A stretch of DNA of 64,000 bases, taken from the NCBI GenBank assembly GCA_947453945.1, contig CANGJB010000010.1:1-64000 (forward strand). Direction: 5' to 3'. Origin of the DNA: Sphingomonadaceae bacterium. Lineage in GTDB: Bacteria; Pseudomonadota; Alphaproteobacteria; Sphingomonadales; Sphingomonadaceae. Shown one piece after another: positions 1-64,000 of the stretch. Position 1 is the first letter of the stretch. Each line of letters starts with the position of its first letter. The notes beneath the pieces are model-generated. The model was not told the DNA's origin and did not search any database. It saw only the letters and a program-made list of their open reading frames with translations. Made by a program: the position numbers and the translations under genes.

Positions 1-36
1 CTTCCGGGCATACGAGACCAAACAGGAGTACCTCGC

Positions 37-468
37 ATGGCAATGAGCGGCGGCAAAGACGATGGCTCGCCGATGATGGAAATGAACACGACGCCGTTGA
101 TCGACGTCATGCTCGTGCTCCTCATCATGTTCATCATCACCATCCCCGTAGCCACCCACTCGGTCAATATCGACTTGCCGCAGGCGACCCCGCCAACGGA
201 CAAGCCGAAGATCGACCCGGTGAAGAACAAGCTCGTCCTGACCACGCAGAACGTGATCCTCTGGAACGGCTCGCCGATCAACGAGGGCAATCTCGTCTCG
301 CTGCTCCAAGCGACCAAGGCGATGAACCCCGAGCCGGAACTTCAGTTCCAGCCCGAGGAATACGCTTCCTACGAGATCGCGAACCGCATGCTCAAGATCA
401 TCACCCAGGTGAAGGTCAGCAAGTTCGGCTTCGTGGGCAACGAGAACTTCGCGACGTTCAGCAAGTAA
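37..468 (+). CDS. exbD: ExbD/TolR-family biopolymer transport protein
   Basis: ORF with N-terminal 'MMEMNTTPLIDVMLVLLIMFIITIP' typical of ExbD; complete. Confidence 0.93.
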   Translation: MAMSGGKDDGSPMMEMNTTPLIDVMLVLLIMFIITIPVATHSVNIDLPQATPPTDKPKIDPVKNKLVLTTQNVILWNGSPINEGNLVSLLQATKAMNPEPELQFQPEEYASYEIANRMLKIITQVKVSKFGFVGNENFATFSK

Positions 469-497
469 CAGTCGCGGGCTTCCAGCCACACATGATC

Positions 498-526
498 AAG
501 GGGCGGAGCAATCCGCCCCTTTTTCT
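498..526 (+). terminator. Rho-independent terminator after exbD
   Basis: aggggcgga-gcaa-tccgcccct followed by TTTTTC. Confidence 0.8.
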
Positions 527-571
527 ATGGTCGGCGCGAGCTGCGGACTGTGTCCGCCTACTCTAGACGCG

Positions 572-3019
572 CTACCCAGGGCTCATTGCAGCTGCCGCCA
601 GGCTTTCCGCTTCCAGCAGAAGCTCGTCGTCCGCCATGCCGGCAGGCACGGATTCGCGCCCGATCATCACCATCAGCGGCACGGCCAGCGGTGTCACCCG
701 CTCCAGCTCGACATGAACGAGTTCTGCCGCCGCCCTGTCGAGAAGCGCGCCGAGCCGGCCGACATCGGTCATCCGCGCGCGGGCATCGGCCCAGGCCGCC
801 TCGATCAGCAGGTGACCGGGCTCATGCTTGCGCAACACGTCGTAGATGAGGTCGGTCGAGAAGGTCACCTGCCGCCCGCTCTTGCGCGCGCCCGGCTGCT
901 GCCGCTCAACGAGCCCTGAGATCACGGCCACCTCGCGGAAAGCCCTGCGCAAGAGGTGGGAATTCTGAACCCATTCGACGAATTCGTGGGTGAGGATATC
1001 GGGTGAGAGCAGCGCAGCCGGATCCTTGACCGGGCGAAGCCCCCAGACGCCGAGTGCATAGTCATTGGCGACAAAGCCCATCGGCCCCAGCCCCGCATCT
1101 TCCATGCGCCGGGTGATCAGCATGCCGAGCGACTGGTTCGCGTTCCACCCTTCGAACGTGTAGTAGACGGTGTAGGCGCGAGAGCCGTGCGGGAAGCTTT
1201 CCACCAGCAGTTCGCCGGGTGCAGGCAGGCGGCTGCGCCAATCCTGCACCTCAAGCCATTCGCGCACGTCATCGGGGAAGCGGCCCCAGCCGGCGCGGTC
1301 TGCCAGCATCGCCTGCACGCGCGTTGAAAGATGGGTGGTGAGCGGCATTCGCGCTCCGTTATAGCTCGGGATCTGGCCCGCAGACTTCGCCCCCCGCACG
1401 ATCAGTTCAAGATCGCGCACGCCTTCGACTTCAAGATCCATCCCGGCAAAGCGGAAGGTGTCGCCCGGGCTCAGGCTCGCGCCGAAGTTCTCCTCGACCT
1501 TGCCGAGTGATCGCCCATTGCGGAAGCGGACCTCCAGCATTTCGGAATCGACAATGATCCCGGCATTCATCCGGTGCCGCGCAGCCTGCTGGGGGTGCGT
1601 CAGCCGCCACGTGCCGTCCTTCAGGTGCACGATCCGCTGGAACCGGTCATAGGCGCGCAGAGAATAACCGCCGGTGGCAACGAACTGCAGAACCCGTTCC
1701 CACACGCCTTCATCAACCCAGGCGTAGGCCAACGACGAACGGACCTCAGATAGCAAAGCCCCTTCGGCGAACGGTCCCGCGCAAGCCATGGCCATGACAT
1801 GCTGGGCGAGCACATCGAGCCCGCCGGGCCGGAAGTCCTCGCCGTCGCGCTGCCCTTCGTTCACGGCATCGCGTGCGGCCATAGCCTCCAGAAACTCGAA
1901 ACGGTTGCCGGGGACGAGCAGCGCGCGGCTGGGCTGATCGAGCCGGTGATTGGCCCGCCCGATTCGCTGGAGCAGCCGCGAGGAGCCCTTGGGCGCCCCC
2001 ATCTGCACCACCATGTCGATATCGCCCCAATCCACGCCAAGATCGAGGCTGGCAGTGCAGACCAGCGCCCGCAGTTCACCGCGCGCCATCGCCCCTTCCA
2101 CCTTGCGCCGCGCCTCCTTCGAGAGCGAGCCGTGGTGGATGCCGATGGAGAGTTTGTCCTCGTTCGCATCCCACAAGAGCTGAAAGATATACTCCGCCAG
2201 AAAGCGCGTGTTGGTGAAGACCAGCGTGGTGCGATTACTGCGAATCGCTTCATAGAGCTGCGGCACGGACCAAGCGGCGGCGTGGCCTCCCCACGGCACG
2301 CGCTGGCCCTGATCCGGCAGGAGGATCTCGACCTCGGCCGGGGCGCCAGCCTCGCCTTCCACCAGCACCGTGCTGTCCAGATCGCCCCACGGCGCGAGCC
2401 ATGCGCGGAAAGCTTCGGGATCGGCCAGCGTGGCAGAGAGCGCGGCTCTCCGCAGCCCCGGCGCGAGCGCCTGCAGCCGGGTGAGTGCCAGCGCGAGCAG
2501 ATCGCCGCGCTTCGAGGTGGCGAAGGCATGGACCTCATCAATCACAACGCGCTGCAGCGTGCTGAACAGCTGCGCGCTTTCCGGATAGCTCAGCAACAGA
2601 GAAAGCGATTCGGGCGTGGTCAGCAGAACATGCGGCGGCCGCGTGCGCTGGCGGGCCTTCCGGTCCGATGGGGTATCGCCGCTGCGGGTCTCGACGGTGA
2701 TGGGCAGGCCCATGTCGCCGATGGGCGTGAGGAGGTTGCGCTGCACATCGTGCGCCAGCGCCTTGAGCGGCGAGACATACAGCGTATGCAGCCCTTCGGG
2801 CGCGGGTCCTCCGGCAAGCCGCGAAGGGGTGAACGCGGCCAGCGTGGGGAGGAACCCGGCCAGCGTCTTGCCCGCGCCGGTATCGGCAACGAGGAGGGCG
2901 TGGTGCCCCGCATCGTCGGCGCCGAGCATCTCGGTCTGGTGCCGCCGCACACGCCAGCCGCGCCCGGCGAACCAGGCTTCGATTTCCGGGGGGATCAGGC
3001 CGTTCGGCATGGTTGTCAC
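572..3019 (-). CDS. Ligase-associated DNA damage response DEXH-box helicase (Lhr-like)
   Basis: Walker A 'VADTGAGKTLAGFLP', 'DEVH' box, 'QRIGRANHR' motif VI, Lhr-like C-terminal domain. Confidence 0.9.
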   Translation of the reverse strand: MTTMPNGLIPPEIEAWFAGRGWRVRRHQTEMLGADDAGHHALLVADTGAGKTLAGFLPTLAAFTPSRLAGGPAPEGLHTLYVSPLKALAHDVQRNLLTPIGDMGLPITVETRSGDTPSDRKARQRTRPPHVLLTTPESLSLLLSYPESAQLFSTLQRVVIDEVHAFATSKRGDLLALALTRLQALAPGLRRAALSATLADPEAFRAWLAPWGDLDSTVLVEGEAGAPAEVEILLPDQGQRVPWGGHAAAWSVPQLYEAIRSNRTTLVFTNTRFLAEYIFQLLWDANEDKLSIGIHHGSLSKEARRKVEGAMARGELRALVCTASLDLGVDWGDIDMVVQMGAPKGSSRLLQRIGRANHRLDQPSRALLVPGNRFEFLEAMAARDAVNEGQRDGEDFRPGGLDVLAQHVMAMACAGPFAEGALLSEVRSSLAYAWVDEGVWERVLQFVATGGYSLRAYDRFQRIVHLKDGTWRLTHPQQAARHRMNAGIIVDSEMLEVRFRNGRSLGKVEENFGASLSPGDTFRFAGMDLEVEGVRDLELIVRGAKSAGQIPSYNGARMPLTTHLSTRVQAMLADRAGWGRFPDDVREWLEVQDWRSRLPAPGELLVESFPHGSRAYTVYYTFEGWNANQSLGMLITRRMEDAGLGPMGFVANDYALGVWGLRPVKDPAALLSPDILTHEFVEWVQNSHLLRRAFREVAVISGLVERQQPGARKSGRQVTFSTDLIYDVLRKHEPGHLLIEAAWADARARMTDVGRLGALLDRAAAELVHVELERVTPLAVPLMVMIGRESVPAGMADDELLLEAESLAAAAMSPG

Positions 3020-3029
3020 GCGCCAGACA

Positions 3030-4415
3030 CTAGCGCCTTATGCCCGAAGTCGCCAATTGCCCGTCGAGCGCCGCCAGCAGCCGCGCTAGTCCTGCTTCGC
3101 TTGTGCTCTCAGCGCGGGCGGTGAGCATCGCTTCGGTGTTGGAAGCGCGCAGCAGCCACCAGCCATCGGGCGTGGTCACGCGCATGCCGTCGATGGCCAC
3201 CACGTCCGCGCTGTCCGCGCTGAGCCGCGCCCGGACTTCTTCGATGACGCCGAACTTGCGCGCCTCATCCACCGGGAAGCGCAGCTCGGGGGTGTTGATG
3301 CGTTTGGGCAGCCCGTCATGCAGCTGCGTCACCGATTGCGCGAGGCGGACCGTGACCGCGATGAGCCGGACAGCGGCGTAGAGCGCATCGTCGAACCCGT
3401 AGTAATCATCCGCAAGGAACACGTGCCCTGTCATCTCGCCGCCGAGCAGCGCACCTGTTTCCTCCATTTTGAATTTTATGTGGCTGTGCCCGGTTTTCCA
3501 CATAACCGGCATGCCGCCCAGCGCGCTGATCCGCTCGAACAAGGCCGCGCTTGCCTTGATATCCGCGATAACCTGCGCTCCCGGCCGCCTTTTCAGCACG
3601 TCTTCGGCGAAGAGCATGAGGAGCTGATCCCCCGCGAGCGCGCGGCCCTCGCTGTCCACCACGCCAAGCCGGTCCCCGTCTCCATCGAAAGCCAGTCCGA
3701 AGTCGAACCGTCCCCGCGCGACGGCCTGGCGCAGATCGGCAAGGTTTGCATCGACGGAGGGATCGGGATGATGGCCAGGAAAGTTTCCATCGACACGCGT
3801 GTGCAGCAGGACATGACGGCCGGGGAGCCGCGCCGTCAGGCGTTCCACCACGGGGCCGGCAGCGCCGTTGCCGGTATCCCAGCCGATGGCGAGGCGCTCC
3901 AGCGCCCCTGGCGCGATACCCTCCAGCCCGGCGAGCAGCCGACCGACGTACGCATCCATGATATCGAAGGGCTCGGCCGCCCCGTTTCCCTGCACCCAAG
4001 CACCTTGGGCGGCGAGGTGGCCGAGATCGAGTATATCTGGACCGAAGAACGGACCCCCGCGAAATACCATCTTGAAGCCATTCTGATCGGGGGGGTTGTG
4101 GCTGCCGGTTATCTGAATGCCATCCTGCACCTGTGGCAGTGAGGCGGTAGCGTAGTAGAGCATCGGTGTGGGGCCGAGACCGATGCGGATCACGTCCACG
4201 CCGCTTGCACAGAGCCCCGCGACCAGCGCTTCCTCCAGCATCGGTGAGCTGAGCCGCCCATCATAGCCAACCGCAACACAGCGGCGGCCATCGCGAACGA
4301 CCCGTGTGGCAAAGCTGCGGCCCAGCGCAAAAGCATCATCAGCGCCGAGCGTTTTGCCCACGGTTCCGCGGATATCGTATTCGCGCAGCAGGTTAGGGTG
4401 GAATAGGTGGCTCAT
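3030..4415 (-). CDS. pgmG: Phosphomannomutase/phosphoglucomutase
   Basis: 'LREYDIRGTVGKTL', phosphoserine loop 'TGSHNPPDQNGFK', 'FDGDGDRLGVVD' Mg loop, 'GGEMTGH' sugar loop. Confidence 0.9.
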   Translation of the reverse strand: MSHLFHPNLLREYDIRGTVGKTLGADDAFALGRSFATRVVRDGRRCVAVGYDGRLSSPMLEEALVAGLCASGVDVIRIGLGPTPMLYYATASLPQVQDGIQITGSHNPPDQNGFKMVFRGGPFFGPDILDLGHLAAQGAWVQGNGAAEPFDIMDAYVGRLLAGLEGIAPGALERLAIGWDTGNGAAGPVVERLTARLPGRHVLLHTRVDGNFPGHHPDPSVDANLADLRQAVARGRFDFGLAFDGDGDRLGVVDSEGRALAGDQLLMLFAEDVLKRRPGAQVIADIKASAALFERISALGGMPVMWKTGHSHIKFKMEETGALLGGEMTGHVFLADDYYGFDDALYAAVRLIAVTVRLAQSVTQLHDGLPKRINTPELRFPVDEARKFGVIEEVRARLSADSADVVAIDGMRVTTPDGWWLLRASNTEAMLTARAESTSEAGLARLLAALDGQLATSGIRR

Positions 4416-4464
4416 GCGCCTGCCTTAGGCGTGCGCCACGGGAGCCTCGTTTTAGACCCGTCCA

Positions 4465-4761
4465 TCAGCTCCGGGCATCTGGCCCGCGCGCTGAAATCCG
4501 CGCCAAGAGCAAGTCGCGCGCGGCATTTGCCTCGTGCACCGCATCGGCCGTGCCGCCGCGATCTGGGTGGACTTTCATGAGCAGCCGGCGATGCGCATCG
4601 ATGATCTCGTCATACCCGGCCTGAGCGCTCAGGCCGAGGAGGTTGCGGGCCCGCTTCTCTGCAGCTGCGCGTGCATTCGTGCCCCACAGTTCCCACGGCC
4701 AGCGCCCGGCCATCATCTTGACTGCGATGCAGGCCAGCGCCGCAAGGATGAGGAACTTCAC
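4465..4761 (-). CDS. Small membrane-anchored J-domain (DnaJ-like) protein
   Basis: N-terminal hydrophobic segment followed by J-domain with 'HPDRGG' motif. Confidence 0.8.
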   Translation of the reverse strand: MKFLILAALACIAVKMMAGRWPWELWGTNARAAAEKRARNLLGLSAQAGYDEIIDAHRRLLMKVHPDRGGTADAVHEANAARDLLLARISARGPDARS

Positions 4762-5570
4762 TGCGCGGCTTCCAGCGCAAGTTGCCCGCGTGCCGGGATA
4801 TTCAGCGCCAGCCCGGCCACCAGCGTGCGCAGTTCCTGCCGCGCGACGAGGTGGCTGGTGCCAAGCTCGCCCAGTTGCCCCTTGTCGAGCAGGGTCAGGC
4901 CGCTGGGGAACAGTTCGCGGTAGATCACGCGTTCGGACAGGCCGCTGGCGATGCGGAAGCCGACGCGCTTGGAAAGCTCTGCCAGTGCCTGATCTATGCG
5001 CTTCTGGTTGCGCGCTTCGGTATAGCCGGTGCGGTTGCGCACCACGATCCAGTCCATGTCGCGGCGCTGATCCTTGATCGTGGCCATCGCGCGCTTCTTG
5101 CGGGCTTCCCAGATCAGCTCGGCATAGAACGAAAGGCGGCGCACCTTGAAGGTCTCGGCGTCCACTTGGCCGATGAGATCGAAATCGACGAAGCTGTCGT
5201 TCAGCGGGGTAACCAGCGTGTCGGCCTGCGTTGCCACATGACGGGCCAGCGGATCGTCGCGGCCGGGGGTGTCGAACACGAGGAAATCGTGGCTTTCGCC
5301 AAGCTTGGCAGCAATCGCGTCAAGCTCTTCGGCGCTGGTGCCTTCATAGACGGTAAAAGTTGCGCTGGGCAGGGCGATGTCGCGGCGGCGCTGCGTTTCG
5401 GCGCGGTTTTCGAAGTAGCGGTGCATCGTGCGCTGCCGGCTATCGAGATCGATCGCGGCGACCCGCGCGCCCTGATAGGCCAGCGCGATGGCGACATGGA
5501 CCGCGGTGGTCGACTTGCCAGTGCCGCCCTTTTCGTTGGCGAACACGATGCGATGGGGAGCAGCGGGCAA
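4758..5570 (-). CDS. mipZ: ParA-family division-plane positioning ATPase MipZ
   Basis: 'HRIVFANEKGGTGKSTTAVHVAIALAYQG', 'DTPGRDDPLAR'; probable TTG start at 5570 preceded by AAGGA; ORF track runs open to 5771. Confidence 0.85.
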   Translation of the reverse strand: MPAAPHRIVFANEKGGTGKSTTAVHVAIALAYQGARVAAIDLDSRQRTMHRYFENRAETQRRRDIALPSATFTVYEGTSAEELDAIAAKLGESHDFLVFDTPGRDDPLARHVATQADTLVTPLNDSFVDFDLIGQVDAETFKVRRLSFYAELIWEARKKRAMATIKDQRRDMDWIVVRNRTGYTEARNQKRIDQALAELSKRVGFRIASGLSERVIYRELFPSGLTLLDKGQLGELGTSHLVARQELRTLVAGLALNIPARGQLALEAAQ

Positions 5571-5673
5571 GCGATCATCCTTTCTGGGAGTAGCGGGCCC
5601 CCTTGCCGCCGGGCAGGGCGCAAGGCTAGAGGGCGCGTTCCCCATATTGGGGATTACTGGAGAGCCGAGGCGC

Positions 5674-6555
5674 GTGCAAATCCTGACTGCCCTGGAACCG
5701 CTGCGCGCTGCGCTTGCTGCGCTGAAATCGGGGGACAATTCCAGTCGGCCCAAGCTGGCGCTCGTCCCCACGATGGGGGCGCTCCATCAGGGCCATCTCA
5801 CGCTGGTGCGTGAGGCGAAGCAACGCGCGGCCCATGTCGTGGTCTCGATTTTCGTCAATCCGCGCCAGTTTGCCCCGCATGAAGACCTCGCCACTTACCC
5901 GCGCCAGCTTGAGGCCGATGCCGCGCTGCTCGCGGCAGAGGGCGTGGACGTGCTGTGGGCGCCGACGGTCGAAGCGGTTTATCCGCCGGGCTATGCCACA
6001 ACGGTGCAGGTGAGCGGGCTTGACGCGGCGCTGTGCGGCGCGGCGCGGCCGGGGCACTTCGATGGCGTGGCGACGGTGGTGGCCAAGCTGTTCAACCAGG
6101 TCCAGCCCGATATCGCGCTGTTTGGCGAGAAGGACTGGCAGCAGCTCGCGATCATCCGCCGCATGGCGCGCGATCTGGATCTGGCGCACCCCCACGCGGA
6201 CCGGGTGCTCGGCGTGCCGACCGTGCGCGAGGCGGACGGGCTCGCGATGAGCAGCCGCAACAAGTATCTGACGGCCGATGAACGTGCGGCAGCCCCGGCG
6301 ATGAACCGCGCGATGCGCGAGGCTGCGGCCAGCATCGCAGCGGGCGAACCCGTGGCGCAAACGCTTGCTGCGCTGAAGGGTGCAGTGCTGGCTGCCGGTT
6401 TTCGCAGCATCGACTATGCCGATCTGCGCGATGCGGACACGCTGGAGGACCTTCATTCTTACGATGGCCGCCACGCGCGGTTGCTGGTGGCCGCCCATAT
6501 CGGGAAAGCGCGCCTGATTGATAATGTGGCGGTGCTGCGCGGCGAGACCTGCTAG
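5674..6555 (+). CDS. panC: Pantoate--beta-alanine ligase
   Basis: 'LVPTMGALHQGHLTLVREAK', 'FVNPRQFAPHEDLATYPR'; in-frame GTG start at 5674. Confidence 0.93.
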   Translation: MQILTALEPLRAALAALKSGDNSSRPKLALVPTMGALHQGHLTLVREAKQRAAHVVVSIFVNPRQFAPHEDLATYPRQLEADAALLAAEGVDVLWAPTVEAVYPPGYATTVQVSGLDAALCGAARPGHFDGVATVVAKLFNQVQPDIALFGEKDWQQLAIIRRMARDLDLAHPHADRVLGVPTVREADGLAMSSRNKYLTADERAAAPAMNRAMREAAASIAAGEPVAQTLAALKGAVLAAGFRSIDYADLRDADTLEDLHSYDGRHARLLVAAHIGKARLIDNVAVLRGETC

Positions 6556-6565
6556 GCGTGCCGGC

Positions 6566-6904
6566 ATGAGCAGCATTCACAAGCTATCCGGCAGCGTCGA
6601 GGTCGACGGCCTCCCCTACGAATGGGAATTGCGCAGCGAGCCGCAGTGGAGCGAATCGCAATCGCGCAACGGCTCGCAGGGCTGGAAAGGCATGACTGTC
6701 GCCTTGCTGCGCCAGCACACCCAGCGCGAAGCCGTGCTGGAGTTTCCCCCGCCGAAGCGCCTGCTCAAGGGCTTGCAGCGCGGCCGGCTGCAGATTAGCG
6801 ATGCAATTGTCGCGCGCGGGATTCGGGCGGCGCTGGAAGCCGGGTGGGAGCCTGAATCTCGCGGCAAGCCCATGGTTTTCATGGTCGATGCGGATGGCAA
6901 CTAG
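6566..6904 (+). CDS. Conserved hypothetical protein
   Basis: ORF with ATG at 6566 and typical coding composition; no recognised domain. Confidence 0.6.
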   Translation: MSSIHKLSGSVEVDGLPYEWELRSEPQWSESQSRNGSQGWKGMTVALLRQHTQREAVLEFPPPKRLLKGLQRGRLQISDAIVARGIRAALEAGWEPESRGKPMVFMVDADGN

Positions 6905-6918
6905 GGCCTGAACCTTCT

Positions 6919-7170
6919 ATGCAGCCCGCCATGCAAGACCGTCAGGATCACTTCGCCTATTGTGTGCAGCTGTTTGGCGGCACCACTGCCTTTGCGCGGC
7001 GTCTCAGGATCGATGAGCGCGCAATCCGGCGTTTCATCAATGGCGAGCGGCCGATCAGCGACGGCCTGCTGCGCGATACCGCAAAGGCCTTGAGCGAACT
7101 CAGCGCCGAAGCGATCGCCGCCGCAGACCGGATCGGCGCCATGGCGCCGGCCGGGCCCGGCGATTCGTGA
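6919..7170 (+). CDS. Small hypothetical protein, possible HTH (Cro/C1-like)
   Basis: 'FGGTTAFARRLRIDERAIRRFINGERPISDGLL' resembles an HTH. Confidence 0.5.
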   Translation: MQPAMQDRQDHFAYCVQLFGGTTAFARRLRIDERAIRRFINGERPISDGLLRDTAKALSELSAEAIAAADRIGAMAPAGPGDS

Positions 7171-7174
7171 AAGC

Positions 7175-7390
7175 TCAGAGGCTGGCGGAGCCTTTGGCAC
7201 CGCACCGCTTCATTTCCGCATAAGCCGTTTCCCGCGCCTCTGCCGGCAGCGACAGAAGATGCCGGCTCGCTTCCTGAAAGGTGAGGAAAGCGCGGCCATC
7301 GACCACGATGGGAACCGTGCGGCCGTTGTAGATCCTGCGGAGCAGCCGCCGCTCCGCCCGGCCCAGCGCTTGATCGGAAGTTTCGGTGAT
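7175..7390 (-). CDS. Small hypothetical protein, not in supplied ORF track; putative ATC start
   Basis: Open frame ITETSDQALGRAERRLLRRIYNGRTVPIVVDGRAFLTFQEASRHLLSLPAEARETAYAEMKRCGAKGSASL*, preceded by AGGAG with 6-nt spacing; no ATG upstream in frame. Confidence 0.45.
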   Translation of the reverse strand: MTETSDQALGRAERRLLRRIYNGRTVPIVVDGRAFLTFQEASRHLLSLPAEARETAYAEMKRCGAKGSASL

Positions 7391-7462
7391 GGCGCTCTCC
7401 TGTCGCTGGCTTGCGCTACCATCGCTGCATCCCGCGCGCGACAGCTTGTTTCGTGGCGGGCC

Positions 7463-8086
7463 TCAGAACAGTCCGGGCTGTGCCGCCGGCGGCACAGCCC
7501 CTGCAACCTCGCGTATCAGATCATCCTCTAGCGGCACCTGCAAGGCCGCCGCACCTGTGCCGTCGGCGCATAGCCAGCGGTCGAACGCTTCGCCCGCGCG
7601 CAGGATCACCGGCATGGCCTTGGGGTGGACACGGCCCACCACCGCGTTCGCCTCGCACGTGAGGAAGGCAAAGCGCGGCCCTTGCTCCGTGGGGCGCCAC
7701 AGGCCTGCAAAGGCGAACAGCGGGTCGCCTGGCAGATCGAACCAGTGCTTGCGCTTGCGGCCCGTGTGCGGATCGGGGGTGGCGGACCATTCCGAAAAGG
7801 CCGTGACGGGGACGAGACAGCGGCGCGCCGGATCGGCCAACGCGCTGCGCCACATCGGCGAGGCAAGGTTGCGCACGTTGGTGATCGGGCGTTTCACATC
7901 GCCGAACGGGGGCCAGCCCCAGCGCATCATTTCGAGGCTGCGCCCGGTGTTGTGGGCCACCACGACCGGGGCGGTCTGATCGGGGTGGATTTCGCCGAGC
8001 GCGGGCAGGTTGCGTCCGCCCGCATCCGCGCGGAAAAGCTGCGCGATTGCTTGCGCGCCCGTGGTCATGCGATAAAGGTTGCACAT
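7463..8086 (-). CDS. SRAP (HMCES/YedK-like) abasic-site processing protein
   Basis: Starts MCNLYRM with catalytic Cys2; 'RCLVPVTAFSEW', 'HPKAMPVIL' motifs; start chosen at 8086. Confidence 0.9.
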   Translation of the reverse strand: MCNLYRMTTGAQAIAQLFRADAGGRNLPALGEIHPDQTAPVVVAHNTGRSLEMMRWGWPPFGDVKRPITNVRNLASPMWRSALADPARRCLVPVTAFSEWSATPDPHTGRKRKHWFDLPGDPLFAFAGLWRPTEQGPRFAFLTCEANAVVGRVHPKAMPVILRAGEAFDRWLCADGTGAAALQVPLEDDLIREVAGAVPPAAQPGLF

Positions 8087-8116
8087 AACGCGCTGAACAT
8101 AGCGGGAGAGAACGCG

Positions 8117-8884
8117 ATGGCCACCCAGATCCGCCCCAACATCAATTGCAGCGATGCCGAATGGCAGGCGCGGCAGGAACTGGCGGCCTGCTACCGCATC
8201 TTCGATCTGATGGGCTGGTCCGAATCGGTCTACAACCATATCTCGCTGCGCGTGCCGGACGAGGAAGGCGCCTTCCTGATCAACCCGTTCGGGCTGCTCT
8301 ATTCCGAAGTCACCGCCAGCAACCTCGTGAAGATCGACATCGACGGCAACAAGCTCGATGACAATCCGCACCCGGTCAACCTCGCAGGGTTTACCCAGCA
8401 TGGCTATTTCCACCGCCACCTCGATTGGGCCCACGCCATCTGCCACGTGCACACCACGGCATCGATGGCGGTGTGCAGCCTTGAAGAAGGGCTGATGCCG
8501 ATCAACTTCTACGCCTGCAATTTCATGGGCCGGCTCGCCTACCATGATTTCGAAGGCATCACCGTCCGCGCCGAAGAAGGGGAGCGCCTGCTGGCGAACC
8601 TTGCGGACAAGAACATCCTCATGCTGCGCAACCATGGCCCGGTGGTCATGGCGAAAAGCCTGCAGGCGATGTTCGTGCAGATGTGGGCGCTGCAGCGCGC
8701 CTGCGAGATCCAGATGGCGACGCTCTCGATGGGCCGGCCGCCGGTGATGATTTCGCAGGACGTGATCAACATCCACCAGCGCGATCTCAGCCTGGCGAAC
8801 CCGCCGGGCGGCGGGCCGGGCGTAGGCGATTTCAACGCCTGGACGCGGCGGATCGACCAGATCGACCGCTCCTGGCGGGATTGA
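8117..8884 (+). CDS. Class II aldolase/adducin family protein
   Basis: 'HVHTTASMAVCSLEEGL', 'LRNHGPVV' motifs; start MATQIRPN at 8117. Confidence 0.9.
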   Translation: MATQIRPNINCSDAEWQARQELAACYRIFDLMGWSESVYNHISLRVPDEEGAFLINPFGLLYSEVTASNLVKIDIDGNKLDDNPHPVNLAGFTQHGYFHRHLDWAHAICHVHTTASMAVCSLEEGLMPINFYACNFMGRLAYHDFEGITVRAEEGERLLANLADKNILMLRNHGPVVMAKSLQAMFVQMWALQRACEIQMATLSMGRPPVMISQDVINIHQRDLSLANPPGGGPGVGDFNAWTRRIDQIDRSWRD

Positions 8885-8940
8885 GCGGCTTGCCCCGGAG
8901 CTTTGCCATTGGCGTGATCGCGCTCTAAGCCTGTCACGCC

Positions 8941-9450
8941 ATGGCGATCCTTACCGTCAACAACCAGCCGATCGAGATCAAGCTCGAAAGCGATACTCCC
9001 TTGCTTTGGGGGCTGCGCGATGCCGCCAATCTCACCGCCACCAAATACGGCTGCGGCACCGGGGAATGCGGCGCGTGCATGGTCATCGTCGATGGCCAGG
9101 CCATGCCGAGTTGCACGCTCTCGCTGGGTGAGGCCGAAGGCCGCAGCGTCACCACGATCGAGGGCCTTTCCGCTGATCGCAATCACCCGGTGCAGCAGGC
9201 GTTCGCGGCTGAACAGGCCATCCAGTGCGGGTTCTGCACCCCCGGGCTGGTGATGGCCGCCGCGGCGCTCTTGGCGCACAATTCCGATCCGACCGAAGCC
9301 GACATCAAGGCTGCGATCACCAATATCTGCCGCTGCGGGGTCTATCCGCGCCTAGTCCGCGCAATTCAGCGCGCGGGGCGGATCATGCGCGGCGCGGAGC
9401 CGGGCGTCCCGCTGCCAGTGCCAGCCACTGCGACGACGCCGGGGCTTTGA
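8941..9450 (+). CDS. [2Fe-2S]-binding subunit of xanthine-oxidase-family hydroxylase (IorA-like)
   Basis: 'YGCGTGECGACMV...PSC' and 'QCGFCTPGLVM...NICRCG' cysteine motifs. Confidence 0.88.
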   Translation: MAILTVNNQPIEIKLESDTPLLWGLRDAANLTATKYGCGTGECGACMVIVDGQAMPSCTLSLGEAEGRSVTTIEGLSADRNHPVQQAFAAEQAIQCGFCTPGLVMAAAALLAHNSDPTEADIKAAITNICRCGVYPRLVRAIQRAGRIMRGAEPGVPLPVPATATTPGL

Positions 9451-9457
9451 CCCGGCT

Positions 9458-11590
9458 TCAGAACGCCATCCGCACAGCCAGCCGCGCGCTGCGGGGCTGG
9501 GCGGTGGAGATGTTGTTGTCGGTGTGCGCAGTCGGGAAATACTGCTCGTTGAGCAGGTTGTTGATGTTGAGCTGGACCGAGACCGACTTCGACAGATTGT
9601 AGAACACTGCGGTGTCGACACGCGTCCACGCCGGGAGAGTCACGGTGTTGCTGACGGTTGTGAAGGCCGAGGACTGGTGCGTCACGCCAAGGCCGAGGCC
9701 GAGTTTCTCCGTCACATCGTAGCGGGTCCAGAGCGAGATCTGGCTTTCGGGCAGCAAGGCGAGGCTCTGGCCGGCCTTGGCGGCGGTCGTGGCGGAGAGG
9801 ACTTTGCCGTCCTGCAGCGCATAGCCCAAGCTGACTTGCCACTGCGGGAGGATCTTGCCGGTGGCGGAAAGCTCGATCCCGCGCGTGCGGGTCTTGCCGG
9901 AAAGCAGCGGCAGGCCGGTGACGGGATCGTTAAAGCGCGAGTTCTCGCGGTCGAGCCGGTAGGCTGCGGCAGTGAGCGCGAGGGCGGGGGTCACTTCCCA
10001 TTTCGCGCCCACTTCAAGGTTGCGGAACTCCTCGGGTGCGAGGGTGGCCTGCGTCGCATCGAGCGCGCTGAACTGATCGCCCGACTGGGGCAGGAAGCTG
10101 CGGGTGTAGCTGCCATAGAGCGAGACATTGGCGCGCGGCTTCACGATCACGCCGGCGCGGGGGGACCACTTCCGGTCAGTGCGCGCGGCGCTGGTGCTGT
10201 TCAGCAGGTTGTCTGCGCTGATCTTGAAGGCATCATAGCGCACGCCGCCGACGATCTGGAGGAACGGGGCCAGCTCGATCTGGTCCTGCACATAGGCGGA
10301 GAAGGTCTGGACTTGCGCGCGGGTCGAGCGGCTGGGCGCGCCGAAGGTGATGGCCGGGATGTCGAGGCGATCGGCGAGCGAGACCACGGCGGACGCCTTG
10401 CCGCCGGGAAACACGCCTTCTGAGCGGCTTGCATCGGTGGTCTGGTCGGCGCCTTCGACCCCCGCGATCACGGTGTGGGCAATCGGGCCGGTGCGGCCCT
10501 GCCACGTGAGATTGGCCTGGCCGATCCAGCTCTTGCGCAGCGAGGTGCTGTTGTAGGCGCTGAGCGAGACCGTGCTGGTGTGAGGATTGACCGCGGCGCC
10601 GGCGAAGATGTTGCCGTAGTATTTGTCGGTGTGGCTGTATTGCCCGGTGACGGTGAGCGTAAGGCTGGGGGCCAACTGCTGGATCAGGCGGGCCTGCGCG
10701 ATATGCGCCTGTACCGCCGCGATATTGGTGTCCTTTCGGCCGAAGAACGTGTCTCGGTAGCCTTCGAGCGGCTTGCCGGAAAGCGAGGGGATACCGCGAT
10801 CCGCTGTGCGGCGATCATCGTCGTAGTTGTACGAGAGGTCGATCCGCGTGTCTGCGCCGGGGGCGAAGGCCAGCGTGGGGTTCACGCCGATGAAGCGGCC
10901 GTGGAAGTCCTGCCGGTGGTTGTCGAATTCCTCGTAAGTGCCGTTGATCCGCGCGCCCAAGCTTTGCGAGAGCGGGGCATTGAGATCGGCGGCTAGGGCG
11001 AAATCGCCGAAAGTGCCGACAGCGGCCGAGGCGCCCATGGCCGGGCCGGCAAGCGAGGGTGTCTTGCGCACGCGGTTGATCACCCCGCCGCCGCCGCCGC
11101 GCCCGAACAGCAGCGCATTGGCCCCGCGCAGCACTTCGACATGCTCGATGTTGTAGAGCGAGCGGTAGTACTGCGTGTCATCGCGCAGGCCGTCGAGATA
11201 GAAGTCGGCGGTGGTGTTCTGGCCGCGCAGCACGATCTGGTCGCGGTTGCCTTCGCCCTGCGCAAGGACAACGCCGGGGACATAGCGCAGCGCATCGGTG
11301 AGTTGGGTGACGCCCTGATCATCGAGCTGCTCGCGGGTGATCACGGTGACTGACTGCGGCACATCGAGCAGCGGCGTGGGCGCTTTCACTCCGGCGGCGG
11401 TATCGGCCCGGTAGCTTTCGACGTGGCCGGTGACGATGATGGGGCGCCGATCGATGCCATCGCCGCCTGCATCGCCAGCTTCTTCCGCCATGGGCAGCGA
11501 TTCGGCCTGCGCGGTGATCGGCAGGAGGGCGCTGGTGGCGAGGAGCAGGACGGCGAGCGCTTTCACGGGCAATTCTTTCTTGAGAGGCAT
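9458..11590 (-). CDS. TonB-dependent siderophore receptor
   Basis: Signal peptide, plug domain 'PQSVTVITREQLDDQGVTQLTDALRYVPGV', beta-barrel with C-terminal Phe; start probably MPLKKE at 11590. Confidence 0.92.
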   Translation of the reverse strand: MPLKKELPVKALAVLLLATSALLPITAQAESLPMAEEAGDAGGDGIDRRPIIVTGHVESYRADTAAGVKAPTPLLDVPQSVTVITREQLDDQGVTQLTDALRYVPGVVLAQGEGNRDQIVLRGQNTTADFYLDGLRDDTQYYRSLYNIEHVEVLRGANALLFGRGGGGGVINRVRKTPSLAGPAMGASAAVGTFGDFALAADLNAPLSQSLGARINGTYEEFDNHRQDFHGRFIGVNPTLAFAPGADTRIDLSYNYDDDRRTADRGIPSLSGKPLEGYRDTFFGRKDTNIAAVQAHIAQARLIQQLAPSLTLTVTGQYSHTDKYYGNIFAGAAVNPHTSTVSLSAYNSTSLRKSWIGQANLTWQGRTGPIAHTVIAGVEGADQTTDASRSEGVFPGGKASAVVSLADRLDIPAITFGAPSRSTRAQVQTFSAYVQDQIELAPFLQIVGGVRYDAFKISADNLLNSTSAARTDRKWSPRAGVIVKPRANVSLYGSYTRSFLPQSGDQFSALDATQATLAPEEFRNLEVGAKWEVTPALALTAAAYRLDRENSRFNDPVTGLPLLSGKTRTRGIELSATGKILPQWQVSLGYALQDGKVLSATTAAKAGQSLALLPESQISLWTRYDVTEKLGLGLGVTHQSSAFTTVSNTVTLPAWTRVDTAVFYNLSKSVSVQLNINNLLNEQYFPTAHTDNNISTAQPRSARLAVRMAF

Positions 11591-11608
11591 TCTCAAGAAC
11601 CGCTCTAT

Positions 11609-11623
11609 TGCGAGTCATTCGCA
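11609..11623. promoter_or_regulatory. Candidate Fur-type box 1 upstream of siderophore receptor
   Basis: TGCGA-gtcat-TCGCA inverted repeat 19 bp upstream of the chosen start. Confidence 0.45.
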
Positions 11624-11637
11624 CTTGCAAGCGTGAT

Positions 11638-11656
11638 ATTGCGAATCTTTCGCGAT
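11638..11656. promoter_or_regulatory. Candidate Fur-type box 2 upstream of siderophore receptor
   Basis: ATTGCGAATCTTTCGCGAT containing GCGAA-tct-TTCGC inverted repeat. Confidence 0.45.
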
Positions 11657-11732
11657 ATGAAGGCCGGGCATACGAAGATGGCCCGGGGGAGCCCAGGTCA
11701 GCGCTTTGAAACAGGAAGGCTGGTCCGCGCTC

Positions 11733-11858
11733 TCAGAGCAGCGGAAAGGCGCGGCCGGCGAGAATTAGCGCGAACGCCGAGCCGAGCACGATGGCCGAGC
11801 GTAGAGCTTCGCCAAGCGGAGCGACGGGGGTAGCAACAAGGGCAATAGCGCGGGCCAT
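11733..11858 (-). CDS. Small hydrophobic peptide (41 aa)
   Basis: MARAIALVATPVAPLGEALRSAIVLGSAFALILAGRAFPLL*; fills an otherwise empty gap. Confidence 0.35.
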   Translation of the reverse strand: MARAIALVATPVAPLGEALRSAIVLGSAFALILAGRAFPLL

Positions 11859-11911
11859 GGCGCAGTCATGCGCCCCGGGCCCCTAACAAGACGTAAACGC
11901 GGCTTTGCGAT

Positions 11912-13045
11912 TCAGCCCAGCCATTCCAGCAGCGATGTCAGGCACTCGCGCGCCAGAAGCCGGCTGCGTTCCGGGCTCCAGCCCTGGGCGGCGTCGGGCA
12001 GGTCGTCGTTGTCCTTGAACGGCATTTCCAGCGTCATCGAAACCGCGCCGAACCGCTGCGCAATCTGGTTGGTGGCCATGGCCAGATTGGCCCGGCCCGG
12101 CCGCGCGGTGGGATAGCCGCGCCGGGTCTGGAAATCGGGCGTGCGCCGCTCAAGGATCGCGCGGTAGCGCAGATAGGCCTCGCCCTGCGCTTCGGTCCAG
12201 CCGGGGATGCCTTCGAACCCGGCGAAGAACACCGCCGGGATTGCCTCATCGCCGTGGGCGTCGATCGCGAAGTGGACGCCGGTCTTGTCCATGGCATTCC
12301 GGATCGCCAGCACTTCGGGCGAGCGCTCGGCGCTGGGCTCGTTCCATTCGCGGTTGAGGTTCACGCCCGCGGCATTGGTGCGCAAGTGCCCCCGCCGCGA
12401 TCCATCCGGATTGCAATTGGGCACCACGTGGAAGCGGCAAAGCTGGCGCAGCCGCCGCGCATGCGGGTCGGCAGGATCGGTCAGCATGTCGAGCGCGCCT
12501 TCGATCCACCACTCCGCCATCGATTCGCCGGGATGCTGGCGCGCGATCAGCCATATCTGCCTGTCGCCCTCGCCCAGCGACAGGCAATCGATCGTCTGGC
12601 CATCGAGGCTGCGGCCCAGCACTTTGTGCTCCACGCCTTCGCAGCCCGCGATTTCGGCCACGAGGTCGTGATGCCGCTCCATCGAATAGGGGGCGAAATA
12701 GGCGAAGGAGCAGGTGGCGGCTTCGGGTGTGTAGCGGATCGTCAACGTGCCGCCTTCGACTGAGGCTTCGTAGCGGGTTTCGGCGCGGGTCCAGTATTCG
12801 CGGTCTTCCGATACGCAGGCGCGGTAGCCGATCCACCCATCGGGATAGGCGGCGGCGGAAAGGCCGGTGATCTTGAGTTCCAGCGCGCGGCCAGCGCATC
12901 CGCCAACGCGGAAATGGAACCACTGGAAGAAATCGGAGGCGTTGTCGCGGCGGATGGCGAGCCGTGCGCTGGCACCGTCGATGCTCAGAACCTCGATATT
13001 GCCGCTGTCGAAGCCTGCGTCGATGCTTATGGGGTCGTTGCTCAT
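11912..13045 (-). CDS. M14-family zinc carboxypeptidase (cytosolic carboxypeptidase-like)
   Basis: '[11 protein letters not shown]' (HxxE), '[23 protein letters not shown]', 'IDAHGDE' motifs. Confidence 0.88.
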
Positions 13046-13641
13046 TTCACAGTGATAGTCGCCCCCGACGTTCCGGGGAAGCCCGAGAACAGCGCATGAG
13101 CAAGGCGCGGTGCCGCCTGATCGACGGAAGCGGCCTTGGCCTTTTCACGCTCCACATTGTCGGCGCGGCCTTCCCAGAGTGAAAGCCCGGTGGCGCGGTT
13201 GCGGATAGTGACGACGAGCCGCGTAATCACTTGCGCGCGCGGTCCTCCGCCGAGATTGAAGCCGACGCCGAGCCCGACGCCGCTGTTCCAGCCGCCGGTC
13301 GAACCGCCGACACCGACCGAGACCGGCCCGCGCTGGCGTTCCGGGCGCTGCGTTTCCCGGTCGACGCGCACTTCGGCCACAGCATCGGCGGCACCCGGCG
13401 TCGCCGCGCCGAAATGCAGCGCGGCCAGTTCGGCCTCGACCGCCTGGAGCCAGACGCGCAGTTCGAGGCTGCTCCCGTCGACTCCGGGGGCGGCGACAAC
13501 GGCGACGGCGCCGCGTGCCAGCGTCGTTATGCTTTCAGGCGTGTGGAAGCGGGTGACCTCGACCGGTGCGGCAAGCGCGGAACCGGAAACAAAGGGGCTT
13601 GCGGCGAGCGCGCAGGCCGCGAGGAGCGCGCGGCCCTTCAC
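13042..13641 (-). CDS. DUF4136-like secreted/lipoprotein-like protein
   Basis: Signal peptide '[24 protein letters not shown]'; GTG start overlapping upstream stop; '[21 protein letters not shown]'. Confidence 0.7.
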
Positions 13642-14348
13642 TGGGTCACCGCCGCGAGCGGCTGGACCACATCGCCATCGGGAAAGCGCTTGAGCAGCGC
13701 GGTGGCAAGCCGTGCGGCCATCTGGCTGTTGTTGATCCCGCCGTCCTCTTCGCGCGCTTCGCCTTCGGCATGGCCTTCCCACAGGATGCGGCCCGTGGCC
13801 TTGTCGCGGATGCGCAGATCGAGCCGGGTGCCGATAATCGCCTTTGCGGGCTTGGTGAGATCGATGGCGAGCGCCATGCCGAAGCCGCTGCCGCGATTGC
13901 TGACGGTGGTGCTCATGGCGCCGCTGACTTTCTTGCGCGGAGCCTCTTCGGGGACGGCCACGCTATGGCTCACGCCGATTTCGGCGATCTGGCCGGGATC
14001 GAGGGCTGTCGCCGTATCATAGCCGCGCCGGGCGAGCTCATCGATCACGGCGGCTTCGTAGACGGGAAGCTTGCTGTCGTCGTTGTCGCCAGCATCGCTT
14101 TCCATGCGGCTCACCACGATGCGGCCCTTGCCGAGCAGCGCCGGCGCATCGGCGGTGCGGTAGGCGGTGACGTCGATCTGCTTCGAAGGCTGGGCGCTCT
14201 GGCGGGTCGAAGGGTAGCGCGGATCGGCATCCATCCTGTCGCCGCCCCAGCCGCCGCCCCAGCGCCCTTCGCCGGGCATGCCCTGGGCCAATGCAGGAGC
14301 CGCGCTGCAAATGGCAAGCGCGGCAAGGAGGGTGGCGGCAAACTTCAT
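13638..14348 (-). CDS. DUF4136-like secreted protein
   Basis: Signal peptide 'MKFAATLLAALAICSAAPALAQ'; 'LDLRIRDKATGRILWEGHAEG'. Confidence 0.7.
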   Translation of the reverse strand: MKFAATLLAALAICSAAPALAQGMPGEGRWGGGWGGDRMDADPRYPSTRQSAQPSKQIDVTAYRTADAPALLGKGRIVVSRMESDAGDNDDSKLPVYEAAVIDELARRGYDTATALDPGQIAEIGVSHSVAVPEEAPRKKVSGAMSTTVSNRGSGFGMALAIDLTKPAKAIIGTRLDLRIRDKATGRILWEGHAEGEAREEDGGINNSQMAARLATALLKRFPDGDVVQPLAAVTQ

Positions 14349-14488
14349 GGCAGGCCTTTCGGGGGAGCGTCGCGGCAAGAAACCTAGGTCGCTGGTCCTG
14401 TCTTTGCCATGAACGGTTTGTTTGTCGATTCCAACACAGTGAGGGACTGCTACTGCATCGCAGCATTACCCTAGGGAGAGTGATTCGC

Positions 14489-15493
14489 ATGGGCCAGGTC
14501 CCCGTTCTCGTTACCGGCGGCGCCGGATACATCGGCAGCCACGCGGTTCTCGCCCTCAAGGATGCAGGCTGGCCGGTTGTGGTGATCGACAATCTGACCA
14601 CGGGCTTCCGCTTCGCGATCCCCGAAGGCGTGCCTCTCTATGAAGGCGATATCGAGGATGGCGCCCTGCTCGCGCGCATCTTCGCCGAGCAGAAGATCGG
14701 CGCGGTGATGCATTTCGCCGGATCGATCATCGTGCCCGAATCGGTCGAGAACCCGCTCATGTACTATCACAACAACACCGCCAAGAGCCGGGCGCTGATC
14801 GCGGCGGCGGTGGAGGCCGGCGTCTCGCACTTCATCTTCTCCTCGACCGCAGCGACTTATGGCATCCCCGAAGTCTCGCCCGTGACCGAGGACAGTCCCA
14901 AGCTGCCCATCAATCCCTACGGCATGTCGAAGCTGATGACCGAGACGATGCTGGCGGACACCGCGCGCGCACATCCCATCAACTATTGCGCGCTGCGCTA
15001 TTTCAACGTGGCGGGCGCGGATCCGGAGGCGCGGACCGGGCAATCGACCGCAGGGGCTACGCACCTCATCAAGGTCGCGGTTGAGGCGGCGCTGGGCAAG
15101 CGCAGCCATGTTGGCGTGTTCGGCACCGATTTCGATACGCCGGACGGCACCGGCGTGCGCGACTACATCCACGTTTCCGATCTCGCTGCCGCGCATGTGC
15201 TGGCGCTGGAGGCGCTGATCGCCGAGCCTCAGCGTTCGCTCACTATGAACTGCGGCTATGGCCAGGGTTTCTCGGTGCTCGAAGTGCTCGATGCAGTGGA
15301 CCGGGTGACCAACAACACGATCGTGCGCCAGATGGAAGGACGCCGCGCGGGCGATCCCGATTCGCTGATTTCGGATAACACCCGCGTCAAGGCGACACTG
15401 CCGTGGGTTCCGCGCTATGCCGATCTCGATGTGATCGTGCGCCACGCGCTGGCCTGGGAGCGCAAACTGACCGAGATCAGAGGGGAAGGTTGA
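14489..15493 (+). CDS. galE: UDP-glucose 4-epimerase
   Basis: '[18 protein letters not shown]', 'SSTAATYG', 'YGMSK', '[11 protein letters not shown]'; GGGAGAG Shine-Dalgarno. Confidence 0.94.
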
Positions 15494-15564
15494 CTTTCCT
15501 GCGCCCCGCGAATAACCGCCGCGTTCAATTTTCGGCCCGGTCGCTTCGGGCAAAGGGATTCGTC

Positions 15565-15690
15565 ATGAAGATTCGCAACAGCCTGAAGTCGCTCAAGGAT
15601 CGTCACCGGGACAACCGCGTGATCCGCCGTCGCGGCCGCACTTACGTGATCAACAAGACCCAGAAGCGCTTCAAGGCGCGTCAGGGCTGA
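15565..15690 (+). CDS. rpmJ: 50S ribosomal protein L36 (Cys-less, type B)
   Basis: [41 protein letters not shown]. Confidence 0.95.
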
Positions 15691-15750
15691 TTTTGCGTGG
15701 CTCTGCTTCGGCAGGGCCTCCACAGTCAAACGGTGTGAAACCGGCAGAAG

Positions 15751-15780
15751 GCCCCCGCAATTGCGGGGGCGCTTTTGTTT
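15751..15780 (+). terminator. Rho-independent terminator after rpmJ
   Basis: Perfect palindrome gcccccgcaattgcgggggc followed by GCTTTTGTTT. Confidence 0.85.
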
Positions 15781-15801
15781 GTGGCGAGGACAAGGACCGT
15801 C

Positions 15802-16416
15802 ATGCGCGCTGAAGTCGATGCCGTTGTTTGGGATATCGGCCACGTGCTGGTGCAGTGGTCGATCCGCAATCTCTACGAGAAGCTGATCGACGATCCGGCT
15901 GAACTGGAATGGTTCCTCGAACATGTTGTCACCGTGCCGTGGCATTTCCGGCATGATGCGGGAGAGCCGCTGGCCGATCTGATCGCCGAGAAGGTGGCCG
16001 CCTATCCCGAGCATCGCGCGCTGATCGAGGCCTATGGCCCGCGCTGGCTGGAGACGATCCCCGGGCCTATCCCCGGCACCCCGGCGCTGGTCGCGGCGCT
16101 GGCAGCACGAGGCGTGCCCCAGTTTTCGATCACAAATTTTGGCGCGGACACCTGGGCGATGTTCCGTCCGACCTTTCCGGTGCTCGATCCGCTGATCGAT
16201 ATCGTGGTGAGCGGGATCGAGAAGCTCGCCAAGCCCGATCCTGCGATCTTCCATCTCGCCGCGCGCCGCTTTGGCCACGCGCCTGAGCGGATGCTGTTCA
16301 TCGACGACAATGCCGCCAATATCGCCAGTGCCGCAGCGCTTGGCTGGCAGGTGCATCACTTCACGCGGGGTGCTGCTGCGCTGGAAACGGATATGCGGGC
16401 GCTGGGGCTGATCTAA
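15802..16416 (+). CDS. HAD-family hydrolase (haloacid dehalogenase-like)
   Basis: 'DAVVWDIGHVLVQW', 'KPDPAIFHLAARRFG', 'LFIDDNAANI'. Confidence 0.88.
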   Translation: MRAEVDAVVWDIGHVLVQWSIRNLYEKLIDDPAELEWFLEHVVTVPWHFRHDAGEPLADLIAEKVAAYPEHRALIEAYGPRWLETIPGPIPGTPALVAALAARGVPQFSITNFGADTWAMFRPTFPVLDPLIDIVVSGIEKLAKPDPAIFHLAARRFGHAPERMLFIDDNAANIASAAALGWQVHHFTRGAAALETDMRALGLI

Positions 16417-16433
16417 CGCTGATCGTCAGTAAA

Positions 16434-16497
16434 TGGGGACTGTCCCTGTTTTTCTTCCAGATCCACAACACCGCTCAAAGCTCAGGGTGAGCGGGGC
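16434..16497. repeat. Degenerate palindromic repeat remnants
   Basis: AAATGGGGACTGTCCCTGTTTTT plus CCGCTCaaagctcagggtGAGCGG, the latter matching part of the repeat at 29219-29248. Confidence 0.5.
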
Positions 16498-16528
16498 TTG
16501 CGGGAACTGTCGCGGAGTTGGGGCAGGC

Positions 16529-17293
16529 CTACCGCAGCCCGATCAGCGAAATCTGCCGCCCATAGCCTGCCTCGCCCGCATGGGTGGCGCGGCGGAACGA
16601 ATAGAAGCGCTCGTCCTGCGCATAGGTGTCATCGCCCAACATGGCGACTGTGCCGACGCCGAACCCGGCGAGACGGGCGGCGACATAGCCTTCGAGATCG
16701 AACCAACTGTGCCCGGCGCGTCCGGCCTTGAAGAAGCGTTCGGTGTCGGGATCGCTGGCCGTGAACCGCACTTCGAAGGCGGCATCCACTTCGTAGCTCG
16801 CCTGCGCGATGCATGGGCCGACAACGGCGGCGATGCGCGCGCGGTCTGCGCCGAGGGCTTCCATTGCCTCGATGGTGCGGTCGGTGACGCCGCCGATGGC
16901 GCCTTTCCACCCCGTATGGGCCGCGCCGATCACGCCGGCCTGAGGATCATGGAACAGCACCGGCGCGCAATCGGCGGTGAGCACGCCGAGGAGCAGGCCG
17001 GGCTGGCTGGTGACGAGCGCATCGGCTTTGGGGCGGTCTGCATCCGCCCACGGCGCGGTGACGGTCACCACATCGGGCGAATGGATCTGGAAGCAGGTGA
17101 GGAGGCACGCGCCCGGCAGCACCGCATCCCCGGCGCGGCGGCGGTTTTCGGCGGTGTGGGCGGGATCGTCCTCGCTGTAGCTGACGTTGAGCCCGGCGTG
17201 CAGGCCAGTACTCACCCCGCCGCGACGGCCGAGGAAGCCATGCGCAGCGCCTGCCAGCGCGGCGTGGGTCAGGGCTTCGACAGGGCCGCTCAT
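16529..17293 (-). CDS. pgeF: Peptidoglycan editing factor PgeF (YfiH/laccase-domain family)
   Basis: 'GVLTADCAPVLFHDP', 'GAAHTGWKGAIGGV', 'GPCIAQASYEV'; start MSGPVEAL at 17293. Confidence 0.92.
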   Translation of the reverse strand: MSGPVEALTHAALAGAAHGFLGRRGGVSTGLHAGLNVSYSEDDPAHTAENRRRAGDAVLPGACLLTCFQIHSPDVVTVTAPWADADRPKADALVTSQPGLLLGVLTADCAPVLFHDPQAGVIGAAHTGWKGAIGGVTDRTIEAMEALGADRARIAAVVGPCIAQASYEVDAAFEVRFTASDPDTERFFKAGRAGHSWFDLEGYVAARLAGFGVGTVAMLGDDTYAQDERFYSFRRATHAGEAGYGRQISLIGLR

Positions 17294-17303
17294 CCCCAAC
17301 CCC

Positions 17304-19937
17304 TTATCCATCCAGGCTCTTGCCCACCTGTTCGCGCACATCGCGCGAGAGGCCGGGCTGGGCAGCGATCCGCTCCAGTTCGGCGCGCATCAAGGCGGCG
17401 CGCGCGGGTTCCATCCGGCGCCAGCGGCCCAGCGGCGGCACGAAGCGCGCGGCGATATTGCCGTTGATCGGATCGAGCTTGAGGATCAGATCGGCGATCA
17501 TGCGGTAGCCCGCGCCGCTTGGCCCATGGAACGCCTGCGGATTGGCGGCGAAGGCCATATAGAGTGCGCGGACGCGGTTGGGGTTGGTCAGCGTGAAGTC
17601 CGCGTGATCGGCCAGCGCGGTGACATGCGCCAGCGTATCGGGGTGGAGCGCGCCGGCTTGGATCGAGAACCACTTGTCGATCACCAGCGCATTGTCGGCA
17701 AAGCGCGCGTGAAAATCGGCGAGCGCGGCGCGGCGGGCCGCATCGCAATCGGCGGCGGCGATCCCGGCCAGCACCATGAGCGCGCCCTGCCGGTCGGTCA
17801 TGTTGTCCGCCGCGTCGTATTGCGCCTTGGCGCGGCGCGCGGCTTCGGCGGGATCGCTGGCGGCGAGATAGACGAGGGCCTGCGTCTTGAGCTTGCGCGC
17901 GCCGCGCGCGGCGGCCTCAAGGCTGTAGGGCACCGCGCTGCAGCGATCATGGAGCGCGTGCCACTGGGCGGCAAGCTCTGTGCCGAGCCAGCGCTTGAGC
18001 GCCTCGCGCTCGGCGTGGATGCGCGAAGGGTCCGCCGTGGCAAGCTGCTCTGCGATATAGCCTTCGCCGGGGAGGATCAGGAGCTCGCCGCGCATCAGAT
18101 CGTCGAGCGCCTTGTCGGCGAGGACGGCGGCGTAGACCGCGCCAATCGCGGCAAGGCCCTCGGCGCGTGCGGCTTCGGTCATGTCGCCCGAAACGGCAGC
18201 GACAAGGTGGCGGACCATGAGCTGCTGCATCGCCTCATACCGCGCGAAGGGATCATCATCGTGCGCCGCAAGGAACACGAGGTCGGCCGTCGGCATGGGC
18301 ATGTCGATGGCGACCGGAGCTGAAAAGCCGCGGTTGATCGAAAGCACGGGCGGCTGCGCAAAGCCGGGAAAGGTGAAGGTCTGCTCGGCTTCGGTGAGGA
18401 CGAGAAGCTGCTCTCCGCCGTGCTTGCCAGTGGTCCGGTCGAACAGCGCGGTGCGCAGCGGGATCACCATCGGCTGCTTGTCCGGCTGGCCGGTGGTGGC
18501 GGGCACGGTCTGCGTCAGCATGAGCGTGGCCGTATCGCCGGTGTGGGTGAGCGTTGCGGCCAGGCGCGGGGTGCCGGCTTGTTCGTACCAGCGTCGGAAC
18601 TGCTTGAGGTCGAGCCCGGCGCCGTCTTCGATGGAGCGGACGAAATCCTCGCAGGTTGCTGCCTCGCCATCGTGGCGGTCGAAGTAGAGGTCGGTGCCTG
18701 CGCGGAACCGCTCAGGCCCTGCCAGCACGGTCATCATGCGGATGACCTCGGCGCCCTTGTTATAGACTGTCGCAGTGTAGAAGTTGCTGATTTCCTGATA
18801 GGAATCAGGCCGGATCGGATGCGCGAGCGGGCCCGAATCCTCTGGAAACTGGGCCGCGCGCAGGATGCGGACGTCTTCGATCCGCTTGACCGGGGCCGAG
18901 CCCATGTCGGCGCTGAACTGCTGGTCGCGCAGCACGGTGAAGCCTTCCTTGAGGCTCAGCTGGAACCAGTCGCGGCAGGTGACGCGGTTGCCCGACCAGT
19001 TGTGGAAGTACTCGTGCGCGACGACGCCTTCGATGGCGTCATAGTCGCCATCGGTCGCGGTTTCCGGGTCGGCGAGGATGTAGCGCGTGTTGAAGACGTT
19101 GAGGCCTTTGTTCTCCATCGCGCCCGCATTGAAATCGGCCACCGCGACGATGTTGAACAAGTCTAGATCGTATTCGCGGCCATAGACCCCCTCGTCCCAG
19201 CGCATCGAATCGATGAGTGCTTTCATCGCGTGGCCGGTGCGAGTCTCGTCCCCGGCGCGGACATAGATCGCAAGATCGACCTTGCGGCCGGAACTTGTGG
19301 TGAAGCTATCGCGCGAGGCGACGAGATCGCCCGCGACAAGCGCGAAGAGGTAGGAGGGCTTGGGCCAGGGATCGTGCCATTCGGCCCAATGCCAGCCTTC
19401 GGGCGTGCCGTCGGCGCTCTCGCCGCTCGCGACCGGATTGCCGTTGGAGAGGAGGACGGGGAAGGCCGCCTTGTCGCCCGCCATGCGCACGGTGTAGCGG
19501 CTCAGCACATCGGGCCGATCCGGGAAGAAGGTGATGCGGCGGAAACCTTCGGCCTCGCATTGGGTGCAGAGCATGCCGTTCGAGGCATAGAGGCCGGAAA
19601 GCTGGGTGTTGGCGGCGGGGTCGATCACCGTCTCGATGGTCACCGTGTGGCGCTTGCCGGCAAGCGCAATCACCAGGCTGCTGCCCTCCATGTGCCAATC
19701 ATTGTGCGCGGCGCCATCGACCAGCACGCTGCTGGCCGTGATGCCATCGCCATCAAGCCGCAGCGGGCCGGACGCCTCACCATTGCGCTCTACCACCAGA
19801 TCGGCGCGCACGCGCGTGGCGGTGAGCGAGAGCGCGAAATCGAGGGCGATTTCGGGCACAAGCCATTCGGGCGGCCTGTAATCGGCGCGCTGGATCACGG
19901 TGGCGGGAAGGGCGGGGGTGCTGGAAAGATCGTTCAT
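17304..19937 (-). CDS. pepN: Aminopeptidase N (M1 family)
   Basis: 'GAMENKGLNVFN', 'VVAHEYFHNWSGNRVTCRDWFQLSLKEG'; start MNDLSSTP at 19937. Confidence 0.95.
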   Translation of the reverse strand: MNDLSSTPALPATVIQRADYRPPEWLVPEIALDFALSLTATRVRADLVVERNGEASGPLRLDGDGITASSVLVDGAAHNDWHMEGSSLVIALAGKRHTVTIETVIDPAANTQLSGLYASNGMLCTQCEAEGFRRITFFPDRPDVLSRYTVRMAGDKAAFPVLLSNGNPVASGESADGTPEGWHWAEWHDPWPKPSYLFALVAGDLVASRDSFTTSSGRKVDLAIYVRAGDETRTGHAMKALIDSMRWDEGVYGREYDLDLFNIVAVADFNAGAMENKGLNVFNTRYILADPETATDGDYDAIEGVVAHEYFHNWSGNRVTCRDWFQLSLKEGFTVLRDQQFSADMGSAPVKRIEDVRILRAAQFPEDSGPLAHPIRPDSYQEISNFYTATVYNKGAEVIRMMTVLAGPERFRAGTDLYFDRHDGEAATCEDFVRSIEDGAGLDLKQFRRWYEQAGTPRLAATLTHTGDTATLMLTQTVPATTGQPDKQPMVIPLRTALFDRTTGKHGGEQLLVLTEAEQTFTFPGFAQPPVLSINRGFSAPVAIDMPMPTADLVFLAAHDDDPFARYEAMQQLMVRHLVAAVSGDMTEAARAEGLAAIGAVYAAVLADKALDDLMRGELLILPGEGYIAEQLATADPSRIHAEREALKRWLGTELAAQWHALHDRCSAVPYSLEAAARGARKLKTQALVYLAASDPAEAARRAKAQYDAADNMTDRQGALMVLAGIAAADCDAARRAALADFHARFADNALVIDKWFSIQAGALHPDTLAHVTALADHADFTLTNPNRVRALYMAFAANPQAFHGPSGAGYRMIADLILKLDPINGNIAARFVPPLGRWRRMEPARAALMRAELERIAAQPGLSRDVREQVGKSLDG

Positions 19938-20096
19938 GGCCCCAATGTAGGGAGCCTTCGCCCACGCGAAAGCGCAAAATCGGCGGGCCTTCAAATGTCT
20001 TGTCGCAAAACACCGCGGCAAGAGCGCTTGACGGGGCGGCGACCGGGCCGCACCCATGGCACAGCCGCAACGGGCAAAGGAACGGGGTCGCACGCC

Positions 20097-21386
20097 ATGC
20101 TGCTAGCAAGACTGATTGCATTTGCTGTTTTGGGGCTTCTGGCGACTGCGCCGGGCCTCGCCCACGCCGCCACATTCGATGTTGATCATGCCACGCAGCT
20201 CTGGCTGGCAACACTGAGCGCCCCTGCGAAGGCGCGGTCCGACGCCTACTTCGAAGGCGGCGAGTGGCTGGCGCTGTGGGGCACCCTGTTCTCGCTCGCC
20301 ATTTGCTGGTTTCTGCTGCGCGTGCGGCTGCTTGCCAAGGTGCGGGACGCGATGCACCGGCGCGGTTGGCGGCCGTGGCTGGGGCTGCTGGCCTGCGCGC
20401 TGGTGTTCATTGCCGTGGATACGCTGCTGAGCCTGCCTTGGAGCTTCTACACAGGCTATCTGCGCGAGCGGCAATATGGGCTGATGAACCAGTCTGTGGC
20501 AGCCTGGCTGGGCGATCAGGCCATCGGCCTCGTGCTCGGCGCGGTAACGGGCAGCCTGCTGCTGCTGGTGATCTATGCGGTGATCCGCAAGTATCCGAAG
20601 CACTGGTGGCTGATCGGCACCGGGGTGGTGGGCATAGCGATCTCGTTCCTCGTGCTGATCACGCCGGTGTTCATCGTGCCGCTGTTCAACACCCAGTCCG
20701 AACTGCCGGACGGGCCGGTGCGGGCGCGCGTGGTCGCGATGGCGAAGGCCTACAATGTGCCGTCAGAGCACATCTACCTCGTCGATGCCTCGCGGCAGTC
20801 TGACCGCATCTCCGCCAATGTTTCGGGTATTGGCCCGACGATCCGCATCTCGCTCAACGACAACCTGCTGAAGAAGACCAGCGAGGCGGAAACTGCGGCG
20901 GTGATGGGGCATGAACTGGGCCACTATGTGCTGGGGCATGTGTGGCGGACGGTCATTGTGCTGACGCTGCTGATGGGGCTGCTTCTGTGGCTGGCTTCGC
21001 GGATCGCACCGGCGCTGATCCGCCATAGCGGGCAGCGGTGGGATGTGCGCGGGCTCAGCGATCCAGCCTCGCTGCCGGTGCTGGCGGGCGTGCTGAGCGT
21101 GCTCTCGCTGCTGGCGACGCCGCTCACCAACACGCTGATCCGGGTCGATGAAAGCGAGGCCGATGCATTCGGGCTTGATGCGGCGCGCGAGCCCGATGGC
21201 TTTGCCTCATCGGCGATGAAGCTTTCGGCCTATCGCAAGATCACGCCGGGGCCGCTGGAGGAAATGCTGTTTTTCGATCACCCATCAGGCCAGACGCGGG
21301 TGCGCATGGCGATGCAGTGGAAGAAGGACCACGTGCCGGGCGCGACCGAAGTGGTGCCGCCGCCTCTTCCTGATCCCAAACCGTGA
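20097..21386 (+). CDS. M48-family metallopeptidase (Ste24-like)
   Basis: Multiple TM segments, 'VMGHELGHYVLGHVW' HExxH. Confidence 0.93.
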   Translation: MLLARLIAFAVLGLLATAPGLAHAATFDVDHATQLWLATLSAPAKARSDAYFEGGEWLALWGTLFSLAICWFLLRVRLLAKVRDAMHRRGWRPWLGLLACALVFIAVDTLLSLPWSFYTGYLRERQYGLMNQSVAAWLGDQAIGLVLGAVTGSLLLLVIYAVIRKYPKHWWLIGTGVVGIAISFLVLITPVFIVPLFNTQSELPDGPVRARVVAMAKAYNVPSEHIYLVDASRQSDRISANVSGIGPTIRISLNDNLLKKTSEAETAAVMGHELGHYVLGHVWRTVIVLTLLMGLLLWLASRIAPALIRHSGQRWDVRGLSDPASLPVLAGVLSVLSLLATPLTNTLIRVDESEADAFGLDAAREPDGFASSAMKLSAYRKITPGPLEEMLFFDHPSGQTRVRMAMQWKKDHVPGATEVVPPPLPDPKP

Positions 21387-22228
21387 ACCTCTTCATCTTC
21401 GGCATGGGCTACACCTCCAAGGTGATCGCGGCGCGGCTGCGCGCAGCGGGCTGGGAAGTGAGCGGTACGGGGCGTGAGGGGACGGTGCGGTTTGAGGACC
21501 GGGAGGCTGTGCTGGCCGCGCTGGCCGGGGCGAGCCATGTGCTGTCGTCGGTCCCTCCGGCGCGCGAGGGCGGCGATCCTGTGCTCGATGCTTATGCGAA
21601 GGCGCTGACGGCGACGCCTGCCAAGTGGATCGGGTATCTCTCTTCAACCGGGGTCTATGGCGATACCGGCGGGGCATGGGTTGATGAAACAGCTGAAGTC
21701 GGCACCGGGCGGCGTTCGGCGCGGACTTCGGCAGACCTTGCCTGGCAGGCCCTGGATGATCGGGTCCGCGTGTTCCGCCTGCCGGGCATCTATGGCCCCG
21801 GGCGCAGCGCGCTGGACCGGGTGCGCGAGGGGGTGGCCAAGCGGATCGCACTGGAGAACCAGGTGTTCAGCCGGGTCCATGTCGAGGATATTGCCGGCGG
21901 GGTGATTGCAGGGCTGGACGGGCCAGCCGGGGTCTACAACCTTTCGGATGACGAGCCTTCGAGCCAGAACGTGGTGATCGAGGAAGCAGCGCGGCTAATG
22001 GGCCGCGCGCCGCCGCGGATGCAGACGCTGGAAGAGGCTGCGCTCTCGCCCATGGCGCTGGCGTTCTATGCCGAGAACCGGCGCGTCGCCAACGGCAAGG
22101 CGAAGCGCGTACTCGGCTGGCGGCTGCGCTATCCCACTTACCGCGAGGGGTTGCGCGCCCTTAGTGCAACGACCAGCCCGATCATCGCCAGCGTTGCGCC
22201 CGCACCGGCCAGAAGCGACCAGCGGTAA
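21383..22228 (+). CDS. SDR-type NAD(P)-dependent epimerase/dehydratase-like protein
   Basis: 'MNLFIFGMGYTSKVIAARLRAAGWEVSGTGR', 'YLSSTGVYGDTGG'; ATGA overlap with upstream gene; 3' end overlaps next gene convergently. Confidence 0.85.
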   Translation: MNLFIFGMGYTSKVIAARLRAAGWEVSGTGREGTVRFEDREAVLAALAGASHVLSSVPPAREGGDPVLDAYAKALTATPAKWIGYLSSTGVYGDTGGAWVDETAEVGTGRRSARTSADLAWQALDDRVRVFRLPGIYGPGRSALDRVREGVAKRIALENQVFSRVHVEDIAGGVIAGLDGPAGVYNLSDDEPSSQNVVIEEAARLMGRAPPRMQTLEEAALSPMALAFYAENRRVANGKAKRVLGWRLRYPTYREGLRALSATTSPIIASVAPAPARSDQR

Positions 22229-23076
22229 CCCTCGAACACGGTCGAGATCAGCATCGCGACGACGGGAACCAGCACGCCGTTGTAGGCCGCACGGCCCGGG
22301 CCAAGTGCGCGCAACAGGCCGTTGTACATCGGGAAGGTGACCACGGTGCCGACGATGGCGAGATAGGCGGCCCCGCCAGCGTAGGAGAGCGTCCAATCAA
22401 AGCGCGGCGGGCCGGAGAGGATCCACGCTATCGTGCCATCGACACATGCGCCGATCAGCATGGCCCAGGCGAGCAAGGTCGGCACCGGCTGGCCGCGCGC
22501 TGCGGGGCTGGCTTGCACCACATTGCCGACAGAGGCGAACAGCAGCGCGGTCATCACCATCAGCCCGCCGATGATGACTTTGGCGCCCATCGCGTTGTTT
22601 TGCGCCAGCGCGATGCGATATTCGTGCAGCATTAGCAGCCCGATGCCGGCAAGCGCGATGGCTGTGCCGATCATGAAGCCCTTGGTGATGCGCTGGCCAA
22701 GGAAGATGCGCGAGAGCACCGTGTTGGGCACCAACAGCAGTGCGAAGAGCACTGCGACGAGGCCCGAGGTGACATACTGTTCGGAGCGGTAGACGAACTG
22801 GAAGTTGAGGCTGAACACGCTGCAGCCCATGACTGCGGCGACCATCAGACCGCGTTTGTCCAGCACCAGCGGCAGGCGCTTGAACGCGGCGAACGCGAAC
22901 ATGCCGATCGCTGCGCCGGTGAAGCGCCAGGTCACCGACCAGCTCGGCGGTACATCGCCCAGCTGATATTTGATCGCGATCCACGTCGAGCCCCAGATCA
23001 GCGCGGTGACGAGGAAGGGCACGAGGATGCGTGCCTCAAGGAACCGGGCCTCTCCCGGCAGGTGATCGCTGCTCAC
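22138..23076 (-). CDS. EamA/DMT-family transporter
   Basis: Repeated TM helices, 'ALIWGSTWIAIKYQLGDVPPSWSVTWRF'; GTG start overlapping upstream TGA. Confidence 0.88.
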   Translation of the reverse strand: MSSDHLPGEARFLEARILVPFLVTALIWGSTWIAIKYQLGDVPPSWSVTWRFTGAAIGMFAFAAFKRLPLVLDKRGLMVAAVMGCSVFSLNFQFVYRSEQYVTSGLVAVLFALLLVPNTVLSRIFLGQRITKGFMIGTAIALAGIGLLMLHEYRIALAQNNAMGAKVIIGGLMVMTALLFASVGNVVQASPAARGQPVPTLLAWAMLIGACVDGTIAWILSGPPRFDWTLSYAGGAAYLAIVGTVVTFPMYNGLLRALGPGRAAYNGVLVPVVAMLISTVFEGYRWSLLAGAGATLAMIGLVVALRARNPSR

Positions 23077-24089
23077 AGCGAAGCCAGCGCGCGGGCAAGT
23101 GCCGCAACTTCGTGCGCCGGGCTGCTCCACGATGTGACCAGGCGGGCGGCGCCGGGGGTTCCGGGCGGCGGGTTCCAGTCGTAGAAATCAAAGCCCTGCG
23201 CGCGAAGGGCGGCCTGCTCGGCGGGGTCAAGGATCACGAAGACCTCGTTCGCTTCCACGGCATGGATCAGGCGATCCCCGCAGGCGGCGGCGATTTCCTG
23301 CGCGGCGGCATTGGCGGCGCGCGCGTTTTCAAGCCAGAGATCGCGCTCGAGCATGGCGAGGATCTGCGCGGCGAGGTAGCGGCCCTTCGATTGCAGATGG
23401 CCTGCGCGCTTGCGGCGGAAGCGGACAACATCGACGAGATCGGGCGCGAAGAACACGATGGCTTCCGCGCTCATCCCGCCATTCTTGACGCAGCCGAAGG
23501 TGAGCGCATCGACGCCCGCGCGGACCGTGACCTCGGCTGGATCGCAGCCAAGGTGCGCCACGGCATTGGCAAAGCGCGCGCCGTCCATGTGGAGGCCGAA
23601 GGCGCGCGCCTTCGCTAGCGTGCCGATCGCGGCGACTTCCTGCGGCGTGTAGACCCGGCCGCATTCCGTCGCCTGCGTGATCGAGATCGCGTGGGGCTGG
23701 ACCTGGTGCACCCCGGGGCGGATCGCATCGAGCAGGGCCGTGATGGTGCCGTGCGTGAGCTTGGCGCCCTCACCTTCCGCCAGCAGCAACTTGGCGCCGT
23801 GGAGGAAGAAGCCGGGCGCGCCGCCCTCATCCATCTCGATATGCGCCTCGCGGTGGCAGACGACGCCGCCGTGCGGAGGGACCATCGCCGAAAGCGCGAG
23901 GCAATTGCCCGCCGTGCCGGTCGCCACCCAGAGCGCGGCGCAGGGCACGCCGAACAGATCCGAAAACGCCGCATCGAGCCGAGCGGAGAGCGCATCGCCA
24001 TCATAGGCGGTGTCCGGCGCATCGGCCGCCTGCATCGCGGCCCAGATGCGGGGGTGGACAGGGGCGGCGTTGTCGGAGAAGAACTTCAT
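23073..24089 (-). CDS. Low-specificity L-threonine aldolase / beta-eliminating lyase
   Basis: 'MKFFSDNAAPVHPRIWAAM', 'HMDGARFANAVAHLG', 'FGCVKNGGMSAEA' PLP lysine region. Confidence 0.9.
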   Translation of the reverse strand: MKFFSDNAAPVHPRIWAAMQAADAPDTAYDGDALSARLDAAFSDLFGVPCAALWVATGTAGNCLALSAMVPPHGGVVCHREAHIEMDEGGAPGFFLHGAKLLLAEGEGAKLTHGTITALLDAIRPGVHQVQPHAISITQATECGRVYTPQEVAAIGTLAKARAFGLHMDGARFANAVAHLGCDPAEVTVRAGVDALTFGCVKNGGMSAEAIVFFAPDLVDVVRFRRKRAGHLQSKGRYLAAQILAMLERDLWLENARAANAAAQEIAAACGDRLIHAVEANEVFVILDPAEQAALRAQGFDFYDWNPPPGTPGAARLVTSWSSPAHEVAALARALASL

Positions 24090-24159
24090 GCGGGGGGCCT
24101 TAGCGGGCGCGGCGCCAGTGTGGAAGTGAGCGTGAAAGTGAGCTTGGGAGCTAAGGGCC

Positions 24160-24450
24160 ATGGATGAACCGGTGATCACCCATCTCGATCAGGGCGCTGA
24201 AGGCGAATACCAGGCGCGCGTGGCAGATAGCGCCGCGTTCGGCCGGCTGACCTATGTGCGCCGGGGCAATGTGCTGACTGCGGAACACACGCTGGTCCCC
24301 ACTGAAATCGGCGGGCGCGGCATTGCCGGCAAGCTGGTGGAGGCGCTGGTGGCGGATGCGCGCATCCATGGCTGGAAGATCGTGCCCGAATGCAGCTATG
24401 TTGAGGCGGCGTTCAAGCGGCATCCCGATTGGGCGGATCTGCGGGCTTGA
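24160..24450 (+). CDS. GNAT-like N-acetyltransferase (YjdJ type)
   Basis: 'VPTEIGGRGIAGKLVEALVADARIHGWKIVPECSYV'. Confidence 0.85.
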   Translation: MDEPVITHLDQGAEGEYQARVADSAAFGRLTYVRRGNVLTAEHTLVPTEIGGRGIAGKLVEALVADARIHGWKIVPECSYVEAAFKRHPDWADLRA

Positions 24451-24502
24451 GGCTGGCGCGCGTCCCACAGATCAAGGTTTCCTTGGCCGTGGCGGCCGGA
24501 AA

Positions 24503-24577
<75 letters not shown>

Positions 24578-24701
24578 ACACCATTTCCGCATGCCCAGCG
24601 CTCGGCAAAGCCGGAGCGGGCAGGGGCGCGCTTTGGCGGTGAGGTCTGCATTTGTCAAGCAAGGCTTGCCGCACACCCCGGCGCGCGGCACAGAGGCTTT
24701 C

Positions 24702-24860
24702 ATGACCGAGCCGCGATCCAAACCTGGCGACAAGCCCGCGCTGACCCGCGAGGAGCGGCTGGCGCAGCGGCTGCGCGAGAACCTGCGGCTGCGCAAGGCG
24801 CAGGCCCGCGCGCTCGGCGAGCCCAAGGACCATGGGGCGGAACCTCCCGCCCAATCGTGA
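24702..24860 (+). CDS. Small charged hypothetical protein (52 aa)
   Basis: MTEPRSKPGDKPALTREERLAQRLRENLRLRKAQARALGEPKDHGAEPPAQS. Confidence 0.6.
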   Translation: MTEPRSKPGDKPALTREERLAQRLRENLRLRKAQARALGEPKDHGAEPPAQS

Positions 24861-24947
24861 GCAGGGCTCTTTCCAAAGCGCCTCTTTCCAAAATGGCAGG
24901 CGGGCGCTAGGTCCGCGCCCTTGTCGACAAGCAGCAGCAGGACCGAA

Positions 24948-25634
24948 ATGCCCCGCCTGATCCTTATCCGCCACGGCCAATCGCAATGGAACCTTGAAAA
25001 CCGCTTCACCGGCTGGTGGGACGTGGACGTGACCGAAAAGGGTGCGGCCGAGGCCTTTGCCGCGGGCGAACTGCTGAAAGCCAAGGGCATTCTGCCGACC
25101 ACCGCGTTCACCTCGCTGCAGAAGCGCGCGATCAAGACGCTGCATCTGGCGCTGGAAGCCGCCGGGCGGATCTGGATTCCCGAGGACAAGGACTGGCGGC
25201 TCAACGAGCGGCACTATGGCGGGCTCACCGGGCTCGACAAGGCGGAGACGGCTGCGAAGCACGGCGAGGATCAGGTGAAGATCTGGCGGCGCAGCTTCGA
25301 TATTCCGCCGCCGCCGCTGGAAGCCGGCAGCGAGTTCGATCTCGCCAGCGACCCGCGCTATGCCGGGATCGACGTGCCGAACACCGAGAGCCTCAAGGAC
25401 ACGATCGCGCGTGTGCTGCCGTGCTGGGACGAGAAGATCGCCCCGGCACTGCGCAGCGGTGAGACGGTGATCGTTTCCGCGCACGGCAATTCGCTGCGCG
25501 CGCTGGTGAAGCACCTTTCGGGCATTTCGGACGCCGATATCACGGGCCTCGAGATCCCGACCGGGCAGCCGATTGTCTATGAACTGGATGACAGCCTCGC
25601 CGAAATCGAGCGCTACTACCTTTCGGAGCGCTGA
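24948..25634 (+). CDS. gpmA: 2,3-bisphosphoglycerate-dependent phosphoglycerate mutase
   Basis: '[25 protein letters not shown]', '[16 protein letters not shown]'. Confidence 0.95.
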
Positions 25635-25664
25635 GGCGCTTCGGATAGAGAGGGGATGCAGGGG

Positions 25665-26153
25665 ATGAGTGAAGCCGCGCCGAAGGTCGCGATCGTCATG
25701 GGCAGCCAGTCTGACTGGGAGACCATGCAGAACGGCGCGGCTGTGCTGGAAAAGCTGGGTGTGGCGCATGAATGCCGCATCGTCTCCGCGCATCGCACGC
25801 CGGACCGGATGACGGCGTTCGCCAAAGGCGCGGCGGCCGCGGGCATTCAGGTGATCATTGCAGGCGCAGGCGGCGCGGCGCATCTTCCGGGCATGATCGC
25901 GGCGATGACGCATCTGCCTGTGCTCGGCGTGCCGGTGCAGTCCAAGGCGCTCAAGGGCCTCGATAGCCTGCTCTCCATCGTGCAGATGCCCGGCGGCATT
26001 CCGGTGGGCACGCTGGCCATCGGCGCAGCGGGGGCAACCAATGCGGCGCTGCTGGCGGCTTCGATCCTTGCGCTCAATGATCCCGCCCTGTCCGAGCGGC
26101 TGATTGCCTGGCGTGCGGCGCAGACGGCGTCCGTCGCCGAATTCCCGGTGTGA
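25665..26153 (+). CDS. purE: 5-(carboxyamino)imidazole ribonucleotide mutase
   Basis: '[14 protein letters not shown]', '[26 protein letters not shown]'. Confidence 0.95.
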
Positions 26154-26157
26154 TGGC

Positions 26158-27700
<1,543 letters not shown>

Positions 27701-27701
<1 letters not shown>

Positions 27702-28630
27702 TGCGCGTCCATGCCAGCGAGCCCATGCCTGAGGCCTTGCGCGGCGGCGTCATCGCGCTGGGCAATTTCGACGGGTTTCATCTGGGCCATCAGGCCGTGG
27801 CGGGTGAGGCGGTGCGCTGGGCGCGCGAGCAGGGCCGGCCCGCGATCATCGCCACGTTCGATCCGCATCCGGTCCGCCACTTCAAGCCCGATGCGTCGCC
27901 ATTTCGGCTGACCACGCTCGATCAGCGCGAGGCGCTGTTCACAGAGGCCGGGGCGGATGCGATGCTGGTATTTGGCTTCGACGGCGCGATGGCGGCGATG
28001 CCTGCGGAGGCCTTCGTGCGCGATCTGCTGTCAGAGCGGCTCGGCGCGGCGGCTGTGGTGACGGGCGAGGACTTTACCTTTGGCCGGGCGCGTGGCGGCA
28101 ATGTGGGCGTGCTGTCTGACGTGGGCGCGACCTGCGCTCTGGCGACACGCGCGGTCGGGCCGGTCATGCTGGAGGGCGAGGTCGTTTCATCCAGCCGCAT
28201 CCGCGATGCGCTGGTGGCGGGCGATCCGCAGACGGCGGCGCGGCTGCTGACACGGCCTTTCGCGATCCGCGGCCCGGTGCAGCACGGCGACAAGGTGGGG
28301 CGCACGATCAACTTCCCGACCGCGAACCTCGATATCGGCAGCTATCTGCGCCCGCGCTATGGCATCTATGCGGTGACCGGGCGCTTGGCAGATGGGCGCG
28401 TGCTTCAGGGCGCGGCGAACATCGGCATCCGGCCCACCTTCGATCCGCCCAAGGAACTGCTTGAGCCGCATTTCTTCGATTTTTCAGGCGATCTCTATGG
28501 GCAGGAGATTGAGGTGGCGTTCCACCATTTCCTGCGCGGCGAGGCGAAGTTCGATGGCCTCGATGCGCTGGTCGCGCAGATGGGGCGCGATTGCGATGAA
28601 GCGCGGCGGCTGCTGAATCAGGCCGGGTAG
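27701..28630 (+). CDS. ribF: Bifunctional riboflavin kinase/FAD synthetase
   Basis: 'LGNFDGFHLGHQAV', 'TFDPHPVRHF', 'FPTANLDIGSYLRPRYGIYAV'. Confidence 0.95.
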
Positions 28631-29103
28631 GCGATCATCACGCAGAGCACATAGCCGCCCCAGATGGCGGTGGGCACCAGCAACCACGGCGCGCGGGCAT
28701 CGCGGCCGCGCAGCACCAGCATGACCGCGACCGCGACGACGAGCGTGATCGCCGTACCCCAGAACGCGGCTTCACCGCGCTGCAGGCCGCTGGTGTAGAA
28801 CGGATAGGCGATGCATAGCGCGGCGAGGGCAAAGGGTGTCCACGAACGCCAGCCGCTATCGCCGCTGGCGCGCACATAAGACCAGCGCGCTGCGCCCATC
28901 AGGCCGAGAAGGACCGTCCAGATCAGGCCGACCACCGCGCCCGGCGGGATCATCGGCATCCGCGTTCCCGGCGTCGCCCAGCCGGACGCGAAGAGGAAGC
29001 CGTTGATTGCGATGGTAGCCACGATCAGGACCGCGACGTTCATGGCAAGCGCGCCTCGCCCTTCGGCCCTGAGGAACGCGGTGCGGAGGTTGGGGGCGGG
29101 CAT
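28618..29103 (-). CDS. TspO/MBR-family-like membrane protein
   Basis: 'PPGAVVGLIWTVLLGLMGAARWSYVR' TspO-like motif, five hydrophobic segments. Confidence 0.6.
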   Translation of the reverse strand: MPAPNLRTAFLRAEGRGALAMNVAVLIVATIAINGFLFASGWATPGTRMPMIPPGAVVGLIWTVLLGLMGAARWSYVRASGDSGWRSWTPFALAALCIAYPFYTSGLQRGEAAFWGTAITLVVAVAVMLVLRGRDARAPWLLVPTAIWGGYVLCVMIAYPA

Positions 29104-29170
29104 GGGATGGTCCTTTGCGGGGTAATGGCGAGCAAGGCTTAAAGCATCCTGCGCAGATTAGGCACCCCAA

Positions 29171-29248
29171 CCCGCTCATGCTGAGCTTGTCGAAGCATTA
29201 TACGCAACCCTTGCGCCAGCACCCTTCGACAAGCTCAGGGTGAGCGGG
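29171..29248. repeat. REP-like inverted repeat pair (family A)
   Basis: CCCGCTCatgcTGAGCTTGTCGAAGcA ... tGCACCCTTCGACAAGCTCAgggTGAGCGGG. Confidence 0.85.
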
Positions 29249-29356
29249 CGTGGGGATAAATGTTTCAGAGTCGATGTGCGTCGCGTTTTGTCGAGCCTGC
29301 GTTTGCGCGATCCATAATTTGCAGGAATCCGGGCGCGGCGCTAAGGCCCGCCGATC

Positions 29357-32215
29357 ATGTCTGAAACGCCCGACTACCGCTCGACCGTCTTCCTGCCGAA
29401 GACCGATTTCCCGATGAAGGCCGGCCTGCCGCAGAAGGAGCCGGGCATTCTCGCGCGCTGGCAGGACGAGAACCTCTACCGCGTGCTGCGTGAGAGCCGC
29501 GCGGGCGCGGAGAAGTTCATTCTGCATGATGGCCCGCCCTATGCCAACGGCGACATGCATATCGGCCATGCGCTGAACCATATCCTGAAGGACATGGTCT
29601 GCCGCACGCAGAGCCTGCTCGGCAAAGATGCGCCCTATGTGCCCGGCTGGGATTGCCACGGCCTGCCCATCGAGTGGAAGGTCGAGGAAGAGTACCGCAA
29701 GAAGAAGAAGAACAAGGACGAGGTTCCGCCGGTCGAATTCCGCGCCGAATGCCGCGCCTATGCCCAGAACTGGGTGAACGTGCAGCGCGAGCAATTGAAG
29801 CGGCTCGGCATCAATGGCGATTGGGACCACCCCTACCTGACGATGGACCCGGAAGCGGAAGGCACCATCGTTGGCGAACTGCTGAAGTTTGCGGAGAGCG
29901 GCCAGCTTTATCGCGGCGCGAAGCCGGTGATGTGGTCGCCGGTGGAGAAGACCGCGCTGGCCGAGGCGGAGATCGAGTACGAGGACATTGTCTCGACCCA
30001 GATCGACGTGGCGTTCGAGATTGTGGAATCGCCGATTGCAGAGCTGGTTGGCGCGCATGCGGTGATCTGGACGACGACGCCTTGGACCATCCCGGTGAAC
30101 CAGGCTTTGGCTTATGGGCCAGAGGTTAGCTATTGGCTTGTCACGGTAAACGGGTCGCATAAGTGCCTCGTTGCGGAGCCATTGATTGAAGCGTTTGCAA
30201 CTCGTCTCGGAGCCGGCTCGAATCTGATCGAGGTAAGTTGGCGCGGCAAAGGCTCCGACCTCGCCGGCACTATCGCCCGCCACCCGATGCACGCGCTCGG
30301 CGGGTTCTTCGCCAAGCCGCGCCCCATGCTCTCCGGCGATTTCGTCACGACCGATAGCGGCACCGGCCTTGTCCATATGGCGCCGGACCATGGCGAGGAC
30401 GACTTTGCGCTGTGCAAGGCGCACGGGATCGAGCCGGTCTTCGCGGTCGAGGGTGATGGCAAGTACCGCGAGGACTGGGGCTGGCTCGGCGGGCAGGGTT
30501 CAGTCATCAATCCCAAGTTCAATGCGCCAGATGGCCCGATCTGCGAGGCGCTGCGCGAGGCGGGCGGGCTGGTTGCGGCCTCTGCGGACTACAAGCATTC
30601 CTATCCGCATTCGTGGCGTTCGAAGGCCAAGGTGATCTATCGGTGCACGCCGCAGTGGTTCGTGCCGATGGACCGTCCGGTCGACATGCCGCACGCCGAA
30701 AGCCGGGCGGAAAACCGCTGGGACAACGAGGGCGGCGCGCTGGAGCAGCCGAACGCGACGCTGCGCCAGATCGCCATGCAGGCCATCGCCGAAACGCGCT
30801 GGGTGCCCGAAAAGGGCCGCAACCGCATTGGCGCGATGGTCGAGGGGCGGCCGGACTGGGTGCTTTCGCGCCAGCGTGCGTGGGGCGTGCCGATCACGCT
30901 GTTTGTTGACCGCAAGACCGGCCAGTACCTCAACGATCCCGCTGTCAACGCACGGATCGTGGTGGCGGTGCGCGCGGGCGGTGTCGATGCTTGGAGCGAG
31001 GAGCGGGCGCAGGAGTATCTCGGGGCCGAGTACCGGCTTGAGGACTACGAGCGCGTCACCGACATTCTCGACGTATGGTTCGATAGCGGCAGCACCCATG
31101 CCTTCGTGCTCGAATCGGGCAAGTGGCCCGATCTGCTGCGGCCTGAGGGTTACACCGGCCCCCATGCCGATCTCTATCTTGAAGGCAGCGATCAGCATCG
31201 CGGCTGGTTCCAGTCCTCGCTGCTGGAAGCCTGCGCCACACGCGGCCATGCGCCCTACAAGGCGGTGCTGACCCACGGCTTCACCATGGACCAGAAGGGC
31301 ATGAAGATGTCCAAGTCCCTGGGCAACACGATCTCGCCCATCGATCTGATGCGCGATTATGGCGCGGATATCCTGCGGCTCTGGGCGCTCTCGGTCGATT
31401 TCACCGAGGACCACCGGATCGGCAAGGAAATCCTGGCCGGCGTGGCGGACCAGTACCGCAAGCTGCGCAACACCTTCCGCTATCTGCTGGGCGCGCTCGA
31501 AGGGTATGACCACGAGGCCGAGGGCGTTGATGCGGCGGATATGCCGGAGCTTGAGCGCTACATTCTCAACCAGCTTTTTCATCTCGATGTTACGCTCAAA
31601 ACTGCAATCAACGACTTTGACTTCAACACCTACACCCGCGCGCTTACGGATTTCTGTAACGAGGACCTCTCTGCGTTCTTCTTCGATATCCGCAAGGATT
31701 GCCTCTATTGCGATGCGCCGACGGACCCGAAGCGGCGCGCCTACCGCACGGTGCTGGATGTGCTGTTTCACGCGCTGGTGCGCTATGCGGCGCCAGTGCT
31801 GGTGTTCACGGCAGAAGAGGTGTGGAGTACGCGCTTCCCCGATGCAGGTAGCGTGCACTTGCTAAGCTGGTTTGAGTCCGATCTGTTTGTCCACGATCCT
31901 GCGCTGACTGCGAAATGGGATGAACTGCGTGGATTGCGCCAAACTGTGAACGAAGCCATCGAGCCGCTGCGCCGCGAAAAGGTGGTCGGATCGAGCCTTC
32001 AGGCAGAGGTGACCGTGCCGGCCAGCGCGCCAGAAGCGGACCTTGCCGAACTGTTCATCACCGCGTCAGTCACGCGCGGGCAGGGTGATGGCGTGGAAAT
32101 CGTGCCCACCTCCCTGCACAAGTGCGGCCGCTGCTGGCGGCATCTGCCCGAAGTGACCGAAGACGGTGCGCTTTGCGCGCGGTGCGACGATGTGGTGGCG
32201 GGGCTGCCGGCATGA
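29357..32215 (+). CDS. ileS: Isoleucyl-tRNA synthetase
   Basis: 'DGPPYANGDMHIGHALNHILKD' HIGH motif, 'KMSKSLGN' KMSKS motif, C-terminal Zn site 'CGRCWRH...CARC'. Confidence 0.96.
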   Translation: MSETPDYRSTVFLPKTDFPMKAGLPQKEPGILARWQDENLYRVLRESRAGAEKFILHDGPPYANGDMHIGHALNHILKDMVCRTQSLLGKDAPYVPGWDCHGLPIEWKVEEEYRKKKKNKDEVPPVEFRAECRAYAQNWVNVQREQLKRLGINGDWDHPYLTMDPEAEGTIVGELLKFAESGQLYRGAKPVMWSPVEKTALAEAEIEYEDIVSTQIDVAFEIVESPIAELVGAHAVIWTTTPWTIPVNQALAYGPEVSYWLVTVNGSHKCLVAEPLIEAFATRLGAGSNLIEVSWRGKGSDLAGTIARHPMHALGGFFAKPRPMLSGDFVTTDSGTGLVHMAPDHGEDDFALCKAHGIEPVFAVEGDGKYREDWGWLGGQGSVINPKFNAPDGPICEALREAGGLVAASADYKHSYPHSWRSKAKVIYRCTPQWFVPMDRPVDMPHAESRAENRWDNEGGALEQPNATLRQIAMQAIAETRWVPEKGRNRIGAMVEGRPDWVLSRQRAWGVPITLFVDRKTGQYLNDPAVNARIVVAVRAGGVDAWSEERAQEYLGAEYRLEDYERVTDILDVWFDSGSTHAFVLESGKWPDLLRPEGYTGPHADLYLEGSDQHRGWFQSSLLEACATRGHAPYKAVLTHGFTMDQKGMKMSKSLGNTISPIDLMRDYGADILRLWALSVDFTEDHRIGKEILAGVADQYRKLRNTFRYLLGALEGYDHEAEGVDAADMPELERYILNQLFHLDVTLKTAINDFDFNTYTRALTDFCNEDLSAFFFDIRKDCLYCDAPTDPKRRAYRTVLDVLFHALVRYAAPVLVFTAEEVWSTRFPDAGSVHLLSWFESDLFVHDPALTAKWDELRGLRQTVNEAIEPLRREKVVGSSLQAEVTVPASAPEADLAELFITASVTRGQGDGVEIVPTSLHKCGRCWRHLPEVTEDGALCARCDDVVAGLPA

Positions 32216-32757
32216 GGAGCCCTGCGGCCCGTCTCGCAAATTGGCGTGCTGCCGGATTTGGTTTGGCGCTAGGCGTGTTTGCGCTGGACCGCGCGATCAA
32301 GGCGCTGGTGGCCGGGCCGCTCGATCTGCAGCGGATCGGCCTCATCAAGCTGCTGCCGTTCTTCGATCTGCGCTGGACCGAGAACTACGGCGTTTCCTAC
32401 GGCATGTTCACCGCGCAATCGAGCGAGACCAAGCTTGTGCTGCTGGCGATGACCGGGCTGATCGCGCTCGGCGTCGCCGTGTGGATGCTGCGCGAGAAAG
32501 TCATGGGCGAGATTGCTGCGCTGGCGCTCGTGCTGGGCGGCGCGCTTGGCAATATCTATGACCGGGCGACGCGCGGCTATGTGATCGACTATGCCGATCT
32601 GCATATCGGCGAATGGCGCCCTTTCCTGATCTTCAACCTGGCCGATGCAGCGATCACCATCGGTGTGCTGATACTGCTTGCCCGGTCGCTGCTTTCGCGC
32701 GAAAAGCCCGCCCAGCCGGCGGATGCTGATAATGATACCGCCACGGAGACTGTTTGA
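32212..32757 (+). CDS. lspA: Lipoprotein signal peptidase (signal peptidase II)
   Basis: 'WTENYGVSYGMF', 'GGALGNIYDRATRGYVIDYADLH'; ATGA overlap with ileS. Confidence 0.92.
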   Translation: MRSPAARLANWRAAGFGLALGVFALDRAIKALVAGPLDLQRIGLIKLLPFFDLRWTENYGVSYGMFTAQSSETKLVLLAMTGLIALGVAVWMLREKVMGEIAALALVLGGALGNIYDRATRGYVIDYADLHIGEWRPFLIFNLADAAITIGVLILLARSLLSREKPAQPADADNDTATETV

Positions 32758-33170
32758 TGCGTAAGTCCCTCACCATCCTGATGCTTGCCGGCGGCGCAAC
32801 GCTGCTGGGCGCGTGCTCGCAGGGTGGCTCGCTGTTCAACCGCATCCGGCCCGATGAATTCGCCGTGACCCGGCAGGCGCCGCTGGTGGTTCCGCCGGAT
32901 TTCGCGCTGATGCCGCCAAACCCCGGTGCGCCGCGCCCGCAGGATGTCGATTCGTCGAAGCAGGCGCTTGATGCCCTGTTCGGCGGCCCGGCGCCGCGCA
33001 GCGCGGTGGAAACCGATGCGCTGGGCAAGGCCGGGGCTTCGGCCGCATCGATCCGCAGCGTGGTCGGCGATCCCAAGACCAAGACTGTCGCCAAGGGCGC
33101 CGGTGTGCGCGATATCCTTTCCGCGCCGCAAGGCGATGGGCGCGAGGCGCAGACCAACATTCCGGGCTGA
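32757..33170 (+). CDS. DUF3035-like lipoprotein
   Basis: Lipobox 'GGATLLGACSQGG', 'PLVVPPDFALMPPNPGAPRPQ'. Confidence 0.75.
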   Translation: MRKSLTILMLAGGATLLGACSQGGSLFNRIRPDEFAVTRQAPLVVPPDFALMPPNPGAPRPQDVDSSKQALDALFGGPAPRSAVETDALGKAGASAASIRSVVGDPKTKTVAKGAGVRDILSAPQGDGREAQTNIPG

Positions 33171-33206
33171 TCGAGGCTTTCCCGCCAAAGGGCAGGCTTT
33201 TGGGCC

Positions 33207-34532
33207 TCAGCCGTCCAGCACCGGCGTGGCGGATGCGGGTTTGACCTTGCTTGCCAGCAGCTTGTCGATCTTGCGGCCATCCATATCGACCACTTCGAAG
33301 CGCCAGCCCTGATGCTGGAAATGCTCGCCTTCCGTGGGCAGGCGCTTCAGCACCGATAGCGCAAAGCCGGCTGCCGTGGCGAAATCGCGGTCTTCGGGAA
33401 GCTCTATGCCGAGCCGATCGCCAAGGGCATCGGCCGGCAGCGCGCCCGAAAGCAGCAGCGAGCCATCTTCGCGCACCGTGATCATCGGCGCATCACCATC
33501 ATCGCCGTGCGCGACGAAGTTTCCGACGATGGCATCAAGCAGGTCCGCCGGGGTGACGATGCCTTCGAGGTGGCCATATTCATCATGGACCAGCGCGATG
33601 GCGACTTCGGCCAGCTGGATTACGCGCAGCGCATCCATCGTATCGAGCTGGTCGGGCACGATGGCAGGCTTCTTCATCAGGCGCGAAAGCATGACCTTGC
33701 GGCCGCGCAGCAGCACCGAAAGCACATCGCGCACTTTGACCACGCCGACCACGTTGTCGACCGAGCCATCGGCGACGAGCAGCAAGGAATGCGGGCTATC
33801 GGCAATGGCGGCGCGCAGTTCGGTCTCGGGCGCGCGGCGCTCGATCCAGTGGAGTTCGGTGCGCGGGGTCATCACTTCGCGCACGGGGCGATCCGCCAGG
33901 CGCATGATCCCGGTCATCAGCGCGCGCTCGTCTTCCTCGATCACACCTGAACGCGTCGCCTCGGCGAAGATCATGTGCAGTTCTTCCGCCGTCACGTCCT
34001 GATCGTGGGTGCGGTTCACGCCGAACAGGCGCAGCAGCAGGGCCGAAGAACTGTCGAGCGTCCACACCAGCGGCGCGGTGGCGCGGGCCATGAACTTCAT
34101 CGGCCCGGCGGCGATGATGGCGATGGGCTCTGCCACGCGCAGAGCGAGCTGTTTGGGCACGAGCTCGCCGACCACGAGGCTGAGGTATGTGGTGATCGCG
34201 ATCACCAGAACGAAGCCCACCGAGGGGGCCCACTCTGCGGGGAGCCCGAGCGCGGCCAGGCGCTCGCCGGTCGGCCCGCCAAGGCTAGCGCCCGAATAGG
34301 CGCCCGCGATGATCCCGATGAGGGTGATGCCGATCTGTGCGGTGGAGAGCAGCTTGCCAGGGTCTGCCGCCAGATCGAGCGCGGTCCTTGCCCCCTTGCT
34401 GCCGGCTTCAGCCGCAACCTTGAGCCGGGCTGGGCGCGCTGAAACGATCGCCAGTTCCGTCATGGAAAACAGGGCGTTGATGACGACAAGCCCAAGGATG
34501 ATGAGGGCGTCGGGCCAAGGATAAGGGGTCAC
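33207..34532 (-). CDS. HlyC/CorC-family transporter (DUF21 + CBS + CorC-HlyC domains)
   Basis: N-terminal TM region, 'MTPRTELHWIE', CBS pair, C-terminal 'GWRFEVVDMDGRKIDKLLA'. Confidence 0.9.
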   Translation of the reverse strand: MTPYPWPDALIILGLVVINALFSMTELAIVSARPARLKVAAEAGSKGARTALDLAADPGKLLSTAQIGITLIGIIAGAYSGASLGGPTGERLAALGLPAEWAPSVGFVLVIAITTYLSLVVGELVPKQLALRVAEPIAIIAAGPMKFMARATAPLVWTLDSSSALLLRLFGVNRTHDQDVTAEELHMIFAEATRSGVIEEDERALMTGIMRLADRPVREVMTPRTELHWIERRAPETELRAAIADSPHSLLLVADGSVDNVVGVVKVRDVLSVLLRGRKVMLSRLMKKPAIVPDQLDTMDALRVIQLAEVAIALVHDEYGHLEGIVTPADLLDAIVGNFVAHGDDGDAPMITVREDGSLLLSGALPADALGDRLGIELPEDRDFATAAGFALSVLKRLPTEGEHFQHQGWRFEVVDMDGRKIDKLLASKVKPASATPVLDG

Positions 34533-34687
34533 AAAACAGGAGTTAGCAGATTTGTTGCCGCGCGCGAAGGCCTGCTATTCGGCTGCCGTTCAGGATGGTA
34601 AGACGAAGAAGCGTTTCGTAACCAGCCAAACGGCTGTAGTTCAGTTCAAGGATCCCTCATGAGAGGGCTGTTCACAGGGGAAGTATA

Positions 34688-35380
34688 ATGAAGATTCGGC
34701 GCGTTCTCGTCTCCAGCCTCTGCGCTGTTTCGCTTGTCAGCCTCTCGGCTTGTGTGACCGATCCCAACACTGGCCAGCAGAAAGTCTCGCGCACCGCCAT
34801 AGGCGCGGGCGGCGGCGCACTGGCGGGACTGTTGTTGGGCGGCCTGATCGGTGGCGGCACCGGCCGCATCATCGGCGCAGGCATCGGCGGCGTGGCCGGC
34901 GCGGCGGTCGGCTATACCTATGACAAGCAGATCAAGCAGCTGCGTGAGCAGACCGCGGGCACTGGCGTCGATGTCAGCCCTGTCGATGGCGGCAAGGCAA
35001 TCCTCGTCAACCTGCCAAACGGCGTGACCTTCGATACCGATAGTACGGTGATCAAGCCCGGCTTCCGCGATACGCTCGACAAGGTGGCGCAGAGCCTGGT
35101 GCAGTATCCCGATTCGCTGATCGACGTTTATGGGCACACCGATTCGACCGGTTCGGACGCCTACAACCAGACGCTTTCGGAGAACCGCGCGCGGGCCGTG
35201 GCGGACTATCTGTCCTCGCGCGGGGTCGCGCCGGGCCGGGTGCGCAGCCAGGGCTTCGGCGAGAGCCAGCCGGTGGCTTCGAACGCGACCGAGGAAGGCC
35301 GCTCCGCCAACCGCCGCGTGGAAATCAAGATTGTGCCAGTGACTCAGGACGACGTCGCCCGCGCGCGCCAGGGGCAGTAA
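34688..35380 (+). CDS. OmpA-family protein with glycine-zipper domain
   Basis: Lipobox-like 'LSACV', glycine zipper, 'IDVYGHTDSTGSDAYNQTLSENRARAVADYL'. Confidence 0.92.
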   Translation: MKIRRVLVSSLCAVSLVSLSACVTDPNTGQQKVSRTAIGAGGGALAGLLLGGLIGGGTGRIIGAGIGGVAGAAVGYTYDKQIKQLREQTAGTGVDVSPVDGGKAILVNLPNGVTFDTDSTVIKPGFRDTLDKVAQSLVQYPDSLIDVYGHTDSTGSDAYNQTLSENRARAVADYLSSRGVAPGRVRSQGFGESQPVASNATEEGRSANRRVEIKIVPVTQDDVARARQGQ

Positions 35381-35392
35381 AAAGAATGCTTT

Positions 35393-35429
35393 TGCCAGCC
35401 GGGTTGACGCCACGTTGATCCGGCTGGCA
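35393..35429 (+). other. Stem-loop downstream of ompA-like gene
   Basis: TGCCAGCCGG ... CCGGCTGGCA, 10-bp perfect arms, 17-nt loop, no U-tract. Confidence 0.6.
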
Positions 35430-35431
35430 TC

Positions 35432-35455
35432 GCTTCAGGCGAAGGAGCCTGAAGC
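35432..35455 (+). promoter_or_regulatory. 5'UTR hairpin with SD in loop, abutting AKR start codon
   Basis: GCTTCAGGC-gaagga-GCCTGAAGC immediately followed by ATG at 35456. Confidence 0.6.
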
Positions 35456-36457
35456 ATGACCTTTACCCGCCGCACGATTGCCGGTCGCGAGACCAACCCC
35501 ATCGGCCTTGGCTGCATGTCGCTGAGCTGGGCCTATGGCACGCCGCCGAGCGACGAAGACGGCAAGAGCTTGCTCGCCCGCGCGCTCGATCTTGGCTACG
35601 ATCACCTCGATACCGCGCGGATCTATGGCGATGGCCACAACGAAACGCTGATCGGCGAGGTACTATCCGGCCAGCGGAACCGCTTCTTCCTCGCCAGCAA
35701 GACCGGCATTATTGTCGACGGCAAGGCCCGCCGGATCGATTGCAAGCCGGAGACGATCCGGGGCGCGCTGGAAACCTCGCTGCGGCTGCTCAAAACCGAT
35801 CACATCGATCTCTACTACCTCCACCGCCGCGATTTCACGGTGCCGATCGAGGAATCGGTCGGCGCGCTGGGTGATCTGGTTCGCGAAGGCAAGATCGGCA
35901 GCATTGGCCTTTCCGAAATGTCGGCCGAGACTGTGCGCCGTGCTCATGCCGAACACCCTATCGCTGCGCTGCAGACCGAATATTCGCCGATGACCCGAAA
36001 TCCCGAGATTGCGGTGCTGGAAGTGTGTCGCGAGCTTGGCATCACCTTTGTTGCGTTCTCCCCCGTCTGCCGGGGCCTGCTGGTCGATGAGCGGCCCGAT
36101 CCCGCCGCGATGCCCAAGGGCGATATCCGTCCGAACATGCCGCGTTTTCAGGGCGAGAATTGGGCGCACAATCTGGGCCTCGCCGAAGCTTTCGCCGCCT
36201 TGGCCGCGCGCGAAGGCGTCACGGCGGCGCAGCTTGCGTTGGGCTGGGTGCTGGCCAAGGGCGAGCATATCGTGGCGATTCCCGGCACTTCGCGGCAGGA
36301 TCACCTTGCCGAGAACATCGCGCGCTGGGATTGGAAGCCCTCCGCCGCCCTGGTTTCCGAAGTGGACGGGCTGGTCAATCACCAGACCGTGGCGGGGCAC
36401 CGCTATGGGCCGGTGATGCAGTCGACGATTGATACCGAGGAGTTCGAGGCGGCTTGA
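35456..36457 (+). CDS. Aldo/keto reductase
   Basis: 'GYDHLDTARIYGDGHNETLIGEVL', 'DHIDLYYLHRRD', 'IPGTSRQDHLAENI'. Confidence 0.93.
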   Translation: MTFTRRTIAGRETNPIGLGCMSLSWAYGTPPSDEDGKSLLARALDLGYDHLDTARIYGDGHNETLIGEVLSGQRNRFFLASKTGIIVDGKARRIDCKPETIRGALETSLRLLKTDHIDLYYLHRRDFTVPIEESVGALGDLVREGKIGSIGLSEMSAETVRRAHAEHPIAALQTEYSPMTRNPEIAVLEVCRELGITFVAFSPVCRGLLVDERPDPAAMPKGDIRPNMPRFQGENWAHNLGLAEAFAALAAREGVTAAQLALGWVLAKGEHIVAIPGTSRQDHLAENIARWDWKPSAALVSEVDGLVNHQTVAGHRYGPVMQSTIDTEEFEAA

Positions 36458-36470
36458 TTCCGCTTCCAGT

Positions 36471-36609
36471 TCGTCATCCCCGCTTTCTGGTCGTCCGAGC
36501 ACCATACAATTCGTCATCCCCGCGAAGGCGGGGATCAAGGGCCGCAAAGCGCTACGCCGCTCTGGATTCCCGCCTTCGCGGGAATGACGAAGCGGGCGGG
36601 AATGACGAA
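36471..36609. repeat. REP-like palindromic cluster (family B)
   Basis: TCGTCATCCCCGC partial, TCGTCATCCCCGCGAAGGCGGGGATC, GGATTCCCGCCTTCGCGGGAATGACGA, GCGGGAATGACGA partial. Confidence 0.9.
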
Positions 36610-36628
36610 GTGTAGTGTGTGAGCGTGT

Positions 36629-37405
36629 TCAGGCCATGCGGTTCGCGCGGTCGGCCAATCGGTCCACGGCAGCAGCGTGAATCGCGGGCGCGGCTGCCAG
36701 CAGGCCGAATGCGCGCGGATCACGTTTGTTGTAGGCCAAAGGCGCGCCGAACGCATCGCTGACGGCGGCGCCGGCTTCGCGGGCGATCAGCGTGGCTGCG
36801 GCGATATCCCACTCGTAGCCCCAGCGCAGCGTGGCGAGGAGATCGGCTTCGTCGGCTGCGACCATGGCAATGCGCAGCGCGATGGAATTGGGCTTGTCGA
36901 CCAGTACCAGATCGTGATCGACGCGGGGCACGGCATCGGCGGGAACGCGCGCGCCGCTGAGCGATTGGCGGTTGCTGGCGGTAAGCGGCAAGTTGTTGCG
37001 GGTCGCGCCTTGCCCGGCCACGGCGAGCCAGAATTCGCCGCGCGCAGGGGCATCGAGCGCGCCGATCAGCGGGCGCCCTTCCGAAACGAGGGCCACCGAA
37101 ACGGCCCAGCCCGGGCGTCCGCGCACGAAATCGCGGGTGCCGTCGATGGGATCGACCAGCCAGCAAAGTCCTTTGTCGAGCCGAATGGGATCGTCGGCGG
37201 TTTCTTCGGAGAGCCAGCCGGCGGCAGGGAGAAGCGCTCCGAGTTCCTGCTTGAGATAGCCATCAACGGCGAGATCGGCGGCACTGACGGGGTTGTTCGG
37301 AGACTTGTCCCACACTTCGAGCGCGTGGCCGTGGCCGGGCCAGCTGGCAAGCGCCAGACGTCCGGCTTCGGCCATGATGTGGCGGAAGCGGTCGAAATCG
37401 ATCAT
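36629..37405 (-). CDS. Inositol-monophosphatase-family phosphatase (CysQ/HisN-like)
   Basis: 'LSEETADDPIRL', 'WLVDPIDGTRDFVRG', 'WDIAAATLIAREAGAAVSDAFG'. Confidence 0.88.
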   Translation of the reverse strand: MIDFDRFRHIMAEAGRLALASWPGHGHALEVWDKSPNNPVSAADLAVDGYLKQELGALLPAAGWLSEETADDPIRLDKGLCWLVDPIDGTRDFVRGRPGWAVSVALVSEGRPLIGALDAPARGEFWLAVAGQGATRNNLPLTASNRQSLSGARVPADAVPRVDHDLVLVDKPNSIALRIAMVAADEADLLATLRWGYEWDIAAATLIAREAGAAVSDAFGAPLAYNKRDPRAFGLLAAAPAIHAAAVDRLADRANRMA

Positions 37406-37633
37406 CGTTTTTGCGATGCGGGTTTGCGCCGCCGAGCGCAAGGGGGCGGTTGGGGCCGTGCCGGCGGGATGCGGCAATGTGAATTCGTATTCGGCGGCGC
37501 AGGGCCGGAATGCATCCATGCAGGCGCGATTGGGCTTCGCGAACCCTTTTCAACCCTTTAGTCGTGTGCTTAAGGCAGCGCGACGATCGGTTTCAATCCG
37601 CTTGCCCTCATTCTCTTGACGCGGGGAACACGC

Positions 37634-38833
37634 ATGAACGTTCATGAATATCAGGCCAAGGAATTGCTCAGCCGCTTCGGCGTCGGCATTCCCGCAGGCA
37701 TTGCCGCGCTGACGGTCGAGGCGGCGGTTGCCGCCGCGAAGCAGCTGCCCGGGCCGCTCTATGTGGTGAAGGCGCAGATCCACGCTGGCGGACGCGGCAA
37801 GGGCAAGTTCAAGGAACTCGGCCCCGATGCCAAGGGCGGCGTGCGGCTGGCCAAGTCGGTCGAGGAAGTCGAAGCCTTTGCGCGCGAAATGCTCGGCAAC
37901 ACGCTCGTCACGGTGCAGACCGGCGAAGCGGGCAAGCAGGTCAACCGGCTTTACGTGACCGACGGCGTTGATATCGCCAAGGAATACTACCTCTCGATGG
38001 TGGTGGACCGGGGCACCGGCCGCGTCGCCATGATCGTCTCGACCGAAGGCGGCATGGACATCGAAGAAGTTGCGCACTCGACGCCGGAAAAGATCGCTAC
38101 GATCACGATCGATCCGGCGCAGGGCTTCATGCCGCACCACGGCCGCGCCGTGGGCTATGCGCTGAAGCTGACCGGCGAGCTCAACAAGCAGGCCGCCAAG
38201 ATCGCGAGCCAGCTCTATGCCGCGTTCATGGCGCTTGATTGCGACATGCTGGAAATCAATCCGCTGGTGGAAACGAAAGACGGCAACCTGCTGGTCCTCG
38301 ACACCAAGATGAGCTTCGATTCGAATGCGCTCTATCGCCACCCCGACGTCGTCGCGCTGCGTGACGAGACCGAGGAAGACCCGGCTGAGATCGAAGCCAG
38401 CAAGTACGACCTCGCCTACATCAAGCTGGATGGCAACATCGGCTGCATGGTGAACGGCGCGGGCCTTGCCATGGCGACGATGGACATCATCAAGCTCAAC
38501 GGCGAATTCCCGGCCAACTTCCTCGACGTGGGCGGCGGCGCGACGACCGAAAAAGTGACCGCGGCGTTCAAGCTGATCCTTTCGGATCCGGCCGTGAAGG
38601 GCATTCTCGTCAACATCTTCGGCGGGATCATGAAGTGCGACATCATCGCCGACGGCATTGTTGCTGCGGCGAAGGAAGTGAACCTGCAGGTTCCGCTGGT
38701 CGTGCGCCTCGAAGGCACCAACGTCCAGCAGGGCAAGGATATCCTTGCCAACTCGGGTCTCCCCATTGTCCCCGCCAACGACCTTGGCGATGCCGCGCAG
38801 AAGATCGTGGCTGCAGTCCGGAAGGTTTCCTGA
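37634..38833 (+). CDS. sucC: Succinyl-CoA ligase beta subunit (ADP-forming)
   Basis: '[17 protein letters not shown]', '[12 protein letters not shown]', '[15 protein letters not shown]'. Confidence 0.96.
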
Positions 38834-38836
38834 ACC

Positions 38837-39721
38837 ATGAGCATTCTCGTCAACAAGAACACCAAGGTCATCACGCAGGGCATGACCGGCAAGACCGGCG
38901 CATTCCACACTCAGGCCGCGCTGGATTACGGCACGCAGATGGTTGCGGGCGTCACCCCGGGCAAGGGCGGCACCAGCCACATCGGTCTGCCGCAGTATGA
39001 CACTGTCGCCGAAGCCAAGGCCGCGACCGGCGCGACCGCCAGCTGCATCTACGTGCCGCCTCCGGGCGCTGCGGATGCCATTCTGGAAGCGATCGATGCG
39101 CAGATGGAACTGATCGTCTGCATCACCGAGGGCATTCCGGTGCTCGACATGGTGCGCGTGAAGCGTGCGTTGCAGGGCTCGAAGTCGCGCCTGATCGGCC
39201 CGAACTGCCCCGGCGTGCTGACCCCGAACGAATGCAAGATCGGCATCATGCCGGGCAGCATCTTCAAGAAGGGCTCGGTCGGCGTCGTCTCGCGTTCGGG
39301 CACGCTGACTTATGAAGCGGTGTTCCAGACCACCAACATCGGCCTTGGCCAGACCACGGCTGTCGGCATCGGTGGCGATCCGGTGAACGGCACCAACTTC
39401 ATCGACGTGCTGGAACTGTTCCTGGCGGACGAGGACACCAAGTCGATCATCATGATCGGCGAAATCGGCGGCGACGCCGAGGAAATGGCCGCGCAGTTCC
39501 TGATCGACGAGGCGAAGAAGGGCCGCAAGAAGCCGATGGCCGGGTTCATTGCGGGCCGCTCGGCGCCTCCAGGCCGCCGCATGGGCCATGCCGGCGCGAT
39601 CGTTTCGGGCGGCAAGGGCGATGCGGAAAGCAAGATCGCCGCGATGGAAGCGGCCGGTATCCGCGTGTCGCCTTCGCCGAGCCTGCTGGGCGAGACGCTG
39701 GCGGAAGTGCTGAAGGGCTGA
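38837..39721 (+). CDS. sucD: Succinyl-CoA ligase alpha subunit
   Basis: '[33 protein letters not shown]', '[21 protein letters not shown]' phospho-His region. Confidence 0.97.
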
Positions 39722-39744
39722 GCTCTTCGCAGCTTGCGAATTGA

Positions 39745-39776
39745 AAGGGGCCGGGGGGAAACCTCCGGCCTTTTTC
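39745..39776 (+). terminator. Rho-independent terminator after sucD
   Basis: ggccggggggaaacctccggcc followed by TTTTT. Confidence 0.8.
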
Positions 39777-39812
39777 GTTGGCCAGCGTTGTTACCGTTGG
39801 TTCTTCGTGTGC

Positions 39813-40493
39813 CTAGGTGAGGGCGGCGGCGCCCAGTTCGGCGTCCACGTCGGCAGGAGCCGCTCCGCAGTGGGTGCAGATGAAGCGCACGGCGGATTGG
39901 TACCGCCCGAGCGCATCCGCCGGATCGGCATATCCGGCAATCTCCAGGCCGACCAGGCCGTGCATCTGGCCCCAAACCAGGAAGGCAAGGTCCTGCACTT
40001 GAGCGGGATCAGGCGCGGATGCGTGGTGGTGGATCATGCACGCGCCGACAGCATCGACCAGCGCGGCGAAGGCGGGGTAGGCATCCTCTACCGGGGCGGC
40101 AAGCGAGGCGAAGCGGCTGTTGCGCCCGGTGGGGGTGAAGCGCTTCTCGCCGCCGAACATCAGGCGGTAGAGCCCGGTGTGATCGAGCGCGAAGCGGCGG
40201 TAGGCAAGCATCTGGCGGACCAGCCAGCGCAGCGGTGCCTCGCGCGCTTCGGCGGAGAGCGCATAGGCGTGGAGCCGCGCAAAGCCGAGCACATAGAGCG
40301 CCTCCATCAATCCCGGCTTGCCGCCGAACAGCGTGTAGATCGCCATGGTGGAGGACCCGCAGGCGCGCGCCAGTTCGCGCAGCGAAAGGCCGTCCGGCCC
40401 ATGTTTGCGCACCAGCTTTTCGGCAGCGGCGAGCAGGCGTGTGCGCAAGTCCTCGCGGTCCGGCTCGTTTGGCTGTGTCGCTGGTTCGGGCAT
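39813..40493 (-). CDS. TetR/AcrR-family transcriptional regulator
   Basis: 'LLAAAEKLVRKHGPDGLSLRELARACGSSTMAIYTLFGGKPGLMEAL'. Confidence 0.92.
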   Translation of the reverse strand: MPEPATQPNEPDREDLRTRLLAAAEKLVRKHGPDGLSLRELARACGSSTMAIYTLFGGKPGLMEALYVLGFARLHAYALSAEAREAPLRWLVRQMLAYRRFALDHTGLYRLMFGGEKRFTPTGRNSRFASLAAPVEDAYPAFAALVDAVGACMIHHHASAPDPAQVQDLAFLVWGQMHGLVGLEIAGYADPADALGRYQSAVRFICTHCGAAPADVDAELGAAALT

Positions 40494-40532
40494 GCCGTTT
40501 CATGGCGGGTTGCGCGGGGGAATGCCAGTGCT

Positions 40533-40545
40533 ATAACACTGTTAT
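40533..40545. promoter_or_regulatory. Candidate TetR operator
   Basis: Perfect palindrome ATAACA-C-TGTTAT in the divergent promoter region. Confidence 0.55.
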
Positions 40546-40579
40546 TGATTCGAGGCGAGGCAAGCCGGGAGAGCAAGCC

Positions 40580-41473
40580 ATGGGAGAGCTGGGACAGCAT
40601 GCAGGTGCTGGCGCCATCACGCCGATCACTGTGCGACAGGGTGCGTTCGCCTTTGCGGACGAAACCCCGGCCCACTGGATACCGCATGCGCCCGAACTGG
40701 CGCAGATGATCAACGGCGCCTCGTTCGTGATGCCGCATCTTGAGCCGTTCCTCGTCGCCACGCTGGGCGAAGCGGCGAAGCTGATCGAAGATCCGGCGGT
40801 GCGGCGCGAGGCGCGCGATTTCTGCATGCAGGAGACGCAGCACTACCGCACGCACCGGCGCTTCAACGATGTGATCCTCGGGCAGGGGTATGGCGCGCTG
40901 GCCGAGATCGAGGCCGAGATGGCGCACTCCTATGCGCGGCTCTTGCAGCGCCCGCTGCCGGTGCGGCTGGCCTATGCGGCTGGGTTCGAGGCGATGACGC
41001 TGGGGCTGACCGAGTGGCTGGTGGGGCACCGTACCCGGCTGTTTCGCGGGGCGGACCCGCATGTCACCTCGTTCATCCTGTGGCATATGGTCGAGGAAAC
41101 CGAGCACAAGCTGGTTGCGCACGATGTCTATGAGGCTGTCTCGCCGGGATACTGGCGGCGGGCGTATGGCGTGCTGCACGGGTCGATCGATGTGATCCGC
41201 TGGGGCAGGCGCTGCTACCGCGCGCTGCTTTTGCAGGACGGGCGCTGGCGGCAACCGGCCTCGCGCCTCAAGGTGTGGTGGTGGGCGGCGCGGTTCCTCA
41301 TGGGCACGGGCCCTGCCTTGCTGCGCGCCATGGTGCCGGGGCACGATCCCCGCCAGGTGAAGGATCATCCGTGGGTGCGGGACTGGATCGCGGGGCACGA
41401 GCGTGCCGGGGAGCGCGGCGCGCCGATGCCGCTGATCGATACACAGAGCGCCGCGATGCCGGTGCCGTTCTGA
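40580..41473 (+). CDS. PF10118-type 'predicted metal-dependent hydrolase'; ferritin-like di-iron signature
   Basis: E55 / E85xxH88 ('MQETQHYRTHRRFN') / E137 / E173xxH176 ('VEETEHKLVAHDVY'), numbered from ATG at 40580. Confidence 0.75.
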   Translation: MGELGQHAGAGAITPITVRQGAFAFADETPAHWIPHAPELAQMINGASFVMPHLEPFLVATLGEAAKLIEDPAVRREARDFCMQETQHYRTHRRFNDVILGQGYGALAEIEAEMAHSYARLLQRPLPVRLAYAAGFEAMTLGLTEWLVGHRTRLFRGADPHVTSFILWHMVEETEHKLVAHDVYEAVSPGYWRRAYGVLHGSIDVIRWGRRCYRALLLQDGRWRQPASRLKVWWWAARFLMGTGPALLRAMVPGHDPRQVKDHPWVRDWIAGHERAGERGAPMPLIDTQSAAMPVPF

Positions 41474-41485
41474 GGGGGATTGAGG

Positions 41486-41965
41486 ATGGAAGGTTCGGAA
41501 CTGCGCCCGGTTCAGCGGATGCTGATCGTGCAGGGCGGCTACGTCATGCTGCTCGGCTTTGTCGCGGGGTTTGGCTTCGTGTTCTTCCTCATCGGTAGCA
41601 TCGAGCTCTGGCCGATTCCGGGCAAGATCGCGCTTCAGCTTCCGGGCAGCGACAAGGCCTGGCGGATGACACATATGGAAGGCGTGCTCAACGGGCTCAT
41701 GCTGTGGCTGCTCGCGGCGCTGCAACCGGCGATGGCGCTGCCGCTGGCGACTGCGCGGCGCATCGCGCGGATGCTTGTGCTGACGGCCTGGTGCTTCCCT
41801 ATCGCATCGCTGTTCGATGCGCTGTTCAAGGACAGCCGGGGCCTGAAATTTGCCGCGCCGGTGACAAACCTGATCCCGTTCTTCCTGTTTTATGTCGGCA
41901 TTATCGCGCTGGTGTGGGCGGTTGTGGAGATTGTGGTGCGGGTGCGCGCGCAGGGCGCGAGCTAG
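41486..41965 (+). CDS. Small integral membrane protein resembling styrene oxide isomerase (StyC-like)
   Basis: Four TM segments; 'LPGSDKAWRMTHMEGVLNGLML' resembles the StyC 'VPGSPEGWARAHSGPALNGMM' region (recalled, not searched). Confidence 0.55.
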   Translation: MEGSELRPVQRMLIVQGGYVMLLGFVAGFGFVFFLIGSIELWPIPGKIALQLPGSDKAWRMTHMEGVLNGLMLWLLAALQPAMALPLATARRIARMLVLTAWCFPIASLFDALFKDSRGLKFAAPVTNLIPFFLFYVGIIALVWAVVEIVVRVRAQGAS

Positions 41966-43374
41966 CCCTCCACGATCCGGTAGGGCACCAGATCGCGCTG
42001 GCTGGGGTCCACATCGATTGCCTTGTCGCTCGGCGGGAAAGCGCGCTGATCGCACTGCCCGCGCGGGCAGATGCGGCAGCTGATGCCTATGCGGGTGACC
42101 GCGTCGTCGCTCTTCAGGTTGAGACCATCGGCGTAGACAAACTCATCCGCCAGCGCGGCTTCGCAGCCCAGCACCACGGCATAGCGGCGCGGCTGGCGGT
42201 AGTAGCTGCCGCTGGGTTTCACGAGGCCCTTGGCGATCGAAACGTAGCGGATGCCATCAGGCATTTCGGCGAGCTGCACGTGGATGCGGTCTGGAATCGC
42301 GACAGCTTCGTGCACGATCCACAAGGGGCAGGCGCCGCCGAAGCGGCCGAACTGGAGGCGCGTGGCGGAGTGGCGCTTGGTGATGTTGCCCGCCATGTCG
42401 ACCCGCGCGAAGAAAACCGGAATGCCGCGCGCCTGGGGGCGTTGCAGGGTGGAAAGGCGGTGGCAGCACTGCTCGAAGCTCACGTGAAACAGTTGGCGCA
42501 GGCGGTCGATATCATGGCGCAGGCTGCGCGCGGCACTGCGGAAGCGCTCGTAAGGCATGAGGAGGGCACCTGCAGCATAGTTGCCGAGGCCCACGGTGAG
42601 GAGGTGGCGCGCAGCTTCGGTCTGCAAGGGCGCGGCGGCGACGATCTCGGCGATCTGGCCCGAAAGCGCGAGTGCGGCGGCTTGATAGGCCAACTGAAAG
42701 CGGCTGGATTCGTTGGGCTGGGCTGAATCGAGCTGGAGGTGGCGCGTCGCGGCATCGAAGCGGCGCAGGGGGCCGCCGCCTTTCCATTCGATGGTGACAC
42801 CTTCGCGCCGCAGCCATTGCTGCATGGTGCGGATGCGCGGGCTGGCCTCGTCGCCGGCGATCTCTTCGGCCAGCCGCTCGGCGTCGCGGTCTATCTGATC
42901 GACATAGTTGTTGGCAGCATGGAACCAGTCGCGCGCTTCCTCCCACGGCAGGCGGCCGCTCCCGATGTTGCCGGGAAGGCCTATCCCCTCGTCGACCATC
43001 TCGAGCCGCTGGCGACTGCGGGCGTAGAGACCGTGAAGCGCTACGAAGCGTTCGGCAAAGGCCGGGAACTGGCGGGCAAGGCGCTCGATCTGTTCGCCCG
43101 GAATGCCGCCGGAAAGTTCGGGATCGGCCAGCGCCTCACGTAGCGCCTCGGCCGTGCGGTCGCCGTCTGCGGGTTCGAGATCGGCCCAGTCGATTGGGAA
43201 GGCGGCGCGCAAGGCATCGCCCAGCGCGGAGGTGAGGTGGCGCTCGTCGGTCTCGAGCTGTGAGAGATAAGAAGCGCTGATGCCCAGCGTGCCCGCCATT
43301 TCGGCCTGGAGGAGGCCGCGCCGCTGGCGGAGCGCGCGCAGTGCGGGGCCTGCGAAGAGTCGGCGGTTGGACAT
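41962..43374 (-). CDS. Short-chain fatty acyl-CoA regulator (ScfR family; XRE HTH + ImmA/IrrE-like + DUF2083)
   Basis: 'GPALRALRQRRGLLQAEMAGTLGISASYLSQLETDERHL', C-terminal 'ISCRICPRGQCDQRAFP'. Confidence 0.9.
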   Translation of the reverse strand: MSNRRLFAGPALRALRQRRGLLQAEMAGTLGISASYLSQLETDERHLTSALGDALRAAFPIDWADLEPADGDRTAEALREALADPELSGGIPGEQIERLARQFPAFAERFVALHGLYARSRQRLEMVDEGIGLPGNIGSGRLPWEEARDWFHAANNYVDQIDRDAERLAEEIAGDEASPRIRTMQQWLRREGVTIEWKGGGPLRRFDAATRHLQLDSAQPNESSRFQLAYQAAALALSGQIAEIVAAAPLQTEAARHLLTVGLGNYAAGALLMPYERFRSAARSLRHDIDRLRQLFHVSFEQCCHRLSTLQRPQARGIPVFFARVDMAGNITKRHSATRLQFGRFGGACPLWIVHEAVAIPDRIHVQLAEMPDGIRYVSIAKGLVKPSGSYYRQPRRYAVVLGCEAALADEFVYADGLNLKSDDAVTRIGISCRICPRGQCDQRAFPPSDKAIDVDPSQRDLVPYRIVEG

Positions 43375-43387
43375 GCACTCAGCCTAA

Positions 43388-43417
43388 TTTGCAAAGTTGG
43401 GCTTTGCAACTTTGCAG
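43388..43417. promoter_or_regulatory. Candidate ScfR/PccR-type operator
   Basis: Three TTTGCA repeats; TGCAAAGTTG-ggctttg-... actually arms TGCAAAGTTG (43390-43399) and CAACTTTGCA (43407-43416), 7-bp spacer. Confidence 0.65.
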
Positions 43418-43489
43418 AATTACATTGGACAGCCCTGCTGCAATGCGGCATCCGCGCAGGCCTTGTTTCCTGAATCCGGGGTTTCCTGA

Positions 43490-45016
43490 ATGTCAGCCAA
43501 TATCGCCGAAATGGAAAAGCGCCGCGAGGCGGCCCGCATGGGCGGCGGCCAGCGCCGCATCGATGCGCAGCACGCCAAGGGCAAGCTGACCGCGCGTGAG
43601 CGGCTCGATATCCTGCTCGATGAAGGCAGCTTCGAAGAGACTGACGCTTACGTCGAGCACAACTGCGTCGATTTCGGGATGCCCGAGCAGACCGTTCCGG
43701 GTGATGGTGTGGTGACGGGTTCGGGCACGATCAACGGCCGGCTGGTCTATGTATTCAGCCAGGATTTCACCGTGTTTGGCGGTGCGGTTTCAGAACGCCA
43801 CGCGATGAAGATCTGCAAGATCATGGATACTGCGCTGAAAGTGGGCGCGCCGGTGATCGGCCTCAACGATTCGGGCGGCGCGCGCATTCAGGAAGGCGTC
43901 GCCAGCCTTGGCGGCTATGCCGAAATCTTCCAGCGCAACGTGCTCGCCTCGGGCGTGGTGCCGCAGCTTTCCCTCATCATGGGGCCTTGCGCGGGCGGCG
44001 CGGTCTATTCGCCTGCGATGACCGACTTCATCTTCATGGTGAAGGACAGCTCCTACATGTTCGTCACCGGGCCGGACGTGGTGAAGACGGTGACCAACGA
44101 GATCGTCACGCAGGAAGAGCTGGGCGGCGCGGTGACGCATTCGACCAAGACCTCTGTGGCCGATCTCGCCTGCGAGAACGATATCGAAGCGCTGCTCATG
44201 GCGCGCGAGTTCTTCGATTACCTGCCGCTGACCAACCGCTCCGGCGTGCCTGAACGGCCGACGGCGGACGCGTGGGACCGGCTGGAGCCGAGCCTCGACA
44301 CGCTGATCCCGGCCTCGGCCAACCAGCCCTATGACATGCACGAGGTGATCGCCAAGACGCTCGACGAAGGCGAGTTCTTCGAGATCCAGCCCAAGCACGC
44401 TGCGAACATCATCTGCGGGTTTGGCCGGATCGAGGGCAAGACCGTGGGCGTGGTGGCGAACCAGCCGATGGTGCTGGCGGGCGTGCTCGATATCAATTCA
44501 TCGAAGAAGGCCGCGCGGTTCGTGCGCTTCTGCGATGCTTTCGAGATTCCGATCATCACGTTTGTCGATGTGCCGGGTTTCCTGCCGGGCACCGCGCAGG
44601 AACTGGGCGGGATCATCAAGCATGGCGCCAAGCTGCTGTTCGCCTATGCCGAAGCGACCGTGCCCAAGATCACCGTGATCACGCGCAAGGCCTATGGCGG
44701 CGCGTATGACGTGATGGCCTCCAAGCACTTGCGCGGCGACCTCAACTACGCCTGGCCGACCGCCGAGATCGCGGTGATGGGCGCGAAGGGCGCGGTGGAG
44801 ATCATCTTCCGCGGGCTTTCGACCGAAGAGCAGGCGGTGAAGACCAAGGAATACGAGGACCGCTTCGCCAACCCGTTCGTGGCGGCGAGCAAGGGCTTCA
44901 TCGACGAGGTGATCCATCCGCATTCGACGCGGCGGCGCATTGCGCTGGGGCTGCGCAAGCTGCGGAACAAGAGCCTCGAGAACCCGTGGAAGAAGCACGA
45001 CAATATTCCGCTGTGA
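43490..45016 (+). CDS. pccB: Propionyl-CoA carboxylase beta subunit
   Basis: '[25 protein letters not shown]', '[23 protein letters not shown]', '[19 protein letters not shown]'. Confidence 0.95.
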
Positions 45017-45040
45017 TCGGCGGCTTGAAGGACATTTCGC

Positions 45041-46219
45041 ATGACTGACATCTTCATCGTTTCCGGCGCGCGCACGGCCATTGGTACGTTTGGCGGCAGC
45101 CTCGCCTCGTTTCGCCCGGCGGATCTGGGCACCATCGTGATCAAGGAAGCGATTGCTCGCGCTGGCCTGACGCCGGACAAGATCGAGAACGTGGTGATCG
45201 GCACCGTCGTGCCGACGCAGCCGAAGGACGCCTATGTCAGCCGCGTCGCGGCGGTGAACGCGGGTGTGCCCATCGAGAGCCCGGCGATGAACGTGAACCG
45301 GCTGTGCGGTTCGGGCCTGCAGGCGATTGTCTCGGCCGCGCAGGGCATTGCGCTGGGCGAGCAGCAGATCGCCATCGGCGGAGGCTGCGAGGTCATGTCG
45401 AACGCGCCGCATATGGTGCTGACCGCGCGCAACGGGCAGAAGATGGGCGATCAGATCATGATGGACGTCATGCTCGGCGCGCTGCACGATCCGTTCGAGA
45501 ATATCCACATGGGCGTGACGGCGGAGAACATCGCCGAGCAGCACCAGATCACGCGCGAGACGCAGGATGCGCTGGCTGTGGAAAGCCACCGCCGCGCTGC
45601 TGCCGCGACGGCGGCGGGCTACTTCAAGGAACAGATCGTTCCGGTCGAGATCAAGACCCGCAAGGGCACGACCGTGTTCGACACCGACGAGCATTTCCGC
45701 GCCGATGCCAGCCTTGAAGGCATGGCGGGGCTGCGTCCGGTGTTCAAGAAGGACGGCACCGTCACCGCAGGCAATGCCAGCGGCATCAACGACGGCGCGG
45801 GCGCGGTTGTGCTGGCGAGCGGCGAAGCGGTGGCCGAGCATGGGCTGAAGCCGATCGCCAAGATCCTGGCGTGGGGCCATGCGGGCGTGGAGCCTAGCGT
45901 GATGGGCCTCGGCCCGGTCAAGGCCGTGCCCGTCGCGCTGAAGCGCGCGGGGCTGACGCTCGACCAGATCGATGTGATCGAAAGCAACGAGGCGTTTGCA
46001 GCGCAGGCCTGCGGCGTCGCCAAGGAACTGGGCTTCGATCCTGCCAAGACCAACGTCAACGGTTCGGGCATCTCGCTCGGCCACCCCATCGGCGCGACGG
46101 GCGCGATCCTGACGATCAAGGCGGCTTACGAGCTGCAGCGCACCGGGGGTCAGTACGGCCTCATCACGATGTGCATCGGCGGCGGTCAGGGCATCGCCAT
46201 GGTGATCGAGAGGGTTTGA
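45041..46219 (+). CDS. Acetyl-CoA C-acetyltransferase / thiolase
   Basis: 'VNRLCGSGLQAIVSAAQ' active Cys, 'GHPIGATGA', 'CIGGGQGIAMV'. Confidence 0.95.
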   Translation: MTDIFIVSGARTAIGTFGGSLASFRPADLGTIVIKEAIARAGLTPDKIENVVIGTVVPTQPKDAYVSRVAAVNAGVPIESPAMNVNRLCGSGLQAIVSAAQGIALGEQQIAIGGGCEVMSNAPHMVLTARNGQKMGDQIMMDVMLGALHDPFENIHMGVTAENIAEQHQITRETQDALAVESHRRAAAATAAGYFKEQIVPVEIKTRKGTTVFDTDEHFRADASLEGMAGLRPVFKKDGTVTAGNASGINDGAGAVVLASGEAVAEHGLKPIAKILAWGHAGVEPSVMGLGPVKAVPVALKRAGLTLDQIDVIESNEAFAAQACGVAKELGFDPAKTNVNGSGISLGHPIGATGAILTIKAAYELQRTGGQYGLITMCIGGGQGIAMVIERV

Positions 46220-46221
46220 TC

Positions 46222-46662
46222 ATGAAGCTGGGCAGGCTGAATCATATCGGCGTTGCGACGCCATCGATTGCGGACAGCGTTGTGTTCTGGCGCGATGTGA
46301 TGGGCGCGACAAAGATTCACGAACCCTTTGACCTGCCCGAACAGGGGGTGAAGGTGTGCTTCGTCGATACGCCCGGCTCGGACGGCGCGCTGAACGGCAC
46401 GCAGATCGAGCTGATCGAGCCGCTGCCGGGGAATGCCGGGATTGCCGCATTCCTCGCCAAGAACCCGGCGGGTGGGCAGCACCACATGTGCTACGAAGTG
46501 CCGGATATCCACGCGGCCAAGGCGGCGTTCGAGGCACTGGGCAAGCGTGTGCTGGGTGAGCCCCGCATCGGCGCGCATGGGACGCTGATCTTCTTCGTCC
46601 ACCCCAAGGACATGGGCGGCGTGCTGACCGAGATCATGGAGACGCCGAAAGAGGCGCATTGA
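46222..46662 (+). CDS. mce: Methylmalonyl-CoA epimerase
   Basis: '[11 protein letters not shown]', '[13 protein letters not shown]', '[19 protein letters not shown]'. Confidence 0.93.
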
Positions 46663-46705
46663 TCCGCTTCACTCGCGCGCACTGAATCGTTTTAGGAACA
46701 AGATC

Positions 46706-48844
46706 ATGGCGAATATCGAAGACTGGCAGAAGGCCGCCTCGAAGGAAGTGAAGGGCAAGGACCTGACCTGGCACACGCCGGAGGGCATCGCGGTCAAGCC
46801 GCTCTATACGGCGGAAGACGCGCCGGTCGATCCGGGCTTGCCCGGCTTCGCGCCGTTCACGCGCGGGGTGCGCGCTTCGATGTATGCGGGGCGGCCTTGG
46901 ACGATCCGGCAGTATGCGGGCTTCTCCACCGCCGAGGAATCGAACGCGTTCTATCGCCGCAATCTGGCGGCGGGTCAGAAGGGCCTGTCGGTCGCCTTCG
47001 ATCTGGCGACGCACCGGGGCTATGACAGCGATCATCCGCGCGTGGTCGGCGATGTCGGCAAGGCGGGTGTGGCGATCGATTCGGTCGAAGACATGAAGAT
47101 CCTGTTCGACGGGATTCCGCTCGATCAGATGTCGGTTTCGATGACCATGAACGGCGCAGTGATCCCGATCCTCGCGTTCTTCATCGTGGCGGGCGAGGAG
47201 CAGGGCGTGAGCCGTGCGCAGCTCGACGGGACCATCCAGAACGACATCCTCAAGGAGTTCATGGTCCGCAACACCTACATCTACCCGCCCGAGCCTTCGA
47301 TGCGGATCATCTCGGATATCTTCGGCTACACCAGCCGCGAGATGCCGAAGTTCAATTCGATCTCGATTTCCGGCTACCACATGCAGGAAGCCGGCGCGAC
47401 GCAGGTGCAGGAGCTCGCGTTCACCATCGCCGACGGCATGGAATACGTGAAGTACGGCGTGGCCTCGGGCCTCGATATCGACAAGTTTGCCGGGCGCCTG
47501 TCGTTCTTCTTCGCCATCGGCATGAACTTCTTCATGGAAGTGGCCAAGCTGCGCGCTGCGCGCGTGCTGTGGCACCGGGTGATGACGCAGCTGGGCGCGC
47601 AGGACGAGCGGAGCAAGATGCTGCGCACGCACTGCCAGACCTCGGGCGTATCGCTGCAGGAGCAGGACCCCTATAACAATGTGATCCGCACCACGATCGA
47701 GGCGATGGCCGCGATGCTGGGCGGCACCCAGTCGCTCCACACCAACGCGCTGGATGAAGCCATCGCGCTGCCGACAGACTTTTCCGCACGTATCGCCCGC
47801 AACACGCAGATCGTGATCCAGGAAGAGACCGGGATGACCAAGGTGGTCGATCCGCTGGGGGGCTCTTACTACATCGAGGCGCTGACGCAGGAACTGGTCG
47901 ACAAGGCGTGGGAGATCATCGAGCGCGTGGAAAGCGAAGGCGGCATGGCGAAGGCCGTGGCGGCGGGCTGGCCCAAGGCGATGATCGAGGAGGCCGCTGC
48001 CGGCCGTCAGGCGCGGGTGGACAAGGGCGATGACGTGATCGTCGGCGTCAACAAGTACCGCCTCGCCAGCGAAGACCAGCTCGATACGCTGGAAGTCGAC
48101 AACATGGCGGTGCGCGAAGGGCAGATCGCGCGGCTGAAGTGGGTGCGCGAGACCCGCGACGAGACCAAGTGCCGCGCGGCCTTGAACGCGCTCACCGAAG
48201 GCGCGAAGACTGGCGGCAACCTGCTGGAGCTTGCGGTGGAAGCCGCGCGGTATCGCGCCACGCTGGGCGAGATTTCGGATGCGATGGAGATCGTGTTCGG
48301 CCGCCACGGCACGCACCCCACTCCGGTGAAGGGCGTCTACAGCGCCTATTACGCCGGCGATGCGCGCTACCAGCAGGTGCTGGACGGTGTTGAGGCAGTC
48401 ACCCGCCGGTTGGGCCGCGCGCCCCGGATGCTGGTCTCCAAGATGGGTCAGGACGGGCATGACCGCGGCGCGAACGTTATCGCCTCTGCCTTCGGCGACA
48501 TGGGCTTCGACATCACAAGCAGCCCGCTGTTCCAGACGCCCGAGGAAGCCGCCAAGCTTGCGCTGGAAAACGAGGTTGATGCAGTCGGCGCGTCCAGCCT
48601 TGCGGCAGGCCACAAGACGCTGATCCCCGAACTGATCCGCCACCTGCGCGAGGCGGGCCGGAGCGATATCAAGGTCGTCGCGGGCGGCGTGATCCCCCCG
48701 CAGGACTACGACTTCCTGCGCGAGGCCGGGGTCCAGGGCATCTATGGCCCAGGCACCAACGTGGTCGAAGCAGCGGCGGATGTGCTGCGTCTGCTGGGGC
48801 ACAATATGCCGCCTGCAGGCGAAGAGCTGGCAGCGGCGGAGTAA
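46706..48844 (+). CDS. scpA: Methylmalonyl-CoA mutase (single-chain, with B12 domain)
   Basis: '[50 protein letters not shown]'; C-terminal B12 motif '[18 protein letters not shown]'. Confidence 0.96.
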
Positions 48845-48875
48845 CGATGCGAGCCGCTCATCTCTCCCCTCTTTC

Positions 48876-48957
48876 CGTCACCCCGGGCTTGACCCGGGGC
48901 TTGGCTGCCTTTGGCTGGCAGCAAGAAGCCAAGCCCCGGATCAAGTCCGGGGCGACG
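48876..48957. repeat. REP-like inverted repeat pair (family C)
   Basis: CGTCACCCCGGGCTTGACCCGGGGCTTGGCT ... AGCCAAGCCCCGGATCAAGTCCGGGGCGACG. Confidence 0.9.
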
Positions 48958-48977
48958 AAGGGTGAAGGTTTGGGGGC

Positions 48978-49229
48978 ATGAGCGGGCGTCGTCGCATGTC
49001 GTTCATTCTGACGAGCCTGCTGATGTGGGTTCTTCAGGGGGCAACACTTTGGTCGTTGCTCAGCGCGCTGGAAACGAGCTGCAAGCTGCAGGAATTGCGC
49101 TCTGGCTTGTGGGCAGAATGCTTCGCTCCGGCCGGCCAGATTTATCTCGTTCTGTTTGCGCTGATCTTTACTGTCGACCTGATCCGGATTGCTTCGGTGC
49201 TGCGGGCAACGAAGCCTGAGAAGGAATAA
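48978..49229 (+). CDS. Small two-TM hypothetical membrane protein
   Basis: MSGRRRMSFILTSLLMWVLQGATLWSLLSALETSCKLQ...YLVLFALIFTVDLIRIASVLRATKPEKE. Confidence 0.6.
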   Translation: MSGRRRMSFILTSLLMWVLQGATLWSLLSALETSCKLQELRSGLWAECFAPAGQIYLVLFALIFTVDLIRIASVLRATKPEKE

Positions 49230-49231
49230 GA

Positions 49232-51253
49232 ATGTTCAAGAAAATCCTCATCGCCAACCGTGGCGAAATTGCCTGCCGCGTGATCAAGACCGCGCGCCGG
49301 ATGGGTATCCAGACCGTCGCGGTCTATTCCGATGCCGATGCGCGCGCGCCGTTTGTGAAGATGGCGGACGAGGCGGTGCATATCGGGCCTTCGCCTGCGG
49401 CGCAGAGCTATCTGATCGCGGACAAGATCATCGCCGCGTGCAAGCAGACCGGGGCCGATGCCGTGCATCCGGGCTACGGGTTCCTTTCGGAGCGCACCAG
49501 CTTTGCCGAGGCGCTGGCGGCAGAGGGCATCGCGTTCGTCGGCCCGCCCGTGAACGCGATCGCCGCCATGGGTGACAAGATCGAGTCCAAGAAGCTGGCC
49601 TTGAAAGCAGGCGTCAATGTCGTCCCCGGCTTCGTCGGTGAGATCGAGGATACCGAGCACGCGGTGCGCATCTCGGACGAGATCGGCTATCCGGTGATGA
49701 TGAAGGCTTCGGCCGGCGGCGGCGGCAAGGGCATGCGGCTGGCGTACTCCGAAAAGGACGTGCGCGAAGGCTTTGAGGCGACCAAGCGCGAGGGGCTGAA
49801 CTCGTTCGGCGACGACCGCGTGTTCATCGAGAAGTTCATCCTCAATCCGCGCCACATCGAGATCCAGATCCTCGGCGATCAGCACGGCAACATCCTCTAC
49901 CTCAACGAGCGCGAATGCTCGATCCAGCGCCGTCACCAGAAGGTGGTGGAAGAAGCGCCCTCGCCGTTCGTGACGCCCAAGATGCGCAAGGCGATGGGCG
50001 AGCAGTGCGTCGCGCTCAGCCGTGCGGTGGGATACTACTCGGCGGGCACGGTGGAACTGATCGTTTCGGGCGCGGACCCGACGGGCGAGAGCTTCTACTT
50101 CCTCGAAATGAACACCCGCCTGCAGGTGGAGCACCCCGTCACGGAGGCGATCACCGGCATCGACCTTGTCGAGCAGATGATCCGCGTCGCGGCCGGCGAA
50201 AAGCTGGCGTTCACGCAGGACGATATAGGTATCGACGGCTGGGCGATCGAAAACCGCGTCTATGCCGAAGACCCCTATCGCGGGTTCCTGCCCTCGACCG
50301 GGCGACTGGTCCGCTATGATCCGCCGGTGGAAGGCTGGACCGATGATGGCGAGGCCAATGGGCGGCGCGGCGTGGACGGCGTGCGGGTGGACGACGGCGT
50401 CTATGAAGGCGGCGAAGTCTCGATGTTCTATGATCCGATGATCGCCAAGCTGGTGACCTGGGGGCCAACCCGCGACGCGGCGGCCGACAAGCAGATCGAG
50501 GCGCTCGATGCGTTCGAGATCGAGGGGCTGGGCCACAATATCGATTTCGTCTCGGCGATCATGCAGCACCCGCGCTTCCGCTCTGGCGAACTGACCACCG
50601 GGTTTATCGCCGAGGAATACCCGGACGGGTTTCACGGCGCGGCGACTTCGGATGAGACGCTGGTTTCGCTGGCGGCGCTGGCGGGCTTCCTCGCCACGGC
50701 GCGGGCGGACCGGGCGCGGCAGGTCGATGGGCAGCTGGGCGATACGCTCGATCCGCCGTCCGAATGGTCGGTGCGCATCGGCGAGGCGAATTTTGCCGTC
50801 TTGGTTGATGAGGAAGCGATCACGGTCGATGGCGAGGAGATCGCCATATCGCTTGAATACACGCCGGGCGACCGCGTGGTGATGGCCGAAGTCGATGGCA
50901 AGCCGCTGACGGTCAAGGTCAAGTCTCGCGCGGCTGGCTTCCAGCTGACCACGCGCGGATGCAGCCATGATGTGACCGTGCTGCCCGCGCGAATCGCGCC
51001 GCTGACGCAGCACATGATCGCCAAGGTGGCGCCAGACATGTCGAAGTACCTCGTCTGCCCGATGCCCGGGCTGCTCGTGGCGCTGCATGTCGGCGTGGGC
51101 GATAGCGTCGAGGCCGGGCAGCCGCTGGCCGTGGTCGAGGCGATGAAGATGGAGAATATCCTGCGCGCCGAGAAATCGGGCCGGGTGAAGGCGGTGAACG
51201 CGGCGCAGGGCGAAAGCCTTGCGGTGGATGCCATCATCCTCGAAATGGAGTAG
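49232..51253 (+). CDS. pccA: Propionyl-CoA carboxylase alpha subunit (biotin carboxylase + BCCP)
   Basis: 'KILIANRGEIACRVIKTARRMG', 'ASAGGGGKGMRL', biotinyl 'VVEAMKMENIL'. Confidence 0.96.
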   Translation: MFKKILIANRGEIACRVIKTARRMGIQTVAVYSDADARAPFVKMADEAVHIGPSPAAQSYLIADKIIAACKQTGADAVHPGYGFLSERTSFAEALAAEGIAFVGPPVNAIAAMGDKIESKKLALKAGVNVVPGFVGEIEDTEHAVRISDEIGYPVMMKASAGGGGKGMRLAYSEKDVREGFEATKREGLNSFGDDRVFIEKFILNPRHIEIQILGDQHGNILYLNERECSIQRRHQKVVEEAPSPFVTPKMRKAMGEQCVALSRAVGYYSAGTVELIVSGADPTGESFYFLEMNTRLQVEHPVTEAITGIDLVEQMIRVAAGEKLAFTQDDIGIDGWAIENRVYAEDPYRGFLPSTGRLVRYDPPVEGWTDDGEANGRRGVDGVRVDDGVYEGGEVSMFYDPMIAKLVTWGPTRDAAADKQIEALDAFEIEGLGHNIDFVSAIMQHPRFRSGELTTGFIAEEYPDGFHGAATSDETLVSLAALAGFLATARADRARQVDGQLGDTLDPPSEWSVRIGEANFAVLVDEEAITVDGEEIAISLEYTPGDRVVMAEVDGKPLTVKVKSRAAGFQLTTRGCSHDVTVLPARIAPLTQHMIAKVAPDMSKYLVCPMPGLLVALHVGVGDSVEAGQPLAVVEAMKMENILRAEKSGRVKAVNAAQGESLAVDAIILEME

Positions 51254-51305
51254 AAGCCCGGCTGATGCCTAGCTTGAGTTTCCTGCATGGGCACCCGAGG
51301 CTAGG

Positions 51306-51323
51306 TTGACGTTTACGTAAGCG
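51306..51323. promoter_or_regulatory. Candidate MerR-type (LiuR-like) operator upstream of etfBA
   Basis: TTGACGTTTACGTAAGCG (reverse: CGCTTACGTAAACGTCAA). Confidence 0.4.
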
Positions 51324-51365
51324 CCACTTATGCGCGCGCCACTGAATTGAGAAAGGCCTGACACG

Positions 51366-52112
51366 ATGAAAGCCCTGGTCTGCGTGAAGCGGGTGATCGA
51401 CTACAACGTGAAGCCGCGCGTGAAGGCGGATGGCACGGGGGTCGACCTTGCCAACGTGAAAATGAGCATGAACCCGTTCGACGAGATCGCGGTTGAGGAA
51501 GCCATCCGCCTCAAGGAAAAGGGCGTGGTTACCGAGATCGTGGCGGTTTCGGTCGGCCCGGCCAAGGCGCAGGAAACGCTGCGCACCGCGCTCGCCATGG
51601 GTGCGGACCGCGCGATCCTCGTCGTCAGCGAGACCGAGGTCGAGCCGCTCGCTGTCGCCAAGATCATCAAGGCGATTGCCGATGAGGAGCAGCCGGGCCT
51701 GATCATCACCGGCAAGCAGGCGATCGACGACGACGCCAACCAGGTCGGCCAGATGGTCGCCGCGCTGCTCGGCCGCCCGCAAGGCACGTTCGCCAACGAA
51801 ATCGCTGTCGAGGGTGACAGCGTGGTGGTGAAGCGCGAAATCGATGGCGGTCTGGAAACGGTGAAGCTGGCGCTGCCCGCAATCATCACCACCGACCTGC
51901 GCCTCAACGAGCCGCGCTATGCTTCGCTGCCCAACATCATGAAGGCGAAGTCGAAGCCGCTCGCGAGCAAGACGCCGGAAGACTACGGCGTCGATATCGC
52001 GCCGCGTCTCAAGACGCTCAAGGTCACCGAACCGCCGGTGCGCAGCGCGGGCATCAAGGTGCCTGACGTCGATGCGCTGATCGCCAAGCTCAAGGAAATG
52101 GGAGTAGCCTGA
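51366..52112 (+). CDS. etfB: Electron transfer flavoprotein beta subunit
   Basis: '[28 protein letters not shown]', '[19 protein letters not shown]'. Confidence 0.95.
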
Positions 52113-53044
52113 TGTCCAAGACACTCGTTTGGGTCGAGCACGACAACGCGTCGGTCAAGGACGCTACTCTCGCCGTGGTCACCGCTGCTGCGCAGATCGG
52201 TGAAGTGACCGCGCTCGTCGCAGGTTCGGGCTGTGATGCCGCCGCTGCTGCCGCCGCGCAGATCGCCGGCGTCTCCAAGGTGCTCAAGGCCGATGATGCG
52301 GCCTATGCCAATGCGCTGGCTGAAAACGTCGCGCCGCTCGTCGCGGGGCTGATGGCCGGTTACGACGCGTTCGTCGCGCCCGCCACCACCACCGGCAAGA
52401 ACATCGCGCCGCGCGTCGCCGCGCTGCTCGATGTGATGCAGGTTTCCGACATTCTCTCGGTGGAAGGCCCCAAGACCTTCACCCGTCCGATCTATGCCGG
52501 CAACGCGATCGCCACGGTCGAATCGAGCGATGCCAAGATCGTCTTGACCGTGCGCGGCACTGCCTTTGCCAAGGCGGAAACCACCGGCGGCTCGGCTGCG
52601 GTGGAAGCCGTGGCAGCTGGCGGCGATGCTGGTACGTCGAGCTTCATCGGTTCGGAAATCGCCAAGAGCGAGCGTCCGGAACTGACCTCGGCCAAGATCA
52701 TCGTTTCGGGCGGCCGTGCGCTGAAGGATGCGGACACCTTCCAGAGCGTGATCATCCCGCTTGCCGACAAGCTCGGCGCAGGCGTCGGCGCAAGCCGCGC
52801 GGCGGTGGACGCAGGCTATGTGCCCAACGACTATCAGGTCGGCCAGACCGGCAAGATCGTGGCACCGGAAGTCTACATCGCGGTCGGCATCTCGGGCGCG
52901 ATTCAGCACCTTGCGGGTATGAAGGATTCCAAGACCATCATCGCCATCAACAAGGACGAAGACGCCCCGATCTTCCAGGTCGCGGATATCGGCCTCGTCG
53001 GCGATCTGTTCACGCTGGTGCCGGAACTTACCGGCAAGCTCTGA
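52112..53044 (+). CDS. etfA: Electron transfer flavoprotein alpha subunit
   Basis: 'VSGGRALKD', '[63 protein letters not shown]'. Confidence 0.96.
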
Positions 53045-53070
53045 GCTTCGCTTCAGGACGGAAACACGGG

Positions 53071-53097
53071 AAAGGCTCCACCACGGTGGAGCCTTTT
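53071..53097 (+). terminator. Rho-independent terminator after etfA
   Basis: AAAGGCTCCACC-ac-GGTGGAGCCTTTT. Confidence 0.85.
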
Positions 53098-53137
53098 CTG
53101 TTTTCCGCTTGCGCAAAAGGCTGATAGCCGGCGGTGC

Positions 53138-54028
53138 ATGATCCGGTTTCGTCTGCCCGCCTTGCTTGTCGGCTTGCTTGCAACACTGGTTGCCGTTCCC
53201 GGACAGGCGAAAGAACTCAGGCTCGATCCGTCCGGCGGTTGGACTCTCAACTACGCGAACGATTCTTGCCGTCTGCTGAGGGAATTCGGGGTGGGCGACG
53301 AGAAGGTCACGCTCATTCTTGACCAGTTCCAGCCATGGACACCGCCGTCCCTGTCCTTGATGGGACAGCCGCTGACACAGCTCGATTCCCGCACTGTCCT
53401 GTTAACGGCTAAATTCGGGCCCGGCCTGCCCGAAGCCAAGGCCGCGCCAGCCACGGTCGGCTTAATCGGGCCAGACAAGGTGCCGATCGTGTTCGGGCAG
53501 GTCCGCGATCTGCTGAATCGCGAGATCAAGGCCGACGAGACCCTTGCCAAGCCCGGTACGCCCTTGCCAACGCCCGAGCAGGAGGCGGCAATAGCAAGCG
53601 TCTTGATCTCGTCAGGCTCTCTGCACATCGGCTTGCAAACCGGTCCTCTGGCAGCCCCGATGAAGGCAATGCGCCAATGTCTTCATGATCTGGTGCGTGA
53701 TTGGGGCTTCGATCCTGACCAGCAGGACGCGCTGAGCCGGCATGCGTCCCCTATCGGCAATCCCTCGAACTGGCTGACATCCGCCGACTATCCGCGACGT
53801 TCCCTCGAAGCCGGGGCAAGCGCTCTGATAAATTTTCGGCTGATGGTGGGTGCGACCGGCGTTCCGACCGGCTGTCATATCCAGCAGGCGACCATTTCGA
53901 CCGATCTGATCCGCGTAACGTGTAACCTGTTGATGCGGCGAGCGCGGTTCAAGCCCGCGCTTGACGGACAGGGCAAGGCGTCGCCCAGTTTTTACACGAA
54001 CAGCGTCAAGTGGGTGACTTTCAAGTAA
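53138..54028 (+). CDS. Secreted hypothetical protein with TonB-C-like C-terminal domain
   Basis: Signal peptide 'LLVGLLATLVAVPGQA'; C-terminal 'YPRRSLEAGASALINFRLMVGATGVPTGCHIQQ...CNLLMRRARFKPALDGQGK'. Confidence 0.6.
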   Translation: MIRFRLPALLVGLLATLVAVPGQAKELRLDPSGGWTLNYANDSCRLLREFGVGDEKVTLILDQFQPWTPPSLSLMGQPLTQLDSRTVLLTAKFGPGLPEAKAAPATVGLIGPDKVPIVFGQVRDLLNREIKADETLAKPGTPLPTPEQEAAIASVLISSGSLHIGLQTGPLAAPMKAMRQCLHDLVRDWGFDPDQQDALSRHASPIGNPSNWLTSADYPRRSLEAGASALINFRLMVGATGVPTGCHIQQATISTDLIRVTCNLLMRRARFKPALDGQGKASPSFYTNSVKWVTFK

Positions 54029-54029
54029 G

Positions 54030-54497
54030 TCACAGTGCCAGCGTCAGGCACTGGCTGAAATCGTCCACCACATAGTCCGCGAAAGCCCCGCATTCCTCGA
54101 AGCCGTATTTGCGGTAGAGCGTGACGGCGGGTGCGAAGGCCTCAGTCCGCCCCGTTTCCAAACTCACGCGCGAATAGCCGCGGCCCCGCGCTACAGCGAG
54201 CAGGTGCACCAGCATCGCCTCGCCCACGCCCTTGCCGCGCCACTCCGGGGCGGCGCGCATGGATTTGAGCTCGCCGTGGGCGTCGTCCAGATGCTTGATC
54301 GCGCCCATTGCGGCCAGCTGGCCGTTGACGCGGGCGGTGTAGAAAGTCACGTCCGGCTGGCGCAGCTTGTCGAGCGGCAGGGCGTTGACTTTGCAGGCGG
54401 GGCTTTCGGCGTGCATCCCGCCCAGATGCAGCGCGACCAGTGCCTGCACGTCGGCGCCCGAAAGGTCGTCTTCCGCAATTTCCAGACCATCCACCAT
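54030..54497 (-). CDS. GNAT-family N-acetyltransferase
   Basis: 'MRAAPEWRGKGVGEAMLVHLLAVARGRGYSRVSLETG...LYRKYGFEECGAFADY'. Confidence 0.9.
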   Translation of the reverse strand: MVDGLEIAEDDLSGADVQALVALHLGGMHAESPACKVNALPLDKLRQPDVTFYTARVNGQLAAMGAIKHLDDAHGELKSMRAAPEWRGKGVGEAMLVHLLAVARGRGYSRVSLETGRTEAFAPAVTLYRKYGFEECGAFADYVVDDFSQCLTLAL

Positions 54498-54543
54498 CTG
54501 TCTCCAGCTAGCCTTGACGAGACTATCTGCTATCGCGGCCAGC

Positions 54544-55494
54544 ATGACGGACACAAGCAAATCTGGGGCAAGTGAAAGCCGCTGGGCCATCGCCATTCAT
54601 GGCGGAGCCGGAGCCATGACGCCCGAGACGATGGATGCCGCCGGTGTGGCGGCGCACGAGGCCGCGCTGGGCGTGGCGCTCGATGCGGGGCGCGATGTGC
54701 TCTTTGCGGGCGGGAGCGCGTTGGAAGCCGTCTGCGCGGCGGTTTCGGCGCTGGAGGATGATCCGCATTTCAATGCCGGGCGCGGGGCTGTGTTCACCTA
54801 TCACGGCACCAACGAGCTTGATGCAGCGGTGATGGACGGGGCTACGCGGGGCGCGGGTGCGGTCTGCGGGGTGACGCATACGCGCAACCCGGTGAGCCTC
54901 GCGCGCGCGGTGATGGAAAAGAGCCCGCATGTGTTCCTGAGCGGCGCGGGCGCAGAGGAGTTCGCGCGCGAGCAGGGCGTGGAAATGGTCGATCCCGATT
55001 GGTTCGCCACCGAGGCGCGCTGGCAGCAATTGCAGGAACTGAAGGCGAAGAAGCTCGGCTGGTTCGATGCGGGGCTGAAGTACGGCACGGTGGGTGCAGT
55101 GGCCGTGGATGCGTCCGGCCATGTCGCGGCGGCCACGTCCACCGGCGGGCTTACCGGCAAGCGCTGGGGCCGGATCGGCGATTCGCCGCTGATCGGCGCG
55201 GGAACTTATGCGGATGACCGAGCAGCGGCGATCAGCTGCACGGGCTCTGGCGAACAGTTCATCCGCGCCGCCGTGGCGCATGAGATCTGCGCGCGGATGC
55301 GGATCGGCGGCGAGAGACCGCAGGCAGCGACCGAGGCGGTCCTGGACGAGGTTGGCGCGATGGGCGGTGTCGGCGGGGTGATCTACGCGACGCCCGGCGG
55401 CGAGACCGGGTTTGCCTTCACCACGCCGGGGATGTTTCGCGGGCGGGCAGACAGCGCGGGCCTGCGTGAAGTGGGCATCTTCGGCGAGAGCTAG
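54544..55494 (+). CDS. iaaA: Isoaspartyl peptidase/L-asparaginase (Ntn hydrolase)
   Basis: 'WAIAIHGGAGAM', 'LKYGTVGAVAVDASGHVAAATSTGGLTGKRWGRIGDSPLIGAGTYAD' autocleavage Thr. Confidence 0.93.
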   Translation: MTDTSKSGASESRWAIAIHGGAGAMTPETMDAAGVAAHEAALGVALDAGRDVLFAGGSALEAVCAAVSALEDDPHFNAGRGAVFTYHGTNELDAAVMDGATRGAGAVCGVTHTRNPVSLARAVMEKSPHVFLSGAGAEEFAREQGVEMVDPDWFATEARWQQLQELKAKKLGWFDAGLKYGTVGAVAVDASGHVAAATSTGGLTGKRWGRIGDSPLIGAGTYADDRAAAISCTGSGEQFIRAAVAHEICARMRIGGERPQAATEAVLDEVGAMGGVGGVIYATPGGETGFAFTTPGMFRGRADSAGLREVGIFGES

Positions 55495-55497
55495 ATT

Positions 55498-56400
55498 TTA
55501 GGCGGCGTGTTTGTCGGCCTTGCGGCGGCCGAGGCGCAGGCCCTGTTCCAGCCGGGCGCGCAGCTGCAGGTAATAGGATTCGAGGAACACGCGTTCGGCG
55601 CGGTAGGGATAAGGGCGGCCGATCTTGCGGCTGATCGCGTCGGCCACATCGTCCAGCGCGGGTCCGCGCCCATCGCGCAGCACGCGCTCCAGCGTCTGCA
55701 GCTCGTACTCGCCGTAGACGGCCAATTCCTCGGGCGTGAAGGTGAACGCCTGTTCGGCGGCGGCGACCGGCGCGCTGACCGAAAGCGCATGGCCCAATTT
55801 GCGGCGCGGCGCTTCGATCACCCAGGTGCCCGCGATGACATCGCCGCAGCGCAGGGCATCGCGGTTGAAAAACGGGAACAGCATGAAGATCGCAAACCAG
55901 ATCGCCCCGGCCCAGCCGGCGAGATCGGCATCGCTGCCTGCCGCGAAAGCGCCGCCGATGAACACCACCGGCATGAACAGCTCGATATCGCGCACGATGT
56001 TGCGCGCGATCACGGCCTCGGTGGTCAGCCGTTCGGTGCCGCGCGCGGCGATGCGAATGCCGGCAATGCGCTTGCCCGGCGTGGCGCCGCGCGGACCAAG
56101 CTCGAAGAACAGGAACCACGCGTTGCGGAACAGGAACATCGCGACGATCCACAGCACGACAATCGCCTGCAGAGCGTGGGACTTGGCCGTGCCGCCCTGA
56201 AGGTCGCTCTCCGCAACGGCAACGCCGCCCGCGATCCAGATCAGCGTGAGCGTCGTGACAATGATGGCGGCGCCGATCATCGCCAGATCGAGCAGCAGCG
56301 CCGCCGCCCGCGCACCGTGCGCGGCAAGCACGATGGGCAGCGTTACGCCTTCGGGCGTGATCACCATGCGGTCCCGGCTGCGCGGTTCGCGGCGCGCCAT
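55498..56400 (-). CDS. RDD-family membrane protein
   Basis: 'RAAALLLDLAMIGAAIIV', 'GPRGATPGKRIAGIRI'. Confidence 0.85.
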   Translation of the reverse strand: MARREPRSRDRMVITPEGVTLPIVLAAHGARAAALLLDLAMIGAAIIVTTLTLIWIAGGVAVAESDLQGGTAKSHALQAIVVLWIVAMFLFRNAWFLFFELGPRGATPGKRIAGIRIAARGTERLTTEAVIARNIVRDIELFMPVVFIGGAFAAGSDADLAGWAGAIWFAIFMLFPFFNRDALRCGDVIAGTWVIEAPRRKLGHALSVSAPVAAAEQAFTFTPEELAVYGEYELQTLERVLRDGRGPALDDVADAISRKIGRPYPYRAERVFLESYYLQLRARLEQGLRLGRRKADKHAA

Positions 56401-57500
56401 CAGGGCTGCACTCCCTCAGATGTCCCATCCCCGGCGTTGCCGCGCCAGACGAAGAAATAGCCGGTCCAGAACACCAGCATGAACACGCCGACTATGAGGC
56501 GACCGGCGGTGTTGTTGATCAGTTGGCGCGCAAAGCCTTCGAGAAGGCCGGCCACGATCAGCATGAGGACGACCCCCACCATCACTTGCGCACTGCGGCG
56601 TCCGGCTGCGGCGGCGGCATCGAGCACGGCTGCATCGCCGGGGAAGGCCATCGCACGGCCGATGTGCAGCCCTGCCGCGCCCGCCAGCAGGATCGCGAAC
56701 AGTTCGGTGGTGCCGTGGACGGCCAGCCAGCCGATGATCTCTATGGTCAGCCCCTGCCCATGGTAGAGCCAGAGCAGCGCGCCGAGCATCGTGGTGTTCT
56801 GGATCAGGAGCAGCGCGGAAGGCAGGCCAAAGGCGAAGCCCAGCGCGAAGGCCAGAATCGAGACTTGCGCGTTGTTGGAAAACAGCGCGGCGGCGAACAT
56901 GCCGAGGCCGGACTGGTTCTGCTGGCCGAACAGTGTGCCCATCAGCACCGCGCGGCTGGCCCCCGGCACGCGCGCATCGGCCATGCCGGCGGGGATCAGC
57001 GCATAGTACCAATCGGGGTCGCTCGCCACGAGCAGCCAGCCCGCCACCGTGCCCGCCACCATCAGCGCCAGCGCGATCAGGATATCATGCCCCAGCGCGC
57101 GCACGCTGGCGCCCCAGCCGCCGCCGAAGAAGCGCAAGAGCCAATCGCCAAGGCCGGCGCGCGGGCCATAGACGATGAACCATGCGCGGCGGGTGAGCAC
57201 TTCGAGCCAGGCCAGCGTTTCAGCATCGAGCGAGGTTTCGCGCGCAACGGCAAGGCTGGAGACGGCGGTGCGATAAAGCGCGGGGAGCGCGAGCAGGTCC
57301 TCGTCCGAAATGCCGCGCAGCCGCCCGCGCTCGATCCGCGTGACGATGGCCTCCAGCCGCTTCCACTCGCCCTCGCGCTCCAGTCGGAACCGGTCCGAGC
57401 GCAGCGCTGCGTCTTCCGCGGCGGCGATATCTGCGCTGGCGGCGGGGCTGAACCAGCCGCCAAGGCGGCCCAGCAGGGTGGGTGCTGCAGTCTCGCTCAT
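56400..57500 (-). CDS. Stage II sporulation protein M (SpoIIM)-family membrane protein
   Basis: C-terminal multi-TM region with 'QNTTMLGALLWLYHGQGLTIEIIGWLAVHGTTELFAILLAGAAGLHIG'. Confidence 0.85.
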   Translation of the reverse strand: MSETAAPTLLGRLGGWFSPAASADIAAAEDAALRSDRFRLEREGEWKRLEAIVTRIERGRLRGISDEDLLALPALYRTAVSSLAVARETSLDAETLAWLEVLTRRAWFIVYGPRAGLGDWLLRFFGGGWGASVRALGHDILIALALMVAGTVAGWLLVASDPDWYYALIPAGMADARVPGASRAVLMGTLFGQQNQSGLGMFAAALFSNNAQVSILAFALGFAFGLPSALLLIQNTTMLGALLWLYHGQGLTIEIIGWLAVHGTTELFAILLAGAAGLHIGRAMAFPGDAAVLDAAAAAGRRSAQVMVGVVLMLIVAGLLEGFARQLINNTAGRLIVGVFMLVFWTGYFFVWRGNAGDGTSEGVQP

Positions 57501-58834
57501 CCCAGGCTTCCAGCGCGCTTCACGGTGAGATAGGCATCGAGCAGGCGGTTGCCGATATGCTGGTGCGGCGCCTCGACCACAAGGATCCCCGCGCGGCGCA
57601 GGCGCTGGAGCACGAGCGTGCGCTGATGCTGGAGCGTGGTGGCGGTGACCGCCATGGCGGCATCCTGCGCGGTGCGGACGGGGGCGCTGACGAACTCGGC
57701 CAGTTCGGCATCGGCCATGACGACGAAGATCACACGGTGGCGTTCGACCAGCCGGCGCATCGATTCGATCATCAGTTCAGCGCTGGTGGGATCGGTGAAT
57801 TCAGAGAACACCACGACCAGCGAGCGCCGCCGCAGCCGCGCGGCGAGGGTGGAGAGTGCAAGCGTGAAGTTGGGCTGCTCGGCGCTGTAATCGAGCGCGG
57901 CGGCGGCATCCTGCAGGCGGGCAAAATCACGCGGCGCGGTGACAAAGGGGCTGAGGACCTGCGGCTTTGCGGCAAATCCATAGACCGCGACGCGGTCTTG
58001 CGCGCCCAGCGCGATCCATGCGGTGGTGAGCGCCGCGGTGACGGCGCGGTCGATGCGCGGAAGGCCGCCGATCGGCTCGCTCATCGTCTGCCCGCAATCG
58101 AACGCGAAGACGATCTGGTTGTTGCGCTCGGTCTCGTATTCCTTGGCGAAAAGCCGGGCGTGGCGAGCGGAGCTTTTCCAGTCGATCCGGCGGCGATCCA
58201 TGCCGGCTTCGTATTCGGCGAGCGCCTCGAACTCGGTCCCTTCGCCCCGGATGCGGCGAGCGACCATGCCGAACTGGGCATCGCGCAGGAACAGCTGGAG
58301 CGCGGGGCTGCGCACGGGGGCGATATTGGGGCGCACGCGGACCACGGCGCCCACATCCTGCCTTACCTGTCGGCAGGCAAGGCCCAGCGGGCCCTCCCAG
58401 CGCAGCCACACGGCACCGACCGGTCCAAGACCGCGACGGGTGGGCACTGTCTCGATCCGCACGCTCCAGGCGCCGTTGTCGCGGCAGAGAGGTGCCACCA
58501 GCCTTCCGCCCTTGGCTAGGCGCGGATCGAGCGCCAGCGCGGCCACGGGCGCTGCGCGGGGCGCCTCGGCCCGGAAATCGGCCAGCACGGTGAGCGCGAG
58601 CGGTTCGCCCACTTCGCTGTCTTCGGGCACGATCACACGCAGCCCGGCCAGCGCGGGGGCAAGCAGCGCATCGAGCAGGACCATGGCCAGCAGCGCCGCG
58701 CCCAGCGCCGGTGCGGCGATCCACGCCTGCGGCACGGCAGCCGCGACAACCAGCGCCAGCGGCGCGGCGAGCGCCAGCAGCACGGCAGTCCGCGCTGAGG
58801 GGTAGAACACCGGGAAAGGCCAGCGCCGGCGCAT
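57497..58834 (-). CDS. DUF58-domain protein
   Basis: Two N-terminal TM helices; 'EFEALAEYEAGMDRRRIDWKSSARHARLFAKEYETERNNQIVFAFDCGQTM'. Confidence 0.92.
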   Translation of the reverse strand: MRRRWPFPVFYPSARTAVLLALAAPLALVVAAAVPQAWIAAPALGAALLAMVLLDALLAPALAGLRVIVPEDSEVGEPLALTVLADFRAEAPRAAPVAALALDPRLAKGGRLVAPLCRDNGAWSVRIETVPTRRGLGPVGAVWLRWEGPLGLACRQVRQDVGAVVRVRPNIAPVRSPALQLFLRDAQFGMVARRIRGEGTEFEALAEYEAGMDRRRIDWKSSARHARLFAKEYETERNNQIVFAFDCGQTMSEPIGGLPRIDRAVTAALTTAWIALGAQDRVAVYGFAAKPQVLSPFVTAPRDFARLQDAAAALDYSAEQPNFTLALSTLAARLRRRSLVVVFSEFTDPTSAELMIESMRRLVERHRVIFVVMADAELAEFVSAPVRTAQDAAMAVTATTLQHQRTLVLQRLRRAGILVVEAPHQHIGNRLLDAYLTVKRAGSLG

Positions 58835-58837
58835 GGA

Positions 58838-59809
58838 TTACCTCGGCGCCTCGGTGCGCTGGATCAGATCGGCGACGATGCTTTCCGCCGCGCGGCCTTC
58901 GATCTCGGCGGCGGGGCTGAGCAGCATGCGGTGGCGCAGCACGGCGATGGCCAGCGCCTTCACATCATCCGGGATCACGTAGTCGCGCCCGTCCAGCGCG
59001 GCGCGGGCGCGGGCGGCGCCAGCAAGCACCACGGCGGCGCGCGGGCTGGCTCCGGCGGCGAGATCCGCGCTCTCACGCGTCGCGCGCACGAGGCGGACGA
59101 TGTAATCGACCACCGTTTCCGACATCGTCACCGTGGCGATTGCGGCGACCGCCTCGGCAATCGCGTCGCCCGCCGTGACCGCGGTAACGCCGAGCTTGGC
59201 AGGCGCGGGTGCGCCGCGCCCGGCGCCATAGCGCGTGACGATCTGGGCCTCTTCCTCGGCGCTGGGGTAATCGACGAGCAGCTTGAACAGGAACCGGTCG
59301 AGCTGCGCTTCGGGTAACGGATAGACGCCCTGGCTCTCGATCGGGTTCTGCGTGGCGACGACCATGAACCGGTCCGACAAGGCATACGTCTCGCCATCGA
59401 GCGTCACGCGGCGTTCCTGCATGGCTTCGAGCAGCGCGGCCTGCGTCTTGGGCGGGGTGCGGTTGATCTCGTCGCCCAGCAGCAGCTCATGGAAGATCGG
59501 CCCGCGCGTGAGGGTGAACTGGCTGGTCTGGAAGTTGAACAGGTTGGAGCCGAGGATATCGCCGGGCATCAGATCGGGCGTGAACTGGATGCGCCCGAAA
59601 TCGAGCCCGAGGGAGATGGCAAAGCTCTGCGCCAGCAAGGTCTTGGCGGTGCCCGGCGGGCCTTCGAGCAGCACATGGCCGCCTGCGAGCAGCGCGATCA
59701 GCAGGTGATTGACCACGCTGTCCTGCCCCACCACGGCCTTGGCCACTTCGGCGCGGATGGCGCCGGCCATTGCGCGGACATCATCCAGAGTCATGGGGGT
59801 CGAGCTCAT
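58838..59809 (-). CDS. MoxR-family AAA+ ATPase
   Basis: '[22 protein letters not shown]', '[30 protein letters not shown]'. Confidence 0.95.
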
Positions 59810-61110
59810 GCAGTCAGGTCCTTTTCAAGGCGTTGCAGAGCGGCGGCGCGCTGCACCACCTCTGCGGATCGGCGCGCCACGCGCAGCCGCGCGGCGAGTT
59901 CGGAATAGCGCAGGCCGGTCTCGTCCAGCCGGGCCTGCAGGCGATCTATCGCGGCTTCGGTTTCCGCCACGGGGCGCCCGCGCGGCAGGCCAAGCGCCAT
60001 GACCAGCCGTTCGCGGGAGGCATCGGCATAGGGCGCGGCGATCAGGCGCAGGCGCCCGGCGCGGCGGATGAGGCCGGCGGTGTTGCGCACCAGCACCGTC
60101 TTGCCGAGCGGGATCTCGCGTCCGGCCACGCGGGCCGGGCCGAAGCGGTTGAAGCTGCGCCACCCGGCGGCAAACAGCGCCATGAAGAAGCACAGCGTGG
60201 CCGCAAGGAACGGCGGCTCGAACGCTAGGGTCAGGAGATTGCGGCTCGCACCCAGACCATTGAGCGTGAGATCGAACGAGACCGATTCGGGGCGCCCGCC
60301 GGCGGCGGCGTAGACGAGGCGGCGCGCCATGAGTGCGGTCTGCTTGTCGGCCAGGCCCCAGTTGTCGAGCAGGTCCGGCTCGAACACCAGGACCACGGGG
60401 AAGCTGGTGGCGAAGCTATCGTTGGCGCCTGCCTCCTCCGGATCGCTGTCTGCATGGCGCTGCATGCCGATCCAGTTTTCGAGCGCGGGATTGCTGCCAT
60501 CACCCGTGAAGTAGCCGGCAAGAACGCGCGCGTCGGGCGTTTCGATCAGCGCTTCAAGGCCGGCCCCATCGCCCGCCTGCACCTTGCGATCATCGGGGAG
60601 CGGGCCGTGGAACGCGGAGAACGCGCCCGAACCGGTCCAGCCATGCGCGGCGCCGCCCACGAAGCCTACCGATACATCATCATGATAGCCTTTCCATTCG
60701 GGCGGCTGGGTGCCCTCGATCCGGGTCCACCCGCGCTTGGCTGCGGGATTGCCGAAATCGGGCAAGGCGATCCATTTGGGGGTGACGACAAGCGTGGGGC
60801 CGATGCTGCGCCGGGCCTCGACGATCTCGGCAATGTCCTTGCCATCCACTTGGGCCGGCGGGGTCAGCACGAGCAGACCCGGCTGCTTGAGCGCCTCCTT
60901 GCCGCGCGCGCGGCTGACGGTGACGCCATCCGCCTCAAGCATGGCGGCGAGCGCGGCATAGCCGTTGAGCCCGCGGCCCGCCACGTGGCCGCCGCCGTTG
61001 TTGGTCGCGCCGCCCCCGGTGCCGAGCCAGTAGAGCACCGCGACAAAGGCCAGCGCGCCGATGAGCACGATGCCGAGCGTGGTGCTCTTGCCGAAGGGGG
61101 AATCGTTCAC
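59806..61110 (-). CDS. DUF4350-domain membrane protein
   Basis: '[26 protein letters not shown]'; N- and C-terminal TM segments; GTG start at 61110. Confidence 0.8.
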
Positions 61111-61691
61111 CGGCCGGCTTCCAGATTCTGCAGCGCGAAGGCGGCATAGGCTTCGCGCGCGCGGTGCCAATCGTCCGCCGCCAGCGCGCGCAGGGCATAG
61201 AGGCTGCGCTCCACTTCGCGCGCGATCAGCGTGAAGGCCTGCCGTGCGGCGGCGGGAAGGCCGGGGATCAGGCCGATCTCGCGCGCGGTGCTGGAGGGGC
61301 TGAGCCAATCGGGCCGTGCGGCGGCGATATGGTGCACGCTGCGCTGAAGCAGGAGGTGCACGGCCTCCTCATAGCGGCCTTGGGCCGCGAGAGCATCGGC
61401 ATCCTCCAGCAGCGCTAGCGCAGCGGCGCGGTCTAATACCGGCCCGGGCAGCGCAGGGACGGCCAAGGCGCGGCCGAGCTTCCAGCGCCGGAATAGCATG
61501 AACCCGATCCACAGCGCGCCGATGGCCGCAAGGATGGCGAGCACGATCTCGATGCCGCCCCACCCGGCGCCCAGCCAGCGGCCGAGCGGCGCGAAAAGTT
61601 CCGAAAGGTAGCGCAGGATCGCGACGAGCCATGCAGGCGGTTCGCTTTTCGGCGGATGGTAGGGCGGGACGGGCGCATACTGGATCTCGCG
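61107..61691 (-). CDS. DUF4129-like membrane protein
   Basis: TM segment then 'ALEDADALAAQGRYEEAVHLLLQRSVHHIAAARPDWL...TAREI'; likely start MREIQYAP (approx. 61691). Confidence 0.7.
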   Translation of the reverse strand, partial: REIQYAPVPPYHPPKSEPPAWLVAILRYLSELFAPLGRWLGAGWGGIEIVLAILAAIGALWIGFMLFRRWKLGRALAVPALPGPVLDRAAALALLEDADALAAQGRYEEAVHLLLQRSVHHIAAARPDWLSPSSTAREIGLIPGLPAAARQAFTLIAREVERSLYALRALAADDWHRAREAYAAFALQNLEAGR

Positions 61692-61841
61692 CATGCTGCG
61701 CGCCGCTTCCCACGCGCGTTCGCCTGCACTGGCGCTTTCCGGTCCGGGTACTCCTGCCACAGCGCCCAGTGGTCGCATGTGGCCCGGGCCCGGGGCAAGC
61801 GTTTATCGCGCCGGATCGGTGTGCTGATCGCGCGGTGGCGA

Positions 61842-62732
61842 TCAGCCGCGCGCGCGTTCCAGCGGATAGGTGCCGAGAATGCGCAGGTCCTTGGCGAAGA
61901 AGCCCAGTTCCTCGAACGCGCGGTCCACCGCTGCCTCGCCCGGCGCGCCGACAATATCGGCGAAGAAAGCGGTGGCGGCAAAGCTAGCGCCGCGCTGATA
62001 GCTTTCCAGCTTGGTCATGTTGATGCCGTTGGTCGCAAAACCGCCCAGCGCCTTGTAAAGCGCGGCGGGGATGTTGCGCACTTCGAACACGAAGGTGGTG
62101 ATCGCGGGGCCGGTGATCGTACCGAGGTCGAGCGGTTCGCGCGCCAGCATGACGAAGCGGGTCATGTTGTCGTGCGCGTCCTCGATGTTCTCCTCGACCA
62201 GCGTGAGGCCATAGAGTTCGGCGGCGATGCGCGGGGCGATGGCGGCGACGGCAGGATCCCCCAGTTCAGCGACATACGCGGCCGCGCCCGCGGTATCGGC
62301 ATGCGACATCGGCACGATGCCGCGCGCACGCAGAAAATGGCGCGACTGGCCGAGCGCCTGCGGGTGGCTGTAGGCGCTGGTGAAGGGGCCGGTGCCGATG
62401 CCCATGAGGCAGGCGTGGATGGGCATGAAATGCTCGCCCACGATGGCGAGATCGCTTTCGGGGAGGAGAAAGTGGATATCGGCCACGCGGCCATGCTGCG
62501 AATTTTCGATCGGGATGATGGCCTGGCCGGCACGTCCGTCCTTCACCGCATCCAGCGCATCTTCGAAGGAAAAGCACGGCAGCGGCAGGCAGTGCGGCAG
62601 CGCTTCCAGCGCGGCGCGGTGCGAATTGGCACCCGGGGCGCCCTGAAAGGCAACAGCGCGTGTCGGATCGGCAGCGGCGGCTGCGGTCATTTCGGCGACA
62701 AGGCGCGCGGCGGGTACGGGATAGCTGGCCAT
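61842..62732 (-). CDS. pheA: Prephenate dehydratase
   Basis: 'VAFQGAPGANSHRAALEALP', 'PIENSQHGRVADIHFLL', ACT domain 'NIPAALYKALGGFATNGINMTKLES'. Confidence 0.95.
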   Translation of the reverse strand: MASYPVPAARLVAEMTAAAAADPTRAVAFQGAPGANSHRAALEALPHCLPLPCFSFEDALDAVKDGRAGQAIIPIENSQHGRVADIHFLLPESDLAIVGEHFMPIHACLMGIGTGPFTSAYSHPQALGQSRHFLRARGIVPMSHADTAGAAAYVAELGDPAVAAIAPRIAAELYGLTLVEENIEDAHDNMTRFVMLAREPLDLGTITGPAITTFVFEVRNIPAALYKALGGFATNGINMTKLESYQRGASFAATAFFADIVGAPGEAAVDRAFEELGFFAKDLRILGTYPLERARG

Positions 62733-62921
62733 GGATCGACGCGCTTAAGGCTCCCGGCGTGGTGCGACAAGGCGCTTTTGCATGGGCCAAACACATCACC
62801 TCATATGATTCTTCTCGGGCAACCCATTGCAATCACTCTTGCGCGGGCGCTGGGGCGTGACTAGAGCGGCGGCGAAAATGCGCGCCAGCCACGCGGGCGC
62901 ACTCTCCATATGGGGCTCGGA

Positions 62922-63524
62922 ATGGACGATCGTTTCAATACCATTGCCGGTTGGACCTTGTTCGGCGGCATCGTTGCGCTTGGGCTTTCGAGCCTTTCGG
63001 GCCATTACTTTCTGGCCGACAAGGAACACCGCCCGGAGAAGATGGGTTATGTGATTGAGGGCGTCGAAGCCGAAGCCGGCAGCGGCGCGGCTGTGGCCGA
63101 ACCGATCGCGACGCGTCTGGCCAAGGGCGATGTCGCCAAGGGCGAGGCCACCTTTGCCAAGTGCAAGGCCTGCCACGTGAACGCGCAGGGCGGTGCCAAC
63201 GGTATCGGTCCGAACCTTTGGGGCGTCGTCGGGGCGTCCCAGGCCGCGCATCCCGGATTTGCCTATTCCGATGCGCTCAAGAGCAAGGGCGGCAAGTGGG
63301 ATTTCGCTAGCCTCGATGAATGGCTGACCTCGCCCGCCAAGTATGCGACCGGCACCAAGATGTCGTTCGCGGGCCTCGGCGATGCGCAGCAGCGCGCCGA
63401 CGTGATCCTCTATCTCAATTCGCAGGGCAGCAACCTGCCGCTTCCCGCAGCCGAAGCGGCCCCCGCAGCTCTGGCTGCAGATGCAAGCGCCGCTGCGCCC
63501 GAAGCGAGCGAAGCCGCGAAGTAA
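62922..63524 (+). CDS. Membrane-anchored class I cytochrome c
   Basis: N-terminal TM, 'KCKACH' heme motif, 'GPNLWGVVG', 'TKMSFAGL' Met ligand, Ala-rich tail. Confidence 0.93.
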   Translation: MDDRFNTIAGWTLFGGIVALGLSSLSGHYFLADKEHRPEKMGYVIEGVEAEAGSGAAVAEPIATRLAKGDVAKGEATFAKCKACHVNAQGGANGIGPNLWGVVGASQAAHPGFAYSDALKSKGGKWDFASLDEWLTSPAKYATGTKMSFAGLGDAQQRADVILYLNSQGSNLPLPAAEAAPAALAADASAAAPEASEAAK

Positions 63525-63531
63525 AAACGCC

Positions 63532-63568
63532 CGTAGGGCCACGCCCCGGAGAGGGGTGTGTCCCTACG
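63532..63568. other. Long stem-loop downstream of cytochrome c gene
   Basis: CGTAGGGCCACGCCCC / GGGGTGTGTCCCTACG, 14 of 16 Watson-Crick plus one G.U. Confidence 0.6.
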
Positions 63569-63586
63569 AGGTCAGTCAACGCCGGT

Positions 63587-63751
63587 TCAATCGACCATTT
63601 GCTGGACGATCTGACGCAGTTCCTTTGCCGAAAGCACCGGCGAAGTGCGCTGGGGCGCAGCCATTCTGCGGGCTGTTCCGGAAACCCGGTAGCCGGGCAG
63701 GAAGCTGTGGCTGATCGTGTAGGCGTGCTGTGTGTTCAAATTCGGTGTCAT
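63587..63751 (-). CDS. Small hypothetical protein (54 aa)
   Basis: MTPNLNTQHAYTISHSFLPGYRVSGTARRMAAPQRTSPVLSAKELRQIVQQMVD. Confidence 0.4.
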   Translation of the reverse strand: MTPNLNTQHAYTISHSFLPGYRVSGTARRMAAPQRTSPVLSAKELRQIVQQMVD

Positions 63752-63944
63752 GATATTCCTGAGCGCGCCACGCGCGCCGATGGTTGGGGAAAACAAGGCG
63801 CGTGCGCAGCAGGACTGGCCTGCGCGCCGTATCGACCTTGCGGAAATGAGCGTTGTGCCGGCCAAACGGCCAGCCAAGTTACCTGATCCGATGGTACCGG
63901 ATCGGTTGCTCAGAACGGGTGTTTTGCCTGGATTTTCAGCGTAA

Positions 63945-63960
63945 CAGGTTGATCAACCTG
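63945..63960. promoter_or_regulatory. Perfect 16-bp palindrome, possible operator
   Basis: CAGGTTGATCAACCTG. Confidence 0.35.
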
Positions 63961-64000
63961 CTTTGCAAAACGTGCTAGCGCCGCTTCTTGAAAGCGCCGC

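Follow-up and report, generated by a model that had tools for sequence, protein, structure and literature searches.

The locus described here lies within a stretch of 64,000 nucleotides from a Sphingomonadaceae bacterium (the window, i.e. the whole stretch of DNA analysed) and comprises a regulator gene, a short intergenic promoter and two closely spaced structural genes, as follows.

39813-40493, minus strand: TetR-family regulator, 226 aa (Pfam PF00440 and PF13305)
40533-40545, no strand assigned: perfect palindrome ATAACA-C-TGTTAT (ATAACAcTGTTAT), candidate TetR operator, in the divergent promoter
40580-41473, plus strand: PF10118 protein of 297 aa, predicted to be a soluble, helical di-iron carboxylate oxygenase (Pfam, AlphaFold, Foldseek)
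41486-41965, plus strand: styrene oxide isomerase (SOI)-like four-helix membrane protein, 159 aa, Glu-type (NF045734, Foldseek match to 8pnu, AlphaFold)

The coordinates confirm the arrangement given in the initial annotation, namely a TetR gene diverging from two genes 12 nt apart: the stop codon of the PF10118 gene precedes the SOI-like gene by 12 nt, both on the plus strand, and 86 nt of shared promoter separate the PF10118 gene from the regulator gene on the minus strand. Each gene of the pair is present in one copy in its own genome (86% complete), for which the nearest named relative is a Novosphingobium MAG (L017) with an SOI-like protein 93% identical to that of the window. Chance adjacency of the two genes was considered and rejected, both being single-copy in the genome and the pairing being kept in distant genomes. 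The convergent neighbour (41962-43374, minus strand) resembles a ScfR-type short-chain fatty acyl-CoA regulator, and the equivalent gene beside the pair of the Novosphingobium MAG matches PF09856 (ScfRs) and HTH_3. Next to the ScfR-like gene lies a carboxyltransferase gene (43490-45016), by eye like propionyl-CoA carboxylase beta, and sucCD-like genes, also judged by eye, are found upstream.

The regulator combines a TetR_N domain (PF00440, E 8e-10, 38.8 bits against a cut-off of 24) with TetR_C_33 (PF13305, E 3e-14). The palindrome ATAACAcTGTTAT has its sole match in the window at the divergent promoter (0 expected), and it is identical in the Novosphingobium MAG and absent from L018-L020. 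This candidate is probably the TetR operator, and ATAACACTGTTAT is proposed as a candidate target sequence of the regulator. A TetR_C_33 regulator likewise accompanies the pair in L019, and related PF10118 genes have one as neighbour in L136 and L138, the last of which carries TTTAACAGTGTTAAA. Other branches of the pair are accompanied by PF13972-type TetR or by PadR regulators, and since the type of regulator varies in this manner among branches, the regulator stands outside the conserved unit.

The first product of the pair is a full-length member of the Pfam family PF10118 (Metal_hydrol), with a match at E 3e-52 and 178.2 bits against a gathering cut-off of 33.2 bits. The AlphaFold model computed with 64 sequences is helical (pLDDT 92.5, pTM 0.90) and, when compared with the PDB by Foldseek, solely R2, R2lox, CmlI and aldehyde-deformylating types were found among the 50 matches listed. 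The best match was 1xsm at a probability of 1.00, although the E-values are at least 0.02 and the TM-scores below 0.5; the aldehyde-deformylating enzyme 5ux2 ranked far below the R2 and R2lox matches. With these match types, the di-metal fold of ferritin-like proteins suspected for this product finds support at that level of similarity. Neither the single protein nor a profile retrieved relatives from the PDB by sequence, which suggests a separate family of R2/R2lox-type fold. An R2 protein for a profile comparison was sought in the own genome and none was found.

In known R2-like oxidases, in R2 itself and in CmlI/AurF-type N-oxygenases, the metal ligands follow the order E / ExxH / E / ExxH. 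The same carboxylate signature, which had been recognised by inspection, is present in the window protein at the positions listed below, none of which varies among the 64 paired relatives or the 13 distant PF10118 proteins that were compared.

40742-40744, plus strand: E55, predicted metal ligand, helix 1
40832-40843, plus strand: E85xxH88, predicted metal ligands, helix 2
40988-40990, plus strand: E137, predicted metal ligand
41096-41107, plus strand: E173xxH176, predicted metal ligands

The nearby H169 and E175 are likewise invariant in the 64 paired relatives and the 13 distant PF10118 proteins, and conservation of the signature in both sets argues against its being due to chance. The name of the Pfam family and the record annotation would instead suggest a true metal-dependent hydrolase, the neighbourhood then reflecting a hydrolytic step; however, the predicted fold and the ligand pattern resemble those known from ferritin-like di-metal oxygenases, no experiment in favour of a hydrolase was found in the limited collection of literature searched, and we regard this reading as very improbable. 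In the same limited collection, neither a function for PF10118 nor a link to SOI was described, the family being mentioned once in passing. The model and the ligands point to a ferritin-like di-iron carboxylate oxygenase rather than a hydrolase.

The second product matches the NCBIfam model of StyC (NF045734) at E 5e-16 and 59 bits, below the equivalog cut-off of 150 bits, whereas the true StyC at L013 scores 215 bits on the same model; no Pfam family was matched. A sequence search of the PDB detected the SOI structure 8pnu at E 2e-8. The single-chain AlphaFold model, computed with 85 relatives, has four long helices (pLDDT 94.6) and, in Foldseek, 8pnu was the sole PDB match with E below 0.001 (E 7e-7, TM 0.80/0.82, rmsd 2.1). 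The resemblance to styrene oxide isomerase, proposed at the outset for the gene at 41486-41965, is borne out by this structural match. According to the model the protein has the SOI (StyC) fold, yet it falls outside the NF045734 equivalog. The SOI-fold superfamily is characterised by trimers with haem b at the interface, and StyC itself turns styrene oxide into phenylacetaldehyde. A true styrene pathway was rejected, the score being under the StyC cut-off and no StyA having been found in the genome (86% complete); the lack of a StyA match implies that this is not styrene degradation as known.

For the comparison of individual residues, StyC of Pseudomonas sp. VLB120 (L156), the enzyme of PMC11374702, served as alignment reference, and its numbering agrees with that paper. 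The following correspondences were obtained.

41672-41674, plus strand: H63, equivalent to the StyC haem axial ligand H58; His in 86 of 86 sequences
41678-41680, plus strand: E65, Glu in 74 of 74 Glu-type sequences where StyC has Gly60; it precedes N69 by one helix turn
41690-41692, plus strand: N69, equivalent to StyC N64 (alignment)
41783-41809, plus strand: T100, F104 and S108, replacing StyC D95, N99 and Y103 (alignment)
41837-41839, plus strand: R118, equivalent to StyC R112 (haem propionate); Arg in 85 of 86 sequences and Lys in 1

The initial annotation had noted the StyC spacing of His and Asn and the loss of the StyC Asp and Tyr positions. Both observations hold in the alignment, with H58 on H63, N64 on N69, D95 on T100 and Y103 on S108, and N99 is found to be lost as well (F104), so that of the StyC substrate network N64, D95, N99 and Y103 the window protein retains N64 only. 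PMC11374702 and PMC12502698 show H58 (Pseudomonas) or H57 (Rhodococcus) as the SOI haem ligand, and in the latter R111 is thought to hold a haem propionate. The Rhodococcus enzyme stayed active as D94A and lost activity in H57A/C alone (PMC12502698), whereas the N99 and Y103 alanine mutants of the Pseudomonas enzyme were inactive (PMC11374702). Loss of the Asp alone therefore says little, and the absence of N99 and Y103 carries more weight.

The replacement follows a regular pattern. Among 86 sequences of the SOI superfamily, Glu65 occurs in 74, none of which has Tyr108, and Gly65 in 12, all with Tyr108; one locus set was collected with a DNA pattern that admitted only E or G at position 65, and the loci obtained by BLAST or profile, where this filter was absent, agree with the split. 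The Tyr-type includes StyC (Y103 with Gly60; 12 of 12) and the Glu-type includes the window protein (74 of 74), while two later sequences, L166 and L167, are also Tyr-type. This two-way division of the superfamily, as defined on aligned residues, is new here, and the Glu-type is not discussed in the available excerpts of published SOI work. Position 60 lies one helix turn before N64, and N64 belongs to the hydrogen-bond network of Y103, so that Glu or Tyr may fill the same haem-side space; a Glu opposite a small residue and a Tyr opposite Gly may thus be two ways of occupying it. The Tyr-type forms one clade in the SOI tree, for which reason the division may reflect one evolutionary event. A remoter SOI-related family of about 145-187 aa (L161-L165 and L120), with a shorter first loop, carries the motif HLEG..NG, including in its members of about 145 aa (L161-L164, L120); its hosts are other Alphaproteobacteria and another class of the phylum.

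In the Glu-type, an invariant Glu at another position, not mentioned in the initial annotation, replaces the StyC Tyr, and the protein may therefore differ from StyC in chemistry or in substrate. Taken further, the Glu-type could carry out haem reactions of another kind, such as the handling of peroxides or electrophiles with Glu in acid-base catalysis, and the pair would then be a detoxification module. The invariance of E65 (74/74) with the loss of Tyr would fit, as would a small TetR-controlled module in a variable neighbourhood. We nevertheless consider it rather unlikely, since PF10118 and FMO-like partners are common to the Tyr-type and the Glu-type, and the same partners with both types argue for analogous roles.

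Co-occurrence of the two families, on which the proposed link between them depends, was found well beyond the window. A PF10118 gene adjoins 56 of 86 non-redundant SOI-like loci, in Alpha- and Gammaproteobacteria, after two weak family-search matches (L014 and L015) had been dropped as not SOI-like under the profile. The PF10118 gene comes first at 33 paired loci and the SOI-like gene at 21, one locus is divergent, and gaps are mostly below 100 nt. Besides that of the window, 13 SOI-like genes turned up in 299 genomes of its bacterial family; 12 have an adjacent PF10118 gene and the 13th belongs to a true StyABC operon. In a class-wide sample of 385 genomes, an SOI-like gene adjoins 20 of the 25 PF10118 genes belonging to this branch as against 0 of 37 more distant ones, counts that are not independent trials because the genomes are mutually related. 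Distances within the two protein sets are correlated (Mantel r 0.805, 0 of 2000 permutations), to which shared host ancestry contributes. The window PF10118 protein belongs to a branch that is for the most part devoted to SOI-like partners.

Hosts of the pair include Sphingomonadales, Parvibaculum and relatives, Nevskiaceae (Hydrocarboniphaga, Panacagrimonas), Paraglaciecola and others, with Panacagrimonas perspica and Parvibaculum indicum as examples of isolates that carry it. In the SOI tree, pairing with PF10118 is spread over several distinct clades, StyC's clade among them, and involves both types, the Tyr-type loci that keep Y103 being L016, L110, L114, L115, L122 and L124. SDR, alpha/beta-hydrolase and acyl-CoA genes are recurrent neighbours. 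When a conserved third gene was sought in the neighbour clusters, just differing regulators (TetR, PadR), SDRs and alpha/beta-hydrolases recurred, which leaves the pair as the unit. Local duplications were also seen, with an SOI-like gene tandemly duplicated behind a single PF10118 gene (L102:1498-2535, G307). PF10118 genes stand in tandem in G561 (L148) and likewise in G339 and G465, and these PF10118 tandems suggest local expansion or heteromers.

The remaining 30 of 86 SOI-like loci have no PF10118 neighbour, and at several of them a flavin oxygenase takes its place. The true StyC gene at L013 adjoins StyAB, an FAD_binding_3 monooxygenase-type protein is encoded beside the SOI-like gene at L026, and a luciferase-like monooxygenase at L031. 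FMO-like flavoproteins with weak matches to ArsO-type proteins and to 4a9w/4c5o were found at L037, L044, L047, L050 and L112, the calls at L037, L050 and L112 resting on weak Rossmann-domain matches. The flavoprotein of these last three loci has the motif GGHWN.AYPFV.LHQP.A.YGVNS and no Pfam family above cut-off. About 20 loci, many from Myxococcota, have no obvious adjacent oxygenase. The view that an oxygenated substrate comes from PF10118 rests chiefly on these replacements by flavin oxygenases, which also lend support to the order suggested in the initial annotation, of oxygenation followed by rearrangement.

PF10118 genes that have no SOI neighbour adjoin alcohol dehydrogenase, esterase or methyltransferase genes. 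Relatives of the window protein occur on 52 Acinetobacter plasmid records. On Acinetobacter plasmids a PF10118 gene adjoins P450, ferredoxin and FAD oxidoreductase genes and a TetR; at L157:3983-4852, for instance, a PF10118 'metal-dependent hydrolase' lies downstream of a P450, a 2Fe-2S ferredoxin and an FAD oxidoreductase, followed by TetR and thioesterases. A plasmid collection queried with P0002 and a relative gave no match.

These partners also bear on two other accounts of the pair. Cytochrome b5 passes electrons to desaturases, and the SOI-like protein could similarly be a membrane haem-b electron donor to the di-iron PF10118 protein and not an isomerase. The haem ligands are kept in this branch while the StyC catalytic Asn and Tyr are lost, no ferredoxin or reductase gene adjoins the window pair, and the pairing is tightly one-to-one. 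However, the single invariant His leads one to expect single-His and not bis-His haem, the partners of related SOI-like genes include StyAB and other flavin oxygenases, which do not require a haem donor, and the partners of PF10118 include Tyr-type SOI proteins keeping Y103; an electron-donor role is therefore judged unlikely. The steps could also run in reverse, the SOI-like protein converting an epoxide of other origin into an aldehyde on which PF10118 acts next in the manner of an aldehyde-deformylating enzyme. Both gene orders are found and 5ux2 is among the Foldseek matches, but its rank far below R2 and R2lox, together with the epoxidising or hydroxylating flavin oxygenases that fill PF10118's place in related loci, makes this order improbable.

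We lean, with moderate confidence, towards a TetR-controlled module of two genes, in which di-iron oxygenation would be followed by haem-dependent rearrangement. The PF10118 protein would activate O2 and oxygenate a lipophilic substrate, the simplest case being epoxidation of an alkene, and the reactive product would move into the SOI-like membrane protein. There H63 and R118 would hold haem b in the manner of StyC, and the ferric haem could act as a Lewis acid, converting the product within the membrane into an isomeric carbonyl compound, with E65 perhaps occupying, next to the sixth coordination site, the place that Tyr103 has in StyC. Until substrate or product appears, the TetR protein would repress the pair at ATAACAcTGTTAT. 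The absence of StyC N99 and Y103, and the weak Foldseek E-values and TM-scores below 0.5 of the PF10118 model, count against the module. So do the lack of a ferredoxin or reductase gene beside the window pair, the 30 of 86 SOI-like loci without PF10118, of which about 20 show no obvious oxygenase neighbour, the weak matches behind the flavoprotein calls at L037, L050 and L112, and the lack of a StyA match in the genome.

A broader proposal is plausible but distinctly tentative, namely that PF10118 comprises unrecognised di-iron oxygenases, of which the SOI-paired branch feeds new Glu-type haem membrane enzymes, where Glu replaces the StyC Tyr at the haem, for an undescribed rearrangement or other haem chemistry in a widespread alkene, terpenoid or lipid pathway. 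Enzymes catalysing the Meinwald rearrangement are very few, and the 2024 SOI structure paper names only SOI and PenF (PMC11374702). The present results indicate a much larger superfamily sharing the SOI haem site, mostly Glu-type, and link that superfamily to a protein family labelled as hydrolase but resembling di-iron oxygenases. The pair suggests an unrecognised two-step pathway in which a greasy molecule would be oxidised and its reactive product rearranged. If true, this could provide a function for PF10118, a second way for oxygenases to reach epoxide-type intermediates, and new biocatalysts for converting alkenes to carbonyl compounds.

Amongst known systems, the StyA/StyB and StyC module resembles the window pair in that an oxygenase gene adjoins that of a four-helix membrane protein of SOI fold, and the SOI-like protein shares with it the fold (TM 0.80 to 8pnu), the haem His and the propionate Arg. 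It is homologous to StyC over the four transmembrane helices (59 bits on NF045734), with 24% identity (36 of 149 aligned residues), but its substrate-positioning network is altered, D95, N99 and Y103 being absent and E65 present. The oxygenase of the window is of PF10118 di-iron type and not a two-component flavin enzyme, control is by TetR and not by StyS/StyR, and no StyA was found in the genome. With R2lox, R2 and CmlI/AurF-type proteins, the PF10118 protein shares the order E / ExxH / E / ExxH, and its predicted helical fold resembles theirs (Foldseek), although with no PDB sequence match and TM-scores below 0.5 it represents a separate uncharacterised family. Compared with PF10118 Metal_hydrol and COG3687, the 'predicted metal-dependent hydrolase', it is a full-length member (178 bits) for which the evidence points to an oxygenase.
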